Positions 1-64,000 of a stretch of DNA of 64,000 nt are shown here, piece by piece. The stretch's first letter is position 1, and the number at the start of each line of letters is the position of its first letter. Origin of the DNA: Holophagales bacterium (GTDB taxonomy: Bacteria; Acidobacteriota; Thermoanaerobaculia; Multivoradales; Multivoraceae). The notes under the pieces were generated by a model. It did no database searches and was not told where the DNA came from. It was given only the letters and a program-made list of their open reading frames with translations. The position numbers and the translations under genes are program-made. The stretch covers positions 1 through 64,000 of the forward strand of contig VXVC01000004.1 in assembly GCA_009836625.1 (NCBI GenBank), given 5' to 3'.

Positions 1-227
1 ACGACGATCGACTCCTCGATCTCCTCCGGCGTGGCGCCGGGATAGGCCATCGAGATTTCGACGTGGTAGAAGGGGGTGATAGGCCAAGCTTCCCGCTCGA
101 GGCCGGTCAGGGACACGAGTCCGGCCGCAACGATGCCCATCATCAGGAGATTGGCCGCGATGCCATTGCTCGCCATGTAGGCGAGGGGGCCGGACCGCTC
201 GCCGTGGCTGCCGTCGTTGGAAGTCAC
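1..227 (-). CDS. RND efflux transporter inner-membrane subunit, N-terminal fragment
   Basis: This is the N-terminal 75 codons of an AcrB/RND-type proton-driven pump, and the rest lies beyond the left edge. The translation has a short polar N-terminus, then a hydrophobic first membrane helix (around residues 21-42), then the periplasmic start 'AYPGATPEEIEESIVV', the conserved porter-domain entry of RND transporters. I chose the GTG at 225-227; an in-frame ATG 17 codons later (MASNGIAANLL) is the alternative. The substrate cannot be told from this piece. It is transcribed divergently from the Fic gene at 371, across about 140 bases. Confidence 0.85.
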   Translation of the reverse strand, partial: MTSNDGSHGERSGPLAYMASNGIAANLLMMGIVAAGLVSLTGLEREAWPITPFYHVEISMAYPGATPEEIEESIV

Positions 228-347
228 TGTGTTGGGCTAGTTTAGCGCGACGGCTGCGCCGTCACAGTAGCGGCTCGGAGACGACATGGGACGGAGCGGC
301 TCGGGATGAGATCGGGGATTTCCAAGGCTGAGGCCTGGACCCCAATT

Positions 348-358
348 TGTACGGTACA
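348..358. promoter_or_regulatory. Candidate operator palindrome upstream of fic
   Basis: TGTAC-G-GTACA is a perfect 5-bp inverted repeat around one central base. It ends 12 bases before the ATG of the Fic gene and overlaps a possible -10 element (TACAGT, 355-360). The Fic protein has a DNA-binding-like tail, so autoregulation is plausible, but that is inference. There is no obvious Shine-Dalgarno between this site and the ATG, so the message may be leaderless. Confidence 0.35.
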
Positions 359-370
359 GTTTGGTTCGCC

Positions 371-1396
371 ATGAGCGAACACTTTACGCGCGCCGGGCGC
401 CGCGGGAGGCCGTCGCGACTCGAACTGTACCGGCGTCTGCACGCCGATGTTGCCGACCTGCGGGCAAGGCTGGGCGGCCTGCCGACTCCGCTGGAGGCGG
501 CAGGTATCTGGCGCGGCATCTGGTACGAGGAGGCCCATCACTCGACCGCGATCGAGGGGAACACCCTGGTGCTGAAGCAGGTGGAGCAGTTGCTCGCCGA
601 GGGTCGGGCAGTCGGCAACAAGGAGCTCCGCGAGTATCTCGAGGTGCAGGGCTACGGTGTGGCGGCCGAGTGGGTCTACCGGCAGGCCGTCGGGTTGCCC
701 GAAAGCGGTCGGCCGGAGGCGCTTCTGACCTTGGCCGAGGTGCGTCGGGTTCACCACATGGCGATGGCGCCCGTCTGGGAGGTGGCGCCTCATCCCGATG
801 CCTCGGCGCACGAGGCGCCCGGATCGTTCCGCGAGCATGAGATCAGGGCGTTTCCTGAGGGCATGGAGCCCGTCACCTGGCCACTCGTGCCCGCCGAGAC
901 CGAGGCCTGGATCGTGCAGGTGAACCTGCTGGATCCAGAACTTCCAGCGTTTCCGGAAGCCCTGGCCGAGACCCATTGCCGGTTCGAGCAGATTCACCCG
1001 TTCCTCGATGGCAACGGCCGCGCGGGGCGGCTGCTCCTGAATCTCGTACTGGTCCGTCTCGGCTATCCGCCGGCAATCGTCTACAAGCGGGACCGCGTCA
1101 AGTACTTGGCGGCCCTTCGCCGCGCCGACGCCGGCGAACCGGGGCCCCTGGGAGAGTTGCTGGCCCGGGCGATTCTGGACAACCTGTACCGGAACGTCAT
1201 CCCGGCGGTAGCGGTCCCCGCGGGGCTCGTGCCACTGGCGGCGCTGGCTACGAGTGATCTACGCGCATCGGCGCTTCGAGTCGCGGCAATCCGCGGACGT
1301 CTCCGAGCGGTACGCGACCCGGATGGCCGGTGGCGCAGTTCCCGGCATTGGGTCAGCGAGTACAAGAAGCGGCGTTACCGCCGAGACTCGGGCTAG
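371..1396 (+). CDS. Fic family protein (AMP-transferase) with C-terminal helix-turn-helix-like tail
   Basis: Fic enzymes transfer AMP or other nucleotide parts to hydroxyls on target proteins. The active-site loop HPFLDGNGRAGR (H about residue 209) matches HxFx(D/E)GNGRxxR completely. The N-terminal helix carries an inhibitory motif, STAIEGN (E about residue 62), typical of class II Fic proteins that restrain themselves with a glutamate. The last about 55 residues (AIRGRLRAVRD then WVSEYKKRRYRR) resemble a MerR/excisionase-type winged helix, so the protein may bind DNA. I chose the ATG at 371; an in-frame TTG at 347 would put the palindrome inside the gene. No separate antitoxin is visible, which fits an intramolecular inhibitory helix. 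The target is unknown. Confidence 0.88.
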   Translation: MSEHFTRAGRRGRPSRLELYRRLHADVADLRARLGGLPTPLEAAGIWRGIWYEEAHHSTAIEGNTLVLKQVEQLLAEGRAVGNKELREYLEVQGYGVAAEWVYRQAVGLPESGRPEALLTLAEVRRVHHMAMAPVWEVAPHPDASAHEAPGSFREHEIRAFPEGMEPVTWPLVPAETEAWIVQVNLLDPELPAFPEALAETHCRFEQIHPFLDGNGRAGRLLLNLVLVRLGYPPAIVYKRDRVKYLAALRRADAGEPGPLGELLARAILDNLYRNVIPAVAVPAGLVPLAALATSDLRASALRVAAIRGRLRAVRDPDGRWRSSRHWVSEYKKRRYRRDSG

Positions 1397-1430
1397 GTGA
1401 ACGCCGGTGCCGGCCGGGCCCTGAACTTTC

Positions 1431-2420
1431 TCAGACGTCGGTGCCTGAGAGCGCGACGGTCCAGAACGTCATCATGTCCTCGTGGAATGCGCGCGCCTGG
1501 TCGCCGGCGGTGCCGATTCGGGCGCCCCGGCGGCCGTGGGGCGACTTGACCTGGTAGATCATCGCGTCACGTTCGGTGAAGCCCGGATCGGCCTTGCCGG
1601 TCACCGGATGCACCAGGGCACCGTCTTCGCGGATGTAGATCGTCGGAGCTCCCGGGCTTACCGATGCGTCGGGGATCAGCTCCACCGGCGTGTCGCGGTC
1701 GAAGCTGTGGTGCGTGTCGGGGAAGAGCCGGAAGCTGGCGTCGCATCCGCACAGGGTCATCGCGTGCATGTGGGCCTGCACCTGGAGCGGCAGGCACCAC
1801 TCGTCCAGGTCGCCGATGACGGAGCGCACGACGGTGCGCCCCACGTCCGGCCGCAGGAACTGGAGGCCCGACCACGGGTAGGCGCCGTACACGGCGGCGA
1901 GTCCGAAAGCCCGTTCAGGGTCGACGAGAGGCGACAGACAGGCCGCGGACAGCACGGCGGACCCGCCGCGGCTGTGCCCCTGGGCGCCGATGCGCGCGGC
2001 GTCGATGTCGTCTCGCTGGACGAGGACCGCCGCGGTCGCGAGTACGTCCCAGGCGCTGGCCGCGAACGAGTACTGCGCCTGGTTGGCGACGGTCGAGGTC
2101 ACGCCGCGCATGCCGAAGGGGTCGATCACGCAGCAGGCGATCCCGGCTTCCGTGAGCAGGTCCGCCTTGACGACGTGCGACGGTGCGACGCCCAGGCTCC
2201 CGGGCACGACGATCACGACGGGCCACGGACCCTCTCCGGGCGGCAGGAACAGGCTGCCGAGGATCTCGGTGGCCGGCATGGCGCCGGGCTCGGAGATCGC
2301 CTGGTGGAAACCCGTTGGGTCGGCCGTGGAGATGCGGAACGTTTCGCCGGCGATGCCGTTTCCGAGGACCACCGGCCCGTCCGTGAGGCTGACCGTCGCA
2401 CTGGCGCTGTCTGTCGTCAT
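1431..2420 (-). CDS. Dienelactone hydrolase-like alpha/beta hydrolase
   Basis: A 329-residue cytoplasmic alpha/beta hydrolase. It has an oxyanion-region strand PVVIVVPGSLG, the nucleophile elbow G-H-S150-R-G-G, and a late histidine in THHSFD (about H238) suited to complete the triad. This arrangement resembles the DLH/BAAT families, which cleave ester or thioester bonds of small substrates. No signal peptide is visible. An AGGAG ribosome site sits 8 bases before the ATG. It is divergent from the CoA-transferase at 2534 across 113 bases that must hold both promoters. A role with that enzyme in acyl-CoA or ester metabolism is only a guess. Confidence 0.75.
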   Translation of the reverse strand: MTTDSASATVSLTDGPVVLGNGIAGETFRISTADPTGFHQAISEPGAMPATEILGSLFLPPGEGPWPVVIVVPGSLGVAPSHVVKADLLTEAGIACCVIDPFGMRGVTSTVANQAQYSFAASAWDVLATAAVLVQRDDIDAARIGAQGHSRGGSAVLSAACLSPLVDPERAFGLAAVYGAYPWSGLQFLRPDVGRTVVRSVIGDLDEWCLPLQVQAHMHAMTLCGCDASFRLFPDTHHSFDRDTPVELIPDASVSPGAPTIYIREDGALVHPVTGKADPGFTERDAMIYQVKSPHGRRGARIGTAGDQARAFHEDMMTFWTVALSGTDV

Positions 2421-2533
2421 GGGGCCGTCTCCTCGTGTGTCGGTTCCGTCGCCTGCCGCCGACGATGCGCCGGGAGGCTACCTTGTGCGCGGCCGCCGCC
2501 ACCTGTGGCGCCGGTTCTGAGATCATCGGGCCG

Positions 2534-4939
2534 ATGGACGTGGGCGGACGAACTGCACTGAAGGGCGTCCGCGTTCTCGAACTGGCCGACGGCGTCGCGG
2601 CGGCCTACTGCGCGCGGCAGTTCGCGCTCTGGGGCGCCGACGTCGTCGTGCTGGAACGCGAGGGCGGTTCGCGACTGCGACGGATGGGCCCCCGCGGCGG
2701 GGAAGGGGCCGCCAGGGAGTCGCTTCTCTGGCAGTTCGTCGCCGCGAACAAGCGGGCGATGCCGCTGTCGTCCGCGTGTCCCGACGAGGACGCGCTGCTC
2801 GACCTGCTGCGGCGCACCGATGTTCTCGTAACCGACTGGTCCGACGCCGATCTGGAGCGCTGGGGCCTGACGCTGGACGGTCTGCGGGAGCGGCTCCCGG
2901 GACTGGTTCTCGTGTCGGTCTCGCCGTTCGGTCTGAACGGCTCCTATGCCTGCCTCTTCGGCTCGGAGCTGGTCGTGCAGGCGCTGTCGGGCTACGCCTT
3001 CTTCAACGGCGAGAAGCGGAGTCCACCGCTCAAGGCGCCCGGCCATATCCTCGGCTACACCTGCGGGGTCTGCGCCTTCGTCGCGGCTGCCGCGGCCCTG
3101 ATCGCGCGCCTCGGCAGCGGGCGAGGCAACCTCGTCGAGGTGTCCGAGATGGAGACGCTGACCGCGATCCTGCCGCTGCTGCGGATCGAGTACACCGGCG
3201 TGCATCCCGAGCGCGACAGCGGTCCCTCGACCGGCGTGCGGGCCCATCGCTGCCGCGACGGATGGGTGACGTTCGTCCCGCCGCCGGCTGACCAGCTCGG
3301 TGACTACGGCGCGGCGCTGGGTGTCGACGACGGGGAGTGGCCGCGGTCCGTGAAAGGCGAGGACCCAGTCGCGCGTGTCCGGCGGTTGCTTCCGTTCCTG
3401 GCGGGCCGCGTCCGCGAGAAGACGATGGACGAGGTGTTCCACGGTCTCCTGGAGCGGAAGATCGTCTGCGGCAAGGTGGTGAAGCCGGTCGACCTGCTTG
3501 CCGAGGAGCATCTCGCTGCTCGCGGCTTCTTCCAGACCCTTGACCATTCGCGGCTCGGAGAGCTGCCGTTCGCCGGCCCGGGGGCCAGGCTCGATCTGAC
3601 GGACGCGGTGCCGCCGGCGCCGGCGCCGGCGGTCCGTGAACAGGTGGAGCCGTCGGCGGTCGATTGGCAGCCGGTCGAGCCGCCGGCCGCGGTGGGGGAA
3701 GAGAGCGAGTCGCTGCCACTGGCCGGCGTCGAGATCGTTGACCTGACACAGGCCTGGATCGGCCCCTTCGCCACCATGCTCCTGGCCGACCTCGGCGCCA
3801 GCGTGATCAAGATCGAGTCCCGCCAGCGCCCGGACGTCTGGCGGCGATGGCTGGCGAGTCCGGTTCCGATGGCGAATCCGCCTCCCGGCCTCGTGAATTC
3901 GAGCCCGAACTACAACAGCGTCAACCGGAACAAGCGGTCTCTCTGCCTTGACCTCAAGACCGAAGAGGGCAAGGACCTGCTCCTGCGGCTGGCCGCCGGC
4001 GCCGACGTGGTGATGGAGAACTTCACGCCGCGCGTCATGGAGCGTTTCGGACTCGAGTGGCCGCAACTCTCGGTGGAGAATCCGGGGCTGGTCGTGACGC
4101 ACTGGTCCGGCTTCGGCAAGACCGGGCCGCTGAGCGACTACAAGGCGAACGGAACCTCGATCGAGGCGCTCGCCGGCTGGGACTGGCTCCACCGCTATCC
4201 CGACGGCGATCCGATGGTCATGGGCTTCTACCAGGCCGACGCGATCACCGGCATGCAGATGGCGGCGACCACCCTCGTCGCGCTCTTCCACAGCCGGCGT
4301 ACCGGCGAGGGGCAGTCGATCGACGGCAGCATGATCGAGGCGGCGGTCGGCTACCTCGGCGAAGTGCTCCTCGATGCCGCCCTGGGCGGTGAGCAGAGCC
4401 CGCCGGGCAACGGCGACCTGGATCTCGCGCCGCACGGCGTCTACCCATGCGCCGGGGACGACCGCTGGATCGCCGTGGCGGTCGAGTCCGATGAGCTGTG
4501 GCGTCGGCTCGTAGCGATCTCAGGTTCCGGGACCCTTGCGGATCCGGCATTCGACCGGCACGCGGACCGCATTGCCAACGCGGAGAAGCTCGACGAGGCG
4601 ATCGCCGAGTGGACGCGCACCCGGCAGGCGGAGCACCTGATGGAACGCCTGCAAGCCGCCGGCATAGCCGCCGGCGTCGTGCGCACGACCGCCGAACTCA
4701 TGGAGTGCTCTCATCTGAAACGGCGGTGCTGGTTCCGCAGGATCGAGCACGCGGACGTCGGCGAGCACCGCTATGCCGGCCATCCCTGGCGGATGGACGG
4801 TTTGCTGGAACGCTCCGACTTGCCGCCGCCCCGGCTCGGCGAACACAGTCGCGAACTGCTGCGGGAGCGCCTCGGTCTCTCCGATGCCGAGATCGACGAC
4901 CTCTTCGACCGCGGCGTCACCGGGGCCGTCGTGAGCTAA
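2534..4939 (+). CDS. Fused tandem CaiB/BaiF family III CoA-transferase
   Basis: About 801 residues with two complete CaiB/BaiF (class III CoA-transferase) domains in one chain. Domain 1 starts at LKGVRVLELADGV and domain 2 at LAGVEIVDLTQAW, joined by a Pro/Ala-rich linker. Members move CoA between carboxylic acids or act as acyl-CoA racemases. Domain 2 has the expected aspartate stretch (FYQADAITGMQMA). The matching place in domain 1 (HILGYTCGVCAF) lacks that Asp, so domain 1 may be catalytically silent and structural. The ATG at 2534 is chosen because it begins immediately before the domain; earlier in-frame starts add a Cys/Ala/Arg-rich stretch with no family resemblance. The substrate is unknown. 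Confidence 0.85.
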   Translation: MDVGGRTALKGVRVLELADGVAAAYCARQFALWGADVVVLEREGGSRLRRMGPRGGEGAARESLLWQFVAANKRAMPLSSACPDEDALLDLLRRTDVLVTDWSDADLERWGLTLDGLRERLPGLVLVSVSPFGLNGSYACLFGSELVVQALSGYAFFNGEKRSPPLKAPGHILGYTCGVCAFVAAAAALIARLGSGRGNLVEVSEMETLTAILPLLRIEYTGVHPERDSGPSTGVRAHRCRDGWVTFVPPPADQLGDYGAALGVDDGEWPRSVKGEDPVARVRRLLPFLAGRVREKTMDEVFHGLLERKIVCGKVVKPVDLLAEEHLAARGFFQTLDHSRLGELPFAGPGARLDLTDAVPPAPAPAVREQVEPSAVDWQPVEPPAAVGEESESLPLAGVEIVDLTQAWIGPFATMLLADLGASVIKIESRQRPDVWRRWLASPVPMANPPPGLVNSSPNYNSVNRNKRSLCLDLKTEEGKDLLLRLAAGADVVMENFTPRVMERFGLEWPQLSVENPGLVVTHWSGFGKTGPLSDYKANGTSIEALAGWDWLHRYPDGDPMVMGFYQADAITGMQMAATTLVALFHSRRTGEGQSIDGSMIEAAVGYLGEVLLDAALGGEQSPPGNGDLDLAPHGVYPCAGDDRWIAVAVESDELWRRLVAISGSGTLADPAFDRHADRIANAEKLDEAIAEWTRTRQAEHLMERLQAAGIAAGVVRTTAELMECSHLKRRCWFRRIEHADVGEHRYAGHPWRMDGLLERSDLPPPRLGEHSRELLRERLGLSDAEIDDLFDRGVTGAVVS

Positions 4940-5075
4940 GGCTCGGTGTGTCGGTGCGCCGACCCTCTGGCCGGCATCCGTCGCGAAGCACCGTGCGAAC
5001 TCGCCACGGGGAGATCGTGCGGGGATCTCGAAAAGGTCACGCAACCGTCACGAAAATCCGTTAGCTTGCCGCGAT

Positions 5076-6917
5076 ATGAAGCGGATAGACCTTCTCGCAT
5101 TCCTTCTGCTGGTCGCGTTGCCGGCGATTCAGGCCGCTGCGCAGCCCGCCGGACTTCCCCCGCTGCCGGAGTGGTGCGACGGAACCTGCGTCATCGACAT
5201 CGCCTTCTTCTACGCCCCCGAGGCAATCGGACAGACCGATGCCGATGTGCAGGGTCCTGACGCCAGGAACCCCGGCGACCCCTACGGTCCGCAGACTGTC
5301 GGCGAACTCCGCGCCGATGTCCTAGGTGCCGTCGTCAGGACGAACATTCTGTTTCGTCACGCGGGACTGGACGCGGAACTCCGGTTTGTTGGCCTGGAGC
5401 GCGATCCTGGGCTGGCCGGCCTGAGGGCCGGAGCAGCGCTCGACCATGTCCGCCGCGAGCGCTTCCCTCACGCGCGCTCCCGGTATGGCGCCGATCTCGT
5501 GTCCGCCATCACAGCGGATTTCGAGGCGAGCTGTACCGCCTACGCCCGCTCCGCGGGGGTCAGCCGAGAGTGGGCACGGTCCCACGCCGCCAGCGTGCTC
5601 AAGACCTCGTGTCTGGGAGACTACGTCCTCGCGCACCAGGTGGGCTACAACCTGGGTCTGCTTCGCCAGCCGGGGCAAGCAGGAAACCAGGGGAACGGTC
5701 CCTTCGTGCCCTTCGGCCATGGCTACGAGGGGCAAGGCAAGTTCGGAATGAAGGCGTACGGGTCGGTCATGGCTGTCAACGTCCGCGAGGTTGACAGGTT
5801 CTCGACTGTCGAGCCCGTGTACGGCCGCGTCCTGGGGGATGCCAACGTGAGTGATGCCGTCCGGGCGCTGCGCTACACGATCCCCGAGGCGGCCCGCTAC
5901 ACGCCGACCGTGATCCCCGAAAGGGTCGAAGATCCTCGCGGCTACGGCTGCCGGCCCTCGGCGAGCCGGGCGTGCCTCAATGAGCGGCGCTTCGACGTCG
6001 GCGCGCGCTACTCCACGGATACTGCTGCGTTGGCCTCGGCGAAGCGGCTCGATATCTACGGCCTCGGCGATTCGGCGGCGCTCTTCTACTTCTTCGAGCC
6101 CGACAACCCGGAAATGTTGCTCAAGGTGGTCGACGGCTGCTGGTTGAACGACCATTGGTGGGTGTTCGGCTCCGCCGCCACCGATCTCGCTTACGAGGTC
6201 GCCATCGAGGACCTTGCGGACGGAGGCGGGACGGTCGAGTACCGGCACAACGGCGGCGGCGTGATCGTCGCCGACAACGGGTACTCGACCTCCGCGGGCG
6301 TGATCACCGACACGTCGGCGTTCCCGTGTGGGGAATCCGCGGCGAAGTCCGGCGAGCGCCGCTGGACTGCCGGCGGGCCGACTGTCCACACAACCCTCTC
6401 GCACGAACAACACACGGCTTCCGGGATCGTCGCCGCACGGGATGCCGCCGGCACGCGCGACTACGGCTGTTCCGGTGGCGCTGGCGACTGTCTGAACAAC
6501 TGGCGCTTCAGCGTAAGCGCCACTCCGCCCTACGGCGGTGTTCCCTGGGGGCCGGCCCGGCTTGTCCCGGTCCACGGCCTTGGCAACGCTGCGGCGCTGC
6601 TCTACTTCTTCGAGCCGGACAACCCGGAGATGCTGCTCAAGGTAGTCGACGGCTGCGAGATCAATGGACATTGGTGGGTGTTCGGGTCGGCGGCAACGGA
6701 CCTGCCCTACCAACTCAGGGTCGACGACTGGGCGACCGCCAAGCGTGTTTCCGGGGGGGTGGATTTTCGGCGCTGGAACCTGTACGAGCACCACGGTGAA
6801 GGGCGGATCACCCGTCGCGTCCTCGACTTCGGGTTCATCAAGCCACCCCACGACGGCGGCTACTCGACACAGGCGGGCGTGATCAATGACACGACTGCGT
6901 TCCCGTGCGACGAGTGA
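5076..6917 (+). CDS. Secreted reprolysin-like protein with degraded zinc site (pseudo-metalloprotease)
   Basis: A 613-residue exported protein with a signal peptide (residues 1-22, ending near AAAQP). The domain after it aligns by eye with the M12-like metalloprotease encoded next door: 'IDIAFFYAPEA', 'VVRTNILFRHAGLDAELRFV', then the helix where HExxHxxGxxH should be. Here it reads H187-Q188-VG-Y191-NL-G194-LL-R197. The catalytic Glu and two zinc histidines are gone, so proteolysis is not expected. Two copies of a Cys-containing domain follow (about 300-425 and 470-613), each with FFEPDNPEMLLKV-VDGC and WWVFGSAATDL. It lies 61 bases upstream of the intact protease on the same strand, so co-expression is likely. 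It may be an inhibitor, decoy or binding partner. Confidence 0.8.
   Translation: MKRIDLLAFLLLVALPAIQAAAQPAGLPPLPEWCDGTCVIDIAFFYAPEAIGQTDADVQGPDARNPGDPYGPQTVGELRADVLGAVVRTNILFRHAGLDAELRFVGLERDPGLAGLRAGAALDHVRRERFPHARSRYGADLVSAITADFEASCTAYARSAGVSREWARSHAASVLKTSCLGDYVLAHQVGYNLGLLRQPGQAGNQGNGPFVPFGHGYEGQGKFGMKAYGSVMAVNVREVDRFSTVEPVYGRVLGDANVSDAVRALRYTIPEAARYTPTVIPERVEDPRGYGCRPSASRACLNERRFDVGARYSTDTAALASAKRLDIYGLGDSAALFYFFEPDNPEMLLKVVDGCWLNDHWWVFGSAATDLAYEVAIEDLADGGGTVEYRHNGGGVIVADNGYSTSAGVITDTSAFPCGESAAKSGERRWTAGGPTVHTTLSHEQHTASGIVAARDAAGTRDYGCSGGAGDCLNNWRFSVSATPPYGGVPWGPARLVPVHGLGNAAALLYFFEPDNPEMLLKVVDGCEINGHWWVFGSAATDLPYQLRVDDWATAKRVSGGVDFRRWNLYEHHGEGRITRRVLDFGFIKPPHDGGYSTQAGVINDTTAFPCDE
5973..6914 (+). 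repeat. Intragenic duplication of the C-terminal domain
   Basis: Two copies lie at about 5973-6340 and 6489-6914. Both contain near-identical DNA around 'tacttcttcgagcc-gacaacccgga-atg-tgctcaaggt-gtcgacggctgc' and again at 'cattggtgggtgttcgg'. The repeat unit is the same domain that occurs once at the end of the following protease gene (about 10030-10395), so a three-copy family sits within 5 kb. This is visible directly in sequence; exact limits are approximate. Confidence 0.75.
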
Positions 6918-6978
6918 CCGAAGCGCGGCACCTGCGAGAGCTGAGCCGGTCGTTGGCTCGAACAGGGAGTGTAGAGGG

Positions 6979-9900
6979 ATGAAGCGACTGGTGGTCGTCA
7001 CCGCACTGGTGGTCGCGCCCCTGGCGTCAGCTCCAGCGGCGCAGGCGCAGCAGCTTCTGACTCTGGTGCGGGGCGTCGGAGAAGCGGCATCCGTGGGCGA
7101 CCAGGGCCCTTCGATCGGGCCGGTCCCGACAGCCGTGCAGGTGGACCTGGCCTTGCTGCGCGCCGCGCCGTTGCGGTTGGAAGTGCCGACGCCCGACGGT
7201 AGCGTCCTGTCGGCGGAACGGAGCGTGTTCGAGGACCGTGGCGGCGGCGACCTGATGTGGTCCGGCGGCCAGCCCGGCGCGGGATACGACACGGTGGTGC
7301 TGACGGTGGAGGGCGGCCGGCTGGTTGGCCGGTTCGGGGCAGCGGGGGGTGGTGTGTACCAGATCCACGCGGAGCGGGACGGCCGTGGCGGCATGGCGCC
7401 GATCGTCGGGGCGGAGGTGGAGGCGTGGTGCGGAGTGGAGGCGGATACGGAAGACAGCCACGACGTTCATGCCCATGGCCTGGCAGAGGTCCATGCAGCG
7501 GATCCACCCGAGCCCGTGAGCAACCCGCAGAGCCACGACAGGCTGGACATCCTGGTGCTGTACACGGCGACAGCCGCCGAGAATTGGGCTGACCGCGGTG
7601 GCGCTCTGGCGGCGATTCGCCACGCCGGCGACTACCTGAAGATGGTGTTTCGGAACAACGATCTCCCGGTCGAGCCGCACATCGTGCATGTCGCGCAGGC
7701 GTCGACCGCTTTGGATCGGGCGGGGAGAGTCCTGGACCGGCACGACCAATGGAGGAACTACAATCCCTTGCACAAGTGGATGTTCCGGGACGGAGATCTG
7801 CTACGCCTTCGGCACGAGCATCGGGCCGACTTAGTGCACGTCTTCACGGGCGAACCTCGACACCTTCTCCGGGGCGCCTGCGGCAGCCACCATCAACTCA
7901 GGAAGGGGGAAACGGCCCGTGACTTCTTCACCCTCGCCCGGGGCTGGACCACGAACTACCCCGGGCCCTGCCCCGACTACGCCGTGACCTTCGCGCATGA
8001 GATCGGCCACGGTCTGGGCGCCCACCACGATCGGGCAAACCTCGTTGGGTTCGCATCAAACACGGCGCTCAGGAAGGCACTGGAGTCTCTGTTCAGGCCG
8101 GACTCTTTCGGCTACCCGAACTTCGACGTCATGCCGAGCCTCGGGACGGCGATGAGCTACCCGGGACAGACCGAGCCGTTCTTCTCGACTCCCCGAATCC
8201 GACCCTGGGGCGCGGCGGTTGGCATCACCGACGAGGCGGACAACGAGCGGACGCTACGCGAGACGGTTCACATCGGGGCGCGTTACAGCGACTACCTGCG
8301 GTCGCTGGATGGCGTTCCGGCGGCGCCGAGCGGTCTTCAGGTTCGGTTCGGCGCCGGCGCCGCGAGCCTTTCCTGGCAGGACAACGCTCCGGAAGCAGAT
8401 GGCTATGAGGTTGCGTACCTGTGGGAATCCGAGTACGTGTTGGAACTCCAAGACCGCGAACTCAGCGGGCAGCGGATTCTCGCTGTCGAAGGCCGCACCG
8501 GGGCAACCCTGCCTCTCGAGTACACGAAACCGGGCTCCCTCTACAGGTTCGAGGTCCGGGCGATCAAGGGCGAAGTCCGGTCTCTGCGCAGCAGCGAGGT
8601 CTGGCTGGTCATCCCGGGCGAGCCGATCGCGGCGCCGTCGGACGTCACCGTGGCGGTCGCCTCCGGGCTCCATGCGGTCGACGTTCGCTGGACCGACAAC
8701 TCGGACAACGAATCGGCGTTCGAAGTGCAACTCCTGAAGGACGGCGAGCCGATCCAGCGGCATTCGTACTATCGACCGGACGTCGAGAGTGGGCACTTCA
8801 GTTCTGATGAAGTACAAGCTCAAGCTGGCGCCGAGTACGCGGTGCGGGTGTTCGCCTACAACTCGTCGGGCTACTCCGCGAGCAGCGAAGAGGTGACTTT
8901 CCGGTGGCAGCACCCGCTCGCTCCGGGGCCGGTCGCCGATGTTGCGGCGACGGCCATCGGACCGACGACGGTGCGTGTCACGTGGACGCCCGACCCCCAG
9001 GTTGAGCGCTATCGCGCCATAGCGGTGCTTCGAGGTTGGGATCACTCACGGCGCTGGTATCCACCACGCGACGGTCCCGCCAGTGCCGCATGGGTCGACT
9101 TCGAGGGGCTGCCCCGCGGCGGCCGCTACAAGTTCTCTGTGGAACCTTGGGGTGGTCTGGGCTCCGATACGTTCCTCACTCTGGGCGAGCGCGGCCCGGG
9201 CCCGGAGGCGCCTTCGGACCTCTCCTGGGCGAGGGAAGAAGGGAGCGCGGTCCTGAGTTGGAAGGACAACTCGAGCGACGAACTGGGCTTCGAAGTCCAG
9301 TCCGCCCCAATCGGAACCGAATTCTGGGACAGGAAGGTCACAGTCCCTCGGGACACGGAATCGGTCGACTACTCTCTCTTGCACGGACACGCCTACCGGG
9401 TCTTTGCCTACAACGATCGCGGATTCTCCTTGAGCAGCCCTCGCGTGGCCGAACCGCTGACTATTCTGAGCCTGACGGCTGCTTCCGGCGCTACGGAGGT
9501 CACCCTGGCTTGGCAAGTGGAGTTCGCCGAGACGGTGACAGGGATGCAGATGCGCTGGAAGGCTGTGGCGGATCTTCCGTTCGACGACGTGGTTGACGTC
9601 TGGACGGATCTGCCGGCTTCGGCTCGGGAGTACACAGTGACGGGTCTAAGGAACGGTACGGAGTATGCGTTCGCCGTGCGCGCCGCGGCGGCATGGGCCA
9701 CGGGTTTTGAGTCGATCGTCTGGGCGACGCCGCGCGATCCGCCCGCGCCGCCGCGGGCGCGCCTCGAGGCGTCCTTCACCGTTAGCGCGGACTGCTCCGA
9801 CAATCCCTGCCGTGTACACACCGGAGAGAAGATCAGGTTCACGGATACGAGCACCGGCGACGTGATGGAGAGGCACTGGAGCTTCGGCGACAGCACGACG

Positions 9901-10407
9901 TCGGATCTGAAGTCGCCGACGCACGCGTGGTCCACCCCGGGGTTCTATGACGTGACGCTGACGGTCAACGACGGTTCGGCTTCGGACTCGGCGAGGCGCA
10001 CGGTGCTGGTGGAGGCGGCGGCGCCCGCCGGTTCCTGCCGTTTCGATTCGGAGACGCTCTGCCTTCAGGACTCGCGCTTCGAGGTGAAGGTTGACTGGTG
10101 GAGCGCGGACGGCGAGGCTGGACTCGGGAGAGTGGTTCACGCGGGCACCAACGACTCGGGCATGTTCCAGTTCTTCGGTCCCGAGAACTGGGAGATCCTG
10201 ATCAAGGTGCTGGACGGCTGCCGGTCCAACGGGCGAATGTGGGTGCTGGGCGCTGCCACGACGGACTTGGGGTACCGGATCGTAGTCACCGACACGGTGA
10301 CCGGTGAATCGCGGTCGTACGTGAACGAATCCGGCCAGCGGGCATCGGCGATCGTCGATACGGAGGCCTTCTCAAGCCCCTGCAGCGCCGAAGGGCTAAC
10401 GCCTTGA
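6979..10407 (+). CDS. Secreted multidomain zinc metalloprotease (M12-like) with FnIII, PKD and C-terminal domain
   Basis: About 1142 residues. The signal peptide (MKRLVVVTALVVAPLASAPA) is followed by a pro-region to about residue 170. The catalytic domain has an intact H340-E341-IGH344-GLG-AHH350 zinc site and a Met-turn (TAM392SY), as expected of metzincins such as reprolysins. Then come about five fibronectin type III modules (from about residue 445 to 920), a PKD module (HWSFGDST, DVTLTVNDG) and a final domain with FFGPENWEILIKVLDGC. FnIII and PKD modules usually place secreted hydrolases on polymers. The ATG at 6979 is chosen for the GAGGG site before it and the signal peptide it opens; an in-frame GTG at 6886 would overlap the upstream gene. 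It probably forms an operon with the inactive paralogue. Confidence 0.88.
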   Translation: MKRLVVVTALVVAPLASAPAAQAQQLLTLVRGVGEAASVGDQGPSIGPVPTAVQVDLALLRAAPLRLEVPTPDGSVLSAERSVFEDRGGGDLMWSGGQPGAGYDTVVLTVEGGRLVGRFGAAGGGVYQIHAERDGRGGMAPIVGAEVEAWCGVEADTEDSHDVHAHGLAEVHAADPPEPVSNPQSHDRLDILVLYTATAAENWADRGGALAAIRHAGDYLKMVFRNNDLPVEPHIVHVAQASTALDRAGRVLDRHDQWRNYNPLHKWMFRDGDLLRLRHEHRADLVHVFTGEPRHLLRGACGSHHQLRKGETARDFFTLARGWTTNYPGPCPDYAVTFAHEIGHGLGAHHDRANLVGFASNTALRKALESLFRPDSFGYPNFDVMPSLGTAMSYPGQTEPFFSTPRIRPWGAAVGITDEADNERTLRETVHIGARYSDYLRSLDGVPAAPSGLQVRFGAGAASLSWQDNAPEADGYEVAYLWESEYVLELQDRELSGQRILAVEGRTGATLPLEYTKPGSLYRFEVRAIKGEVRSLRSSEVWLVIPGEPIAAPSDVTVAVASGLHAVDVRWTDNSDNESAFEVQLLKDGEPIQRHSYYRPDVESGHFSSDEVQAQAGAEYAVRVFAYNSSGYSASSEEVTFRWQHPLAPGPVADVAATAIGPTTVRVTWTPDPQVERYRAIAVLRGWDHSRRWYPPRDGPASAAWVDFEGLPRGGRYKFSVEPWGGLGSDTFLTLGERGPGPEAPSDLSWAREEGSAVLSWKDNSSDELGFEVQSAPIGTEFWDRKVTVPRDTESVDYSLLHGHAYRVFAYNDRGFSLSSPRVAEPLTILSLTAASGATEVTLAWQVEFAETVTGMQMRWKAVADLPFDDVVDVWTDLPASAREYTVTGLRNGTEYAFAVRAAAAWATGFESIVWATPRDPPAPPRARLEASFTVSADCSDNPCRVHTGEKIRFTDTSTGDVMERHWSFGDSTTSDLKSPTHAWSTPGFYDVTLTVNDGSASDSARRTVLVEAAAPAGSCRFDSETLCLQDSRFEVKVDWWSADGEAGLGRVVHAGTNDSGMFQFFGPENWEILIKVLDGCRSNGRMWVLGAATTDLGYRIVVTDTVTGESRSYVNESGQRASAIVDTEAFSSPCSAEGLTP

Positions 10408-10456
10408 GTTGACCATGGGCCTTGTCTTGTGCGTCTCATTGTGCGAGCATCCGCAC

Positions 10457-10684
10457 ATGGCGACGAACCTCGCGATCGATCCCGAACTCCTGGAGAGAGC
10501 CCTCGAAGTCAGCGGCGAGAAAACGAAGACGGCTGCCGTGACGGTAGCCCTCCGGGAGTTCCTCGCCCGGAGGGAGCAGGCCGGCATTCTCGATCTCTTC
10601 GGAACCCTGGAGTGGGACGAAACCTACGACTACAAGCAGGAGCGATCGAGAGGACTGAGGTCGCCCGGCGTCGACCAGGGCTGA
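10457..10684 (+). CDS. vapB: VapB-like antitoxin
   Basis: A 75-residue protein whose first half (MATNLAIDPELLERALEVSG) has the look of small VapB antitoxins of the DUF2191 type: a short beta strand then helices, with a regulated acidic/aromatic C-terminus (LEWDETYDYKQE) that would plug the toxin. The ATG at 10457 is chosen because upstream in-frame codons give an unrelated Cys-rich leader. The toxin gene starts 18 bases after its stop. It likely autoregulates the pair; no clear operator is visible. Confidence 0.8.
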   Translation: MATNLAIDPELLERALEVSGEKTKTAAVTVALREFLARREQAGILDLFGTLEWDETYDYKQERSRGLRSPGVDQG

Positions 10685-10702
10685 CGCTGAAGCTGCCGGC
10701 GC

Positions 10703-11107
10703 GTGAACTTCCTGGTGGACACGAGCGTCTGGTCGCTGGCTTTGCGTCGAAGTGAACCTGGAGTCGAGACAGAGGTGGCACGGCTGCGCGAAGCACTCTT
10801 CGCGCGAGAGTCGATCTACACCACGGGCCTTATCCTGCAGGAGCTCCTGCAGGGGTTCCGGGGCCCTCGTCAGCGCGACGCGATCCTGCGTCGTTTCTCT
10901 GCGTTGCCGACGATCGCGCCCGACCGCGACGACCACATCGAGGCAGCCGAGGTACGAAACCGCTGCCGGCGCAACGGTGTGCAACTCGGAACGATCGATG
11001 CACTACTGGCTCAGCTCGCGATTCGACACGAGTTGGTCTTGTTGAGTACGGACCAGGACTTCCGCCACGCGGCCTCGCAGGTGCCGCTGAAGGTATGGCG
11101 CTCGTGA
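10703..11107 (+). CDS. vapC: VapC-type PIN domain ribonuclease toxin
   Basis: A 134-residue PIN domain. Acidic metal ligands are all present: D6 (FLVDTSVW), E47 (LQELLQG), D99 (GTIDALLAQL) and D117 (STDQDFRH). VapC toxins are Mg-dependent endoribonucleases that cut tRNA or rRNA, held inactive by VapB. The start is a GTG at 10703, 18 bases after the antitoxin. The catalytic set is complete, so the toxin should be active. Confidence 0.9.
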   Translation: MNFLVDTSVWSLALRRSEPGVETEVARLREALFARESIYTTGLILQELLQGFRGPRQRDAILRRFSALPTIAPDRDDHIEAAEVRNRCRRNGVQLGTIDALLAQLAIRHELVLLSTDQDFRHAASQVPLKVWRS

Positions 11108-11117
11108 GAACGGTTCG

Positions 11118-12671
11118 CTACGGCCGGTAACTCGGCCCCGTCGCCGGCCCGAGCAGCTCCGCCGCCACCACCCGCCGCGCGTCGCTTACGAAGTCCACCA
11201 GCAGCGACCGCGTGTCGCGGGGATCGATGATCTCCTCGACGCCGAAGGCATGGGCGTTGCGGAAGGGTGAGGAGATGGCAAACAGCCGCGCTTCGATCTC
11301 GGCCCGCTTGGCCTCCGGGTCCTCGGCTGCCTCGATCTCGCGCTTGTAGGCGATCGCGGTGCCGCCCTGGATATGCATCGAGCCGCCGTGGGCTGAGGGC
11401 CAGGCGTAGCGGCGGTAGAAGCCCTGGCCGCGCCAGTGGAGGCCGCCGGCGACTCCGTAGAGCTGGCGGACCACGAAGCAGATGTACGGCGTCCGGCTCG
11501 AGTTGAGCGCCGTCACGACGCGGGCGCCGGCCCTGACGATGCCGAGGCGTTCCTGCGCGGGGCCCACGGAGAACCCGGGCTCGTCGGCGAAGTAGACGAG
11601 GGGCAGGTGGAAGGTCTCGCAGAGTTCCAGCAGCCGGAGCATCTTCTCGCCGGCCGCGATGTCCATCGAACCGCCGTTGAAGCGCGGGTCGTTGCTCATG
11701 ACCCCGCAGGGGATGCCGTCGACGCGGGCGAGGCCGGTGACGCGGGCTTGGCCGTAGAGCGGCCCGATCTCGAAGAAGCTGCCCTCGTCGACGACGGCAT
11801 CGATGATCGCGTGGGGATCGTAGGTCCGGCGCCGGTCCTGCGGAACGACGGACAGCAGCGATTCGGCGCGCCGGTCCGGATCGTCGTCCGGCGTCCGCTC
11901 CGGCGGCGCCTCCCAGACGCTCGATGGCAGGTACGAGAGGAACCGGCGCACCTGGGCGATCGCGTCGGCCTCGTCCTCGGCGAGGTTCATGACGACGCCG
12001 TTCCTGATCTGCGTGCGCTCGTCGCCCAGTTCCTCCTTTGTGATCCGCTGGCCGGTCGCCTGCTCGACCACCTTCGGGCCGCCGACGAACACCTGGCTCG
12101 TTCCCTTGACCATCACGCTGAAGTGGCAGAGGCAGGCCTGCACGGCCGGCAGACCGGCGACCGAGCCCAGCACCGCCGAGACCACCGGAACCGCCTGCAG
12201 GAGATGAGTCGAAACGTCGGTTCCCGCGCCGCCGGGCAGGTAGGTCCTGCCGATCTGCTCGAAGGTCTTGACGCTGCCGCCGGTCGCATCGAGAAGGCGG
12301 ACGAAGGGCAGCCGGCTGCGCAGCGCGAACTGCTCCGCGAACCGGCTCTTGTTGCCGATGTTCGCATCCGAGGCGCCGCCGCGGATCGTGAAGTCGCCGC
12401 CGGAGAAGGCGACCTTGCGGCCGTCGACGCGCACCGTGCCGACGACCATGTTGGACGGCTTGAGCGCCGCGACCGCCCCGTCTTCCCAGGTCGCCGTGCC
12501 GGCCAGCGCGCCGATCTCGTGGAACGTCCCCGGATCTGCCAGCAAGTCGACGCGTTCCCGCACCGTCAGCTTGCCGCGGCCGTGCTGGAACGCGACGCTG
12601 TCCGCGCCGCCCATCTGCTCGGCCATGCGGCGTTGCCGCTCGATCTCCTTGACGTCGTCGTTCCAGGTCAT
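11118..12671 (-). CDS. Acyl-CoA carboxylase carboxyltransferase (beta) subunit
   Basis: A 517-residue protein of the biotin-dependent carboxyltransferase family (PccB/MccB-like), which moves the carboxyl group from carboxybiotin to an acyl-CoA. Features include the N-terminal half entry KLTVRERVDLLADPGTFHE, a glycine-rich oxyanion region (PGGAGTDVSTH), a second crotonase-like half (GVMSNDPRFNGGSMDI), and a C-terminal GVEEIIDPRDTR. The ATG at 12671 is chosen because it starts right before MTWNDDVKEIERQ and follows a GGAG site; the longer reading frame to 12806 has no family likeness. No biotin carboxylase or biotin carrier gene lies in the window, so the partner subunit is encoded elsewhere. 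It converges on vapC with 10 bases between. Confidence 0.88.
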   Translation of the reverse strand: MTWNDDVKEIERQRRMAEQMGGADSVAFQHGRGKLTVRERVDLLADPGTFHEIGALAGTATWEDGAVAALKPSNMVVGTVRVDGRKVAFSGGDFTIRGGASDANIGNKSRFAEQFALRSRLPFVRLLDATGGSVKTFEQIGRTYLPGGAGTDVSTHLLQAVPVVSAVLGSVAGLPAVQACLCHFSVMVKGTSQVFVGGPKVVEQATGQRITKEELGDERTQIRNGVVMNLAEDEADAIAQVRRFLSYLPSSVWEAPPERTPDDDPDRRAESLLSVVPQDRRRTYDPHAIIDAVVDEGSFFEIGPLYGQARVTGLARVDGIPCGVMSNDPRFNGGSMDIAAGEKMLRLLELCETFHLPLVYFADEPGFSVGPAQERLGIVRAGARVVTALNSSRTPYICFVVRQLYGVAGGLHWRGQGFYRRYAWPSAHGGSMHIQGGTAIAYKREIEAAEDPEAKRAEIEARLFAISSPFRNAHAFGVEEIIDPRDTRSLLVDFVSDARRVVAAELLGPATGPSYRP

Positions 12672-12737
12672 CGGTTGCTCCGTGGGGATTGGCGGGATTC
12701 TCTCATTCCGTGGTGCGCGTCGGTACCAATTTCGATG

Positions 12738-12766
12738 TTGAATTTTCAGCACCTGTCGACTATGGT
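12738..12766 (+). promoter_or_regulatory. Candidate sigma-70-type promoter of the blaI-blaR-luxR operon
   Basis: TTGAAT (12738-12743) and TATGGT (12761-12766) are separated by 17 bases, each matching 4 of 6 consensus positions. It lies about 50 bases upstream of the BlaI-like start in the 146-base divergent gap with the carboxyltransferase gene. The nearby GTCGAC and GTCGA sequences are possible repressor contacts, but I see no classical BlaI dyad. Confidence 0.4.
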
Positions 12767-12817
12767 GACTTCGGGATGTCGAGATGAAGCCTCCAGGACA
12801 GTGCATCGGATAGGCGA

Positions 12818-13207
12818 GTGATCGTGAACGAGCTGCCCCCGCTCAGCAGACGAGAGCGCGAAGTGATGGACATCGTCCATGAGTCCGGAGCCGCCACGGC
12901 AGCACGGATTCGCGAACGCATGGCGGAACCGCCCAGCTACTCGGCCGTGCGTTCGGTGCTTCGCATTCTCGTCAACAAGGGGCACCTCGTGAGTGAGCCG
13001 GACGGCGCTCGTTACCTGTACTCCCCCACGGTCCCTGCTTCGAGGGCGCGGCGTTCGGCCATGCGACACGTCCTCAAGACGTTCTTCGGCGGCTCGGTGG
13101 AAGGTGCCGTCGCCACGCTCCTGGAGCTTGAGGAAGCAAGGCTCAATCCGGAAGAGCGAGAGCGCATCGAGATCCTCATTGACTGGGCGTCGAGGGAGGG
13201 CCGGTGA
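12818..13207 (+). CDS. BlaI/MecI-type transcriptional repressor
   Basis: A 129-residue winged-helix repressor. It opens with LSRREREVMDIVHESGAATAA and has the recognition segment YSAVRSVLRILVNKGHLV, followed by the short wing LYSPTV. The C-terminal part (LKTFFGGSVEGAVATLLE) is the dimerisation helix set of BlaI/MecI/CopY. These proteins block transcription until a partner membrane protease cleaves them. The start is a GTG at 12818, and another GTG lies two codons on. Its stop overlaps the start of the M56 protease gene by 4 bases, so the two are translationally coupled, as in bla systems. No beta-lactamase or PBP2a gene is present nearby. Confidence 0.87.
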   Translation: MIVNELPPLSRREREVMDIVHESGAATAARIRERMAEPPSYSAVRSVLRILVNKGHLVSEPDGARYLYSPTVPASRARRSAMRHVLKTFFGGSVEGAVATLLELEEARLNPEERERIEILIDWASREGR

Positions 13208-14313
13208 GGAGTCTCTTCATGACCGCGGAGTTCTCGGGTTTGGCGGATCTCGTCGTCCGGGTCACGGTCTTGTTGCTTGTGGCGCTGGCTCTTCAGTGGT
13301 TGACTCGAGGGGGGCCGGCACTGACGCGGCACAACTTATGGACGCTCACATTCGCGCTCCTGCTGGCGCTGCCCGCCCTTAGACTGTTCGGTCCCTCCTG
13401 GGACGTGCCGGTCCTTCCCGGGGCTAGCGGACCGGCGGACGACGTGCGGCTTGACTTGGCCCGGCTTGCCTTCGTCATCTGGATGGCCGGCTTCGGAGTG
13501 GCACTCGTCTCCGTTGGCGTCGCAGCCCTGCGGTTCCACAAGCTGGCTCGTGTTGCGCTGCCCTTGGAGAATGAAGCCTGGCTCCGGCAGGCGGAAGCGC
13601 TACGGAAGGAACTGGCCATCCGCACGGAAGTGCGGCTCCTTCAGGGAAAGGAAATCCTGACTCCGATGGCGGGAGGCGTATGGAAGCCGGTCATTCTGCT
13701 GCCGGCTTCGGCTGTGCGTTGGTCTGAAGCGCGGTGCCGCATCGTCCTTGCGCACGAGTTGGTCCACGTCCGCAGATGTGACGCTCTCCGACAACTCGCC
13801 GGCCGTGCTGTCTTGGCCTTCTACTGGTTCCACCCCTTGAGTTGGGTGGCGTCGTATCTGGCTGCAGCGAGACGCGAGGAAGCCTGCGACGAGAGAGTCC
13901 TGTCGTTCGGCGTCCGACCGTCGGAGTATGCAGGGCACCTTCTCTCGCTCACTGGGGACAGGGCTTCAGTCCGGCCGGTCCTGTCACTGCCGATGGCACA
14001 GCAGTCCCGTCTGGAACGGAGAATCAGGGCTATTCTCAGACCCAATCGGGGGCGCCCGGGCAGCGCGCTGGTTGCGGCGGTTACCGCCTTGACCGCCGGC
14101 GTTGTCGCCGGAATCTTCACTTCGGTCGTCGACCCGGTTCGCCAGGAAACCGTCCGGCACCTCGGGGCGAAGGGCGCCGACGCATCGGATCGAGAGGCCC
14201 GAAAGGCTGGCCGGCTTTTCGTCGCGCCCGTGCTCGAGAACGACCTCGACCAGGAGCTCGCGCAGCTGAAGGTCGCGTGGAACGTCGCTCGTCACGACCC
14301 AGTCGATCGTTGA
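13204..14313 (+). CDS. BlaR1-like M56 membrane metallopeptidase without sensor domain
   Basis: A 369-residue membrane protein. Hydrophobic segments lie at about 15-35, 45-63 and 88-110. It has a cytosolic zinc site H184-E185-LVH188 and a downstream Glu-containing AARREEACDER, plus another hydrophobic stretch near residue 295. This is the M56 protease fold that cuts BlaI-type repressors. The usual C-terminal penicillin-binding sensor is missing: the protein ends soon after the last membrane helix. The signal it perceives is therefore not a standard beta-lactam. The start is a GTG at 13204, with an ATG five codons later as alternative. The LuxR-type gene follows after 12 bases. Confidence 0.82.
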   Translation: MRSLFMTAEFSGLADLVVRVTVLLLVALALQWLTRGGPALTRHNLWTLTFALLLALPALRLFGPSWDVPVLPGASGPADDVRLDLARLAFVIWMAGFGVALVSVGVAALRFHKLARVALPLENEAWLRQAEALRKELAIRTEVRLLQGKEILTPMAGGVWKPVILLPASAVRWSEARCRIVLAHELVHVRRCDALRQLAGRAVLAFYWFHPLSWVASYLAAARREEACDERVLSFGVRPSEYAGHLLSLTGDRASVRPVLSLPMAQQSRLERRIRAILRPNRGRPGSALVAAVTALTAGVVAGIFTSVVDPVRQETVRHLGAKGADASDREARKAGRLFVAPVLENDLDQELAQLKVAWNVARHDPVDR

Positions 14314-14325
14314 TCCCGTAGATTC

Positions 14326-14988
14326 GTGTCTGCCTCAACGCCAGCCCTTGCCGAGGTCCTTCTGGATCAGCGACAGGTGGGTCTCGTCAGCCTCGACAGT
14401 AGCGGCGCGATCGTCGGGACGAATGCACGCGGGCGCGAGATCCTCCGGCAGGAGCTGGGCCTTTGCGAGCGCGATGGGAAGCTGCGAGCTCAGCGAGCGC
14501 AGGATGCCGAAGCTCTGGAAGGCCTTGTGGCGCCGGCTGTCGGCGATGAGCACGAGTCAGGGGCCGGCGGGTTTGCCGCTGTCCGTGGCTGGCCGAATCG
14601 GCGTCCGTTGACCGTGTACGTAAGCAGGGCGAACGGCAGTCATACGGGCGTCGCTGCCCTTGTGGTGATGCTGGACCCCTGGCGCCCGATGCGACTGAAA
14701 CCTGCGCAGGTGGCGAAGTCACTCGGGTTGACGCCTGCCGAGAGTCGCGTCGCAGTGTCCCTTGCCGAGGGACTGACGATTCGCGAGATCGCGGAAAGCA
14801 CGAACCGGCGGGTGGTCTCTGTTCGTTCGCTGGTTCAGCAGGCTCTGTCGCGGACCTGGAGTTCGAGGCAGGCGGACCTGGTCAGACTGGTGCTGTCGAG
14901 TTCTCACTTGCCGGTCGCGCAGTCGGACCAGTCAGGCATTGACCTCCACCTCGGTCACGCGTCCGCGTTCGACGCTCACGACTCGTGA
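14326..14988 (+). CDS. LuxR-type transcriptional regulator with PAS-like N-terminus
   Basis: A 220-residue regulator. The N-terminal half (VGLVSLDSSGAIVGTNARGREIL) has the pattern of a PAS sensor module. The C-terminal half (LGLTPAESRVAVSLAEGLTIREIAE) is a LuxR/GerE helix-turn-helix, although its recognition region departs from consensus (TNRRVVSVRSLVQQAL). It starts with GTG 12 bases after the M56 gene and so probably belongs to that operon. The end overlaps by 57 bases the 3' end of the convergent gene at 14932-18093. A role in controlling that exported-protein operon is inference from position. Confidence 0.72.
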   Translation: MSASTPALAEVLLDQRQVGLVSLDSSGAIVGTNARGREILRQELGLCERDGKLRAQRAQDAEALEGLVAPAVGDEHESGAGGFAAVRGWPNRRPLTVYVSRANGSHTGVAALVVMLDPWRPMRLKPAQVAKSLGLTPAESRVAVSLAEGLTIREIAESTNRRVVSVRSLVQQALSRTWSSRQADLVRLVLSSSHLPVAQSDQSGIDLHLGHASAFDAHDS

Positions 14989-17900
14989 GCGATTGCCCCA
15001 GCGCACGGTGTAGTTCCCAACCGGGAGGTTCGAGATGGTCTCGCCGACCTGAAAGGTGCGTGCTCCACCGAACCAGAGACGGAGAGCACCCAGGTTCCAA
15101 CCGCCGGGACCGGTGATCTCTATCGGTTCTCCCGGCGCGACGCCGGTGAGGACGAGCATGGCCGTCGATTCGGTGGGATCCAACGCCACTCCTTCCTCGA
15201 GCGCCTGCCGGAGCTCCTGCCAATCGCCCAGGACCCAATGCCCGTCTGTCCGGCAGGCGACCTGCAATCGGTCCGAGAGCGGCGGCGAGAGTTTCTGCCT
15301 TGCCTCGCCGCCGGTGATCCGCGCAACGTGAGATACGCCCGTGTCGGCCTTGACGAAACAGAAGCCGGCGCCGCCTCCTTCAACGTAGATCGCGATCTCG
15401 TCGCGCGGCGGCTCGTCGACAAGGACGAGGTCCACCACTTCGCGGCGGCCAGTCCGCAACTCGACGTCGACGAGTCGGGAGCGCAGATCCCGCAACCGTG
15501 CACGTAACTGGTAGGTACCCGGAACCAGGCCCGTGATCTGGAAGCGCCCGGCTTCGTCCGCGACCACGGCTCGTCGGCCGGGAAAGACATCCACGGTCGC
15601 GTGCGTGGCCGGCGCGCCGTCGGCTGACGTTGCGATTCCGACCACGGAAACGCCACCGTAGTCGAGATTCAGCACCACGTCGCCTTCCGGGCCATCTGGG
15701 ACTTCGACCTGTCTGACATCCTGTTGTCCACCGGACAGGGGCATCCAGATCACTTCCCAGTCGCCGGGGAGCACGGCCTCGATCCGGTAGCGGCCCTCGT
15801 TGTTCAGCATGGCCTGCCGTTCCTGCGGCCGGTTCGACACCGCCTGCGTCCTCGGCAACGGGCCTCCACGGGTGATGAGACCGCCTTCAGGAAGAGCCGC
15901 CCGCCCCTTCTGTTGCCAGAGCAACACGCCGTCTCCCGGCTGTTCGTCGATGGTCACTCGGCCCGTGACGGCAATCGTGCTTCGGTCGCAACGAATCGAA
16001 ACGCCGCCAGTCTCGTCCTGCTCGTCCCTTTCGCACACTGGCACTCCGTCCTCGAGGACTTGCAGGAGGAAGGCACCGTCCGGTACCCCTTCGATCAAGG
16101 CCTCGCCATCGACGAGAGCGGCTCGAATGAACTGCCACGGATTCCCCACGAGCCCCGTGTCGACGATGACCTCGCCCCGGTCTACGTCGGATCGAACGCG
16201 GACGCGGCGTCCTCGTGAGAGCTCCACGATCCCCGCGTCGACCCACTCAAACGCTTGCGCCTCTACTTCGAACTCCATGGGCGCGAATCCTTCTGCCTCC
16301 ACCCGGAGTGTAGAGACGCCGCCGTCCAGACCGAACAGTTCGAAGTAGCCCTCAGCGTTGGTGGTCACGCGGTCGACGTTGCCAAGTGCCCACGCCATCA
16401 GCGGTCCCATCTCGGACGAACGTACGCGGAACACTGATGCGTCTGCCGCAGGTGCGTACTCCGGACTCAGGACATTGCCCGAAACCCAGGCCGAAGCCGC
16501 GGCTACGACGATTCCCAGATCCCGAACCTCTCCTGACAGTCCGCTGACACCGAGGCGCCGCGATCCGGTGTTGCCGGCAGAGAACTCCAGCGAGTACGCG
16601 CCGGCGGGAAGATCGATCGAGAACGAACCGTCCGCGGCGAGTGGCCGGTGCCGGCTCATGTTGTCGGTTTCGCGCCGAGCTACGAACCGGCCATCGGCCG
16701 CGGGAGTGAGCCCGTTGGCCGCGACATAGGTGCCCTCCACGGTGAACGCCGGTTCAAGTTCAACGACGAAGGGCTCCGCGACCGTTCGTCCCGTCCCCTC
16801 GGGCAACTCGACGCTGGCTAGAAGGTAGCCTTTGGCGTTGACCAGCAGGCTCCGCCCGAGGACCAGGCTCACCCGGGCCGTGCCATCTTCGCCGCCGGCG
16901 GCCCACTCGCCTCCCGCCGGCTGGACGGTGGCGCCGCGGACGGGCAACCTGCTGTCCCGGTTGACGATCGTCAGCCATACATTCTCGGGCGAAGCGAGCA
17001 CAACCGAGCCGAGGTCGACCGAGTCCTGAAGGTCCAACTGCCGGGAGTAGGCCAGACTTCCGCCTTCGGTGCGGAGGAGCGCGGTTCCCGGCGAGAACCC
17101 CGCGAGGCGGAAGCGGCCGTCGGCTCCGGTCTCTCCCGTGTGGCGCTGCATCAGACCGCCGCCGTTCGGAATCCAGGAGAGGCCCAGCAACCTCGCTCCC
17201 GCGACGGGGTCACGCGTGGCGTTCACGGCCACGCCGGTCACTGCGTAGCCGGGGTCCAGTTCGATGACGGGCGGCACGTCCGTGTATCTCTGAAAGGCCT
17301 GCGCCGCGCGTGCGGGACTGCTGACGACCACTAGCGGACGTTCGGCTTTCGTCATCGCGAGGTTGCCTTTGCCCGTGCTGTTCGTGACCTCGAAGCCCAG
17401 GAGCTCGGGCGCCCGCCTGTCGGCGAATCGGCCGGGCCGCACCAGGGAGAGACGCGCGCCGGCAAGGGGCGCGCGGTCCGCTGTGACCTGGACGGAAACA
17501 CCGCCCGCAAGCATCAGCGCCAGTTCGACCGCTTCCTCTTCCGCCGACACGTCACGCAAGCGGGAGAGTCTGCCTTCGGCGCGAGCCTGCAATCTCCACG
17601 GCTCTGCGCCGCGGGGCAGGCTGAGCACGCCGGAGTCGCTGGCCCAGGTCGGTAGCAGGGCGATCGGCGCGTCCCGCCACATCTCCGCCGGCGCCGCGAT
17701 GATCTCGATCCCGTCAGGCAGCCCGGTGCCGCCATCGGACGGACCGTTGCCTACCTCCGGAGACAACACCCGAATCGACAGCCGGGCGGTGCCAGACGGG
17801 TTCGTCCTGCATGCACCGGCGGGATTCTCACCGGGAACAACCCGATGAGGAGGGCACGCGTCATTCCACGCCCAGCAATGCGTGGGGTCACGATCTCCGG

Positions 17901-18093
17901 CAAGCAGGTTCGGGCCGCTCCAGATCTCGGTCGATCGGCTGGTCGGGATCGGTGCCAAGGGCTGCGCGCGGCGATCCTCGTCGATGCAGAGAAGCTGCAT
18001 CTGGCCATCGCTCATTGCCGACCCGTCCTGAGCGGACATCGGTCCCATGCTTGCAACGACCGCCAGGATCACGGCCGTTATGCGCATACGCAT
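14932..18093 (-). CDS. Large exported protein with carboxypeptidase-regulatory (Ig-like) repeats
   Basis: A 1053-residue protein beginning with a signal peptide (MRMRITAVILAVVASMGPMSA). Several modules have the transthyretin-like CarboxypepD_reg signature, for example GYAVTGVAVNATRDPVAGARLLG, ASAWVSGNVLSPEYAPAADASV and the run GRFQITGLVPGTYQLRARL near the end. No catalytic domain is visible. Such proteins are beta-rich surface or periplasmic scaffolds, sometimes with adhesion roles. It is the last gene of a minus-strand set: 4 bases separate it from the stop of the gene at 18098-19267. No outer-membrane anchor or sorting signal was recognised. I do not assign a molecular function. Confidence 0.75.
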   Translation of the reverse strand: MRMRITAVILAVVASMGPMSAQDGSAMSDGQMQLLCIDEDRRAQPLAPIPTSRSTEIWSGPNLLAGDRDPTHCWAWNDACPPHRVVPGENPAGACRTNPSGTARLSIRVLSPEVGNGPSDGGTGLPDGIEIIAAPAEMWRDAPIALLPTWASDSGVLSLPRGAEPWRLQARAEGRLSRLRDVSAEEEAVELALMLAGGVSVQVTADRAPLAGARLSLVRPGRFADRRAPELLGFEVTNSTGKGNLAMTKAERPLVVVSSPARAAQAFQRYTDVPPVIELDPGYAVTGVAVNATRDPVAGARLLGLSWIPNGGGLMQRHTGETGADGRFRLAGFSPGTALLRTEGGSLAYSRQLDLQDSVDLGSVVLASPENVWLTIVNRDSRLPVRGATVQPAGGEWAAGGEDGTARVSLVLGRSLLVNAKGYLLASVELPEGTGRTVAEPFVVELEPAFTVEGTYVAANGLTPAADGRFVARRETDNMSRHRPLAADGSFSIDLPAGAYSLEFSAGNTGSRRLGVSGLSGEVRDLGIVVAAASAWVSGNVLSPEYAPAADASVFRVRSSEMGPLMAWALGNVDRVTTNAEGYFELFGLDGGVSTLRVEAEGFAPMEFEVEAQAFEWVDAGIVELSRGRRVRVRSDVDRGEVIVDTGLVGNPWQFIRAALVDGEALIEGVPDGAFLLQVLEDGVPVCERDEQDETGGVSIRCDRSTIAVTGRVTIDEQPGDGVLLWQQKGRAALPEGGLITRGGPLPRTQAVSNRPQERQAMLNNEGRYRIEAVLPGDWEVIWMPLSGGQQDVRQVEVPDGPEGDVVLNLDYGGVSVVGIATSADGAPATHATVDVFPGRRAVVADEAGRFQITGLVPGTYQLRARLRDLRSRLVDVELRTGRREVVDLVLVDEPPRDEIAIYVEGGGAGFCFVKADTGVSHVARITGGEARQKLSPPLSDRLQVACRTDGHWVLGDWQELRQALEEGVALDPTESTAMLVLTGVAPGEPIEITGPGGWNLGALRLWFGGARTFQVGETISNLPVGNYTVRWGNRSRVVSVERGRVTEVEVNA

Positions 18094-18097
18094 GGGC

Positions 18098-19267
18098 TCA
18101 GCTCTCAGGAGGCCGGATCAGAGCCTTGAACAGCTCTGCCGGCCGCGCCAGGGCGCCAGGAAACCCCGTCAGCAGGATGACGGCTCTCTCTCCGCGCAGA
18201 TCGGCCCGTAGCCGGGTATCGGCGAACTCCGATTCGATCGCACACGGAAGCGTGCTTGTTGCGGTCAACTCTTCGGCACGAGTCTGGACGAGATCCCAGC
18301 ACACACGGCCGAGCGGAGGATTCGTGGCTCTGTAGGCTGAGTCGGGGCCGGACTCCGGGGGTTCCATAATGATGCTCCCCGGCCCGCCGGGTACGTGGCG
18401 AACAAAGAAGTAGATGTTCCCCGACCCGTCAGCCAGAGCCTCGTCGATCACTCTCCGGCGTGCCAGCCACCCAACCGTGAACGCAGCGTCCCCGAGCATG
18501 AACCCCTTTCCCGGCTCCAGGCCACAGCCTGCGTCGGCTGTGAAGGTATCCGTGGCCAGGCTCTCAACGAGTTCGCCCGACCGGTCGTAGACGAACACGC
18601 CCGGTTCGAGTCCGGGCACGACGAGGATCCGCTCGTCCGAGATGAAGCGGATCACGGACACCTCAGCGTGCCAGCAATACCCCATGGTTTCCCCGCCGTC
18701 TCGCGTGGGCAGGAGGTTCCGCGGCTCCGGCTCGCCATCCTCGAACAGCCAGGAGATGTGGTCCCCCCAACCGCCGTCTTCGTTGCGGCTGAGGCCAACT
18801 ACGGCCGTCCGGTCACCACGCCGGTCCACATCGCCGACGATCTCGATCGCCTTCAACGTGCCGAAACGGTCTCCACTCTTGAGATAGACGCCGAAGACGC
18901 CGCCGGCGAAGGCCACGCTTCCTGAACTGCTACCGCCAACACGGGAGTAGCTTTCAAAGCCACGGTGATAGCCGTCGTTGCCCGCCAGCGAGGCTTCGAG
19001 GACGGCTTCGTCGTCCCCGATGCGCCAGGAGTAGACCCCGCCTTCCTCAACACCAAGACGCAGTTGATCTTCGTCCAGCCAACGAAGGTCCGCGGTGAGC
19101 GCCAGGGTCTCGGGCAGACCGATTGGCTCCAGGCGCTCCAGCGTTGGGCTCTGACCTCCCAGCACCGCGGGGAAGCACGCGGCGAGCGTCACGGCACACC
19201 ACAAAGCAACGGTCTCCAGCGGCCAACTCCGGCGGAGACGGCACGCCTCGTGGTGCCCCAGCGTCAC
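18098..19267 (-). CDS. Exported protein of unknown function, probably beta-propeller-like
   Basis: A 389-residue protein with an N-terminal hydrophobic segment (TVALWCAVTLAACFPAVLGG) that could be a signal peptide or lipobox (LAAC). The remainder alternates short beta-type stretches such as GVFGVYLKSGDRFGTLKAIEIVG and ERILVVPGLEPGVFVYDRSG, reminiscent of 6-bladed propellers (NHL/TolB-like), but I cannot place it in a family. The start is GTG at 19267 and overlaps the stop of the preceding gene by 4 bases (GTGA), pointing to coupled translation. The next gene begins 4 bases after its stop. Confidence 0.6.
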   Translation of the reverse strand: MTLGHHEACRLRRSWPLETVALWCAVTLAACFPAVLGGQSPTLERLEPIGLPETLALTADLRWLDEDQLRLGVEEGGVYSWRIGDDEAVLEASLAGNDGYHRGFESYSRVGGSSSGSVAFAGGVFGVYLKSGDRFGTLKAIEIVGDVDRRGDRTAVVGLSRNEDGGWGDHISWLFEDGEPEPRNLLPTRDGGETMGYCWHAEVSVIRFISDERILVVPGLEPGVFVYDRSGELVESLATDTFTADAGCGLEPGKGFMLGDAAFTVGWLARRRVIDEALADGSGNIYFFVRHVPGGPGSIIMEPPESGPDSAYRATNPPLGRVCWDLVQTRAEELTATSTLPCAIESEFADTRLRADLRGERAVILLTGFPGALARPAELFKALIRPPES

Positions 19268-19722
19268 GGAGCGGGAACTGGTTGCAGCGCAGAAACTGCA
19301 GAGCGAGGCACGTGACGATGCGCCGGTCGTGGCCGCGGGTCGAGGGCATCGAACATGCCCTGATCTTCCGAACAGGCGCGCCTCACTCGGACGAACTCAC
19401 CCACAGGGCTCAGGGGACCACTCGCCTCGCTGCGAGCCAACCTACCGTCTCCAGCGTACGGCGCTGGCAAGAGCGCGGCGAACTCAGTTCCCAGCGGGGG
19501 CGCTGGGCCGCCACCGTCCTGGCCCTTGTACACCACGACGGCTCCGACGCAGATCGAACACCCGCCGCCCCTCCCGGCGCAGGTCATGAATCGGTCCGAC
19601 CAACTGGAGTCCGCGTAGTCGAAGCACTCGTCAATCGCATCCCCGGCGGCGGGCGCCACCGCGAGAACACATGAAAAGAGGAACGCGCTCACCGCGACAC
19701 GCAACCACCCTGCCTTTGCCAT
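19264..19722 (-). CDS. Small exported cysteine-containing protein, unknown
   Basis: A 152-residue protein opening the three-gene minus-strand operon. The signal peptide is MAKAGWLRVAVSAFLFSCVL up to about AAGDA. A compact cysteine-rich segment follows (DECFDYADSS, TCAGRGGGCSIC), then a charged tail. I recognise no family. The ATG at 19722 is supported by AGGAGG about 7 bases upstream and by the signal peptide. The C-terminal third is Arg/Pro-rich and of poor quality, so the natural stop might differ. It overlaps the next gene by 4 bases. Confidence 0.5.
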   Translation of the reverse strand: MAKAGWLRVAVSAFLFSCVLAVAPAAGDAIDECFDYADSSWSDRFMTCAGRGGGCSICVGAVVVYKGQDGGGPAPPLGTEFAALLPAPYAGDGRLARSEASGPLSPVGEFVRVRRACSEDQGMFDALDPRPRPAHRHVPRSAVSALQPVPAP

Positions 19723-19753
19723 CCCAGAACCTCCTCTTGTCTGGTTCCCTCCG

Positions 19754-19770
19754 GTGCGTCGGGAACGCAC
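19754..19770 (-). promoter_or_regulatory. Perfect hairpin in the 5' leader of the exported-protein operon
   Basis: GTGCGT-CGGGA-ACGCAC gives a perfect 6-bp stem with a 5-base loop. It is placed between the candidate promoter (19788-19815) and the Shine-Dalgarno of the gene starting at 19722. It could modulate message stability or bind a regulator. No T-run follows, so it is not a terminator. Confidence 0.4.
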
Positions 19771-19787
19771 TGTCCATGATTCGGGAG

Positions 19788-19815
19788 ATTAGATGTAGCT
19801 TCGACGGACTGGCAA
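19788..19815 (-). promoter_or_regulatory. Candidate promoter of the exported-protein operon
   Basis: On the minus strand TTGCCA (19815-19810) and TCTAAT (19793-19788) are 16 bases apart, and each matches 5 of 6 positions of the -35 and -10 consensus. It predicts a leader of about 60 bases before the ATG at 19722. This is one of the two best promoters visible in the window. Confidence 0.55.
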
Positions 19816-19950
19816 CCTTCATTTGCAGGGGGCCATTTGCTCGTTGCGAGTCTTTGCCCGAGGAGTGATATCGGTCGTCCGTCTCCGGCTGTCAACACTC
19901 ATGACAGACAGGGAGAGGGATGGAGGCTCAATTCACAAGGGAGATGCGAG

Positions 19951-20169
19951 ATGTCCGAGAAAATCCAGCCGCTACCTAAGAACACAGGGTGCATCCATGA
20001 AGGCTACTTCTTCATCTTCAAGTCCGGCGAAAAGTACCGTTGGCGGTACATGTTCGAAGGAAAGCGGGTCGTAAGGAACGAGAAAGGGCGCGAGTCAAAG
20101 GAGGAGTGTCTGGCCGAGATAAAGACGATGCGCGGTTGTGCAGGCGCCCCCGTCTACGAAGACGAGTAA
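19951..20169 (+). CDS. DUF1508/YegP-like small protein
   Basis: A 72-residue protein with the YegP-type core: a first strand GYFFIFKSGEKYRWRYMFEG, then KESKEECLAEI-type helix, ending acidic (VYEDE). DUF1508 proteins are small alpha-beta domains of unknown biochemical role. The ATG at 19951 follows a GGAGATGCGAG stretch and removes an unlikely leader encoded further upstream. Base composition is visibly less GC-rich than neighbours. It precedes the unknown membrane protein at 20218 by 48 bases. Confidence 0.7.
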   Translation: MSEKIQPLPKNTGCIHEGYFFIFKSGEKYRWRYMFEGKRVVRNEKGRESKEECLAEIKTMRGCAGAPVYEDE

Positions 20170-20217
20170 GCCCGGACGGCCCGGAGCCATTCACGACGAG
20201 AAGGTCGAAGGAGACCC

Positions 20218-20898
20218 ATGCCCCCGCCGCCGATAAGCGAAGCAGCCTTGAAGCGAAGGATGCTGAGGGCATTACTGGAGCGTCCAGGACAGCGGATGTC
20301 CTCTTGGCCTTTCCAGGACGAGGAGGTGCCCGACGCATTTCAGTACAAAGCGATTCGCGACCTGATCGCTGATGCGCCGCGTGACGTTCAGGCCTTCGAC
20401 GGTAGCCCGAAGGCCGAAACAGACTCCAAGGAAAACGACAGCTACAAACCGAACGATGTGCGGCTGACCCGGTCAGGCATTGAGTGGGCGCGCGAGCACC
20501 TGTCGCAGGAATTGGCCGGGAGCTGGCAAGAACGGAGCAGCGACTACCTTGAAGCACTTCGGTCCATGGACAGTGATGACCGTAGGCGGTCGGTAGTGCC
20601 GGGTGCTTTCGACAACGGAATGGCCGCAGTCAGCCGGCTTGTGCAGATGCCAGCAGTTCGGCACCTACTCAGTGTGTTCTCTTTCCTGGCTGGTGTGACG
20701 GAGGGCCTGACCCGGTCGACATCGAGGAACTTCTGGTTCGCCTATGTGTGGCGTGCCGTGAAGATCGCGGTGGCGATCAAGCTGGCGTTGGCGGCGAGTT
20801 CTCTGTTGCCGTTTGGCGGGGAGCTACTGCGAGACGCAGCGCTTGGAATGATCGAGATTCTGGAAGAACTGACCGGGGGAGCTCCGGATACTGACTAG
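20218..20898 (+). CDS. Hypothetical protein with C-terminal membrane segment
   Basis: A 226-residue protein I do not recognise. The N-terminal 110 residues are soluble and charged and include LKRRMLRALLERPG and VRLTRSGIEWAREHL, which could form a winged-helix-like unit. The C-terminal half contains a hydrophobic stretch (VRHLLSVFSFLAGVTEGL) and a stronger one (AVKIAVAIKLALAASSLLPF) likely to enter the membrane. It follows the DUF1508 gene on the same strand in a tract of lower GC than the flanks, hinting at horizontal arrival. Function unknown. Confidence 0.6.
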   Translation: MPPPPISEAALKRRMLRALLERPGQRMSSWPFQDEEVPDAFQYKAIRDLIADAPRDVQAFDGSPKAETDSKENDSYKPNDVRLTRSGIEWAREHLSQELAGSWQERSSDYLEALRSMDSDDRRRSVVPGAFDNGMAAVSRLVQMPAVRHLLSVFSFLAGVTEGLTRSTSRNFWFAYVWRAVKIAVAIKLALAASSLLPFGGELLRDAALGMIEILEELTGGAPDTD

Positions 20899-21061
20899 GT
20901 CCCTCCCCAAAGGAAGGCTTGGCTCGGAGACGCGGTCGTTAGGACCGAAGCGCCGTCACACCAGCCCCCACAAGACGGGGATGTAGCGTCCTGTCAGGCT
21001 GGAGGCAGGTCAACTTCGCTTCGTGACTGGGTGTAAGCCGGCTGGTAGCCTGCCCGCATCC

Positions 21062-22429
21062 ATGCCAAGACACGCTGCTGTTTCACTTCTCGGCCTCCTG
21101 ACCGTCGCCTTCCTCGCGGCCTGCGGCGCTGACTCCGAGCCGGTAGAGCCGGCCGACCTCGCGATTGTCGGCGCCCGGCTCATCGACGGCACGGGCACCG
21201 AGCCCGTCGCCGACTCGATCATCCTGATCGACGGCGGCCGCGTCCGGACGGCCGGCCCGAGCGACGCCGTCGAGGTGCCGGACGGCACGGAAGTCGTCGA
21301 CGCCGCCGGCAAGACGGTCATCCCCGGCTTCGTCGACCTGCACGCCCACTACGGCGGTCCAGTGGAAGCGACTGAGCAGGCGCTGCGGTCGCAGCTCTAC
21401 TACGGCGTCACCACGACCCGCAGTATTGGCTCGGACACCCCCGAGAAGGTGGCCCTGATGCTGGAGGCACACGCCGGACGGCCGGATTTGCCGCGCGCGT
21501 TCACTGCCGGCCTGGGCTTCTCCTACCCGGGCGGCTTCAACTCGAGTTTCACGAACACCCCGACGACGGAGGAAGACGCGCGCGCGATGGTCCGCGAGCA
21601 GGCTGCCCTCGGTGTCCACTACACGAAGATGTGGATCAACGAGGTCGCGGAGCCGGGCCTGAAGATCCCGCCGGAGATCCGGGCCGCGATCGTCGACGAG
21701 TCGTACCAGAACGGGCTCATCCCGGTCGCCCACATCAACGAGGAGGCGGACGGCGTCCAGCTCCTGGAGGTCGGCCTGAACGAGTTCATGCACACCACTG
21801 TGCGGACGTTCGGACCGGGCGGCGGCGTGCCGATGGAGGACCCGGTGCCAAGCCAGGCGTTCCTCGACCTGTGCCTGGAGAAGAGCTGCGGCTTCGCGCC
21901 TACCTTGTCGATCGTTCAGAACAACTGGCACTTTGCCGAGCATCCGGAGCTGCTGGAGGATCCCGAACTGCGGGCCGTGATGAACCCGCGGGTGCTTGAG
22001 CGCTGGAGCAACGAAGAGACCCGCGCCGCCGTTCTCGCGGCCGACGGTTTCGAGGGGCGCAAGCTCTCCTTCCGGCACATGCAGGACTTCGTCAAGACGC
22101 TCCACGACCATGGCATCAAGGTGGCGCTCGGTACGGACAGCGGCACGCCGAACGTGCCGATGGGGTGGGGCACCCACCACGAACTCGAGCTCTACGTCGA
22201 GGCGGGTCTCACGCCGATGGAGACGCTCGTCGCCGCCACGGCAACGGGCGCCGGCCGGGTGCCGCCGGTCGGCGAAGCGGACTTCGGAACGCTTACCGCC
22301 GGCATGAGCGCGGACCTGATCGTGCTGAATGCCGATCCGCTGGCCGACATCCGGAACACGCTTGAGATCGACCGCGTGATGCTGCGCGGCGAGTGGGTGG
22401 ATCGCGACGCGCTGTTGCAGTCAGAGTAG
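21062..22429 (+). CDS. Amidohydrolase family lipoprotein
   Basis: A 455-residue exported metal-dependent hydrolase. The N-terminus MPRHAAVSLLGLLTVAFLAAC is a lipoprotein signal with a lipobox ending at Cys21. Then come the amidohydrolase entry strand LAIVGARLIDGTG, the metal-binding HAHYGG, a second histidine in VAHINEE, and LGTDSGTP at the end of the barrel. The C-terminal MSADLIVLNADPLADI is the usual beta-sandwich closure. Relatives include imidazolonepropionase-like and prolidase-like enzymes; the exact substrate cannot be named. The start at 21062 is chosen for the lipobox. It is probably co-transcribed with the DUF5916 gene, whose coding sequence begins within about 110 bases. Confidence 0.82.
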   Translation: MPRHAAVSLLGLLTVAFLAACGADSEPVEPADLAIVGARLIDGTGTEPVADSIILIDGGRVRTAGPSDAVEVPDGTEVVDAAGKTVIPGFVDLHAHYGGPVEATEQALRSQLYYGVTTTRSIGSDTPEKVALMLEAHAGRPDLPRAFTAGLGFSYPGGFNSSFTNTPTTEEDARAMVREQAALGVHYTKMWINEVAEPGLKIPPEIRAAIVDESYQNGLIPVAHINEEADGVQLLEVGLNEFMHTTVRTFGPGGGVPMEDPVPSQAFLDLCLEKSCGFAPTLSIVQNNWHFAEHPELLEDPELRAVMNPRVLERWSNEETRAAVLAADGFEGRKLSFRHMQDFVKTLHDHGIKVALGTDSGTPNVPMGWGTHHELELYVEAGLTPMETLVAATATGAGRVPPVGEADFGTLTAGMSADLIVLNADPLADIRNTLEIDRVMLRGEWVDRDALLQSE

Positions 22430-22538
22430 GGCGACGCTGCTCTGCGGCTCGCTGGCGTTCGGCGCCTCGTTCTCGTCCGGCGTCGCCGTAGGTCAGGACG
22501 AGTCGACCCGGCCGACCCGGACGGCAGTCGTCACGGCC

Positions 22539-24662
22539 GTGTCGGAGCCGATCCTCCTAGACGGCGTCCTGGACGAACCGGTATGGCAATCATCGCCCCG
22601 GATCGGCAACCTGGTGCAGCGGATCCCGACGGAGGGCGCCGTGCCGAGCGAGCGCACGGAGGTCACCCTGCTGCGCGACGCGGACCATCTCTACATCGGC
22701 GTGATGTGCCATGACTCCGAGCCTGACCGGGTTCTCGCGTCGCAGATGGCCCGCGACGCATCACTCAGGCCGGACGACTACGTCGAGTTGCTGCTCGATA
22801 CCTTTCGCGATCAGAGCAACGCCTACTACTTCTCGACGAACCCGAACGGCGCCCTGGTCGACGGCCTCGTGTTCGCGAACGGCGAGACGAACGAGGACTG
22901 GGACGCCATCTGGAACGTCGCGACGCGGCGCTCGGACCGGGGCTGGAGCGCGGAGTTCGCCATCCCCTTCAAGAGCCTGAACTTCCCGCCGGACGGCACG
23001 GTCTGGGGGTTCAACATCAGCCGGAACATCCAGCGGAAGTTCGAGGAGGCGCGCTGGGCGGGCGCCCGTTTCGACACGCAGTTCTTCCAGGTCTCGGAGG
23101 CGGGGGAGGTCTCCGGTCTCGGAGGACTCGAACAGGGCCGCGGCCTGGACATCCGGCCGTTCGTCGCGGGGCGCTGGGACTACAGCGCCGGCAGCGGCGA
23201 CGACAGCCTGCGCGGCAAGCCCGGCCTTGATCTCTTCTACAACGTGACGCCCAACCTGAAGCTGACGGCCACGTTCAACACGGATTTCGGTGAAACGGAA
23301 GTCGACGCGCGGCAGATCAACCTCACCCGCTTCTCGATCTTCTTTCCCGAGAAGCGGTCCTTCTTCCTGCAGGATGCCGGCGTCTTCAACTTCGCCACCA
23401 CCGGGGTCAGCCAGCCGGGAGGCATCCCCAGTACGGGAGCGGAGATCTTCCCCTTCTTCAGCCGCCGCATCGGACTGCTGCGAGGCCGGGAAGTGCCGCT
23501 CGACTACGGGCTGAAGCTGACCGGCAGGGTAGGCCGGACCGAGGTGGGCGTGCTCAACGTCGGCACCCGCGACACGTCGTTCGCAGACGACCAGAGCCTG
23601 TTCGTCGGTCGCGTCCGGCAGAACTTCTGGCAACAGTCCTACGTCGGCGCTCTGGTCACCAGCGGCAACCAGGCCGTCGCGGAGGACGCCACCACGATGG
23701 GCGTGGATCTACGCCTGGCCACCTCCGACATCCTGGGCAGCGGCCGGAACTTCGTCTTCAACGCCTGGGGACTCGAGAGCGATAACGAGGGCCCCTCCGG
23801 TGAGGGCACTGCGGACAACGATGCGTCATTCGGATTCGCGGCCGCTTTCCCGAACGACCGCTACGACGCCCAGGTGCAGTGGCGCGAGATCCAGGAGAAC
23901 TTCGATCCCGCACTCGGATTCGTTCAGCGCCGCAATGTGCGCATGCTGCGGCTAGGCGCCAGCTTCAACCCGCGTCCCAAGAACCAGTGGCTGGGCATCC
24001 AGCAGATGTACCACGACATCTTCTACACGGAGTTCAAGCGGCTCGACAACGGCCTGGTCGAGAGCCGGGACTTCTACTTCACGATCGTCGACTGGCACTT
24101 CCAGTCGGGCGATTCGCTGCACAGCCTGTTCGACGTGAACCCGACCTACGAACGGCTGTTCGAGCCGTTCGAGATCTCTCCCGGCGTGGTTCTGCCGCCG
24201 GGCGAGTACGACTTCACGCCGCTCCGGATCTTCTTCACTTCAGCGCAGAAGCGCAGGCTCCAGGGGAGCTTCGGCGTCACCTTCGGCAGTTTCTGGTCGG
24301 GAGACGCCGAGACCTACAGCGTGAGCCTCCGGTACTCCGCGCCGCCACGCCTGACGATCAGCGTGAACACGAGCCAGACCTTCGCGCGGCTGCCGCAGGG
24401 GGACTTCGTCGCCAGGATCCACCGGGCGGAGTTCAACTACGCCCTCTCGCCCAGGCTGTCCTTCGCGAACGTGCTGCAGTTCGACAACCGTTCGGGGAAT
24501 CTCGGCTTCCAGGGTCGGGTGCGGTGGACCCTGGAGCCGGGCAACGACCTGTTCTTCATCTTCGGCCAGGGCTGGGTGCAGGAGGTGGGCGAGCGGGGAA
24601 CCGACTTCCGGCAGCAGGACTCGAGGCTGGCGGTGAAGGCGCAGTACACCTTCCGCCTGTGA
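22539..24662 (+). CDS. DUF5916 protein with CBM9-like N-terminal domain
   Basis: At least 707 residues. The N-terminal part (ILLDGVLDEPVWQ, DADHLYIGVMCHD, GWSAEFAIPFKSL) is the CBM9-type domain found in front of DUF5916. The C-terminal part is an alternating aromatic beta pattern ending in AVKAQYTFRL, typical of an outer-membrane barrel. The GTG at 22539 is the first canonical start, but coding likeness continues upstream in frame (about 22437-22538: LLCGSLAFGASFSSG...TRTAVVTAV), which looks like a signal peptide plus the first strand of the domain. No ATG, GTG or TTG exists there before the TGA at 22377, so the true start may be CTG at 22437. These proteins often sit beside exported hydrolases; function is not established. 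Confidence 0.82.
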   Translation: MSEPILLDGVLDEPVWQSSPRIGNLVQRIPTEGAVPSERTEVTLLRDADHLYIGVMCHDSEPDRVLASQMARDASLRPDDYVELLLDTFRDQSNAYYFSTNPNGALVDGLVFANGETNEDWDAIWNVATRRSDRGWSAEFAIPFKSLNFPPDGTVWGFNISRNIQRKFEEARWAGARFDTQFFQVSEAGEVSGLGGLEQGRGLDIRPFVAGRWDYSAGSGDDSLRGKPGLDLFYNVTPNLKLTATFNTDFGETEVDARQINLTRFSIFFPEKRSFFLQDAGVFNFATTGVSQPGGIPSTGAEIFPFFSRRIGLLRGREVPLDYGLKLTGRVGRTEVGVLNVGTRDTSFADDQSLFVGRVRQNFWQQSYVGALVTSGNQAVAEDATTMGVDLRLATSDILGSGRNFVFNAWGLESDNEGPSGEGTADNDASFGFAAAFPNDRYDAQVQWREIQENFDPALGFVQRRNVRMLRLGASFNPRPKNQWLGIQQMYHDIFYTEFKRLDNGLVESRDFYFTIVDWHFQSGDSLHSLFDVNPTYERLFEPFEISPGVVLPPGEYDFTPLRIFFTSAQKRRLQGSFGVTFGSFWSGDAETYSVSLRYSAPPRLTISVNTSQTFARLPQGDFVARIHRAEFNYALSPRLSFANVLQFDNRSGNLGFQGRVRWTLEPGNDLFFIFGQGWVQEVGERGTDFRQQDSRLAVKAQYTFRL

Positions 24663-24675
24663 CAGCATCGCCACC

Positions 24676-25284
24676 ATGAGCATTCTGACGATCGTCATTC
24701 TGGCGGGCCTGGTCCTACTCGCCGTCGTCTTCGGTGCGTCCCTGATCGGGACCTTCAACAAGCTCGTCACCCTGAAGAACCGCTACCAGAACGCGTTTGC
24801 GCAGATCGAGGTCCAGCTCAAACGGCGCTACGACCTGATCCCGAACATGGTCGAGGTGGCGAAGGGCTACATGAGCCACGAGCGGGAGACCCTCGAGGCG
24901 GTGATCCAGGCCAGGAACATGGCGGCCGGCGGACTGGAGCAGGCGGCCGCGAACCCGGGCGACGCCGCCGCGATCCAGGGACTCGCCTCGGCGGAGGGCG
25001 TCCTCACCGGCACCCTCGGCCGCCTGTTCGCGTTGGCTGAGGCCTACCCGGATCTGAAGGCGAACCAGAACATGATGCAGGTCAGCGAGGAACTACGCTC
25101 GACCGAGAACAAGGTCGCCTTCGCGCGCCAGGCCTTCAACGACGCGGTGACCGTCTACAACACCTTCAAGCAGAGGTTCCCGGCCGTTATGGTCGCCGGG
25201 ATGTTCGGCCACGGCCAGGACGCGACGCTGCTCGAGTTCGACAGCGAGGCGATCGCGGAAGCGCCGCAGATTTCGTTCGAGTAG
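24676..25284 (+). CDS. lemA: LemA family protein
   Basis: A 202-residue protein with one N-terminal membrane helix (LTIVILAGLVLLAVVFGASL). The family core follows: FNKLVTLKNRYQNAFAQIEVQLKRRYDLIPN, then long helices ending RQAFNDAVTVYNTFKQRFPA. LemA proteins are small membrane-anchored helical bundles, frequently encoded beside M48 peptidases or TPM-domain proteins. Here an M48 gene starts 30 bases downstream and a second follows, so an operon is likely. The biochemical role of LemA is not settled. Confidence 0.93.
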   Translation: MSILTIVILAGLVLLAVVFGASLIGTFNKLVTLKNRYQNAFAQIEVQLKRRYDLIPNMVEVAKGYMSHERETLEAVIQARNMAAGGLEQAAANPGDAAAIQGLASAEGVLTGTLGRLFALAEAYPDLKANQNMMQVSEELRSTENKVAFARQAFNDAVTVYNTFKQRFPAVMVAGMFGHGQDATLLEFDSEAIAEAPQISFE

Positions 25285-25314
25285 TCCGGTTTCGCCGGTT
25301 CGGGCGACTGCGCG

Positions 25315-27240
25315 ATGGCCACCGACTTCTTTCAGCAGCAGGACGTAGCCCGGCGGGGTACAACCCGCCTCGTCGTGCTGTTCTGTCTGGCCGTGCTCGC
25401 GATCGTGGTCTCGGTCGAGGTGCTGCTGGCCGCCACGATGGGGTACTTCGGCCGCGATCCCGACACGGGCGCGATCGACTGGACGGCCGTCGGCGATCCG
25501 CGGTTGCTGATGCTGGCGACGCTCGGCACCCTGTTGGTGGTTGGCGGGGGAAGCCTCTACAAGGTCGCCCAGTTGCGTGGCGGCGGTCGCGTGATTGCCG
25601 AGGAACTGGGCGGCCGGCTCGTGGACGGGAGCACGTCGGACCCGGTCGAGCGCAGACTGCTCAACGTCGTCGAAGAGATGGCAATCGCCTCGGGAACGTC
25701 GGCGCCGCCGGTCTACATCATGGACGGCGAAGTGGGCATCAACGCGTTCGCCGCCGGCTTCGCGCCGCAGGACGCGGTCATCGGCGTCACGCGCGGGGCG
25801 GCGACGACCCTTGACCGTGACGAACTCCAGGGCGTGATCGCCCACGAGTTCAGCCACATCCTGAACGGCGACATGCGGCTGAACATCCGCCTGATCGGCC
25901 TGCTCCACGGCATCTTCCTCATCGGGATGATTGGCTACTTCATCCTCAGGATGTCGTTCTATACGGGAGGCGGACGGTCGAGAGACAACAAGGGCGCGCT
26001 GCCGATCCTCGCTCTCGGTGCCGGCCTCGCGATCGTCGGCTTCGCGGGCACCTTCTTCGGCAACATGATCAAGGCCGCGGTCAGCCGGCAGCGCGAGTTC
26101 CTGGCCGACTCCTCGGCCGTGCAGTTCACCCGCGATCCCGGTGGTATCGCCGGCGCGCTGAAGAAGATCGGCGGCTTCGTGACCGGTTCGAAGGTGGAGA
26201 ACCCGAACGCGCCGCAGGCCAGTCACATGTTCTTCGGCCGGGCGACCTCGGGTTTCAGCGCGATGTTCTCGACCCATCCGCCCCTCGGGGAGCGGATCAG
26301 ACGGATCGAGCCATCCTGGGACGGCGAGTTCCCGGAGCTGCCCGAGGGCGGCGACGGTGCTCCCGGCCTGGCTGGCCCCCCAGGCGCCGCGGGCTTTGCC
26401 GGCGCCGAGCCCGGACGGGCACCCAGTCCGAACCTCGCAGACGCGGTCGGCCAGGTCGGCCAGCCGACGCCTGCGCACGTGGAGTACGCGGCGGAGTTGC
26501 TAGACCACCTGCCGGAACGGGTCGTCGCGGCCGCACACGAGCCCTACGGCGCCCGCGCCCTCGTCTACGCGCTTCTACTCGACCGCGATCCTCAACCGAG
26601 ACGGTTGCAGCTTGCCCACCTGGAGGCGGCGGCAGACGACGGTGTCTACGAAGAGACCGTGCGGCTGGCTCCGGTCGCCGAGCGGCTCGATCCGAGAGTG
26701 CGCTTACCCGTGCTCGAGATCGCTTTGCCCGCGCTCCGCAGCCTCACGTCGCGGCAGGTCGAGCGGTTCCAGGAGAACGTCGTGGCGCTTGTCGAGGCGG
26801 ACGAGGTCATCGATCTGTTCGAGTGGTCGCTCCAGCGCATCCTGTTGCGCGACATGCAGGCGTCCTTCGGGAGGTCGGGACCGATGCGCGTACGGCATCG
26901 TTCGGCCGGCGCGGTGCGATCTCCGCTGGCCGTGCTTCTGTCGGTGCTTGCTTACGTCGGCAATCGGGATCCCCGTGCGGCCGATCGGGCATTCGCGGAA
27001 GGGTGGCGAGCCCTTTCGCTTCCCGAGCAACGGTTGCTCCCTCACCGGGCGTGTGGCTTCACCGCGCTTGATGCGGCACTCGTGGAACTCGACCAGGCAG
27101 CGCCGCAAGTGAAGAAGCGCGTCCTCGAAGCGGCAGTCGCCTGCATCACGGCTGACCGGGAGGTCACGGTGGAGGAGGGCGAACTCCTGCGGGTCGTGGC
27201 GACCTGGATCAACTGCCCGATGCCGCCGCTCATCGGGTAG
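25315..27240 (+). CDS. M48 family membrane metalloprotease, copy 1
   Basis: A 641-residue HtpX/Ste24-type zinc peptidase. Two hydrophobic segments lie at about 20-42 and 62-80. The zinc site H177-E-F-S-H is followed by another pair of hydrophobic segments, and the third ligand is in RQREFLADSSAVQ. Family members degrade misfolded membrane proteins. Beyond the catalytic core (about residue 340) is a long helical extension (from VGQPTPAHVEYAAELL on) with TerB-like charge pattern. It follows LemA closely and is followed after 17 bases by a near paralogue of identical domain order. The HExxH and Glu ligands are intact. Confidence 0.9.
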   Translation: MATDFFQQQDVARRGTTRLVVLFCLAVLAIVVSVEVLLAATMGYFGRDPDTGAIDWTAVGDPRLLMLATLGTLLVVGGGSLYKVAQLRGGGRVIAEELGGRLVDGSTSDPVERRLLNVVEEMAIASGTSAPPVYIMDGEVGINAFAAGFAPQDAVIGVTRGAATTLDRDELQGVIAHEFSHILNGDMRLNIRLIGLLHGIFLIGMIGYFILRMSFYTGGGRSRDNKGALPILALGAGLAIVGFAGTFFGNMIKAAVSRQREFLADSSAVQFTRDPGGIAGALKKIGGFVTGSKVENPNAPQASHMFFGRATSGFSAMFSTHPPLGERIRRIEPSWDGEFPELPEGGDGAPGLAGPPGAAGFAGAEPGRAPSPNLADAVGQVGQPTPAHVEYAAELLDHLPERVVAAAHEPYGARALVYALLLDRDPQPRRLQLAHLEAAADDGVYEETVRLAPVAERLDPRVRLPVLEIALPALRSLTSRQVERFQENVVALVEADEVIDLFEWSLQRILLRDMQASFGRSGPMRVRHRSAGAVRSPLAVLLSVLAYVGNRDPRAADRAFAEGWRALSLPEQRLLPHRACGFTALDAALVELDQAAPQVKKRVLEAAVACITADREVTVEEGELLRVVATWINCPMPPLIG

Positions 27241-27257
27241 GGCGTTCCCGCGCTGGG

Positions 27258-29141
27258 ATGGCCACAGACTTCTTTCGGCAGCAGGACATAGCAAGGCGGA
27301 ACACCGGCCGCCTGGTGTTGCTCTTCGTGTCGGCGGTCCTCGCGGTCGTCGTTTCGGTTCTGGCGTTCGCAGCCGCGCTGATCGCCTTGTTCAGCCGCGA
27401 TCCCGCAACGAACGCGCCGGATTGGGTGGCCGCGACCGACCCGCAGCGATTGATCCTGATCCTTGTCGCGACCCTGGTCGTCGTCGTTGGAGGCAGCCTG
27501 GTCCGGATCGCTGAATTGCGTGCCGGCGGCCGACTGGTCGCCGAGGAGCTCGGCGGGCGGCTGTTGAGCCCGAACACGTCAGAGCCCGCCGAACGACGGC
27601 TGCTCAACGTCGTTGAGGAGATGGCCATCGCCTCCGGCGTTTCGGCGCCGCCCGTCTATCTGATGGACGGGGAAGCGGGCATCAACGCGTTTGCGGCCGG
27701 ACTCACGCCTCAGGACGCGGTTGTCGGGGTCACGCGCGGAGCGGCGACCGCGCTCGACCGTGACGAGCTCCAGGGGGTGATAGCTCATGAGTTCAGCCAC
27801 ATCCTGAACGGCGACATGCGACTGAATCTCCGTTTGATGGGCATGCTGCATGGGATCTTCCTGATCGGGGCGATCGGCTACGTCCTTCTGAGGGTTCGTG
27901 TCACGACCTTTGTGGTGATCGGCGCCGGTCTCAGTGTGCTCGGCTTCTCCGGCACGTTCTTCGGCAACCTGATCAAGGCCGCAGTCAGCCGGCAGCGCGA
28001 GTTCCTGGCCGACGCGTCGGCCGTCCAGTTCACTCGCCAGCCTGGAGGCATCGCCGGCGCGCTCAAGAAGATCGGCGGCCTCGCCACGGGTTCGCGGGTA
28101 GAGAGTCCGAACGCCCCGCAGGCGAGTCACATGTTCTTCGGCCGCGCGACCTCCGGCCTGAACGCGGTCTTCTCGACACACCCGCCGCTGGAGGAGCGGA
28201 TCACGCGGATCGAACCTTCCTGGGACGGCGAGTTTCCTGAACTGCCGGCCGAAGTCATTGAAGCCCTGACGGCGGCGAGTCCTGTGAGCACCGCCGAAGG
28301 ACAGGCCCGCGCCGTGGCCGGCGGTGATGTCGCGACCGCGGTGAGCCGGGTCGGGCAGCCGACCTTCGCGCACCTCCAGTACGCTGCCGAGCTCATCGAC
28401 GGCTTGCCCGAACCGGTCGTCCAGGCCGCCCGCGAGCCCTACGGTGCCCGCGCCGCGGTCTACGCGCTCCTGCTCGATCCCGCTCCCGAGCCAAGACGGT
28501 CGCAGCTACGCCGGCTCGAAGCCGCGGCCGACCAGGGCGTCTACGAGGAGACCCTGAGGCTCGCTCCCTGTATCGAGCAGCTCGGCCGCAGAATGCGTCT
28601 GCCGCTGCTGGAGATTGCGTTGCCGGCACTGCGTGTCCTTTCTTCGTGGCAGTACCAGCGATTCCAGGAGAACCTGGTGGACCTCGTCGAAGCTGACGAC
28701 GTCATCGACCTCTTCGAGTGGTCGCTTCAGCGCATCCTGTTACGAGACATGCAGGCCTCTTTCGGGAGACTCGGACCACGGCGCGTGCGGCACGCCTCGG
28801 TGCGTTCGGTGGCTTCTTCGCTGGCGGTGCTGATGTCCGTGCTGGCGTACGTCGGGGATCGGAACCCGCAAGCGGCGGAAAGGGCGTTCGCGGCAGGGTG
28901 GCGGGTCCTTTCGCTTCCGGAGTGGCGGCTGCTACCGCACGAAGCCTGCGGTTTCACCGAGCTGGATGCGGCCCTGGTTGAACTGGACCGGTCCCTGCCT
29001 CAGGTGAAGAAACGCACCCTGGAGGCGGCTGTCGGGTGCATCACGGCCGACCGGCAGGTCAGCGTGGACGAAACCGAACTCCTGCGGGCCGTGTCCGCGT
29101 CGATGAGCTGTCCGATGCCGCCGATTCTGCGGAGCTGTTGA
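27258..29141 (+). CDS. M48 family membrane metalloprotease, copy 2
   Basis: A 627-residue paralogue of the preceding gene. It has the same N-terminus (MATDFF-QQD-AR), the zinc site at the same residue (H177-EFSH), the same REFLAD ligand region and the same helical extension. It is shorter mainly between membrane helices 3 and 4 and in the Gly/Ala linker before the extension. The close match, including long similar DNA stretches, indicates a local duplication. The two copies have diverged most in the loops, so they could have different substrates or form a hetero-oligomer. The gene ends 13 bases before the end of the convergent ABC permease gene. Confidence 0.9.
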   Translation: MATDFFRQQDIARRNTGRLVLLFVSAVLAVVVSVLAFAAALIALFSRDPATNAPDWVAATDPQRLILILVATLVVVVGGSLVRIAELRAGGRLVAEELGGRLLSPNTSEPAERRLLNVVEEMAIASGVSAPPVYLMDGEAGINAFAAGLTPQDAVVGVTRGAATALDRDELQGVIAHEFSHILNGDMRLNLRLMGMLHGIFLIGAIGYVLLRVRVTTFVVIGAGLSVLGFSGTFFGNLIKAAVSRQREFLADASAVQFTRQPGGIAGALKKIGGLATGSRVESPNAPQASHMFFGRATSGLNAVFSTHPPLEERITRIEPSWDGEFPELPAEVIEALTAASPVSTAEGQARAVAGGDVATAVSRVGQPTFAHLQYAAELIDGLPEPVVQAAREPYGARAAVYALLLDPAPEPRRSQLRRLEAAADQGVYEETLRLAPCIEQLGRRMRLPLLEIALPALRVLSSWQYQRFQENLVDLVEADDVIDLFEWSLQRILLRDMQASFGRLGPRRVRHASVRSVASSLAVLMSVLAYVGDRNPQAAERAFAAGWRVLSLPEWRLLPHEACGFTELDAALVELDRSLPQVKKRTLEAAVGCITADRQVSVDETELLRAVSASMSCPMPPILRSC

Positions 29142-29154
29142 CTCCTGCGCCCTT

Positions 29155-30420
29155 CTACGCCTCCCGGATCCAGCGCAGTAGCTCCCGCGGGCTGGGCCGG
29201 TTGCCCTGGCTGAGGATGCCAACCTTGTAGATCCTGCCCGCGACCCAGGACGAGCCCCAGACGGTCAGCGCCATCAGCACGATCGAGACGGCGACCATCC
29301 AGGCGGGTACATCCCCCATCACCGCTCGGGGGTACATCATGATCGGGCTGAAGAAGGGAAACAGGGCCACCCAGTTCATCCACTGCATGTTGTTTCCCTG
29401 GAACGTCATCATCTGAAGCATGAACGGAATGATGATCAGAAAGATGAGGGGCGCCTGGGTCTGGCCAGCTTCCTGGAGGTTCCTGCACATGGCGCCGACC
29501 GCGGCGAACAGGCTGGAGTAGAGGAAGTAGCCGAGCAGGAAGAAGACGACGAGCAGCAGGACGGCGCCGGGGCCCGGCAGGTACTGCCGGAACTGAGCCA
29601 ATTCTTCGAAATCCGAGGCGGCGGCGATCAGGGTCGGCAGAGCAAGGCTGGCCAGCAGAGCAACGCAGCCGATCCAGATTGCCACCTGGGTGAGCCCGAC
29701 GGCTCCGACCCCCACGATCTTGCCCAGCATGAGCTGCCAGGGTCGCAGCGACGAGATCACCAGTTCGACGACCCGGCTCTGCTTCTCTTCGAGGACCGAC
29801 TGCAGCGTCTGGGCGCCGTAGGCGAGCATCATGATGTAGAGGATGATGCCGCCCGCGATGCCGGTGATCATTCCGGTGATCCGTTCGGCCTCGGCTTCCT
29901 CCGCTTCTTCCTCGTCGAGGCCCACGGGTTCGTACTCCAGCGAGCCGCCCTGGAACAGCCTCCGGACCGAATCGCCGTCCTCGAGCTGACCGAGACGCAG
30001 GTCGACGACCTCCTCGACGATGGCCGCGCGCATCAACTGGCTGCGCACTCCGCCCGGCGGCTCCTTCGACCGGTAGGCGAAGACGGCTTCGCTGGCCGTC
30101 GTGTCGTCGAGCACGATGTAGGCCTCGAGTTCCTCGTCCAGTACCTGCTGGTCCAGGTCCTCGGTGTCGGTCCCGGGCGCGGCCAGTTCCACGTCGTAGC
30201 CCGCCCGATCCAGCGCTTGCTGCACGCGTTCGCCGAGTTGTCCATTCAGGTCGATCAGGGCGATCTGCCGCTCCGACTGCTCGGAGAGCACCGCCACGAA
30301 GCCGACCACCGCCATGATGCCGATCATGAGCAGCGGCATGCCCAGGGTCGAGAGGATGAACGCCCTGGTCTTGACGCGCTCCACGTACTCCCGGCGGATC
30401 ACCGACCAGACCTGCTTCAT
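29155..30420 (-). CDS. ABC-2 type transporter permease (NatB-like)
   Basis: A 421-residue membrane subunit. The first helix (ILSTLGMPLLMIGIMAVVGFVAVL) follows the cytosolic N-terminus MKQVWSVIRREYVERVKTRAF. A large extracytoplasmic domain (about residues 55-190) comes next, then five or six helices near the C-terminus. This arrangement matches NatB/YhaP-type permeases that pair with an ATPase to export ions, lipids or peptides. Its start overlaps the stop of the ATPase gene by 4 bases (ATGA), so the two are coupled. Confidence 0.87.
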   Translation of the reverse strand: MKQVWSVIRREYVERVKTRAFILSTLGMPLLMIGIMAVVGFVAVLSEQSERQIALIDLNGQLGERVQQALDRAGYDVELAAPGTDTEDLDQQVLDEELEAYIVLDDTTASEAVFAYRSKEPPGGVRSQLMRAAIVEEVVDLRLGQLEDGDSVRRLFQGGSLEYEPVGLDEEEAEEAEAERITGMITGIAGGIILYIMMLAYGAQTLQSVLEEKQSRVVELVISSLRPWQLMLGKIVGVGAVGLTQVAIWIGCVALLASLALPTLIAAASDFEELAQFRQYLPGPGAVLLLVVFFLLGYFLYSSLFAAVGAMCRNLQEAGQTQAPLIFLIIIPFMLQMMTFQGNNMQWMNWVALFPFFSPIMMYPRAVMGDVPAWMVAVSIVLMALTVWGSSWVAGRIYKVGILSQGNRPSPRELLRWIREA

Positions 30421-31367
30421 GACCCACCTCCCGTCTGCGAAGGGGCATCGTCTTCGGCTGGTTCACCGGCATGGCGGACGAAGATCTCGTGCAGCCGGGG
30501 TTCGAGCAACTCGAACCTGCGCAGGCTGACTCCTTCGGAGAGCACCGCCCCCAGAATCTCCTCCGGGCGCACCCCGTCGTGCAGGGACAGGTGGAACGCG
30601 TCGCCGGACTCTTCGACATCCGAGACGCCGGGCCATGTGGCGGCTGAGGGAGCCTCGCCGTCGAACTCCACCGCAACCACGCCCGAGCGCTCGCGCCGCT
30701 TCAACTCCTTCAGGTCGTCGTCGAGCACCTTTCGGGACCGCGAGATGAGACAGACCCGCTCGCAGAGCCGCTCCGCCTGCTCCATCAGGTGGGTCGAGAA
30801 GAGGATCGTCTTTCCGCGCTCCTTCTCCTCGAGGACGATCTCCTCCAGCACGTCCTGGTTGATGGGATCGAGGCCGCTGAAGGGCTCGTCCAGGATCAGC
30901 AGCTCCGGATCGTGCAGCACCGTGGAGATGAACTGGACCTTCTGCTGCATTCCCTTCGACAGCGCTTGCACCTTCTTGGACGCCCATTCGCTGAGTCCCA
31001 GGCGCTCGAGCCACGCCTCGGCCCGGGTGCGTGCCAGGGACCGTCCGACGCCGCGGATCTCGCCGAAGAAGACGAGCTGTTCGAGCACCTTCATCTTCTC
31101 GTAGACGCCGCGCTCCTCGGGCAGGTAGCCGACCCGGCTGCGCCGGGCGAAGTCGGGCGCGCCGCCGAAGAGTTCCACCGAGCCGCCGTCGGGCAGCAGG
31201 ATGCCCATCATCATGCGGATGGTCGTCGTCTTGCCCGAGCCGTTCGGCCCCAGCAGGCCGTAGATCGTGCCGGGTTCGATCGCGAGGTCGAAGTCATCGA
31301 CCGCGGTGTGGGCGCCGAACGTCTTGCGGACGCCGGAGAGGCGTACAACGGTTCCGTTCTGAGTCAT
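30417..31367 (-). CDS. ABC transporter ATP-binding subunit (NatA-like)
   Basis: A 316-residue ATPase. Walker A GPNGSGKTTT is followed by the Q-loop region, the ALSKGMQQKVQFI signature (an LSxGM type common in ABC-2 exporters), Walker B LLILDEPFSGLDP and the H-loop STH. The C-terminal about 90 residues form a DUF4162-like appendage. It energises the permease encoded by the overlapping downstream gene. The ATG at 31367 is chosen because the core strand VVRLSGVRKTFG starts just after it; the longer frame adds an Arg/Trp-rich leader. It is divergent from the dehalogenase gene, with a strong hairpin between. Confidence 0.92.
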   Translation of the reverse strand: MTQNGTVVRLSGVRKTFGAHTAVDDFDLAIEPGTIYGLLGPNGSGKTTTIRMMMGILLPDGGSVELFGGAPDFARRSRVGYLPEERGVYEKMKVLEQLVFFGEIRGVGRSLARTRAEAWLERLGLSEWASKKVQALSKGMQQKVQFISTVLHDPELLILDEPFSGLDPINQDVLEEIVLEEKERGKTILFSTHLMEQAERLCERVCLISRSRKVLDDDLKELKRRERSGVVAVEFDGEAPSAATWPGVSDVEESGDAFHLSLHDGVRPEEILGAVLSEGVSLRRFELLEPRLHEIFVRHAGEPAEDDAPSQTGGGS

Positions 31368-31409
31368 GTGGGCTCGGCTCCGTTCGTGGGGGCGGAGAGA
31401 GGATAGTGC

Positions 31410-31440
31410 ATGGCGCCCGCCCGATAGAGTCGGGCGCCAT
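31410..31440. promoter_or_regulatory. Strong 10-bp hairpin in a divergent intergenic region
   Basis: ATGGCGCCCG and CGGGCGCCAT form a perfect 10-bp stem with an 11-base loop, placed 110-base-gap-centrally between the ABC ATPase (minus) and the dehalogenase (plus). An alternative inner pairing GCCCGA/TCGGGC also exists. It could be an operator for both directions or a leader structure of the plus-strand message. No poly-T follows, so a terminator is unlikely. Confidence 0.5.
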
Positions 31441-31477
31441 TTCCACAGCTCGCGCACGACGGAACGGAGGACGCAAC

Positions 31478-32497
31478 ATGAAGAGACCACGACGCGACGC
31501 CGTCACAACGGCGAGCCTGGGCGCCATCGCCCTGGCCTTCGCGACGATGGCGGCGCCAGCCCCTGCCGAGGAGATTCGGCCGGGCGTGTATCGCACTCCG
31601 GACGCCCGGTTCGAGAACCTCCCGGACTTCGACTTCGCGCCTCACTACCTGGAGATCGATGGTTACCGCGTTCACTACCTTGACGAGGGACCTGCCGACG
31701 GCGAAGTGATTCTGCTGCTCCACGGCGAGCCGACCTGGGCGTACCTGTTCCGGAAGATGATCCCGGTTCTCGTCGAAGCGGGCCATCGTTGCATCGTGCC
31801 CGACCTGATCGGCTTCGGGCGTTCGGACAAGCCGGCGAGCATGGACACCCACACCTACAAGTTCCACGTCGACGCGATGACCAAGCTGGTCGAGGCGCTC
31901 GATCTGCAACAGGCGACCTTCTTCGGCCAGGACTGGGGGAGTCTGATTGGCCTGCGGGTCGTGGCCGAGAACGAGGAACGCTTCGCGCGGGTCGTCCTCT
32001 CCAACGCCGGTTTGCCGGTCGGCGGGGCGGCCGGCCCGGAGGACTTCCCGGAGAACAGCGCCTTCATCCGCTGGAAGCGCAGGAACCAGGCGATGATCGA
32101 CGCTGGCGACATTCCCACCGGCCGCTTGCTCGCGACCAACACGGGCGACCCGTCGATCGCGGCCGCCTACGATGCGCCGTTTCCCGAGCCGGCCTACAAG
32201 GCCGGGGCGCTGATCATGCCGCAGCGTGTGCCGGTCTTCGCCGACGATCCGGCGAACGAGGCGAACCGCAAGGCCTGGGAAGTGTTCGAGAGCTGGGAGA
32301 AGCCGTTCCTGACCGCCTACGGAGACAGCGACCCGATCACGCGGGGCGGCGAGGTTCCGTTCCAGCGACGGGTCCCCGGCGCCCAGGGCCAGCCGCATGT
32401 CAAGGTCGAAGGCGCGGGCCACTTCATCCAGGAGACCCACGGCGAGCAGTTGGCAGGCATCATCAACGCGTTCATCGCCGCGAATCCGGTGGAGTAG
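31478..32497 (+). CDS. Exported haloalkane dehalogenase (HLD-I-like)
   Basis: A 339-residue alpha/beta hydrolase. It has HGEPTW (residues 82-87, oxyanion part), the nucleophile elbow GQD152-W153-GS with the halide-binding Trp right after the Asp, a second candidate Trp (FIRW199K), the acid in YGD283SD and the base in GAGH315FIQE. This is the haloalkane dehalogenase pattern, nearest to the DhlA/HLD-I subgroup, which hydrolyses alkyl halides to alcohols. The N-terminus (MKRPRRDAVTTASLGAIALA to AAPAPAEE) looks like a signal peptide, placing the enzyme in the periplasm. GGAGG lies 8 bases before the ATG. Activity and substrate range are not certain. Confidence 0.82.
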   Translation: MKRPRRDAVTTASLGAIALAFATMAAPAPAEEIRPGVYRTPDARFENLPDFDFAPHYLEIDGYRVHYLDEGPADGEVILLLHGEPTWAYLFRKMIPVLVEAGHRCIVPDLIGFGRSDKPASMDTHTYKFHVDAMTKLVEALDLQQATFFGQDWGSLIGLRVVAENEERFARVVLSNAGLPVGGAAGPEDFPENSAFIRWKRRNQAMIDAGDIPTGRLLATNTGDPSIAAAYDAPFPEPAYKAGALIMPQRVPVFADDPANEANRKAWEVFESWEKPFLTAYGDSDPITRGGEVPFQRRVPGAQGQPHVKVEGAGHFIQETHGEQLAGIINAFIAANPVE

Positions 32498-32528
32498 GGA
32501 CGGCCGACGACCGTCGCCCGGCGAAGGG

Positions 32529-33089
32529 ATGACGGAGAACACTCACGTTGCCCTGCTGCGGGGCATCAACGTCGGCGGCAAGAACAGGCTGCTCATGAGC
32601 GACCTCTCCGCGATGTTCGTGGACGCAGGCTGCGACGATGTCCGGACGTACATCCAGAGCGGCAACGTCGTCTTCAGGGCAGATCCGGAGTTGGCCCGCC
32701 TCGTGCCCGACGTCATCGGCGCGGCGATCGCGGAGCGCTTTGGGTACCGAGTGCCGGTGCTGACCCGAGCGAGTGGAGAGCTTGCCGCGATCGTGCGGGA
32801 GAACCCGTTCCTGCGGGGCGGAGCCGAAACCGGGAAGCCGCACGTCGGGTTCCTGGCGGAGCAGCCGGAAGCTGCGGCCGTCGACTCACTCGACCGCGAC
32901 CGCTCGCCTCCGGACGAGTTCGCCGTGCCGGGCCGGGAGGTCTACTTCCACTGCCCCCTGGGGCTCGCGCGCACGAAGTTCACCACCCCGTACTTCGAAT
33001 CGAAGCTGTCGACGATCATGACCGTGCGGAACTGGAAAACCGTGTTGAGGCTCCGGGAGATGACCGCCGGCCTTGGCGGCGGCAGGTGA
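32529..33089 (+). CDS. DUF1697 family protein
   Basis: A 186-residue protein with the family opening HVALLRGINVGGKNRLLMSDL, the middle segment CDDVRTYIQSGNVVF, and a C-terminal LARTKFTTPYFESKLSTIMTVRNWKTV. DUF1697 proteins are widespread cytosolic proteins with no established function. The ATG at 32529 is preceded by GAAGGG and begins directly with the domain. It lies 31 bases after the dehalogenase and may be co-transcribed. Confidence 0.9.
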   Translation: MTENTHVALLRGINVGGKNRLLMSDLSAMFVDAGCDDVRTYIQSGNVVFRADPELARLVPDVIGAAIAERFGYRVPVLTRASGELAAIVRENPFLRGGAETGKPHVGFLAEQPEAAAVDSLDRDRSPPDEFAVPGREVYFHCPLGLARTKFTTPYFESKLSTIMTVRNWKTVLRLREMTAGLGGGR

Positions 33090-33141
33090 CTGAGGGACCC
33101 CTCTCGCGAACCCTTGGGCGAACCTTGCTCGTGCGGGTGCT

Positions 33142-33525
33142 CTAGGTCGAGTAGTCGAGATCGGCCGGGTCGCAGTTCCGGTGGTCGGGCTTCGGATCCA
33201 CCGCGAAGCGCTTCGCGGCGATCGTCGTGCGGCCCTGGACGAGCGCCTTGGCTACCCGGTGCATGCCGTCCATCACCCGGCCGTCCATTCCCAGGATGAT
33301 CGGATGCGCGAGGTCCGTCGCCTCGATGAGCGCCATGTGCTCGACGACGGACCGGACCGTCGGTCGGAAGTGGTCACGATCGAACCAGTAGACCTGGTCG
33401 ATCTCGGCGATGCTGGCCAGGGGCACCTCCTCGACGGGCAGGTCGGCGCTCAGTTCGATGAGGCGGTGGACGTCCCAGGCCTTCTGGCCGTCCTTGTCGG
33501 GCATGAAGTGGTACTGGCGCCGCAT
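33142..33525 (-). CDS. Small ParB-like domain protein, unknown
   Basis: A 127-residue protein. The central and C-terminal part, ILGMDGRVMDGMHRVAKAL, recalls the ParB/Srx fold motif 'DG.h..G.HR..A' in which CTP or ATP is bound. An N-terminal part (WDVHRLIELSADLPVEEV) is not placed. Similar short proteins are annotated as uncharacterised ParB-like. No parA or helix-turn-helix partner is nearby, so a role in segregation is not supported. It is divergent from the VOC gene. Confidence 0.65.
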   Translation of the reverse strand: MRRQYHFMPDKDGQKAWDVHRLIELSADLPVEEVPLASIAEIDQVYWFDRDHFRPTVRSVVEHMALIEATDLAHPIILGMDGRVMDGMHRVAKALVQGRTTIAAKRFAVDPKPDHRNCDPADLDYST

Positions 33526-33623
33526 TCCCGCAGGCTATCGGGCTCGTGAAGTCCCGCGGATGGTGCAGGTATGCTCGCCGGCCTCTGTTGACCGTGAGTC
33601 TGATGCTCAGAAGGGAGCTTGGG

Positions 33624-34091
33624 ATGTCGAAGTGGACGGTTCGGGCCTTGGTGTTTGCGGTGTTGTTGTGCGTGAGCGTCCCGGTGATGGCGGGAGACGA
33701 CAACGCGGACGCCGAGTTGGCGCTGGTGGCCATCAACGTGGCGGATCTCGAGCGGTCCGAGAACTACTACGGCGAAGTGCTGGGCTTCAAGCGCGTGTGG
33801 ACGTATCCGTCCGACGGGAACGACGTGATCGAGATCGGTCTGGCACCGCCCGGCGGTGGCGCGACCCTCGTTCTGGCGCACTTCAACGACGATCCGCTCC
33901 CCGAGGGCAAGGGCAGCTACGGCCGGATCATCGTCAACACGGCGAACGCGAAGGCTCTGGCGAAGAAGGCCGAGGCGGCTGGTTCCACGCTCCGGTGGGT
34001 CACCATTCCCGGCGACAACCCGCCGACGATCGTGTTCTTCCGCGATCCGGACGGCTACGAGATCGAGCTGTACCAGGCGGCGCCGCAGTAG
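33624..34091 (+). CDS. Exported VOC/glyoxalase-like protein
   Basis: A 155-residue protein with a clear signal peptide (MSKWTVRALVFAVLLCVSVPVMA). One full VOC module follows (LALVAINVADLERSENYYGEVLGFK to VFFRDPDGYEIELYQ). VOC proteins bind a divalent metal in paired modules and catalyse isomerisation, epoxide opening or ring cleavage. Export of a VOC protein is less common. The ATG at 33624 is chosen because it opens the signal peptide and AAGGGAG lies upstream; in-frame earlier starts would bury it. Metal ligands (E in GYEIELY and a H/E earlier) are plausible but not proven. Confidence 0.8.
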   Translation: MSKWTVRALVFAVLLCVSVPVMAGDDNADAELALVAINVADLERSENYYGEVLGFKRVWTYPSDGNDVIEIGLAPPGGGATLVLAHFNDDPLPEGKGSYGRIIVNTANAKALAKKAEAAGSTLRWVTIPGDNPPTIVFFRDPDGYEIELYQAAPQ

Positions 34092-34115
34092 CGGCAGCGC
34101 CTCTTCCTGCCGGCC

Positions 34116-34925
34116 TTAGGGCACGGCAGCGACCAGGGCGATGGTAAGGGCCAGCATTGCCTCGACCAGGATGAAGGCCAGCAAACCGAGGACAAGTGCG
34201 ACGAAGCGCACGATCAACCCTGTCCAACCGCCGCCGTACACGCGGCGCATCGCCACCACGAGGTAGAGGAGCAAAGCGATCGTCACGACGACCATCGCGA
34301 TCGAACGCGCAGTCCCCGTCATCAGCAGGGGCAGGAGCGTGACCACGATGAGGAAGGTCCCGTAGTGGCAGCCGAAGGCGAGATGCTCCTGCAGGTATCG
34401 CCTCCAGTAGAGAAGTTTGAGCAGCCCCATCATGGCGAGTGGACTGAGCAGGTTCAGGATCGGGAAGGTCGTGTCCAGGCTGCGGTTGAATCGTGCCTGG
34501 AAGAGCGGATCGTGCGGATCGGCTACTCCCTCCAGGGCCTCTTCCACCGCCGCGACGTTCTCTTCGGCTGCGCCAGCCAGCATCGTCTCGAGATCCGAGA
34601 TGCCGAGCAGGTTCATCGCAGCGAGGACCACGGCACTCGCTGCGACGTAGAGCCGGATCGGCGAGGTGTACGCCAGCCGGCGCCCGGCCACGTACTCGGC
34701 GGTCAGGCGTCCCGGCGAGGAGAACAGCCGCGGCAGCGTCCGCAGCAGCCGGATATCAAGGACGGCAACCTGGCGGCCGAGGTCGGTCAGCCAGTGATGG
34801 AGGGGCCGGAGCGGGGGGCGGTTCTTCGCGCCGCACCGCGAGCAGAACTTCCCGGCGAGAGGCTCGCCGCACTCAAGACAGAGTGCCTGGAGCAGGTCGC
34901 CGGACTGTTCTCGTGTCTCCGCCAC
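34116..34925 (-). CDS. DUF3667 membrane protein with N-terminal zinc ribbon
   Basis: A 269-residue protein. The N-terminus holds a zinc ribbon (C16LECG, C28SRCG, so C16/C19/C28/C31). Then comes the DUF3667 segment (LRTLPRLFSSPGRLTAEYVAGRRLAYTSP) and several membrane helices (residues 90-110, about 150-170 and four in the C-terminal third). Function unknown. The start is GTG at 34925. It lies in the same direction as the PLP decarboxylase gene, 74 bases downstream in map coordinates but not obviously linked to it. Confidence 0.82.
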   Translation of the reverse strand: MAETREQSGDLLQALCLECGEPLAGKFCSRCGAKNRPPLRPLHHWLTDLGRQVAVLDIRLLRTLPRLFSSPGRLTAEYVAGRRLAYTSPIRLYVAASAVVLAAMNLLGISDLETMLAGAAEENVAAVEEALEGVADPHDPLFQARFNRSLDTTFPILNLLSPLAMMGLLKLLYWRRYLQEHLAFGCHYGTFLIVVTLLPLLMTGTARSIAMVVVTIALLLYLVVAMRRVYGGGWTGLIVRFVALVLGLLAFILVEAMLALTIALVAAVP

Positions 34926-34999
34926 TTTGCCGCACGATCATGCCAGACACCGCAGGCGCTGCCGGGTTCCCGCCAGTTGCTCAGGCGGAGTGCGATCCG

Positions 35000-36418
35000 C
35001 TAGTCGGCCTGCAGTTCCCTGCCGATCTCCAGAACGCGGTCCACGATCTGCATGACGTCGTCTTCGGTGGTCCGCGTGTTCAGCACGCAGAACCTCAGTG
35101 AGAACCGGTCGCCGAGCCGTGTGGAGGCGATCATCGCGAATCCCGACTGGACGATGCGGTCCTGGATCTGGCGGTTCAGTTCGTCGAGGCCTTCACCTGA
35201 AACAGGTGGTTCGGTGGCAGGTCCTCGGTAGCGAAAGCAGACCACGCCCAGGCTCGGCGGCGCCAGAAGTTCGAGCTCGTCATCGCGTGCGATCCGATCC
35301 GCTGCGCTCGCGGCGATGCCGATGGCCGCGGCGATGGCTTGCCGGTGCGCGGCCAGGCCGTACCGCTGGACCGACAGCCATACGCGCAGGGCGCGAAATG
35401 CACGGGTGAGTTGCAGCCCGCGGTTGCAGAAGTTCACCTGCTGGGTGCCGAGATCGGTGTCCTGCATGTAGTCGGGCAGGATGCGGAAGGCGGACTCCAG
35501 GCGGGTGACGTCGCGGGCCATTAGGCAGCCTGTCTCGTAGGGCTGCATGAGCCACTTGTGCGGGTCGAGCGTCACGCTGTCGGCCAGTTCGAGGCCCTGG
35601 AGCAGAGGTCGGACTTCCGGATCGAGGACGGCGAAGCCGCCGTACGCGGCGTCGATGTGGTTCCAGAGCCCTTCCGCCCGCGCGATCTCCGCCAGCTCCA
35701 CCATGGGATCGATGGCGCCGGTGTTCGTCGTGCCGGCATTCGCCACGAGGCAGAACGGTTCCAGGCCCGCCTCGCGGTCTCGACGGACGGCTTCCAGCAG
35801 GGTCGCCGGAACGATCCGGAACTCACTGTCGGTGGCCAGGACCCGTATCCGGGACGGGTCAACTCCGGCAATCCGGGCGGCGCGTCCCACCGAGCCGTGG
35901 GCCTGGTCGGAGATGTAGACGACGCCGCGCTGGGGGTTTCCAGCAGCCTCGCGCGCCGCGACGACGGCCAGCAGGTTGGCGGCCGATCCGCCGCTCGTGA
36001 ACAGACCGCCCGCACCCTCCGGGTAGCCCAGCCAATCGCGAAACCAGTCGGTGACCGTGAGTTCGATCTGGGAAGGTCCCGCGGACGCCAGCCAGGTCCC
36101 CTGGAAGACGTTGTACCCGCTGATCAGGAAGCTGGCCAGCACGGAGGCCCAGGAGGGGCTGGCGGGTACGAAGGCGAGAAAGCGCGGGTGGTCGATCCGC
36201 GCCGCGAGCGGCATCACGTCGCGAACCACGGTCTCGAGCAGCGGGTCGAGATCCTGCCCCTCCTCGGGAGGAGGTCCGTCGAGCAACGCCTGGGTGACAT
36301 CGCGCGGCGCCGTCTGGAACGCCTTGTCGTCCCCCAGTTCGCTCAGGCGCTCGACGATGGTATCCACGACCCGGTAGCCGGACCGGCGCATCTCCTCCGG
36401 GTCTTCAAGGATCGACAT
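35000..36418 (-). CDS. PLP-dependent group II decarboxylase (aromatic amino acid decarboxylase-like)
   Basis: A 472-residue enzyme. It has the ring-stacking histidine in DQAH174GSVGRA, the PLP-binding aspartate in HIDAAYGG (D256) and the Schiff-base lysine in DPHK288W, the strict pattern of TyrDC/DOPA decarboxylase-type enzymes. The usual substrates are aromatic L-amino acids, giving an amine and CO2; glutamate-type activity cannot be excluded. Full length, with a normal start at the ATG at 36418. It precedes the TA module at 36500-37197 in map order with an 81-base gap that shows no features. Confidence 0.9.
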   Translation of the reverse strand: MSILEDPEEMRRSGYRVVDTIVERLSELGDDKAFQTAPRDVTQALLDGPPPEEGQDLDPLLETVVRDVMPLAARIDHPRFLAFVPASPSWASVLASFLISGYNVFQGTWLASAGPSQIELTVTDWFRDWLGYPEGAGGLFTSGGSAANLLAVVAAREAAGNPQRGVVYISDQAHGSVGRAARIAGVDPSRIRVLATDSEFRIVPATLLEAVRRDREAGLEPFCLVANAGTTNTGAIDPMVELAEIARAEGLWNHIDAAYGGFAVLDPEVRPLLQGLELADSVTLDPHKWLMQPYETGCLMARDVTRLESAFRILPDYMQDTDLGTQQVNFCNRGLQLTRAFRALRVWLSVQRYGLAAHRQAIAAAIGIAASAADRIARDDELELLAPPSLGVVCFRYRGPATEPPVSGEGLDELNRQIQDRIVQSGFAMIASTRLGDRFSLRFCVLNTRTTEDDVMQIVDRVLEIGRELQAD

Positions 36419-36499
36419 GTCGAGTCAGACCTTACTTGGCCACACCCGTTGAGGTTTCCGCCCCAGTCGCGGCGCCGACGTCTCTGATCGCCTCCGTCC

Positions 36500-36952
36500 T
36501 CAGCCGTCCAGGTCCTGATGCGTCACCACCTGTGGTTTCTCGACCGACGCGAGCCGCACGTCGTTTGTCAGGAAGGTGTCGCAGTCGTGGACCTCTGCGG
36601 TCGCCAGGTGAAGGGCATCCATCGACCGCAATCCGAGGTCCGCCCGAAGTCGAACGGCCTGCAGGACAACGGGACGATCCACGGGCACCAGGACAATGCT
36701 CGGAGTCCGCTGCATGAGGTCGAAGTAGCGCTCCACGAGATCACGCCTTCCCTCACGCAGCGGCCGCGGAAGAAGCTCCACGAACACCAACTCGCTGGCG
36801 ATGACCGTCAGTTGGCGACGATCGATCTCCGACGCCAGGCGGGTCATCCGCTCGCGGTACGGTTCGGCGCCTTCAAACAGGTAGATGTAGAGATTCGCGT
36901 CGAGGTAGAGCTTCGGGCCGAGCAAGTCGTACGGCGAGCGACGGGGGCTCAC
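36500..36952 (-). CDS. vapC: VapC-type PIN domain toxin
   Basis: A 150-residue PIN protein with D18 (LYLDANLYIY), E59 (VFVELLPRP), an Asp in RSMDALHLATA and one in FLTNDVRLA, so the metal site is complete. It starts with GTG at 36952, overlapping the antitoxin stop by 4 bases (GTGA). Together with the AbrB-type antitoxin it forms a toxin-antitoxin unit. Expected activity is RNA cleavage. Confidence 0.88.
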   Translation of the reverse strand: MSPRRSPYDLLGPKLYLDANLYIYLFEGAEPYRERMTRLASEIDRRQLTVIASELVFVELLPRPLREGRRDLVERYFDLMQRTPSIVLVPVDRPVVLQAVRLRADLGLRSMDALHLATAEVHDCDTFLTNDVRLASVEKPQVVTHQDLDG

Positions 36953-37197
36953 TCGGCTCGCCCGTCGTCGATCTCCCGGTCGATGTCGTCCACGGATTGG
37001 TAGAGACCCGACGCCGCGCCGAGCAGATCGGTCATCGTGTAGGCAGGCCCTCGGTCACGCAGTTCCTTGGCTGTGATGACGAGCCGGTCACCGTCGGCAG
37101 CAATGTGGAGGATGTCTCCTTCGCTGGCGCCGATCGTGCCCAGCACCTTCGCGGGAAGAGTGATCTGATTCTTTGCGCGCAGTCTGACGAGCGGCAT
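36949..37197 (-). CDS. vapB: AbrB/MazE-type antitoxin
   Basis: An 82-residue protein. The N-terminal swapped-hairpin DNA-binding fold is recognisable: MPLVRLRAKNQITLPAKVLG, then EGDILHIAADGDRLVIT. The acidic C-terminal tail (LYQSVDDIDREIDDG) would contact the toxin. GGAGG stands 7 bases before the ATG. Antitoxin comes first and toxin second, as is usual. A larger reading frame over 38616-37200 in the same phase is a shadow of the MFS gene. Confidence 0.87.
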   Translation of the reverse strand: MPLVRLRAKNQITLPAKVLGTIGASEGDILHIAADGDRLVITAKELRDRGPAYTMTDLLGAASGLYQSVDDIDREIDDGRAE

Positions 37198-37271
37198 GAT
37201 GAGGCCTCCGTCGCGGTTGGAAAGTGCGACTATCCTACCCGAAGGCCGAGCTGGCCGGGGTTCTCTTCCGA

Positions 37272-38705
37272 TCAGCTCTCCTGCTGCGACGTCAGCTCGA
37301 TCTGCTTGTAGCCACCTGCCCGCCGGAAGTGGAGGATCAGGTAGAGGAAGCCGAGCGCCATGAACACCGGGATCGCCGCGGTGATCCGGAGAGCGGTCTG
37401 GCCGCCGTGGAACGACGCGTCGCGCACCGCCTGCTCGTCCGGCGGCAGGGTGATGCTGAAGTCCTTCGCCTTCTCCATTACCGGACCGGCCTTCGTGCCG
37501 TCTAGGCCCTGGACGGGGGCGAAGAACAGGAAGCTGTTCGTGCCCTGGGCCTTGTAGTCGTCGTAGACGGCGGGGGCGTTGGCCTGCAGGTCCTGCGAGG
37601 CGTGTCGGTCCTGGAGGTAGCCGATGCCGGGGCCGCCCAGCAGTCCCGCCGAGAGCATGCCGACGCCGCCGACGGCGCCGAGCGTCAGGGCGCCGCCGCG
37701 GGGGAAGCGCTCCGAGACGACGGCCAGCATGGTCGGCCAGAAGAAGGCCTTGCCGGCGCCGTAGATCGTGGCGGCGATCATGACGGTGACCGCGCCGGCC
37801 AGCGAACCAAGCGAGTAGAGGCCGATGGCGGCGACGACGGCGCTCACGAACAGCAGCCCGAGCGGATTGATCCGGTGAACGATTGGGCCGGCGAAGAAGC
37901 GCAGGACGAACATCAGGATGGAGGTGTAGAGCAGGATGAACAGCCCCTTGCCTCCGAGCACCGTGTCCATGATGTTGACGATCCAACTGTCCGTTCCGAG
38001 CTCGACGTAGCCGATGCACACGTGGAGCACGAGCAGGAAGAGGAGCATGGGCGCCGCGAACTCCTTGACCATGTCCATGAACTTGACGCCGGCGGCGGCC
38101 GCCTCGGACGTGGGGAACTTCTCCTTGACCATCATCAGGACGTAGATGAGGGTCGGAACGAGATAGAGCGCCAGGACGATCTCCCAGCGCACGCGGCCGA
38201 TCAGGCCGATACCCAGGAGAGAGCCGCAGATCAGGCCGGCGGGCCAGCCGGCGTGCAGGATGTTCAGGTAGTGGGTCTTCTCCTTGCGGTACAGGGTCGC
38301 GACCAGCGGGTTGATGACCGCTTCGCAGATTCCGTTCGCGACCGCGAAGATGAAGACGCCCCAGAACAGGCAGAAGTAGGCGCCGGCGCGGGCGAAGTCC
38401 GGGTCTGTTTCGATCGATCCGTTGTAGACGAAGGTGGCCGCGACGGCTATGACGACCGACAGCACATGCAGGACGCCCGCGCCCAGCAGGAACGGTTTGT
38501 AGCCGTAGCGGTCGAGGAAGGCGCTGGCCACGAGGATGACGAGTCCGAAGCCGACGAAGCCGCCGCCAGTGATCTGTCCGAGTTCCGTCTGCGTGAAGCC
38601 GAAGGCCGTGCCCCATTCCAGGAGGAGCCCGCCGCGAACGGCGGTTCCGACTCCGGCAACCAGGATGGTGAGGAAGCTCGCGATCAGTAGTTTCGTCTTG
38701 TTCAT
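37272..38705 (-). CDS. MFS transporter
   Basis: A 477-residue major facilitator. It starts MNKTKLLIASFLTILVAGVG and shows about twelve hydrophobic segments with the loop 2-3 motif region ASAFLDRYGYKPFLL. A central loop of about 40 residues lies near position 200, and another insertion near 380-430 (LQDRHASQDLQANAP) precedes the last two helices. AGGAGG is 4 bases before the ATG. It is the third gene of a tight minus-strand operon, 34 bases after the Gfo/Idh gene. In that setting a sugar or sugar-acid substrate is likely, but this is inference. Confidence 0.87.
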   Translation of the reverse strand: MNKTKLLIASFLTILVAGVGTAVRGGLLLEWGTAFGFTQTELGQITGGGFVGFGLVILVASAFLDRYGYKPFLLGAGVLHVLSVVIAVAATFVYNGSIETDPDFARAGAYFCLFWGVFIFAVANGICEAVINPLVATLYRKEKTHYLNILHAGWPAGLICGSLLGIGLIGRVRWEIVLALYLVPTLIYVLMMVKEKFPTSEAAAAGVKFMDMVKEFAAPMLLFLLVLHVCIGYVELGTDSWIVNIMDTVLGGKGLFILLYTSILMFVLRFFAGPIVHRINPLGLLFVSAVVAAIGLYSLGSLAGAVTVMIAATIYGAGKAFFWPTMLAVVSERFPRGGALTLGAVGGVGMLSAGLLGGPGIGYLQDRHASQDLQANAPAVYDDYKAQGTNSFLFFAPVQGLDGTKAGPVMEKAKDFSITLPPDEQAVRDASFHGGQTALRITAAIPVFMALGFLYLILHFRRAGGYKQIELTSQQES

Positions 38706-38739
38706 TGGCCCTCCTGAAGCCGGTCCGTTGGTTGGGGTC

Positions 38740-39858
38740 CTATGGTCCGAGCGTGAAGCCCGGTAGCCGGATGATCTCGCCGCCACCCAGCGCCGACTCG
38801 TGGGCGCAGATGCCGACGCAGGTCCAGTTGGCGCTGGTGACCGCGTTCGGCCAGGGATCGCGGTCGTCGCTGAGCGCGCTCAGGAACTCGTGGACGAGGT
38901 GGGGGTGGGAACCGCCGTGGCCGCCGCCCTGGATGAAGGAGAGGTGCTCCGCGTCGTGGATCTCCTGGGGCAGGGTGAACTGCCGGATCTCCTCCGGCAG
39001 AAGGTGCGCGTAGTCCGGGACCTCGATCTTCTCCGGGATCTCCGGCTCGGGCTTCTTCGCCGTGTGCAGGACATGCGGCTCGTCCTCGATCAGGGTCCAC
39101 TCGAAGCTCTTCTTCGTCCCGTAGACGTCGAAGCTCTCGCGGTACTGCCGCGCGACGTCGTAGAGAAAGCGCCAGATGTGGGCGACCAGGTCGCTGTCCT
39201 TGACCTTGATGTGGCAGGTCTCGACGGCGAAGCGGTTGCCGGACTTCTCGGCGATGTCGTCGCGGACGACGCCTGAACCGAAGCAGCTCACGTACTCGGC
39301 GAGCCCGTCGACCAGGCCAAGGCAGGGGCTGACGACGTGGGTCGCGTAGTGCATCGGGATCATCCGTTCCCAGTAGGACGGCCAGCCGTCCATGTCCTGC
39401 GGATGCGAGGCCGCCAGGTGCTGGATGTCGCCGAGGTCGCCCTTCTCGTAGAGCTCCTTGATGAGCAGGAACTCGCGGCTGTAGACGACGGTCTCGGCCA
39501 TCATGTACCTGAGGCCGGTTTCCGCGACCTTCTCGACGATCTTGCGGCAGTCCTCGACGGTCGTCGCCATCGGCACCGTGCACATGACGTGCTTGCCGGC
39601 ATCGAGCGCGGCGAGCGACATCCAGGCGTGGTCCGGGATCGGCGTGTTGATGTGGACGTAGTCCACGTCCGGATCGGCGAGCACGTCGTCGTAGTCGGTG
39701 TAGCGCCGCTCGATCCCGAACTGATCGCCGACCTTGTTGAGTTCCGCCTCGTCGCGGCGGCAGATCGCGTGGACGTTGGCGCCTGGGTAGGCCTGGTAGA
39801 TGGGGATGAACTCGGCGCCGAAGCCGAGACCGATCATGGCGACGTTCGTCATGTCCAC
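38740..39858 (-). CDS. Gfo/Idh/MocA-like protein with altered EKP motif
   Basis: A 372-residue protein of the Gfo/Idh/MocA oxidoreductase family. The nucleotide-binding strand is VAMIGLGFGAEF, and the first-domain end carries INTPIPDHAWMSLAALDAGKHVMCTVPMATT. In typical members the last part is 'C-E-K-P-hydrophobic', where Lys takes part in catalysis; here it is T-V-P, so the Lys is missing. The C-terminal domain includes a Gly/His-rich loop (QGGGHGGSHPHLV). It starts with GTG at 39858 (an ATG two codons on). It may be an oxidoreductase using another residue, a non-redox lyase or a hydrolase-type member. Second gene of the operon 43834-37272. Confidence 0.85.
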   Translation of the reverse strand: MDMTNVAMIGLGFGAEFIPIYQAYPGANVHAICRRDEAELNKVGDQFGIERRYTDYDDVLADPDVDYVHINTPIPDHAWMSLAALDAGKHVMCTVPMATTVEDCRKIVEKVAETGLRYMMAETVVYSREFLLIKELYEKGDLGDIQHLAASHPQDMDGWPSYWERMIPMHYATHVVSPCLGLVDGLAEYVSCFGSGVVRDDIAEKSGNRFAVETCHIKVKDSDLVAHIWRFLYDVARQYRESFDVYGTKKSFEWTLIEDEPHVLHTAKKPEPEIPEKIEVPDYAHLLPEEIRQFTLPQEIHDAEHLSFIQGGGHGGSHPHLVHEFLSALSDDRDPWPNAVTSANWTCVGICAHESALGGGEIIRLPGFTLGP

Positions 39859-39886
39859 TTCTTCGGGAACTTGCCTCAGGGCTGCC

Positions 39887-42800
39887 TCAGGGGCCCTGAG
39901 GGCTCGCTTCTTCCTGCGCGGTCATCAGGTATGCCACGAGGTTCGTCACCTCGTCGTCGTCGTAGGGATCGAGCAGTCCCTCCGGCATCATCGAGAGCGG
40001 GAAGTAGTCGAACGACTGAATATCCGACTGCGCGATGACGACTTCGTCCTGGCCGACGACGCGCAGGGTCATGGAGCGGGGGCTCTTCGTGGCGACGGTG
40101 CCGGAGTAGGTCCGGCCGTCCCGGGTGGTCACCATCAGGGTCTGGTAGACGTCCTGGATGTCGCCGCTCGGGTCGAGGATGTTCGTCAGCAGGTAGTCGA
40201 GTTCCGTGCGGTTGGAACCCGTTAGGTCGGGACCGATGAGGCCGCCCTCGCCGAACATCTGGTGGCAGACGGCGCAAAGCTCGGTGAACATCCGCTCGCC
40301 GTGAGCCGTGTCGGCCGCCGCGATCGCCTCGTCGCTCAGGATCGTCGTGTACTTCGCGATGGCCGCGGCTTTCTCGCTGGAGACCCGCGTGATCGGTCCC
40401 CAGACCTCGAGAAAGCCGCTGCCGACGACCCGGTGGAGCTGGCGGGCGACGTAGGCCGGCACGTCGCGCCGCGGGACGCTTCCCTCCTTGATCGCGCCCA
40501 TCAGCACGCGCCCGTAGATGGGGCGGGAGGCGAGCGTCTGGACGGCGGCGAGCTTCTCGTCCGCGTTGAAGGAGTCGTAGCGCCCGAGCAGCAGGAAGCC
40601 CGATTCCCAGCGGCCGTCGAACGCGGCGTAGGCGCGGAGTGCGGCGATCCGCACTTCGGGTTCGTCCAGCAGAGCCGGGAGCCGCTCGAAGAGGGCCTGG
40701 TGCTGCTGGTCGGCGAGGCCCTGGATGGCCCGCCGCCGATCTTCGGGCGGAGCGCTTTCGTCGTCGAGCGTCGCGAGGAACTGGCGCGCGACCTCGACGC
40801 CGCCGAACTGCTGCTCCACCTCGAGGGCGATGTCGGCGACGTTGCGGTCGCGCTTCAGCCGGCCGTAGACCCGTTCCCAGTTGTCCGGGGGCTCGGCGTA
40901 GACCTGACCCTCGAGTCCGGCCAGCATGCCCCGGAGCAGAGCCGGCCGGGCCTCGGACCGGTCGTCGAGCGAGGTGACGAGGAACCCGAGCTCGTCCGCG
41001 TCGACCGTGCGGCGCGCGATGTTCTCGGTGAGCATCGGGATCTGGGAGGTCCTGGCCAGCCGCAACGCGCGCTTCGGGTCCTCCGGAACCAGGGGCTCGA
41101 TGCCGAACCAGATCATCTTCGGGATGTTGTGGTCGTCGGCGTCGTCGCCCTTCATCACGAGGTGCTCGGCGATCGACCAGCGCACGTCGTGGTCGACGCG
41201 CTGGAGGGCCGCCGCGAGGTAGAGGCGGACGATCGGCGAAGCGTCCCGGTCCGCCAGCTCGACGAACTTCTCCGTCGCGGTAGCCGGCGCGTCGTGGTCT
41301 TCGGTCAGGAGCTGGATCGCCCAGGCCCGGACGTGCTGGTCCTCGTCGTCCAGGGCCGTCATCAGCTCGTCGGACGTGAAGCCGTCGGTGACGTGGAGCG
41401 CCCACATCGCCCGCAGGCGCAGGTCGCCGTCCGGGTTCGACGCGAACATCTCGCGCAGCGCATCGTGGACCGCGGCGTCGACTTCGCCCCTGGCCGCCCG
41501 GCCCTGGAGGACGACTCGTGCCCGCCGCGCGTGCCAGGCGCTCTTCGAGAGCTGCAGCTCGACGAGTTGGTCGTTCGACATCGTCTTGACGTCGTCGTAG
41601 CGACCCTCCCAGTCGTCCGCCAGGGACTGCTCGGGCGTGATCCGGAAGATCCGTCCGGTCTCCTTGTGCTGGACGTCGTTGCCGCAGATGTCCGCGTCGT
41701 GCCAGTCGAGGACGTAGACGTCGCCTCCAGGGCCGATCTCCATGCTGAAGCCGACCCACTGCTTGTTGTTGGCCAGCAGGAAGTCCTCGCCGTGGTGGGC
41801 GACGAAGCCGGAACCCTTCGGTTCGAGTTCGTCGGAAAGCACCGCGTGCTCGTGGATGTTCGCCATGAAGAGCCGGCCGTAGTGCTCTTCGGGGAAGGCG
41901 TCCGACAGGTAGACGCGGGCGCCGCCGTGCGCGGAGCGGTGCCGGTGGTTGACGATCGTCCGGATGTCGCCGTACACGTACGGGTTGAAGTGGCTGCCTC
42001 CCTGGCGGTGGTAGATGCCGCCGGGGACGACGTGGAACAGGTGCGGGATCACGCAGGCGGTGATGAAGATCTGGCCCTTCGCGTCGTAGTCGATGCCCCA
42101 CGGGTTGCTGAAGCCGTGGGCGACGACCTCGAAGCGGTCCTTCGTCGGGTGGTAGCGCCAGACGCCGCCGTTGATGTCGACGCCGTCGTACTCGAAGAGG
42201 TCATCGGGGAAGGGGTCGTTGTGGCCGTAGATCGTCTCCTCGGGTCCTGGCTTGCGGATCCTGGAGGGCGTCGCGAACCCTTCCAGTCCGTAGAGCCAGC
42301 CGTCGGGCCCCCAGTGGAAGCTGTTGATCGTCTCGTGACGGTCGCGGATGCCCCAGCCGGTCAGCAGGATCTCGGCGTCGTCCATGTCGGCCACATCGTC
42401 GCCGTCGCGGTCGGGGAGAAAGAGCAGGTGGGGCGGGGCGCCGACGAAGACGCCGTCGAAGCCGACCGCAAGCGCCGCCGGGAACGGGATGCCCTCCGCG
42501 AAGACCTTCTTGCTGTCGGCGGCGCCGTCACGGTCCGTGTCCTCGAGAATCAGGATGCGGCTGTCGCCGGAGCCGGAGAAACCGCGGCCGCGGGTCTCGT
42601 AGTCGCGGTTCTCGGCGATCCACATGCGGCCGCGGTCGTCCCAGGCGAAGGCCATGGGCTGGGTGATCATGGGTTCGGAGGCCCAGGCGTTGACCTTGAA
42701 CCCGTCGCGCACGGTCATCGCATCGACCGCCTCTTCCGGGGTCAGAAACTTCTCCTGCTTCGCTTCCCGCTGGGCGATGCCCCATAGCGATGACGTCGAG

Positions 42801-43834
42801 TAGGAGCCCTCGGCAGCCCCGGTGTACTCCTCCCAGTCCTCCGTGAGTTCGAGGTCGTTCAGCTCGCCGGTGTAGACGATCAGGCGATGACGGATGACCT
42901 CGGTCGTGCCTTCCGGGATGTGCCAGTCGCCCATCCGTGCCCGGGTGGGACCGACCCCGAGCTGGCCGTCGACGCGCCAGGTCTGGGGGTAGCCGGCGTT
43001 CATCGGGTGATCGAAGATCGCGACGTGCAGGAAGTCGTCGCGGCCCTCGACCTGCATGCCGACATCGACCCACATCGCCCGCTGGCCCTCGGCCTGGCGG
43101 TTGCGCTGCCGTGCCGCGTTGACGGCCTCGCCGGGGATGTCCCTGGTCCAGGGCATGCGCAGGAACATGCCGCCGTAGGACATCTCGTTGATCGAGACGT
43201 CGCTGTGCGCCTCGCCGGCCCACTCGAGATCGAGGATGAAGCGGTCTTCCTCAGCCCGCATGGACCAGTTCTGGGTCTCGGTCATGAAGGCCTTTCCGTC
43301 CGCGTCCAGCATGCCGTAGACCGTCTGCCACTGCACCTCGGTCCCGGCCTCGGTCACCACGGACGACGACTCGCGCCGCCAGTAGTCGCCGCCGGGGTTG
43401 TGGAAGTAGTCGCGGCCGACGGCCTTGGCGATCTCCTCCGGCTTGTCGCGGCGGTAGAACCATTGCCGGAGCGTGTCCGCGTCCATCGGCTCGCCGTTGA
43501 CCCGCGTGAAGCCCCAGTAGAGCCCGGTCTGGTGAGGGTGATGGCCCGGGCTGTACTGCGTCGCCAGTCCCTTGCCGTCGGGAGCGACGATCGGGTGCAG
43601 GAACGGCCGGTGCTCCGCGCCGGCGTTCTGGGTGACGATCGGTTCCTCTTCGCCCTCCCGGTAGATCGAGATCGAGCCGGTTTCTTCGTCCTGAACTGCT
43701 CGGAGCGGAACGGCTTGCGCCGCTTCTTCCGCGGCCGCCTCACCGGCCCCCGTGCCCTGAGTGCAGCCGGCGGCGAGAGCCGCGAGTGCCAGTAGAACGA
43801 TCGGTACCCATGCCGGCTCGGCCGGAACTCTCAT
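39887..43834 (-). CDS. DUF6807 - PVC-type propeller - HEAT - cytochrome c fusion lipoprotein
   Basis: A 1315-residue lipoprotein-like protein (MRVPAEPAWVPIVLLALAAL ending LAAGC). Its order is a DUF6807 domain (about 45-350, with SPGHHPHQTGLYWGF), a PVC-type/membrane-bound dehydrogenase beta-propeller (about 385-730, MAFAWDDRGRMWIAENRDYE, NPWGIDYDAKGQIFITA), HEAT-like repeats (to about 1130), and a haem-binding C1187AVC-H1191 domain with a late Met-rich stretch (PLSMMPEG). The parts are known from Planctomycetes and related phyla, where they oxidise organic substrates outside the cytoplasm. The ATG at 43834 is chosen for the lipobox and the GGGAGGAAGG before it. First gene of the operon with Gfo/Idh and MFS (28 and 34 bases between). 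Confidence 0.87.
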   Translation of the reverse strand: MRVPAEPAWVPIVLLALAALAAGCTQGTGAGEAAAEEAAQAVPLRAVQDEETGSISIYREGEEEPIVTQNAGAEHRPFLHPIVAPDGKGLATQYSPGHHPHQTGLYWGFTRVNGEPMDADTLRQWFYRRDKPEEIAKAVGRDYFHNPGGDYWRRESSSVVTEAGTEVQWQTVYGMLDADGKAFMTETQNWSMRAEEDRFILDLEWAGEAHSDVSINEMSYGGMFLRMPWTRDIPGEAVNAARQRNRQAEGQRAMWVDVGMQVEGRDDFLHVAIFDHPMNAGYPQTWRVDGQLGVGPTRARMGDWHIPEGTTEVIRHRLIVYTGELNDLELTEDWEEYTGAAEGSYSTSSLWGIAQREAKQEKFLTPEEAVDAMTVRDGFKVNAWASEPMITQPMAFAWDDRGRMWIAENRDYETRGRGFSGSGDSRILILEDTDRDGAADSKKVFAEGIPFPAALAVGFDGVFVGAPPHLLFLPDRDGDDVADMDDAEILLTGWGIRDRHETINSFHWGPDGWLYGLEGFATPSRIRKPGPEETIYGHNDPFPDDLFEYDGVDINGGVWRYHPTKDRFEVVAHGFSNPWGIDYDAKGQIFITACVIPHLFHVVPGGIYHRQGGSHFNPYVYGDIRTIVNHRHRSAHGGARVYLSDAFPEEHYGRLFMANIHEHAVLSDELEPKGSGFVAHHGEDFLLANNKQWVGFSMEIGPGGDVYVLDWHDADICGNDVQHKETGRIFRITPEQSLADDWEGRYDDVKTMSNDQLVELQLSKSAWHARRARVVLQGRAARGEVDAAVHDALREMFASNPDGDLRLRAMWALHVTDGFTSDELMTALDDEDQHVRAWAIQLLTEDHDAPATATEKFVELADRDASPIVRLYLAAALQRVDHDVRWSIAEHLVMKGDDADDHNIPKMIWFGIEPLVPEDPKRALRLARTSQIPMLTENIARRTVDADELGFLVTSLDDRSEARPALLRGMLAGLEGQVYAEPPDNWERVYGRLKRDRNVADIALEVEQQFGGVEVARQFLATLDDESAPPEDRRRAIQGLADQQHQALFERLPALLDEPEVRIAALRAYAAFDGRWESGFLLLGRYDSFNADEKLAAVQTLASRPIYGRVLMGAIKEGSVPRRDVPAYVARQLHRVVGSGFLEVWGPITRVSSEKAAAIAKYTTILSDEAIAAADTAHGERMFTELCAVCHQMFGEGGLIGPDLTGSNRTELDYLLTNILDPSGDIQDVYQTLMVTTRDGRTYSGTVATKSPRSMTLRVVGQDEVVIAQSDIQSFDYFPLSMMPEGLLDPYDDDEVTNLVAYLMTAQEEASPQGP

Positions 43835-43951
43835 CCGCCTTCCTCCCTCGATCCCTGAAGCCTGTGCTGGAGACAAGGGCGCATCCTATCGTCCCGCCAG
43901 GGGAGATCCCCGGCGGCTTCCGGACACGGACAGTCCAGCGTGGCTGCGCTT

Positions 43952-45370
43952 CTACGAACCCGCGGCCGGGAAGTAGTACGTCATGTTGTCGAAGTCGATC
44001 GTCCACGACCCCTTGGGCCACAGGTACTGGTGCGAGATCAGGACGTCCGCCATGAAGCCGGAACTCCAGAAGAAGTCACTCTCGACGAAGACGTTGCCCA
44101 GCGCTTGCGCCGGTCCGCTGGGCAGACCGTCGAGGCCGTGGGACTCGATCGGGGACCAGTAGTAGGGCGTTCCCTCGATCTCGGTCTTCTCGAGCTCGAG
44201 GAACTCGACGGTCTCCTCGACGATGACGAGCGGCATGCTCGCGGCCAGGCCCGAATCCAGGAAGTAGTTCATTCCCGGGTGGCCGTTCAGGCTGCCCTTC
44301 GCGAACATGAGGTGGGTGCTCGTCATGTAGAAAGGCGCTTCGACGGGCGGCGTGTCGCCGAACGTCTCCATCACTTCGGCAAGAGCTTCCTCGCTCCGTT
44401 CGCGGAAGGTGATGCGCCGACTGTCGTACTCGACGGTGGTCAGGAACTGCTTGAGGATCTGCGTGGTGAGGACGCCGTCGGAGGTCTGGCCGAGGGCCTT
44501 CCAGGTCGCGCCGATGACCGGCACATTCGAGAGCGTCACGTCGCCCATCGTGACGGTCGCGGCGACGCCTAACGGTTCCTCGACCGTCTCGCCCCCTGTG
44601 TAGGCGTAGCGGGCCTCGCGGTTCGCGAGGGTCGGCAGGCCGATGCGCTCGTAGATGCCCTTGTCGAGATAGAGCCGGTCGCCGCCGGTGTCGAGGATCA
44701 GGTTGACGGCCTCGCCGTTGATCTCGAGGGTCACGATGGGCAGGGCGCCGGGCTGCGTGATGTCGTTCGTCATCGGGAGGTGGGCGATTCGCTCGTCGCC
44801 GGTCCATCCGATGCCGTAGGGCTCGCCCTCGAAGGCCTGCATGAAGGTGAGCAGGCTGGCCGACCCTTCCGCTGTGTCCGGCACGGGAAGCTCCCGGGCC
44901 CTCGCGAAGTCGTTGGTCTGGTAGTGAGCCAGGGTCAGCCCGCGGAGGGCCTGGGCATGGAGGTCCGAGCCCTCGTCGGCGAGTTCGAGAAGCCGTTCGT
45001 TCAGGGCGACGGCCCGGGCGTAGTCGCCCAGCAGGTACGCCGTTCTGGCCGCGAGCCGAAGATCGCCCGCGTGGCACGTGGTCGTCGTGCCCAGGGGTGC
45101 GATGACGTCGTTGGCCTCCCAGATGTCGCCCAGCTTGAACAGGACCTTGGCGTAGGCGCGGCGGACCTCGTCGTTGTCAGGGTCGGCCTCGAAGGCCTCC
45201 TGGCGAGAGGGAAGAGCCGCTTCGACATCTCCCCGGAGCCTGGGGTTCCACTCCTCCGCTTCGGTACTGGTCAGCTCGCCGCAGGGAGGGGATTCCCCTT
45301 GACAACTCCAGGTGGTCAACCCCGTCGCCAGGGCGACTATCGTGACCATGAGCGGTGCACTGTTCTTCAT
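43952..45370 (-). CDS. Aspartyl protease-like lipoprotein with helical (TPR-like) N-terminal region
   Basis: A 472-residue exported protein. The N-terminus (LMVTIVALATGLTTWSC) looks like a lipobox with Cys23. Residues 45-165 are helical repeats resembling TPR (AYAKVLFKLGDIWEAND, AYLLGDYARAVALNERL). After residue 205 comes a retropepsin-like fold with D227TGG and a second LD372SG motif about 145 residues later, which could form both catalytic aspartates in one chain. The Gly after the DTG (G rather than S/A) is unusual. A hydrophobic FLD and the C-terminal WTIDFDNMTYYF complete it. A TAGAAT hexamer lies about 35 bases upstream (45407-45402). It precedes the DUF6807 fusion by 117 bases. Confidence 0.75.
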   Translation of the reverse strand: MKNSAPLMVTIVALATGLTTWSCQGESPPCGELTSTEAEEWNPRLRGDVEAALPSRQEAFEADPDNDEVRRAYAKVLFKLGDIWEANDVIAPLGTTTTCHAGDLRLAARTAYLLGDYARAVALNERLLELADEGSDLHAQALRGLTLAHYQTNDFARARELPVPDTAEGSASLLTFMQAFEGEPYGIGWTGDERIAHLPMTNDITQPGALPIVTLEINGEAVNLILDTGGDRLYLDKGIYERIGLPTLANREARYAYTGGETVEEPLGVAATVTMGDVTLSNVPVIGATWKALGQTSDGVLTTQILKQFLTTVEYDSRRITFRERSEEALAEVMETFGDTPPVEAPFYMTSTHLMFAKGSLNGHPGMNYFLDSGLAASMPLVIVEETVEFLELEKTEIEGTPYYWSPIESHGLDGLPSGPAQALGNVFVESDFFWSSGFMADVLISHQYLWPKGSWTIDFDNMTYYFPAAGS

Positions 45371-45435
45371 GAGCTACATTCCCCGGGTCGGTTTGGTGCC
45401 GATTCTACGAACCGTCCCGACCACGGGAGCCGCGC

Positions 45436-46449
45436 ATGACCGAGAATCGCCAGATCATCATCGACTCGCTGCCGACGGACCGGCTCGAGCCCGGCAACTA
45501 CGCGCTGCGGACCGCCGAGGCGCCGGCGCCGGGTGACGGGGAGGTGCTGTGCCGCACGCTCGCGATCACGATCGGCGCCGGTCAACGGGCCGGTCTCCAG
45601 GGCAGCGCGAGTTACGCGGGGGCGCCGCGCGCCGGCATCGTGATGAGCGGCACCGCGGTGGCCCGCGTCGAGGCGTCCAACGACGACGCGGTTCCGGTCG
45701 GCTCGCTGGTCGTCTGCCCGGCCGGCTGGCAGGACTACTCGGTCCACGCGGCGTCGAAGGTGCGGGTCGTCGATGAGGGCGACGGTGGCGGCGATCCGGC
45801 CCACCATCTCGGCGTGTACGGCACGAACGGGCTGACGGCGTACTTCGGACTGTTCGACGTCGGCGAGCCGAAGGAAGGGCAGACCGTCCTCGTCTCGGCC
45901 GCTGCGGGCTCGGTCGGCCACCTGGTCGGCCAGATGGCGAAAGTCGCCGGCTGCCGCGTCGTCGGCGTCGCCGGCGGCGAGGCGAAGTGTCGCCTGCTCA
46001 CGGAGGAACTCGGTTTCGACTCTGCCGTGGACTACAAGAGCCCGAGTTTCCGGAGCGACTTCAAGGAAGCGACGTCCGATCGCATCGACATCTACTTCGA
46101 CAACACGGGCGGCGAGGTCCTGGGCAGTGCGTTGCGGCGAATGAAGGTCGGCGGCCGCATCGTCTGCTGCGGGGTCGTCTCCCAGTACGACACCTCGAAA
46201 CCGGCGCCGGGGCCGTTCGGGGTCCCGGGCCTCCTGATCAACTTCCGGGTTCGCATGGAGGGCTTCCTCGTCTTCGACTACGCGAAGCGCTATCCGGAGG
46301 CCTGGACCCGGATGCGCGAGTGGGTGGAGGCCGGTGAACTGGTCCCGAGGCAGGACGTCTTCGAAGGCCTGGAGAAAGCGCCGGAGGCGTTCGTCGACCT
46401 GCTGGCCGGCGGCAACGTGGGGACGCGGATCGTCCGGGTCGCCTCGTGA
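45436..46449 (+). CDS. NADP-dependent zinc-independent oxidoreductase (MDR family, CurA-like)
   Basis: A 337-residue medium-chain dehydrogenase/reductase of the zinc-free type. The nucleotide motif is VLVSAAAGSVGHLVGQMAKVAG, the substrate-side strand is GVYGTNGLTAYFGLFDVG, and the tail is GTRIVRVAS. Members reduce C=C bonds of enals, enones and prostaglandin-like substrates with NADPH. It is divergent from the aspartyl protease gene (65 bases) and followed after 16 bases by the dipeptidase gene. Confidence 0.88.
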   Translation: MTENRQIIIDSLPTDRLEPGNYALRTAEAPAPGDGEVLCRTLAITIGAGQRAGLQGSASYAGAPRAGIVMSGTAVARVEASNDDAVPVGSLVVCPAGWQDYSVHAASKVRVVDEGDGGGDPAHHLGVYGTNGLTAYFGLFDVGEPKEGQTVLVSAAAGSVGHLVGQMAKVAGCRVVGVAGGEAKCRLLTEELGFDSAVDYKSPSFRSDFKEATSDRIDIYFDNTGGEVLGSALRRMKVGGRIVCCGVVSQYDTSKPAPGPFGVPGLLINFRVRMEGFLVFDYAKRYPEAWTRMREWVEAGELVPRQDVFEGLEKAPEAFVDLLAGGNVGTRIVRVAS

Positions 46450-46465
46450 CCGGAGGAGGAGAGCG

Positions 46466-47752
46466 ATGAACCGAGTGACAAGCTGGACTCTGGCGCTCGG
46501 CGCCGTATTGACCTTCGGATGCGCGGGTGGCCCGGCGAGCGAGAGCGCGGCGGACGGCGAGCCGTCGCCTGAGGTGCTCCTCGAACAGGCGCGCGCCATC
46601 CACGAGCGCGTCCTGGTCCTAGACGCCCACGCGGACACCGAGCTACCGGACGCGCCGTCTCCCTACGTCGGTGATGACGGGCTGTCCCAGGTCGATCCGG
46701 CCAAGCTCCACGCGGGAGGCGTCGACGCGGTCGTCATGTCCGTCGCGGTCGGTTCGGGACCGCGCACCCCGGAAGGCTACGCAGCCGCCCGGTCAAGAGC
46801 CGACGAGGAGGTCGCGGCGGTGCTCGAGCTGGCTGCGGACCCGGCGAACAACGCCGTAGTCGCCCGGTCGGCCGATGAGATCGTCGCTGCCCATGAGCAG
46901 GGCAGGGCCGCGCTCGTCCTTGGCTTCCAGAACGCGATGATCCTCGGCACGGAGGTCTCGGCGCTGGACGAGTTCTACGACGCCGGTGCCCGCGTGTTCG
47001 CTCTCACGCACCTGGGAAACAACGACTTCGCCGACTCGTCGCGCCCGGTCTTCGACGCGGCGACGGGGACGCACGAAGCGGCCGAGCACGGCGGGCTGTC
47101 TGACCTCGGGGTTGCGGCCATCGAACGGATCAACGCTCTGGGCGGAGTCGTCGACGTGTCCCAGTTGTCGCGGGACGCGGTGCTGCAGGTGCTGGAGGTT
47201 TCGACGACGCCGGTCATCGCGAGTCACTCCAACGCAAGGCAACTCACCGACGTCAGTCGCAACCTGAGCGACGAGGAGATCGACGGCATCGGCGAAATCG
47301 GCGGCGTGATCCACCTCTGTCCGTTCCGGGGCTACCTCTACGATTCGAACGATGCCGCGCTGGACGCGGCGATCCGCGAGGAGCGGCGGACGGCCGGCGT
47401 CCTGGAGGACTACCTCTATCCCTTCGAGTTGTACTGGGAGATCGACGACCCCGACTCCAGGTCCGCCTTCACGCAGTCGATCAGCGACCTCCTCGGCCCC
47501 GGAAGCGTCGACTCGATGCTCGACCACCTCGACTACATCGTCGACCGGATCGGCGTGGACCACGTCGGCATCGGATCCGACTTCAACCACGGCGGCGGAG
47601 TCGAGGGTTTCGCCGATGCCAGCGAGGCCCTGGCCGTGACGGTCGGGCTGCTCGAGCGCGGCTACAGCGAGGAGGACGTCTCGAAGATCTGGGGCGGCAA
47701 CTTCCTGCGGGTCCTCCGGGCGGCGGAAGCCGCCAGAAGTTCGGCTGAGTAG
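46466..47752 (+). CDS. M19 membrane dipeptidase-like lipoprotein
   Basis: A 428-residue dipeptidase of the renal/M19 family. An N-terminal lipoprotein signal ends in LTFGC (Cys near residue 19). The zinc-site opening is VLVLDAHADTEL, the second set is in HLGNNDFADS, a third histidine lies in VIASHSNARQL, and the C-terminal Asp in GIGSDFNHGGG. These enzymes cleave dipeptides, including D-residue dipeptides, at the cell surface. GGAGGAGGA is 5 bases before the ATG at 46466. It follows the MDR gene in a likely operon. Confidence 0.9.
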   Translation: MNRVTSWTLALGAVLTFGCAGGPASESAADGEPSPEVLLEQARAIHERVLVLDAHADTELPDAPSPYVGDDGLSQVDPAKLHAGGVDAVVMSVAVGSGPRTPEGYAAARSRADEEVAAVLELAADPANNAVVARSADEIVAAHEQGRAALVLGFQNAMILGTEVSALDEFYDAGARVFALTHLGNNDFADSSRPVFDAATGTHEAAEHGGLSDLGVAAIERINALGGVVDVSQLSRDAVLQVLEVSTTPVIASHSNARQLTDVSRNLSDEEIDGIGEIGGVIHLCPFRGYLYDSNDAALDAAIREERRTAGVLEDYLYPFELYWEIDDPDSRSAFTQSISDLLGPGSVDSMLDHLDYIVDRIGVDHVGIGSDFNHGGGVEGFADASEALAVTVGLLERGYSEEDVSKIWGGNFLRVLRAAEAARSSAE

Positions 47753-47820
47753 GTGGCCGCTCGGCGCTGTGTGGCATACACTAGAAACATCGATCTCAAT
47801 CTGAATCGGAGGTCCTGAGA

Positions 47821-48927
47821 ATGAAGCGCACCCTGACCTTGCTGTCGGCAGCCGCCGTCCTCCTCCTCGTCCTTGCCCCGGCCCTTGCGGCCCAGGACGA
47901 CGGGATTCCGCGAACGGCGAGCGGCCGGCCCGATCTGAACGGAACCTACGACGCCGCTACTCTGACGCCGCTCGAGCGGCCGGTGCATCTCGGCGAGCGG
48001 GCGTACCTGACGCCCGAGGAAGCCGCGGAGATCGCCGAGGAAGAGCGGCTGATCCAGGAAGGCGCCGTTGCCCGATCGGACGCGAATCGCGAAGCGCCGC
48101 CCGAAGGCGGCGCCAAGGTGGTCGGCCTGGAACACACCGCCGGCGGCGGCAACGAGTTCGGCGCCGGCAACGTCGGCGGTTACAACCTGTTCTGGATCGA
48201 CCGGGGAACCGACACCTACCTGGTCGACGGGCAGATCCCGACCTCGATCATCATCGATCCGCCGAACGGTCGGATGCCTCCCATGACGGAGGCGGCACAG
48301 GCGCAGTTGAGGGCGGCTCTCGCCGGCATCATTCGCGCCAATGACGGCACCGCCTGGTGGGTAGAGCACGACGGCCCCGGCCCCTACGACGACCCCGAGT
48401 CGCTGCCAACGAGCGAGCGCTGCCTCGCCGGTTTCACCGGCGCCGCGCCGACCTTCCCGAGCCTGTACAACAACTACAAGCGGATCGCGCAGACCGAGAC
48501 GCACGTCGTCATCCTGCTCGAGATGATTCACGACGCCCGCATCGTCCGCCTCAACTCCGAGCACCCGGGGCCCGAGGTCACCAAGTGGCTCGGCGACTCG
48601 ATCGGCTGGTGGGAAGGCGACACCCTGGTCGTCGACACGACGAACTTCCGTGTCGGCGGACGCGGCTTCCGCGGCGGCTCCGAGAACACCCACGTCGTCG
48701 AGCGCTTCTCCGTGCAGCACGATGGCAACGTGATCTACAACTTCACCGTCGAGGACGACACGGTCTGGGAAGCGCCGTGGACCGGTGAGTATCTTTGGAA
48801 GGCCGCCGATGGCCTCGTCTACGAGTACGCCTGCCACGAAGGCAACTACTCGATGGGCGGCACCCTCCGCGGCGCCCGCCTCCTCGAGTCGGAGGCCCTG
48901 AGCGGAGCCAGCACCGGCGCCGAGTAG
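47821..48927 (+). CDS. Exported protein of an uncharacterised family common in Acidobacteriota
   Basis: A 368-residue exported protein (signal peptide MKRTLTLLSAAAVLLLVLAPALA). It ends with a well-known but unnamed signature: DARIVRLNSEH, KWLGDSIGWWEGDTLVVDTTNF, NTHVVERFSV and YACHEGNYSMGG. This type is often found in large numbers in Acidobacteriota and some Proteobacteria; no activity is established. GGAGG lies 8 bases before the ATG. A TACACT hexamer at about 47774-47779 is a possible -10. It is followed by the longest non-coding stretch of the window. Confidence 0.72.
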   Translation: MKRTLTLLSAAAVLLLVLAPALAAQDDGIPRTASGRPDLNGTYDAATLTPLERPVHLGERAYLTPEEAAEIAEEERLIQEGAVARSDANREAPPEGGAKVVGLEHTAGGGNEFGAGNVGGYNLFWIDRGTDTYLVDGQIPTSIIIDPPNGRMPPMTEAAQAQLRAALAGIIRANDGTAWWVEHDGPGPYDDPESLPTSERCLAGFTGAAPTFPSLYNNYKRIAQTETHVVILLEMIHDARIVRLNSEHPGPEVTKWLGDSIGWWEGDTLVVDTTNFRVGGRGFRGGSENTHVVERFSVQHDGNVIYNFTVEDDTVWEAPWTGEYLWKAADGLVYEYACHEGNYSMGGTLRGARLLESEALSGASTGAE

Positions 48928-49332
48928 ACCGGCGACATCGTCGGTTTCACCCGCCCGCCCAGGGTCCGGGGGGAGGGGTCCCAGCGGTCGTTCGCACTTT
49001 CTCGGAACAGGGGGAGCTTGCGCTCACTTCACTCCGCTCGCTTCGGTAGGTCGTCGGTTCGTGGGCTGATGTTCGAAGTCGCTCGCTCCGAGCCCGCTGG
49101 GACCCCTCCCCCCGGACCATGAGCGGGCTAGACGGCGTCGGCACTAGCACGGCCTTTTGATCGGAGTTGCGTCCTGTCTCTGGGTGCGCGGGTCTTCTGA
49201 CCCGCACGCTGCGGCTACGCCGCGTCGATTTCGGCATAGGGTCCGCCGGGACCGCTTGTCGGTGTGCCGACCTGACATCCGAAGGTCCGGGCGCATCGCG
49301 GAGGGATCGCGACGAAGAGAGGGAGTGCGGAA
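48928..49332. other. Longest gene-free stretch: inverted-repeat element plus hairpins
   Basis: 405 bases with no open reading frame I can support. It holds a long inverted repeat (48953-49128, listed separately) and two close hairpins: 49184-49207 (GTGC-GC bulge-GGGTC, loop TTCT, then GACCCGCAC) and 49211-49223 (GCGGC-TAC-GCCGC). Neither is followed by a T-run. The last 40 bases carry GAGGGAG for the next gene. No tRNA or promoter of good quality was seen. Confidence 0.7.
48953..49128. repeat. Long inverted repeat, 24 + 6 bp arms
   Basis: The left arm GGTCCGGGGGGAGGGGTCCCAGCG has its perfect reverse complement as the right arm at 49095-49118 (left 48963-48986). Outside this, after a symmetric 4-base gap (CCAG and ATGA), GCCCGC (48953) pairs with GCGGGC (49123-49128). 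The 108-base interior has no open frame and contains repeats of the type TCGCTC/GCTCGC. It could be a folded RNA, a REP-like or MITE-like non-autonomous element, or a strong bidirectional terminator structure. No other copy was found in the window. Confidence 0.7.
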
Positions 49333-50259
49333 ATGAAGGCGAGGACGAAGTCCACACTGAAGAAGTTCGCCGAAGAACAGAAGACCCGGACGTGTTCCAG
49401 ACTTGCCGCCGAGAAGTGCGGCAAGGACGGTCCTGTGGGTACTGCTTGTTGTTCAAGGATCAAGGCAGACCCCAGGGTCGTCGGAGGCTTCAGGGTTCTG
49501 GGCGCGCTCGACGATTTCGGCCGGGAGCGGCTTTCGAAGCACTACTTCATGCGGGACTTCCTGTACTCGGAGATCTCCCAGGTTCACGGCATTCCGAACG
49601 TGCCGGAGGACGCTGACCTGGCCGTGAAGGCGGGGAAGGCGCTTTGCCGGAACCTCCTGGAGCCGCTACGGCACGTCTTCGGCCACGTCACGATCCGGTC
49701 GGCATTCCGCAGCGCCAGCGTGAACGGCTTCTGTAACTGTCACAACATGAACTGCTCCTCCAACAAGGCGAGCTACGCGAACCACATCTGGGACCACAGG
49801 GACGGCGACGGGTTCATGGGCGCGACGGCCTGCATCGTCATCCCCTGGTTCGCCGACTGGATGAACGAGAAGCAGGGTCGGGACTGGCGCGTCCTGGCGT
49901 GGTTCATCCACAACCATCTGCCGTACTCGGAGATGGTGTTCTTCATCGAGCACGCGGCGGTCAATCTCACCTGGCGCGGAGACCCCGATGATGCGGCGCA
50001 GGATGGCGATGTTCTTGAGTTCGACGGCAGTCGCGGCAGCATCTCATGGCGCTCGGAGCCCAGGCGGTATGTCAAGAGCTTCCAGGAGCCGAAGGGGCTG
50101 TTGATCAAGAATGGAGAATTGAAGGGTCACGCTCCGAACGACCACTACGACGACTGCCTCCGTGATCTCTGTAGCGACCGACCTGCCCTCTCCGACTACC
50201 TGAAAGTGCTACAGGCAGCCAAGACTGAGGAGGATGAGCGCTTCGGAAGACTGGTCTAA
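49333..50259 (+). CDS. M15-like peptidase domain protein (D-Ala-D-Ala carboxypeptidase-like), putative
   Basis: A 308-residue cytosolic-looking protein (no signal peptide). A segment after residue 75 (HYFMRDFLYSEIS, then VFGHVTIRSAFRSASVNGF) is followed by YANHIWDHRDGDG and WFIHNHLPYSEM. Together these recall the M15 ligand order: R-S, H-x(n)-D, then H-x-H. The N-terminal 70 residues are Cys/Lys-rich and specific to this protein. M15 enzymes cut D-alanyl bonds in cell wall; here the assignment rests on motifs alone. GAGGGAG lies 8 bases before the ATG. It sits just after the inverted-repeat element. Confidence 0.6.
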   Translation: MKARTKSTLKKFAEEQKTRTCSRLAAEKCGKDGPVGTACCSRIKADPRVVGGFRVLGALDDFGRERLSKHYFMRDFLYSEISQVHGIPNVPEDADLAVKAGKALCRNLLEPLRHVFGHVTIRSAFRSASVNGFCNCHNMNCSSNKASYANHIWDHRDGDGFMGATACIVIPWFADWMNEKQGRDWRVLAWFIHNHLPYSEMVFFIEHAAVNLTWRGDPDDAAQDGDVLEFDGSRGSISWRSEPRRYVKSFQEPKGLLIKNGELKGHAPNDHYDDCLRDLCSDRPALSDYLKVLQAAKTEEDERFGRLV

Positions 50260-50341
50260 GGGGGGCGGGCGGAGGGTTGAAGGCGATCCCAAGCCCTTGG
50301 CGCTGGCGGCTGGCGGACACGGACGCACGAAGCTCCGCGTC

Positions 50342-50758
50342 CTACCGGATGAGAAGGGCCGAGGCCGTGAGTTGAGCCGCCGTCAAGGCGTCGGCGAGCT
50401 TCTCGTCAGCGGTCGCCAGGGGGCAGTCGAGCTGTTGTGCCAGCGCTGCGTAGACGGCGTCGTAGACCGTCAGGTCCAGAGCGAAGGCGAGGCTCCGTGC
50501 CGGACGTGTGAGTTCAGCCAACGGCGTGAGTACGAGAGGCACGGCGGCTAGAGCCTGGAAAGCTGTGTCGGCCTCGGATCGTGTCAGAACGCCTCGGCGG
50601 GCTTTCGCCCAAAGTACGTTCGCCACCTCCAGCAGCATGAAGTCAGGGGCGTGCAGAACGTCCTTGTCCAGGAGTTCCCTCGCGGCGGCGCTACCTTCCT
50701 CTTCGAGAACCCACTTCAGGGCGGCACTGGCGTCAACGACGACGCGTTGGAGCGGCAA
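50342..50758 (-). CDS. vapC: VapC-type PIN domain toxin
   Basis: A 138-residue PIN domain with D9 (VVVDASAALKW), E44 (MLLEVANVLW), D100 (TVYDAVYAAL) and D118 (ATADEKLA), a complete site. The start is a TTG at 50758, chosen because it begins the domain and lies 6 bases after the antitoxin stop. It probably cleaves RNA when released. It is paired with a ribbon-helix-helix antitoxin. Confidence 0.88.
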   Translation of the reverse strand: MPLQRVVVDASAALKWVLEEEGSAAARELLDKDVLHAPDFMLLEVANVLWAKARRGVLTRSEADTAFQALAAVPLVLTPLAELTRPARSLAFALDLTVYDAVYAALAQQLDCPLATADEKLADALTAAQLTASALLIR

Positions 50759-50764
50759 GACGAG

Positions 50765-51016
50765 TCAGCCGGAGATGTCGTGGGCTCTTCCGTCCCGCAG
50801 TTTCCGAACCAGTTGCTCGACGGGTTCATCGTCGTCGTGTGCTATCGCTGCACGGACGGCGTCGAGGCGAGCCCGTGCCGCTTCGCGGTCGACCCCGACG
50901 GCCATCGCGAGTGAGCGGCGAGCTTCTTCCTCGGTTGATCGGCCGGCAGCCGCTGCTCTGCGTCGCAGTGCCTGCACGACCGCTTCGTCGACGTTACGGA
51001 TAGTAAGCTGGCCCAT
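50765..51016 (-). CDS. FitA/RHH-type antitoxin
   Basis: An 83-residue protein. The opening MGQLTIRNVDEAVVQALRRRAAAAGRS with the following TEEEARRSL is the ribbon-helix-helix layout of FitA-like antitoxins that pair with PIN toxins. The C-terminal part (DDDEPVEQLVRKLRDGRAHD) probably binds the toxin. It is first in its operon, with the toxin 6 bases downstream. It is divergent from the hydrolase at 51125 over 108 bases. Confidence 0.85.
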   Translation of the reverse strand: MGQLTIRNVDEAVVQALRRRAAAAGRSTEEEARRSLAMAVGVDREAARARLDAVRAAIAHDDDEPVEQLVRKLRDGRAHDISG

Positions 51017-51124
51017 GAGCGACGAGGCTACAATGACAGCGCCTACATTGCAATCACTCGTGGCGGTCCGCGGGATTTACGTTGACGCGGCTTGGCCGGT
51101 AGCAGGAATCGGAGTGCAGCCACC

Positions 51125-52420
51125 ATGAAAGTCCTGAAGATCATCGCGATCGCAGCGCTCGGCCTGGTTCTGGCACTGGCGTGCGCCGTCGGCCTTTTCT
51201 TCGCTACTGCCGGCGTCGACAGACCGGATGGCCCGGCGAGCCGCGAGGTGCTCGCGCGGGGGCCCTACCAGGTCAAGAAACTGGACACCACGTTCGTCGA
51301 CCGGAGCCGCCCGACACAGCCGAACAACGACTTCGCCGGCTCGGAGGAGCGGCGGCTCGTGGCCTCGATCAACTATCCGACGAATCCGAACGCGCGTGGG
51401 GTTGCGCGAGAGGGCCGGCCAGCGAACGGCTTTCCGTTGATCGTCTACAGCCACGGCTTCATGTCCAACCGCTCGGAAGGCCGCTACCTGGCGCGGCACT
51501 TCTCCCGGCACGGCTACTTCTTCGTCGCCGCCGACTATCCGCTGACCAACTTCGCGAGTCCCGGCGGCCCGCGTTTCGACGACGTGGCTCACCAGCCGGG
51601 CGACGTGCGGTTCCTGATCGACAGGTTGCTGCGCTGGAACGACGACCCGGCTCACGAGTTCTTCGGGACCATCGACCCGGAGCGCATCGGCGTGATGGGG
51701 CTGTCTCTCGGCGGCATGACCAGCACGCTCGCCGCTTTCCATCCGGAACTCCGGGACGACCGGATCCGTGCTGCCGTCTCGATCGCGGGACCCAGCGCCA
51801 TGTTCACGCCCGCTTTCTTCGAGACGGCCGAGGTGCCGTTCCTGATGATCGCCGGTGACGCCGACGCGATCGTGCCGTATCCGGAGAACGCGGCCTCGCT
51901 GCCGGAGCGCGCGCCGGCCAGCGGACTGGTCACGTTGCGGGATGGCTCGCACGTGGGTTTTGCAGACATCGCCCGCTACACCTCCCGTTGGTCCAGGCAC
52001 GGCGACACGCTGGCGTGTGGCGCCCTCATGGGCGCGGTGACGGAAGACGCCGATCTGGGCGATGTGCCCGGGCTCGGAGGCCTCGACCAGGGGGTGGCCC
52101 GAGATCAGGGCGGCAGGCTGTGCGATCCCCTTCCGAGCGTGCGGTCGATGCGGCCGGCACGCCAGCAGATGCTGACGATTCTCGCCGCCTTCTCGTTCTT
52201 CGAGAGCCGGTTCGCCGAGGAGGCCGTCGACCGCAAAGGGGCGGCCGACTATCTCGCTACGGGACTGGCCGCGGAGAACGACGACGTGACGGTGCGACTG
52301 CCGGGCGCCCATGACGGCGCGTCGCGAACGGCTGCTATCTGGACGAGCCCACGAGGGCCAGCAGAGCGTCGACTTCCTTCGGCACGGCCGCACTCAGGAT
52401 CTCCGGCTCGCCTTCGGTGA
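51125..52420 (+). CDS. Exported alpha/beta hydrolase
   Basis: About 431 residues with a signal or membrane anchor (KIIAIAALGLVLALACAVGLFF) and a hydrolase fold related to PAF acetylhydrolase/dienelactone types. It has PLIVYSHGFMSNRS, a nucleophile elbow GVMGLSLGGM, an acid in MIAGDADAIVP and a late histidine in DGSHVGFADI. The ATG at 51125 opens the signal. The last about 28 residues (GASRTAAIWTSPRGPAERRLP...) overlap 86 bases of the convergent aminopeptidase gene and look like antisense shadow. The true end could be earlier (TGA near 52313 in another phase), which would need a frameshift. Confidence 0.75.
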   Translation: MKVLKIIAIAALGLVLALACAVGLFFATAGVDRPDGPASREVLARGPYQVKKLDTTFVDRSRPTQPNNDFAGSEERRLVASINYPTNPNARGVAREGRPANGFPLIVYSHGFMSNRSEGRYLARHFSRHGYFFVAADYPLTNFASPGGPRFDDVAHQPGDVRFLIDRLLRWNDDPAHEFFGTIDPERIGVMGLSLGGMTSTLAAFHPELRDDRIRAAVSIAGPSAMFTPAFFETAEVPFLMIAGDADAIVPYPENAASLPERAPASGLVTLRDGSHVGFADIARYTSRWSRHGDTLACGALMGAVTEDADLGDVPGLGGLDQGVARDQGGRLCDPLPSVRSMRPARQQMLTILAAFSFFESRFAEEAVDRKGAADYLATGLAAENDDVTVRLPGAHDGASRTAAIWTSPRGPAERRLPSARPHSGSPARLR

Positions 52421-53696
52421 TCAGAACGGTGTCCTCGATGCGGATGTGGATGTTCCGTTCGGGGATCTCGAGGATCGGCTCTACGGCGATCACCATGCCC
52501 GGCTCGAAGGGCAGGGAGCTGTCGCCGACGTCGTGGACCGAGAGGCCGACGAAATGGCCGGCGCCGTGGGCGGGCTTGTCCTCGAAGCCCCAGCGGTCGT
52601 AGATCTCGCGGCAGATCGCGGTGGTTTCCCGGCGGGTCACGCCCGGGCGCATGGCGGCGATGATCGCCTTCTGCGCTTCCAGCACGGCGCGGTAGGCGCG
52701 CTCCTGGACTTCGTCGAGTTTGCCCGTCACCGGCCAGGTGCGAGTGATGTCCATCGTCATGTAGGCGAAGGAGGCGCCGTAGTCCATGACGACCAGGTCG
52801 CCGTCCTGGAGCTGCCGGTCGTTCCTGACCCAGTGCCAGATCAGGCCGTTCGGGCCCGAGCCCACGATTGCCGGGTAGGCCTCCATCTCGGCGCCGTGCT
52901 TCAGGAACACGTGCTTGGCGGCGGCCTCCAGTTCGTACTCCCAGCCGCCGACGCGGGTGGCGCGGATGGCCGCCGCGATGCCGTCGGCGCTGACCTTGCC
53001 GGCGCGACGCAGAACTTCGATCTCGCGCGGCGTCTTGATCATCCGCAGGCGATCGAGGTGCGGCGTCAGGTCGCGCAGCTCGGCGTAGGGGTAGCGGCTG
53101 CGGATCGTCGCGATCTGGTGGGCCTGCTCGGTTGGCTGGCCGCCCCAGGGATTCTGCTCGCGACGGCCGAGGTACAAGCCCTTCTCGCTGCGGGCGAGGT
53201 CGAGTTCGTCGCGCTCGCCGAGGCGCATCCAGAGCAGCTTGCCGCCCTTTCCCGGCATCCGGCCGCGGCGCCGGGCCAGGTGCTCGGGCAGGTAGGCGAG
53301 ATGGTCGACCTCGAACCCGCTGCCTTCGGCCTGCTCGGGGGCGTAGAGCCAGTTCGGCCCGTCGATGAACTTCTCCCGATCGCCCTGGTGGGGCAGGTAG
53401 AGGCGGGCCTCGCAGCCGTCGACCTCGAGCAGCAGAACGGCGTTTCGGCCCTCGTACCCGGTCAGATAGAAGAAGTCGTGGTCCTGCCGGAAGCGGGCGC
53501 CGTAGCGCGGCATCGTCTCCGCGAACATGAGCACCGCGCCGCCGTCCAGGCGTTCGCAGAGGCGCGCACGTCGTTCGGCGAATTCTCCGGGCGGGTAGGT
53601 GGCTCGCTGAGCGGTCGCGACTGTGGCGGCGAAGAAAACCGAGAGAAACAGCGCCCGGAAGACGAGTTTTCTGACGCTTTTGGCTGTTCGAGTCAT
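52335..53696 (-). CDS. pepP: M24 family metallopeptidase (Xaa-Pro aminopeptidase), exported
   Basis: A 453-residue aminopeptidase P-like enzyme. The N-terminal hydrophobic segment VRKLVFRALFLSVFFAATVATA could be a signal peptide. The creatinase-like first domain (AERRARLCERLDGGAVLMF, HDFFYLTGYEGRNA) comes before the pita-bread fold with metal ligands D (VVMDYGASF), D (TMDITRTW), H (GAGHFVGLSVHD), E (VAVEPILEIP) and E (IRIEDTVLIT). All five are present. It removes N-terminal residues before proline. The ATG at 53696 is used; the longer frame that runs into the fumarase gene is a shadow. It follows fumarase after 26 bases. Confidence 0.9.
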   Translation of the reverse strand: MTRTAKSVRKLVFRALFLSVFFAATVATAQRATYPPGEFAERRARLCERLDGGAVLMFAETMPRYGARFRQDHDFFYLTGYEGRNAVLLLEVDGCEARLYLPHQGDREKFIDGPNWLYAPEQAEGSGFEVDHLAYLPEHLARRRGRMPGKGGKLLWMRLGERDELDLARSEKGLYLGRREQNPWGGQPTEQAHQIATIRSRYPYAELRDLTPHLDRLRMIKTPREIEVLRRAGKVSADGIAAAIRATRVGGWEYELEAAAKHVFLKHGAEMEAYPAIVGSGPNGLIWHWVRNDRQLQDGDLVVMDYGASFAYMTMDITRTWPVTGKLDEVQERAYRAVLEAQKAIIAAMRPGVTRRETTAICREIYDRWGFEDKPAHGAGHFVGLSVHDVGDSSLPFEPGMVIAVEPILEIPERNIHIRIEDTVLITEGEPEILSAAVPKEVDALLALVGSSR

Positions 53697-53722
53697 TTTC
53701 TTGGGGAGAAACAGGTCGTCTT

Positions 53723-55375
53723 CTAGCTTTTGCTTTCGCCTCCGATCGCTACAGCTCGCGTTTTCTCGAACGGAGAGAAGAAATCGTTCCCCTTGTCGTC
53801 GATCACGATGAAGGCGGGGAAGTTCTCGACCTCGATCTGCCAGATGGCCTCCATGCCGAGATCCTCGAACTCGCGCAGCTCGACCTTCCGGATGCTCTGC
53901 TCGGCGAGCGCCGCCGCCGGTCCGCCGATCGAGCCGAGATGGAAGCCGCCGTGCCTCTCGCAGGCGCGGCGCACCTGTGGTGAGCGGTTGCCCTTGGCCA
54001 GCATGACCATGCTGCCGCCGTGGCTCTGGAACAGGTCGACGTAGGGATCCATCCGTCCGGCGGTCGTCGGACCGAAGGACCCGGACGCCTTGCCTTCGGG
54101 TTTCTTCGCGGGGCCGGCGTAGTACACCGGCTGGTCCTTGAAGTACTGGGGGAGATCCTGCCCCGAGTCGAGCAACTCCTTGAGCCGGGCGTGGGCGATG
54201 TCGCGGGCGACGACCATCGGACCCGTGAGCGCCAGCCGCGTGGCGACCGGGTACTTCGAGAGCTCGGCGCGAATCTCGTCCATCGGCCGGTTCAGGTCGA
54301 TGGCGACGACCTGGCCGCTGAGTTCGTCCTCGTCGATCTCGGGCAGGTACCGGGCCGGGTTCTCCTCGAGCTGCTCCAGGAAGATCCCGTCGCGGTTGAT
54401 CCGGCCCAGGATCTGGCGGTCGGCCGAACAGGACACGCCGAGGCCGACGGGAAGAGAGGCGCCGTGGCGCGGCAGGCGGATGACACGTACGTCGTGGGCG
54501 AAGTACTTGCCGCCGAACTGCGCGCCGATGCCGATCCGGGTGCAGAGGTCGAAGATCTGCTGCTCCATCTCCAGGTCGCGAAAGCCGCGGCCGCGTTCGT
54601 TGCCACTCGTCGGGAGGTCGTCCAGCGCGTGGCAGGTCGCTAGCTTGAGCGTCTTCATCGTCGCCTCGGCCGAGGTGCCGCCGACGACCAGGGCGATGTG
54701 GTACGGCGGGCAGGCCGATGTGCCGAGGGTACGGAGCTTCTCGTCGACGAAGTTCATCAGCGAGATCGGGTTGAGGATCGCCCTCGTCTCCTGATACAGG
54801 AAGCACTTGTTCGCCGAGCCGCCGCCCTTGGCGACGAACAGGAACCGGTACTCGTCGCCGCGCGCGGCGTAGAGGTCGACCTGGGCGGGCAGGTTCGTGC
54901 CCGTGTTCTTTTCGTCGTACATCGACAGCGGCGCCATCTGGGAGTAACGGAGGTTGCGCTCCTGGTAGGCGTCGAAGATGCCGCGGCAGAGCTCCTCCTC
55001 GTCGTCGAAGTCGGTGTAGACGTCCTGGCCCTTGTATCCGAGGACGATCGCGGTGCCGGTGTCCTGGCAACCGGGCAGGACGCGACCGGCCGCGATGTTC
55101 GCGTTCTTCAGTAGCTCCATCGCCACGAAGCGGTCGTTCGCCGACGCCTCCGGATCGTCCAGGACGCGGCGCAACTGCTCCAGGTGGCTTGCCCGCAACA
55201 GGTGAGCGATGTCGTCCATCGCGTCGCGGGCGATCAGGCGCAGCGCTTCAGGATCGATATGGAGGGTCTCGCGGCCGCCGGCGGACTCGACGCGGACGTG
55301 GTCCGAGGTCAGGCGGCGGTACTCCGGTTCGTCGCCCCGGTGTTCGAACATGTGCTGGTGGTGGAAATCAGGCAT
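53723..55375 (-). CDS. Class I fumarate hydratase
   Basis: A 550-residue iron-sulfur fumarase (FumA/FumB type), converting fumarate and L-malate in the TCA cycle. The three likely cluster cysteines are C103 (PGCQDTGTA), C222 ([10 protein letters not shown]) and C316 (VSCSADRQI). Other marks are [16 protein letters not shown], the C-terminal domain [26 protein letters not shown], and [11 protein letters not shown]. Full length. ATG at 55375, divergent from the epimerase gene. It probably forms an operon with the M24 gene. Confidence 0.95.
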
Positions 55376-55449
55376 GGCTGCCCGCGAGTCTGCGTGACGG
55401 AGCGCCGTGAAGCAAGTTGGTCAAGGCGAGCCGCTGCTAGTCTGCCCGC

Positions 55450-56652
55450 TTGATTGTGCGGTTCCCCGTACCCATCCTTCTCCTGGCCGGTGTCGGCGCG
55501 GGGGCCTGTGGGTATACGTATCCTCCTCCCGAGATGCCCGAAGAGATGGCCGCCCTGCTTGAGATTGTGCAAGTGACTCGGCGCCCCTGGGGCGAAGTAG
55601 ACGGCAGGGAGGTCGAGATCTTCCGTCTTGCATCGCAAACGGGGCTCCAGGCCGAGATCGCCGAACTTGGCGGCGCGATCGTGTCCCTGACGGCCCAGGG
55701 CCGCGATGGCGAGTTCGCCGACGTTGTGCTCGGCTTCGACGACCTCGCTTCGTATCTCGCCGACACGAACCCCTACTTCGGTGTTGTCGTCGGGCGCTAT
55801 GCGAATCGCATCGCCGGGGGCCGCTTCACTCTCGACGGCGAGACCTACGTCCTGCCCCGGAACGACGGGAAGAACAGCCTCCACGGCGGCATCCGAGGGC
55901 TCAGTCGCGTGGTCTGGGAGGGTGAACCGTTCGAGGACCGAAACGGAGCGGGCGTGGTGCTCCGGTACCGGAGTCCCGATGGCGAGGAAGGCTACCCGGG
56001 CAACGTGGACTTCCAAGTGCGCTACCTGTTGACGTCTGCCGGCGACTTTCGCATCGAAGCGGAGGCAGTGACGGACGAGCCCACCGTCGTCAACCTGTCC
56101 TTCCACTCCTACTTCAACCTCCAGGGGGAGGGCGAGGGCGACATTCTGGACCACGAGCTGCTGCTCAACAGCGAGCAGTACACGCCCGTCAACGACACGT
56201 TGATTCCGACTGGCGAGATCGCGTCCACCGAGGGCACGCCGATGGACTTCCGGACCGCGGCGTTGATCGGTGACCGGATCGACAACGACTTCGAGCAGCT
56301 TCGCTTCGGCGGCGGCTACGACCACAACTGGGTGCTGCGGCCGGCGGAGAAGGAGGGCGAGATGCGTATGGCGGCCATCGTCGTCGAACCGACGAGTGGC
56401 AGAAAGCTGGTCGTGAGGACGACGGCCCCGGGGCTGCAGCTCTACACCGGTAACTTCCTCGACGGCACGCTGGTCGGAAAGAGCGGTCGCCCGTACGTTC
56501 ATCGAGGCGGCCTGTGCCTCGAGACCCAGCACTTTCCCGACGCTCCGAACCAGCCGACGTTTCCCAGCACGGTGCTGCGGCCGGGCGAGACCTACCGGCA
56601 GGTGACGGAGTACCAGTTCTACACGGACTCCGTACGTCGCCAGGATCGCTAG
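55450..56652 (+). CDS. galM: Aldose 1-epimerase (mutarotase), exported lipoprotein
   Basis: A 400-residue galactose mutarotase-type enzyme. The N-terminus FPVPILLLAGVGAGAC is a lipoprotein signal, so it acts outside the cytoplasm. The signature segments are GVVVGRYANRIAGGRFTLDG, NSLHGGIRGL, VNLSFHSYFNL (catalytic His) and CLETQHFPDAPNQP (catalytic Glu). It interconverts alpha and beta anomers of aldoses. The TTG at 55450 is used; the GTG two codons later is an alternative. It is divergent from fumarase. Confidence 0.92.
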   Translation: MIVRFPVPILLLAGVGAGACGYTYPPPEMPEEMAALLEIVQVTRRPWGEVDGREVEIFRLASQTGLQAEIAELGGAIVSLTAQGRDGEFADVVLGFDDLASYLADTNPYFGVVVGRYANRIAGGRFTLDGETYVLPRNDGKNSLHGGIRGLSRVVWEGEPFEDRNGAGVVLRYRSPDGEEGYPGNVDFQVRYLLTSAGDFRIEAEAVTDEPTVVNLSFHSYFNLQGEGEGDILDHELLLNSEQYTPVNDTLIPTGEIASTEGTPMDFRTAALIGDRIDNDFEQLRFGGGYDHNWVLRPAEKEGEMRMAAIVVEPTSGRKLVVRTTAPGLQLYTGNFLDGTLVGKSGRPYVHRGGLCLETQHFPDAPNQPTFPSTVLRPGETYRQVTEYQFYTDSVRRQDR

Positions 56653-56713
56653 CGGCACGGCGAAGGTGCGCGGAGCGGCATCGCCACGGTGCCGGCCGGG
56701 ATTCCTGTTGTCT

Positions 56714-56742
56714 TTGACCTTGCTTCCGTCAACTCATACACT
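56714..56742 (+). promoter_or_regulatory. Near-consensus promoter, probably leaderless antitoxin message
   Basis: TTGACC (56714-56719) and TACACT (56737-56742) are separated by exactly 17 bases, matching 5 and 4 of 6 consensus positions. The ATG of the antitoxin begins 8 bases after the -10 hexamer. Transcription would thus start at or one base before the start codon, with no room for a Shine-Dalgarno. Confidence 0.6.
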
Positions 56743-56749
56743 GCGCATC

Positions 56750-56953
56750 ATGAAGACCACTGTGGATATTCCAGAACGTGAGCTGGAAGATGCAATCAGG
56801 TTCACGAACGCGAAGACGAAGCGCGAGGCGATCGTCGGGGCGATCACAGACTTCAACCGCCGGATGCGCATGGCGGAGCTGGTTCGCTACGCGGACACGT
56901 GCGACGACCTGATGACGCCCGAGGAACTCCAGGCGCTTCGCCGTCGGGGCTAG
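56750..56953 (+). CDS. vapB: VapB-like antitoxin
   Basis: A 67-residue antitoxin beginning MKTTVDIPERELEDAIRFTNAKTKREA and ending RYADTCDDLMTPEELQALR, a pattern shared with DUF2191-type VapB proteins and like the one at 10457. The promoter is immediately upstream and the toxin starts 5 bases after the stop. The upstream in-frame start at 56666 is rejected since the promoter lies inside that extension. Confidence 0.88.
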   Translation: MKTTVDIPERELEDAIRFTNAKTKREAIVGAITDFNRRMRMAELVRYADTCDDLMTPEELQALRRRG

Positions 56954-56958
56954 GGCGG

Positions 56959-57342
56959 GTGATTCTCGTCGACACGTCGTCCTGGATTCACCTGCTGCGT
57001 CCGGACGGCGACTCGACCGTCCACGCGCGAGTCGAAGAGGCCCTCACGACCGGAACGGCCTGCTGGTGTCCGGTCGTTCAACTCGAGCTATGGAACGGCG
57101 CCCGTGGCGACCGCGAGCGCAGGGCGCTTCGGGGCCTTGCCGAGGCACTGCCGGAACTTGCCATCGACGAAGAAGTCTGGCGGACGGCCTACGACCTGGC
57201 GCGACGGGCTCGCAGTCAAGGCGTCACGGTGCCTGCGACTGACGTACTCATTGCCGCGTGTGCCGCGCGTCACGACGCGGCGCTGGAGACCGCGGATAGC
57301 GACTTCGAGCTTCTGGCCTCGCTGGACGCCCGGACCAGCTAG
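56959..57342 (+). CDS. vapC: VapC-type PIN domain toxin
   Basis: A 127-residue PIN domain with D5 (ILVDTSSWI), E43 (QLELWNG), an Asp in VPATDVLIAA and one in ETADSDFELL. The GTG at 56959 is used, 5 bases after the antitoxin; a start upstream would overlap it. The metal site is complete. Confidence 0.88.
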   Translation: MILVDTSSWIHLLRPDGDSTVHARVEEALTTGTACWCPVVQLELWNGARGDRERRALRGLAEALPELAIDEEVWRTAYDLARRARSQGVTVPATDVLIAACAARHDAALETADSDFELLASLDARTS

Positions 57343-57480
57343 CGCTGGCCCCCACCCGTTGGCCCGAAGCTCAGCCAGGCCGAAACCATCGCTTCCGCAC
57401 CGCGTAGACCAGAACCATAGGATGCGCGGCATGGAACGATCGGCCGGCGGCGCCAGTCCGCCGAAGCCAGTGGTGCGCCG

Positions 57481-58716
57481 GTGAGCGCACCGGCCAGTCA
57501 GGGCGACGGTCCCGAGCTCTCGCCGCCGCGGCCTGATCTGTCCATCCTGCGCGACGACGACGAGTACGAATATCGCCCCCGGCGCGGGCGCTTCATCAAG
57601 TGGGGGATCCTGTTGCTGCTCGTTGCGGCCGCGGTCTTCGCCTTCTACCGCGTGCCGCCCGACCAGTACGTGCCCTTCCTCATGCCCGAGGTCGAGACGA
57701 CGACGGTTCAGCGCCTTACCCCCGAGCAGGCGTCCACGGTGCTCACCGCGACCGGCTACACCTACGCGCGGGTGCGGGCGGCGGTGGGTGCGAAGATCAT
57801 CGGCCGGATCACGGAGTTACACGTCGACGAGGGCGACGCGGTGGCGGCCGGCGACGTGATCGCGGTGCTCGACAGCGACGACCTCGAGGCGGCGGTGCGC
57901 CGCGCCCAGGCGTCGCTGATCGAGTCGACCGCGCGGTTGGCCGATGCGATCCGGGAGGAGGCCCGCCAGCGGCGCATCGTCGAGGCGGGCGTGGCGCCCT
58001 CCGCCGACCTGGACGCGGCGGTCACCCAGCTTCATGTGACCCGGGCCCAGGTGGGCACGGCGCGGGCGAACCTGGAGTCGATCGAGGCACAGCTCGCCTA
58101 CACGGTCATTCATGCTCCGGTCGACGGAGTGGTTATCGAGCGGACGGTCGAGGTAGGGGAGATGGTCGCGCCGGGAGGCTTCACCAGCCAGCAGGCCACT
58201 GGCGCCCTGGTGCGGATCGCCGATCCGACATCGCTCGAAGTCGAGGCGGACATCAACGAGAGCTTCATCGCCCGGATCCAGCTTGGCCAGCCGGCGACGA
58301 TCAAGGTCGATGCCGTGCCGGACCACGAGTATCACGGCACGCTGCGGCAGATCGTGCCGACCGCCGACCGGCAGCGCGCCGTCGTCCAGGTCAAGGTCAC
58401 GATCGACGACCGCGACGCGCGTCTGGTGCCGGACATGAGCTGCAGCGTCACCTTCCTGCAAGAGGGCGTCGACGAGACCGTGCTCCAGGCGGAACCGAAG
58501 ATCCTGGTCGCGGCGGAAGCGGTAGCGAACGACGGCGGCGGCGACTACGTACTGCTTCTACGCGAGGGCCGCCTGGAGCGGCAGCCGATCGAACTCGGCC
58601 TGGAGCAGGACGGCAACCAGTTCGAGGTGTTGTCCGGCCTTCGGGGCGGCGAGGTCGTCGTCCGCCAGCCGACTCCGGAGCTCACACCGGGCCTGCGGGT
58701 ACGCGAGGCCTCCTGA
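57481..58716 (+). CDS. Periplasmic adaptor subunit of an export system (MacA/HlyD-like)
   Basis: A 411-residue membrane fusion protein. A cytosolic N-terminus leads to one membrane helix (WGILLLLVAAAVFAFY), then a lipoyl-like half (VGAKIIGRITELHVDEGDAV), a coiled-coil hairpin (RRAQASLIESTARLADAIREEARQRR to LESIEAQLAYT), the second half (VIHAPVDGVVIERTVEVGEMV), a beta barrel and a membrane-proximal domain. It links an inner-membrane ABC pump to an outer-membrane channel. The start is GTG at 57481. It is followed after 37 bases by the ATPase gene. No TolC-like channel gene is in the window. Confidence 0.9.
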   Translation: MSAPASQGDGPELSPPRPDLSILRDDDEYEYRPRRGRFIKWGILLLLVAAAVFAFYRVPPDQYVPFLMPEVETTTVQRLTPEQASTVLTATGYTYARVRAAVGAKIIGRITELHVDEGDAVAAGDVIAVLDSDDLEAAVRRAQASLIESTARLADAIREEARQRRIVEAGVAPSADLDAAVTQLHVTRAQVGTARANLESIEAQLAYTVIHAPVDGVVIERTVEVGEMVAPGGFTSQQATGALVRIADPTSLEVEADINESFIARIQLGQPATIKVDAVPDHEYHGTLRQIVPTADRQRAVVQVKVTIDDRDARLVPDMSCSVTFLQEGVDETVLQAEPKILVAAEAVANDGGGDYVLLLREGRLERQPIELGLEQDGNQFEVLSGLRGGEVVVRQPTPELTPGLRVREAS

Positions 58717-58753
58717 ACCAGGGTGCGGACAGAGTCCAACAAGGAGCTGATAG

Positions 58754-59452
58754 ATGGCTGAGACCGTCGTCCAGATGCGCGACGTGACGAAGAACTACCG
58801 GCGCGACGCCTTCGAGCTGAAGGTGCTCCAGGGCATCACCCTGAACGTCGAGGCGGGCGACTTCGTCGCCCTGATGGGGCCGTCGGGGTCCGGCAAGAGC
58901 ACGTTGCTCAACCTGCTCGCCGGGATCGACCAGCCGAGCGGCGGGGATCTCGTCGTCGCCGGCGAACCGGTGAGCCGGATGAACGAGAGCAGGCTCGCCC
59001 GATGGCGCCAGCGGCACATCGGCTTCATCTTCCAGTTCTACAACCTGATCCCGGTGCTGACGGCCTACGAGAACGTTGAGCTGCCGCTGACGCTCCGGCG
59101 CGGGTCGCGGGCGGCGCGCAAGCGGCGGGTCGAGACCGCGCTCTCCGTGGTCGGCCTGCAGAACCGGATGAAGCACTACCCGCGGCAGCTCTCGGGAGGC
59201 CAGGAACAGCGGGTGGCGATCGCTCGCGCGATCGTCACCGACCCGACCCTGCTGCTCGCCGACGAACCGACCGGCGATCTCGACGCCGACTCGGGGCGGG
59301 AGATTCTCGATCTCCTCGGTCAACTGAACGAGCAGTTCAACAAGACGATTCTCATGGTGACCCACGACCCGAACGCGGCGGCGAGGGCGAAACGCCTGGT
59401 GCGGCTCGACAAGGGACAACTGGTGTCGGGCGACGCGGGAGCTGGAGCATGA
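58754..59452 (+). CDS. ABC transporter ATP-binding subunit (MacB/LolD type)
   Basis: A 232-residue ATPase with Walker [10 protein letters not shown], the Q-loop in [21 protein letters not shown], the signature [15 protein letters not shown], Walker [13 protein letters not shown] and the H-loop THD. The FQF..L.P motif places it with LolD/MacB-type exporters that act on lipoproteins, peptides or drugs. AAGGAG lies 8 bases before the ATG. Its stop overlaps the next start by 4 bases. Confidence 0.94.
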
Positions 59453-60594
59453 TCAAGCTGATTCGACGCAATCTGCTGCGCAACAAGCGGCGCACCTTCC
59501 TGACCATGGCCAGTCTGGCGATGGCGCTGTTTATCCTCTCGTTGCTGGGCGTGGTCAACGACGCGATGGACTTCGCCGACGAGGCGGCGTCGCCCGATCG
59601 GTTGGTCGTGCGCAACGCGATCTCGCTGACCTTCCCGCTGCCCGAGTCGTACGAAGCGCGCCTGCGGTCGATTGCGCACGTCGTCGAGGTGTCGCCGCAG
59701 AACTGGTTCCAGGGTGTCTACAAGGACCAGCGACCCGAGAACTTCTTCCCGCGCTTCACGATCGATCCCGATACCTTCCGGACCGTCTTCTACGAGTACG
59801 AGTGGGATGAGGCGGAGTGGGAAGAGTTCGCGTCCCAGCGGACCGCCTTCGCCGCCGGCCGCGCGCTTGCCGAGGACCAGGGCTGGGCCATCGGCGACAC
59901 GATCGCGATTCAGGGCGACATCTACCCGATCAACGTCGAACTCGAACTCCGAGCCATCTTTGACTACGAAGAAGAGGCGCAGGAGCGGCAGATCTTCTTC
60001 CACCGCCGTTACGTGGAGGAGGCAATGAACAACCCTGGCCAGAACGGCACCTACTGGCTTCTCCTGGACGATCCGGACGCGACACCAGCAGTGATCGCGG
60101 AAGCCGAAGCGATGTTCGAGAACTCGGACAACCAGGTGCGGGCGGAGACTGCTGAGGCGTTCGCGGAATCGTTCGGGGAGATGCTGGGCAATGTCCGGCT
60201 CTTCTTCCTGGTGATCGGGTCGGGGATCGTCTTCTCGATCTTCTCCATAACCGCGGTCACGATGGCGATGGCGGCGCGCGAGCGGACCACGGAGGTTTCC
60301 GTGCTGCGCACGTTGGGTTTCCGGCGCAACCAGGTGATCGGCATAGTGCTCGGCGAGTCCCTGGCGGTGGGTGTACTCGGTTCCCTCCTGGGAATCGGAA
60401 TCGCTTCGGTTCTCATCCAGGGCCTGACTCCGATACTGGACCAGATGGGCTTCGGCTTCGGCGGCTTCGGACTCGACGCCCAGACCGCCGGGACCGCGGT
60501 GGCCATCGGCATAGCGATCGGACTCATGAGCGGCGTCTTCCCGGCGGTTGCCGCCGCCCGGCTCAAGATCGTCGACGGACTGAGGCGACTCTGA
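59449..60594 (+). CDS. ABC transporter permease (FtsX/MacB type), subunit 1
   Basis: A 381-residue permease: an N-terminal helix (RTFLTMASLAMALFILSLLGVV), a large periplasmic domain (about 45-235), then three helices near the end. It contains the FtsX-type motif RTTEVSVLRTLGFRRNQVIG, and its C-terminus is PAVAAARLKIVDGLRRL. It is coupled to the ATPase gene by a 4-base overlap (ATGA). It pairs with the next permease. Confidence 0.9.
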   Translation: MIKLIRRNLLRNKRRTFLTMASLAMALFILSLLGVVNDAMDFADEAASPDRLVVRNAISLTFPLPESYEARLRSIAHVVEVSPQNWFQGVYKDQRPENFFPRFTIDPDTFRTVFYEYEWDEAEWEEFASQRTAFAAGRALAEDQGWAIGDTIAIQGDIYPINVELELRAIFDYEEEAQERQIFFHRRYVEEAMNNPGQNGTYWLLLDDPDATPAVIAEAEAMFENSDNQVRAETAEAFAESFGEMLGNVRLFFLVIGSGIVFSIFSITAVTMAMAARERTTEVSVLRTLGFRRNQVIGIVLGESLAVGVLGSLLGIGIASVLIQGLTPILDQMGFGFGGFGLDAQTAGTAVAIGIAIGLMSGVFPAVAAARLKIVDGLRRL

Positions 60595-60622
60595 CGGTGG
60601 CCGGCATGCGTGAGGAGACGGC

Positions 60623-61780
60623 ATGATCCCGATCAAGTACACGTACCGCAACCTGTTCGAACGGCGTGGCGTGGCATTCATGACGCTGGCCTCGATCGGC
60701 TTCGTCGTTCTCGTCTACATCGGCGTGCTGGCCCTCGCCGGCGGGCTGCAGGCCGCGTTCGCGGAAACAGGGGACGCCTCGGTCGTCATCGTGATGCGGG
60801 ACGGCACCCGCGCCGAGATGGAGAGCTCCTACGCGCAGGAGAGCCACCGCCTGTTGACGGCGATGCCCGGCGTCGAACGAACGGCCGACGGCGCGGTGAT
60901 GGCCTCCGGCGAAACGGTCACGATCCAGATCTTCGAGCGGGTCGACGGCACCGAGACGAACGTGATGGTCCGCGGCGTCGAGCCCGGAGCGTTCGCCATT
61001 CGGCCCGGCTTCGAGGTCACCGAGGGCCGGGTCTTCGAGCCGGGCCGCGGCGAGATCATCGTCGGCCGCAGCCTGGCCGGCCGGCTCGGCCTGCGGGTCG
61101 GCGACGAGCGCAAGATGGGCCGCAACACCTTCCGGGTGGTCGGCACGTTCGCCGGCGTGGGCGCGCACGGCTCGGAGATCTGGGGGGACTACCGCGACCT
61201 GGGCGATTCGTTCCGTCGCAGCGGCTACTACTCGTCGACCCGGCTCCAGGCCGCGTCGCCGGCCGCGGCCGAGGACCTGATCGAGACGGTCAAGGCCGAC
61301 CAGCGGCTCCAGGTGCAGGCCCTGACGGAACCCGAGTACTACGAGCTCCAGTCGGAAACGTCATCGGGCCAGTTCATCATCCTCGGCAACGTGCTGGCCG
61401 TGCTGATGGCGATCGGCGCCTGCTTCGCCGCCGCGAACACGATGTACGCGCAGGTTGCCGCCCGCGCCCGCGAGATCGGCACCCTGCGCGCCCTCGGTTT
61501 CAAGCGCCGCTCGATCATGGGCAGCTTCTTCCTGGAAGCGGTGCTGCTCGGGGTGGTCGCCGGCGGCTTCGGCGCCCTGCTGTCGCTGCCGCTCAACGCG
61601 ATCCAGACCGGCACGATGAACCAGGTGACGTTCAGCGAAATCACGTTCCAGTTGCGAACGACACCGTTCGCTCTCTTTTCGGGCATCTTCCTGGCTACCG
61701 TGACCGGCGTCCTCGGCGGCCTGCTGCCGGCGTTTGGCGCCTCGCGGCAGAAGATCACCGATCTCCTCCGCGAAGCGTAG
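60623..61780 (+). CDS. ABC transporter permease (FtsX/MacB type), subunit 2
   Basis: A 385-residue second permease of the same fold (FMTLASIGFVVLVYIGVLALAG first helix, MacB-PCD-like periplasmic domain, three C-terminal helices with ARAREIGTLRALGFKRRSIMGSF). It lies 28 bases after subunit 1, with GAGGAG before the ATG. Two different permeases fit a hetero-dimeric exporter. It ends 48 bases before the sulfatase gene. Confidence 0.9.
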   Translation: MIPIKYTYRNLFERRGVAFMTLASIGFVVLVYIGVLALAGGLQAAFAETGDASVVIVMRDGTRAEMESSYAQESHRLLTAMPGVERTADGAVMASGETVTIQIFERVDGTETNVMVRGVEPGAFAIRPGFEVTEGRVFEPGRGEIIVGRSLAGRLGLRVGDERKMGRNTFRVVGTFAGVGAHGSEIWGDYRDLGDSFRRSGYYSSTRLQAASPAAAEDLIETVKADQRLQVQALTEPEYYELQSETSSGQFIILGNVLAVLMAIGACFAAANTMYAQVAARAREIGTLRALGFKRRSIMGSFFLEAVLLGVVAGGFGALLSLPLNAIQTGTMNQVTFSEITFQLRTTPFALFSGIFLATVTGVLGGLLPAFGASRQKITDLLREA

Positions 61781-61828
61781 TTCCCGCCGAGCGCGCGAGC
61801 CCGAGTGGCCGTGTAGCCTAGAAGGACG

Positions 61829-64000
61829 GTGTCCAGCCCTTCGGTCCGTGTCGGCCGGGCGTCTCTGTTAGTCGCCGCGACCTTCCTTGTCGCCGCGTGC
61901 GGCGACTCAACGACGCCGGCCGATCCAAGCCCCCTTCCCAACATCGTCCTGATCGTCCCGGACGACCTGGGCCGCCACGACGTCAGCTTCCACGGCGGCG
62001 AGATCGCGACGCCGAACATCGACCGGATCGCTGCCGAGGGTGTGCGGCTGGAGCGCTTCTATAGCGCCCCCGTCTGTTCGCCGACCCGGGCCGGCCTGAT
62101 GACCGGCCGCTATCCGATCCGCTTCGGCCTGATGCGGGCGGTGATCGCGCCCTGGCGCGACTACGGGATGGACACCTCGGAGGTCACGCTGCCGGAAGTG
62201 CTCGCCAAGGCCGGCTACGAGCACCGCGGCATCTTCGGCAAGTGGCACCTTGGCCACTTCGACCGCAAGCACCACCCGCTGCGCCGCGGCTTCACTGAGT
62301 TCGTGGGCCACAACACGGCGGTCGACTACTTCACGAAGGAGCGCGTCGGCGAGCGCGACTGGAGTCACGACTACGAATCGGTCGACGAGGAGGGGTACGT
62401 GACGGACCTCCTCGCGGACCACGCGGTGCGGTTCATCGATCGCCACGCCGGCGGCGAGTCGCCGTTCTTTCTCTACGTTCCGTTCAGCGCACCGCACTCG
62501 CCGCTGCAGGCGAAGGAGGAGGACCTGCCGCGCTACGCCGATCTGGAGCCGCTCGAACCTCCGCGCGGCTGGGAGGAGTCGACCGCCGGCCGGCCGCTTG
62601 CTGCCGACGAGCGGCGGCGCAACGGGCGCCGGGTTCATGCGGCGATGGTCCATTCCCTCGACGAGGGCGTCGGCCGCATCCTCGACGCGATCGACGGTCA
62701 CGGCCTTGCCGACAACACGCTCGTTCTGTTCTTCAGCGACAACGGCGGCTCCGTGGGAATCGGCGACAACGGACCGTACCGAGGCGCCAAGGGCAGCGTG
62801 TTCGAGGGCGGCACCCGGGTGGCCGCGGCCGCGCGTTGGCCGGTCGGGAACATCGCAGGCGGCGGTCGGATCGAGGCGCCCATGTCCTACGTTGACGTCC
62901 TGCCGACGTTCATGGGGATCGCAGGCATCGACGATCACGGTGGCAAGCCGCTCGACGGTGTCGACGTCGGCGACCTGCTGACGGGCGAGGCCGCCGCCGG
63001 ACCGGAACGTGACCTTTACTCCTTGATCGCCCAGCTCGACCCGGAGCGGGAGCAGGTCTCCGTGACAGAGGGCGAGTGGAAGCTGGTCGTCGTCGGGCCG
63101 CCGCTGGTCCGGGAGGGCGCCGCGGAGGCGTCGCGGATGATGCTGTTCCAGCTGGCTGAGGATCCGCTTGAAGAGCGTGACGTGGCGGCGGATCATCCCG
63201 ATCTGGTAGCGCGCCTCCTCGAGAAGGCCGCGGCGTTCCGGGCGTTGCAGCCTCCGAATCCGGTGGCGCCATTCTTCGCAGGCCGCGAGGGCTTCAAGCC
63301 GCCGCCCAACTGGCAGTTCCCGTCGGAGCGACCGAACATCCTCCTTGTCCTGATCGACGACCTCGGTTTCGAAGCGATCGGCGCCTACGGCGGCGCCTCG
63401 TACAAGACGCCGAACATCGACCAGCTGGCGGCGGAAGGAGTCCGTTTCACCCACGCCTACTCGACGCCCCTGTGCTCCCCGTCGCGGCTCAAGCTGATGA
63501 CGGGGCGGTACAACAGCCGGAACTACACGGAATGGGGCGTGCTGCCGCGGGACGAGCTCACGTTCGCGAACCTGCTGAGGGACGCCGGCTATGCCACCTT
63601 CCTTGCCGGGAAGTGGCAGCTCTCCGGATTTCAACTGGCCTGGAAGGAGGACTGCTGCGAGGGCCGGGGGCGGACGCCGGAGGAGGCCGGCTTCGACGAT
63701 TATCTGGTCTGGCACTACCATCAGAAGGGGGAGCGCTACGCGAATCCACAGCTCTGGGGATCGAGCGACGAAGGCGGGATCTTCGAGGGTGGGTACGGAC
63801 CGGACCTGTTCGCCGACTTCCTGCTCGAGAAGATCGGAGCACTCGTTCGCGAGGACTCCGACCGGCCGTTCTTCGCCTACCACTCGATGGCCCTGGTCCA
63901 CGCCCCGTTCGTGCCGACGCCTGACAGTGCGGACTGGAACGTCGATCGCAAGGCGGAGGACCCCGCCTACTTCGCCGACATGGTGGCCTACACGGACAAG
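61829..64000 (+). CDS. Fused tandem sulfatase lipoprotein, C-terminus beyond window
   Basis: An open frame of 724 codons without a stop, running off the right edge. A GTG start gives a lipoprotein signal (ASLLVAATFLVAAC). Domain 1 has the metal strand LIVPD45DLG, the formylglycine motif C83SPTR, KWHLG and SDNGGS. Domain 2 restarts cleanly at NILLVLID510DLG and has its own C549SPSR and AGKWQLS. Each Cys would need maturation to formylglycine. Sulfatases hydrolyse sulfate esters of glycans. I traced the phase through both halves, and there is no stop between them. A competing minus-strand reading frame over 61907-63901 is an antisense shadow. Confidence 0.85.
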   Translation, partial: MSSPSVRVGRASLLVAATFLVAACGDSTTPADPSPLPNIVLIVPDDLGRHDVSFHGGEIATPNIDRIAAEGVRLERFYSAPVCSPTRAGLMTGRYPIRFGLMRAVIAPWRDYGMDTSEVTLPEVLAKAGYEHRGIFGKWHLGHFDRKHHPLRRGFTEFVGHNTAVDYFTKERVGERDWSHDYESVDEEGYVTDLLADHAVRFIDRHAGGESPFFLYVPFSAPHSPLQAKEEDLPRYADLEPLEPPRGWEESTAGRPLAADERRRNGRRVHAAMVHSLDEGVGRILDAIDGHGLADNTLVLFFSDNGGSVGIGDNGPYRGAKGSVFEGGTRVAAAARWPVGNIAGGGRIEAPMSYVDVLPTFMGIAGIDDHGGKPLDGVDVGDLLTGEAAAGPERDLYSLIAQLDPEREQVSVTEGEWKLVVVGPPLVREGAAEASRMMLFQLAEDPLEERDVAADHPDLVARLLEKAAAFRALQPPNPVAPFFAGREGFKPPPNWQFPSERPNILLVLIDDLGFEAIGAYGGASYKTPNIDQLAAEGVRFTHAYSTPLCSPSRLKLMTGRYNSRNYTEWGVLPRDELTFANLLRDAGYATFLAGKWQLSGFQLAWKEDCCEGRGRTPEEAGFDDYLVWHYHQKGERYANPQLWGSSDEGGIFEGGYGPDLFADFLLEKIGALVREDSDRPFFAYHSMALVHAPFVPTPDSADWNVDRKAEDPAYFADMVAYTDK

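Follow-up and report, generated by a model that had tools for sequence, protein, structure and literature searches.

Bacterial genomes commonly harbour small dispersed palindromes, and whether these are selfish or useful usually remains open. The BIME elements of enterobacteria are found at the 3' ends of transcription units and are enriched between convergent genes. Such a placement is also described for REPs (PMC3733652). GTAG REPs and REPINs are palindromes of 20-40 bp with a terminal GTAG and an association with RAYT (Y1) transposases (PMC3733652, PMC3116915), and the CGTC-tagged REPs, likewise 20-40 bp long, have stems of 8-9 bp, loops of mostly 4-5 nt and a terminal unpaired CGTC (Di Nocera et al., 2013, PMC3733652). 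For ERIC (IRU, RU-1) and YPAL (RU-2), miniature elements of enterobacteria, target-site duplications have been reported, and ERIC additionally has TA ends (PMC2229807).

Here, we follow up an inverted repeat in a 64,000-nucleotide stretch of an Acidobacteriota genome, in the following called the window. The positions of its copies are conserved across species, their stems stay complementary despite sequence turnover and their interior boxes are under selection, which makes the question of selfishness or usefulness testable in this case.

Results

Structure and surroundings of the window element

The inverted repeat was confirmed with perfect arms of 25 bp (48963-48987 and 49094-49118), slightly longer than the 24 bp with 108 bases in between that an earlier note had read from the letters. 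The 6-bp outer arms reported there are present as described, at 48953-48958 and 49123-49128 beyond symmetric 4-base gaps, giving total arms of 35 nt each that are 94% complementary and enclose 106 nt. On either strand, none of 200 dinucleotide shuffles gave as good a predicted fold as the real sequence (z -6.8 and -8.3), and the arm core has no second occurrence within the window. The limits initially drawn at 48953-49128 were slightly too narrow, as the conserved unit extends from 48948 to 49139. The features are as follows:

47821..48927, + strand: upstream gene with a signal-peptide-like start and without a Pfam match; it also precedes the element in related species
48948..49139, + strand: entire repeat, about 193 bp (matches the covariance model over 1-193 with 170 bits; ends from conservation over 66 non-orthologous loci)
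48948..48955, + strand: conserved 5' end CACCCGCC (consensus of 47 cluster representatives; orthologs differ at 1 of 88 sites)
48953..48987, + strand: left arm (perfect part 48963-48987, outer part 48953-48958)
48979..48998, + strand: box 1, consensus TCCCAGCGGaCGCTCGCGCT (column conservation; low ortholog divergence)
48988..49093, + strand: interior loop with a constant length of about 106 nt, alone not more structured than shuffles
49020..49046, + strand: box 2, consensus GCGCTCGCTTCGGTCGGCTGCGCTCCGG, the window copy being the CACTCCGCTCGC variant (column conservation; low ortholog divergence)
49078..49104, + strand: box 3, consensus GTCGCTTGCCTCCAGCCCGCTGGGACC (column conservation; low ortholog divergence)
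49094..49128, + strand: right arm (perfect part 49094-49118, outer part 49123-49128)
49125..49139, + strand: conserved 3' end, consensus GGCTGGAGGnCGTC followed by GG (conservation over non-orthologous loci; cluster-representative consensus)

The element starts 20 nt past the stop codon of the upstream gene and lies in a gene-free stretch of 405 bp (48928-49332), which by a rough gene caller is the third longest of the window and not the longest, as first noted. Its interior contains only mechanical open reading frames. The G-quadruplex suggested for the arm found no support: neither strand of the window copy contains a canonical four-tract G3 motif, which is present in only a minority of the copies. 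Just after the element, at 49178-49211, there is a copy of a short palindromic repeat (CTCTGGGTGCGCGGGTCTTCTGACCCGC and relatives). Further in the 3' direction follow a 308-aa protein without a Pfam match and a PIN/FitA-like toxin-antitoxin pair (50342-51016). G020 lacks the stretch 49333-51016 and has, directly after the upstream gene, a gene resembling the 51092 ORF of the window, which marks this as a variable site.

Copy number and distribution

With the 192-base region as query, the element's own genome (15 contigs, 4.3 Mb in total) yielded some twenty other places with about 65-76% identity, many of them full length. Using a covariance model built from an alignment of 18 copies, we found 29 full-length copies in this genome, nearly all of 187-199 bp, one of which spans an assembly gap. 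All 21 searched genomes of the genus (Candidatus Multivorans-type Acidobacteriota) carry the family, with 7 to about 60 matches per genome, some of the listed matches being the same palindrome on the opposite strand. A 24-base core pattern, compared with 84,980 species, matched 83 stretches, all of them in metagenome assemblies of Acidobacteriota that carry the label Candidatus Multivorans, Thermoanaerobaculia, Holophagales or Acidobacteria; NCBI taxonomy places Candidatus Multivorans in the Thermoanaerobaculia of the Acidobacteriota. We take the assemblies with the element to be those of sponge symbionts, and the element is a marker for these uncultured organisms. Because there are many copies and many genomes carry them, at the same locus in several species, the inverted repeat of the window is neither an assembly artefact nor a single copy, the two outcomes that the earlier note had named as arguing against it. 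Rfam 15 has no curated covariance model that matches the window region or the elements of other families described below.

Besides, two tandem head-to-tail arrangements were seen, at 127059-127520 of contig C4 of the own genome and at 7376-7980 of locus L158, the latter with copies about 203 bp apart and 6 nt between the conserved ends. Several copies (L039, L088, L123, L140, L173, L182, L216) carry an extra 65-70 bp or so in their interior, and the extra stretch of L216 lies inside the first variable segment and resembles a nested short repeat.

Anatomy and covariation across copies

The copies have sharp ends: conservation begins with CACCCGCC, preceded by a weak GG and G, and stops after GGCTGGAGGnCGTCGG. 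The ends are CACCC and CGTC(GG), with the CGTC end in most copies. The arm sequences vary among copies and stay complementary, with both sides changed in 29 of 35 stem pairs and compensatory changes in 31 of 50 modelled pairs. Pairing was found in 92.9% of the cells versus 42-49% after sliding the partners; the second covariation alignment was model-fitted, and shuffles and slides were run on this same alignment. The interior varies little in length (about 106 nt) and consists of three conserved boxes with two variable segments between them; folded alone, it is no better than shuffles on either strand.

A stem acting in a sense RNA should tolerate G-U wobble more often than A-C, and this expectation was reversed. 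Among isolated arm mismatches on the sense strand, A-C outnumbers G-U by 71 to 21 in 177 copies and by 28 to 7 if one copy per cluster is counted, and the arms of the other families point in the same direction (17 versus 9, not significant). The A-C excess would reflect either selection on the antisense strand or on the DNA, or asymmetric mutation, and no other finding weighs as heavily against a simple sense 3'-UTR RNA.

Genomic position

Gene context was counted from the copy lists of the own genome (G000) and G018 with a rough codon-composition gene caller. In co-directional gaps, 39 copies are in sense and 11 in antisense orientation to the upstream gene, convergent gaps hold 32 copies versus 3 in divergent gaps, and the median distance past the stop codon is about 20 nt. 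A larger copy collection, partly chosen by the core 24-mer, agrees on position and orientation. The genes upstream of copies are ordinary ones, rplQ, nqrF, jag, ruvA and moaA among them; rplQ and nqrF are usually operon-terminal. A U-tract is lacking: TTTT near the 3' end is present in just 1 of 88 copies.

Evolution of individual copies

At the window locus, the element is present in seven relatives (G018, G009, G017, G002, G004, G006 and G008) and absent in others; G010 has kept both ends and lost the palindrome, and the same is seen in G002 and G014 at another locus. Such losses with retained ends look like deletion of the palindrome rather than precise excision. Candidates for clean empty sites, the best of them G009 at the L046 locus, look like deletions with one or both ends left. 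About 21 of the 29 loci of the own genome are common to G018. The closest paralogs are 82.8% (G000) and 87.4% (G018) identical, which argues against a recent burst.

Between 11 orthologous pairs, the boxes diverge by 3.3%, the variable segments by 10.7% and the arms by 9.2%. Since the boxes diverge less than the variable segments (Fisher p=4e-8), single copies are under purifying selection in place. Several orthologous copies are far more diverged than their flanks, either over their entire length or in parts of the interior, with unchanged boundaries. In one copy of the own genome (L037, C3:829870-830062), the interior lies in the opposite orientation to that of the orthologous copies in G005 and G007 (L062, L083), with identical arms on either side; outside the interior, the element is identical to that of G005.

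Mobility

From the dispersal alone, we infer past mobility of the family. A permutation test over 66 non-orthologous loci gave no diagonal clearly above shuffled pairs and hence no locus-specific target-site duplication, which the earlier note had proposed to look for. Direct repeats of GCGTCGG on either side, recognized by eye, vanish against permuted pairs and represent shared consensus. The Y1 transposase (RAYT, PF01797) was not found in the own genome or in G018, which has about 60 copies of the element; among the 12 congeners that have the transposase, most carry one copy of it. Beside six RAYT genes of relatives, the best match to the element reached only 10.7 bits. Mobilization by RAYT was rejected, as copy number does not track RAYT presence and a different repeat flanks the RAYT genes. 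The earlier assignment to a MITE/REP-type element or a large folded RNA is right in kind, as we see a multi-copy, non-coding, dispersed palindrome whose stem shows strong covariation among the copies, but a classical MITE or REP finds no support in these results.

A second short palindromic repeat (CTCTGGGTGCGCGGGTCTTCTGACCCGC and related sequences, among them GTCGGTGCGCCGGCCTTCTGGCCGGC) is found repeatedly in the genus and forms inverted pairs around the Y1 (RAYT) genes of relatives in a REPtron-like manner (L262, L264, L265). A composite transposon was also considered and rejected: the genes enclosed by inverted pairs of copies are ordinary ones (ApbE-like, TPR and PTPS-like, assigned by reading translations). 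Among the loci read, no autonomous transposase-encoding element with shared ends was seen, the variable arms providing no usable query.

Related families in the order

Other families of the order gave weak matches, which turned out to be palindromes present in many copies and alike in size and layout, each with a stem of about 30-35 bp that ends with CCCAGGGG/CCCCTGGG or a similar sequence and leads into a P2 hairpin of genus-specific sequence. In a cross-family alignment, both sides changed in 8 of 9 P2 pairs and 74.9% of the P2 cells are paired; for the end of the long stem (P1) and P2 together, 82.3% of the cells are paired versus 36-56% after sliding. The cross-family model has matches in 9 of 70 genera, confined to three families. 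It also found 11 matches in a genus held out from model building (g26, G083), and those of the matches that were read have the same long stem and, in several predicted folds, P2. A preference for positions after stop codons is not clear in the other families. Related lineage-specific families with this layout are thus present in two further families of the order, so that the architecture recurs, each time with its own sequence.

Discussion

The family is dispersed, has fixed ends and a fixed length, a covarying stem, a preferred position and orientation after stop codons, and an interior under purifying selection, and we infer from this a role at the 3' ends of genes. In the reading that we prefer, with confidence that is about evenly balanced, the family is an old one, made up of dispersed palindromic repeats that are non-autonomous, and has been kept as a folded 3' gene-end element. 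As a functional analogue of ERIC, YPAL and REP/BIME, it would have spread through the genomes of the genus, with copies now retained at many gene ends. Each copy would fold into a long near-perfect stem (P1) and a conserved interior cap with a short hairpin (P2), and would most likely act at the 3' end of a transcription unit, either in protection or processing of the transcript end or as a boundary mark between units. Against this reading speak the missing U-tract, the interior that alone does not fold above shuffles, the prevalence of A-C over G-U mismatches and the unclear after-stop bias in other families. Tentatively, one may go further and regard the elements as an undescribed multi-copy structured class of one Acidobacteriota order, in which selection keeps each copy as a 3'-end regulatory RNA; such a class would combine a covarying long stem and a conserved branched interior at dozens of gene ends, with genus-specific sequence and conserved architecture.

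The dispersed copies with their sharp ends, the varying presence at the same locus between species and the tandem copies about 203 bp apart would also suit a purely selfish miniature mobile element with a putative transposase, for which the after-stop position is a tolerated or targeted insertion. We consider this rather unlikely, as locus-specific target-site duplications were not found, even the closest paralogs are quite distant, several absences are internal deletions keeping both ends instead of clean empty sites, the interior boxes are under purifying selection in situ, and copies in co-directional gaps are biased towards sense. The same sense bias, for which a supercoiling site has no obvious requirement, together with the covariation of P2 between families, makes it improbable that the element acts at the DNA level to manage supercoiling at transcription-unit ends, either as a cruciform or as a putative protein-binding site like those proposed for BIMEs (gyrase or a nucleoid protein). 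Such a function would nevertheless account for the strong enrichment in convergent over divergent gaps, for boxes conserved in sequence rather than structure, for mismatches that do not favour sense-strand wobble and for the copy with the inverted interior, as expected if the arms recombine or extrude. An intrinsic (Rho-independent) terminator would likewise be a long G+C-rich hairpin in sense orientation about 20 nt past stop codons, but with 87 of 88 copies devoid of TTTT near the 3' end, and with about 193 bp and a conserved 106-nt interior far exceeding the needs of a terminator, this is very unlikely. Long inverted repeats can form at contig joins, of which there is no sign here; the occurrence of the element at the same locus in other species, the many copies and a covariation far above controls refute a palindromic assembly artefact or a chance repeat.

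Compared with known systems, the element resembles ERIC and YPAL in being a non-coding, mainly intergenic and dispersed repeat of 100-200 bp whose transcripts are predicted to form long stem-loops (PMC2229807). In contrast to these, it has no detected target-site duplication, ends in CACCC and CGTC(GG), is G+C-rich and has arms that vary between copies; no shared ends or motifs were seen, the comparison being made by ends and motifs. With CGTC-tagged REPs it has in common the palindrome, CGTC at one end, a location mainly downstream of coding regions and no known dedicated transposase (PMC3733652), whereas its 35-bp arms, 106-nt interior and overall size of about 193 bp do not fit their dimensions, and the shared CGTC tetranucleotide may be a coincidence. 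GTAG REPs and REPINs are also inverted palindromic units dispersed between genes (PMC3733652, PMC3116915), but our element has no GTAG tag, no RAYT was found in its own genome, and the RAYT genes of relatives have no copy of it next to them. Of the features of a MITE, it shows terminal inverted repeats, a short non-coding unit and sharp ends, without a target-site duplication and with arm sequences that are not common to the copies. Like BIMEs, it sits at 3' gene ends and is enriched between convergent genes; BIMEs, however, are mosaics of short REPs, whereas here a single long stem encloses a conserved interior. Differing from ERIC, YPAL, REP and MITE in a defining feature tested for each, the element may by analogy work like ERIC, YPAL, REP and BIME.
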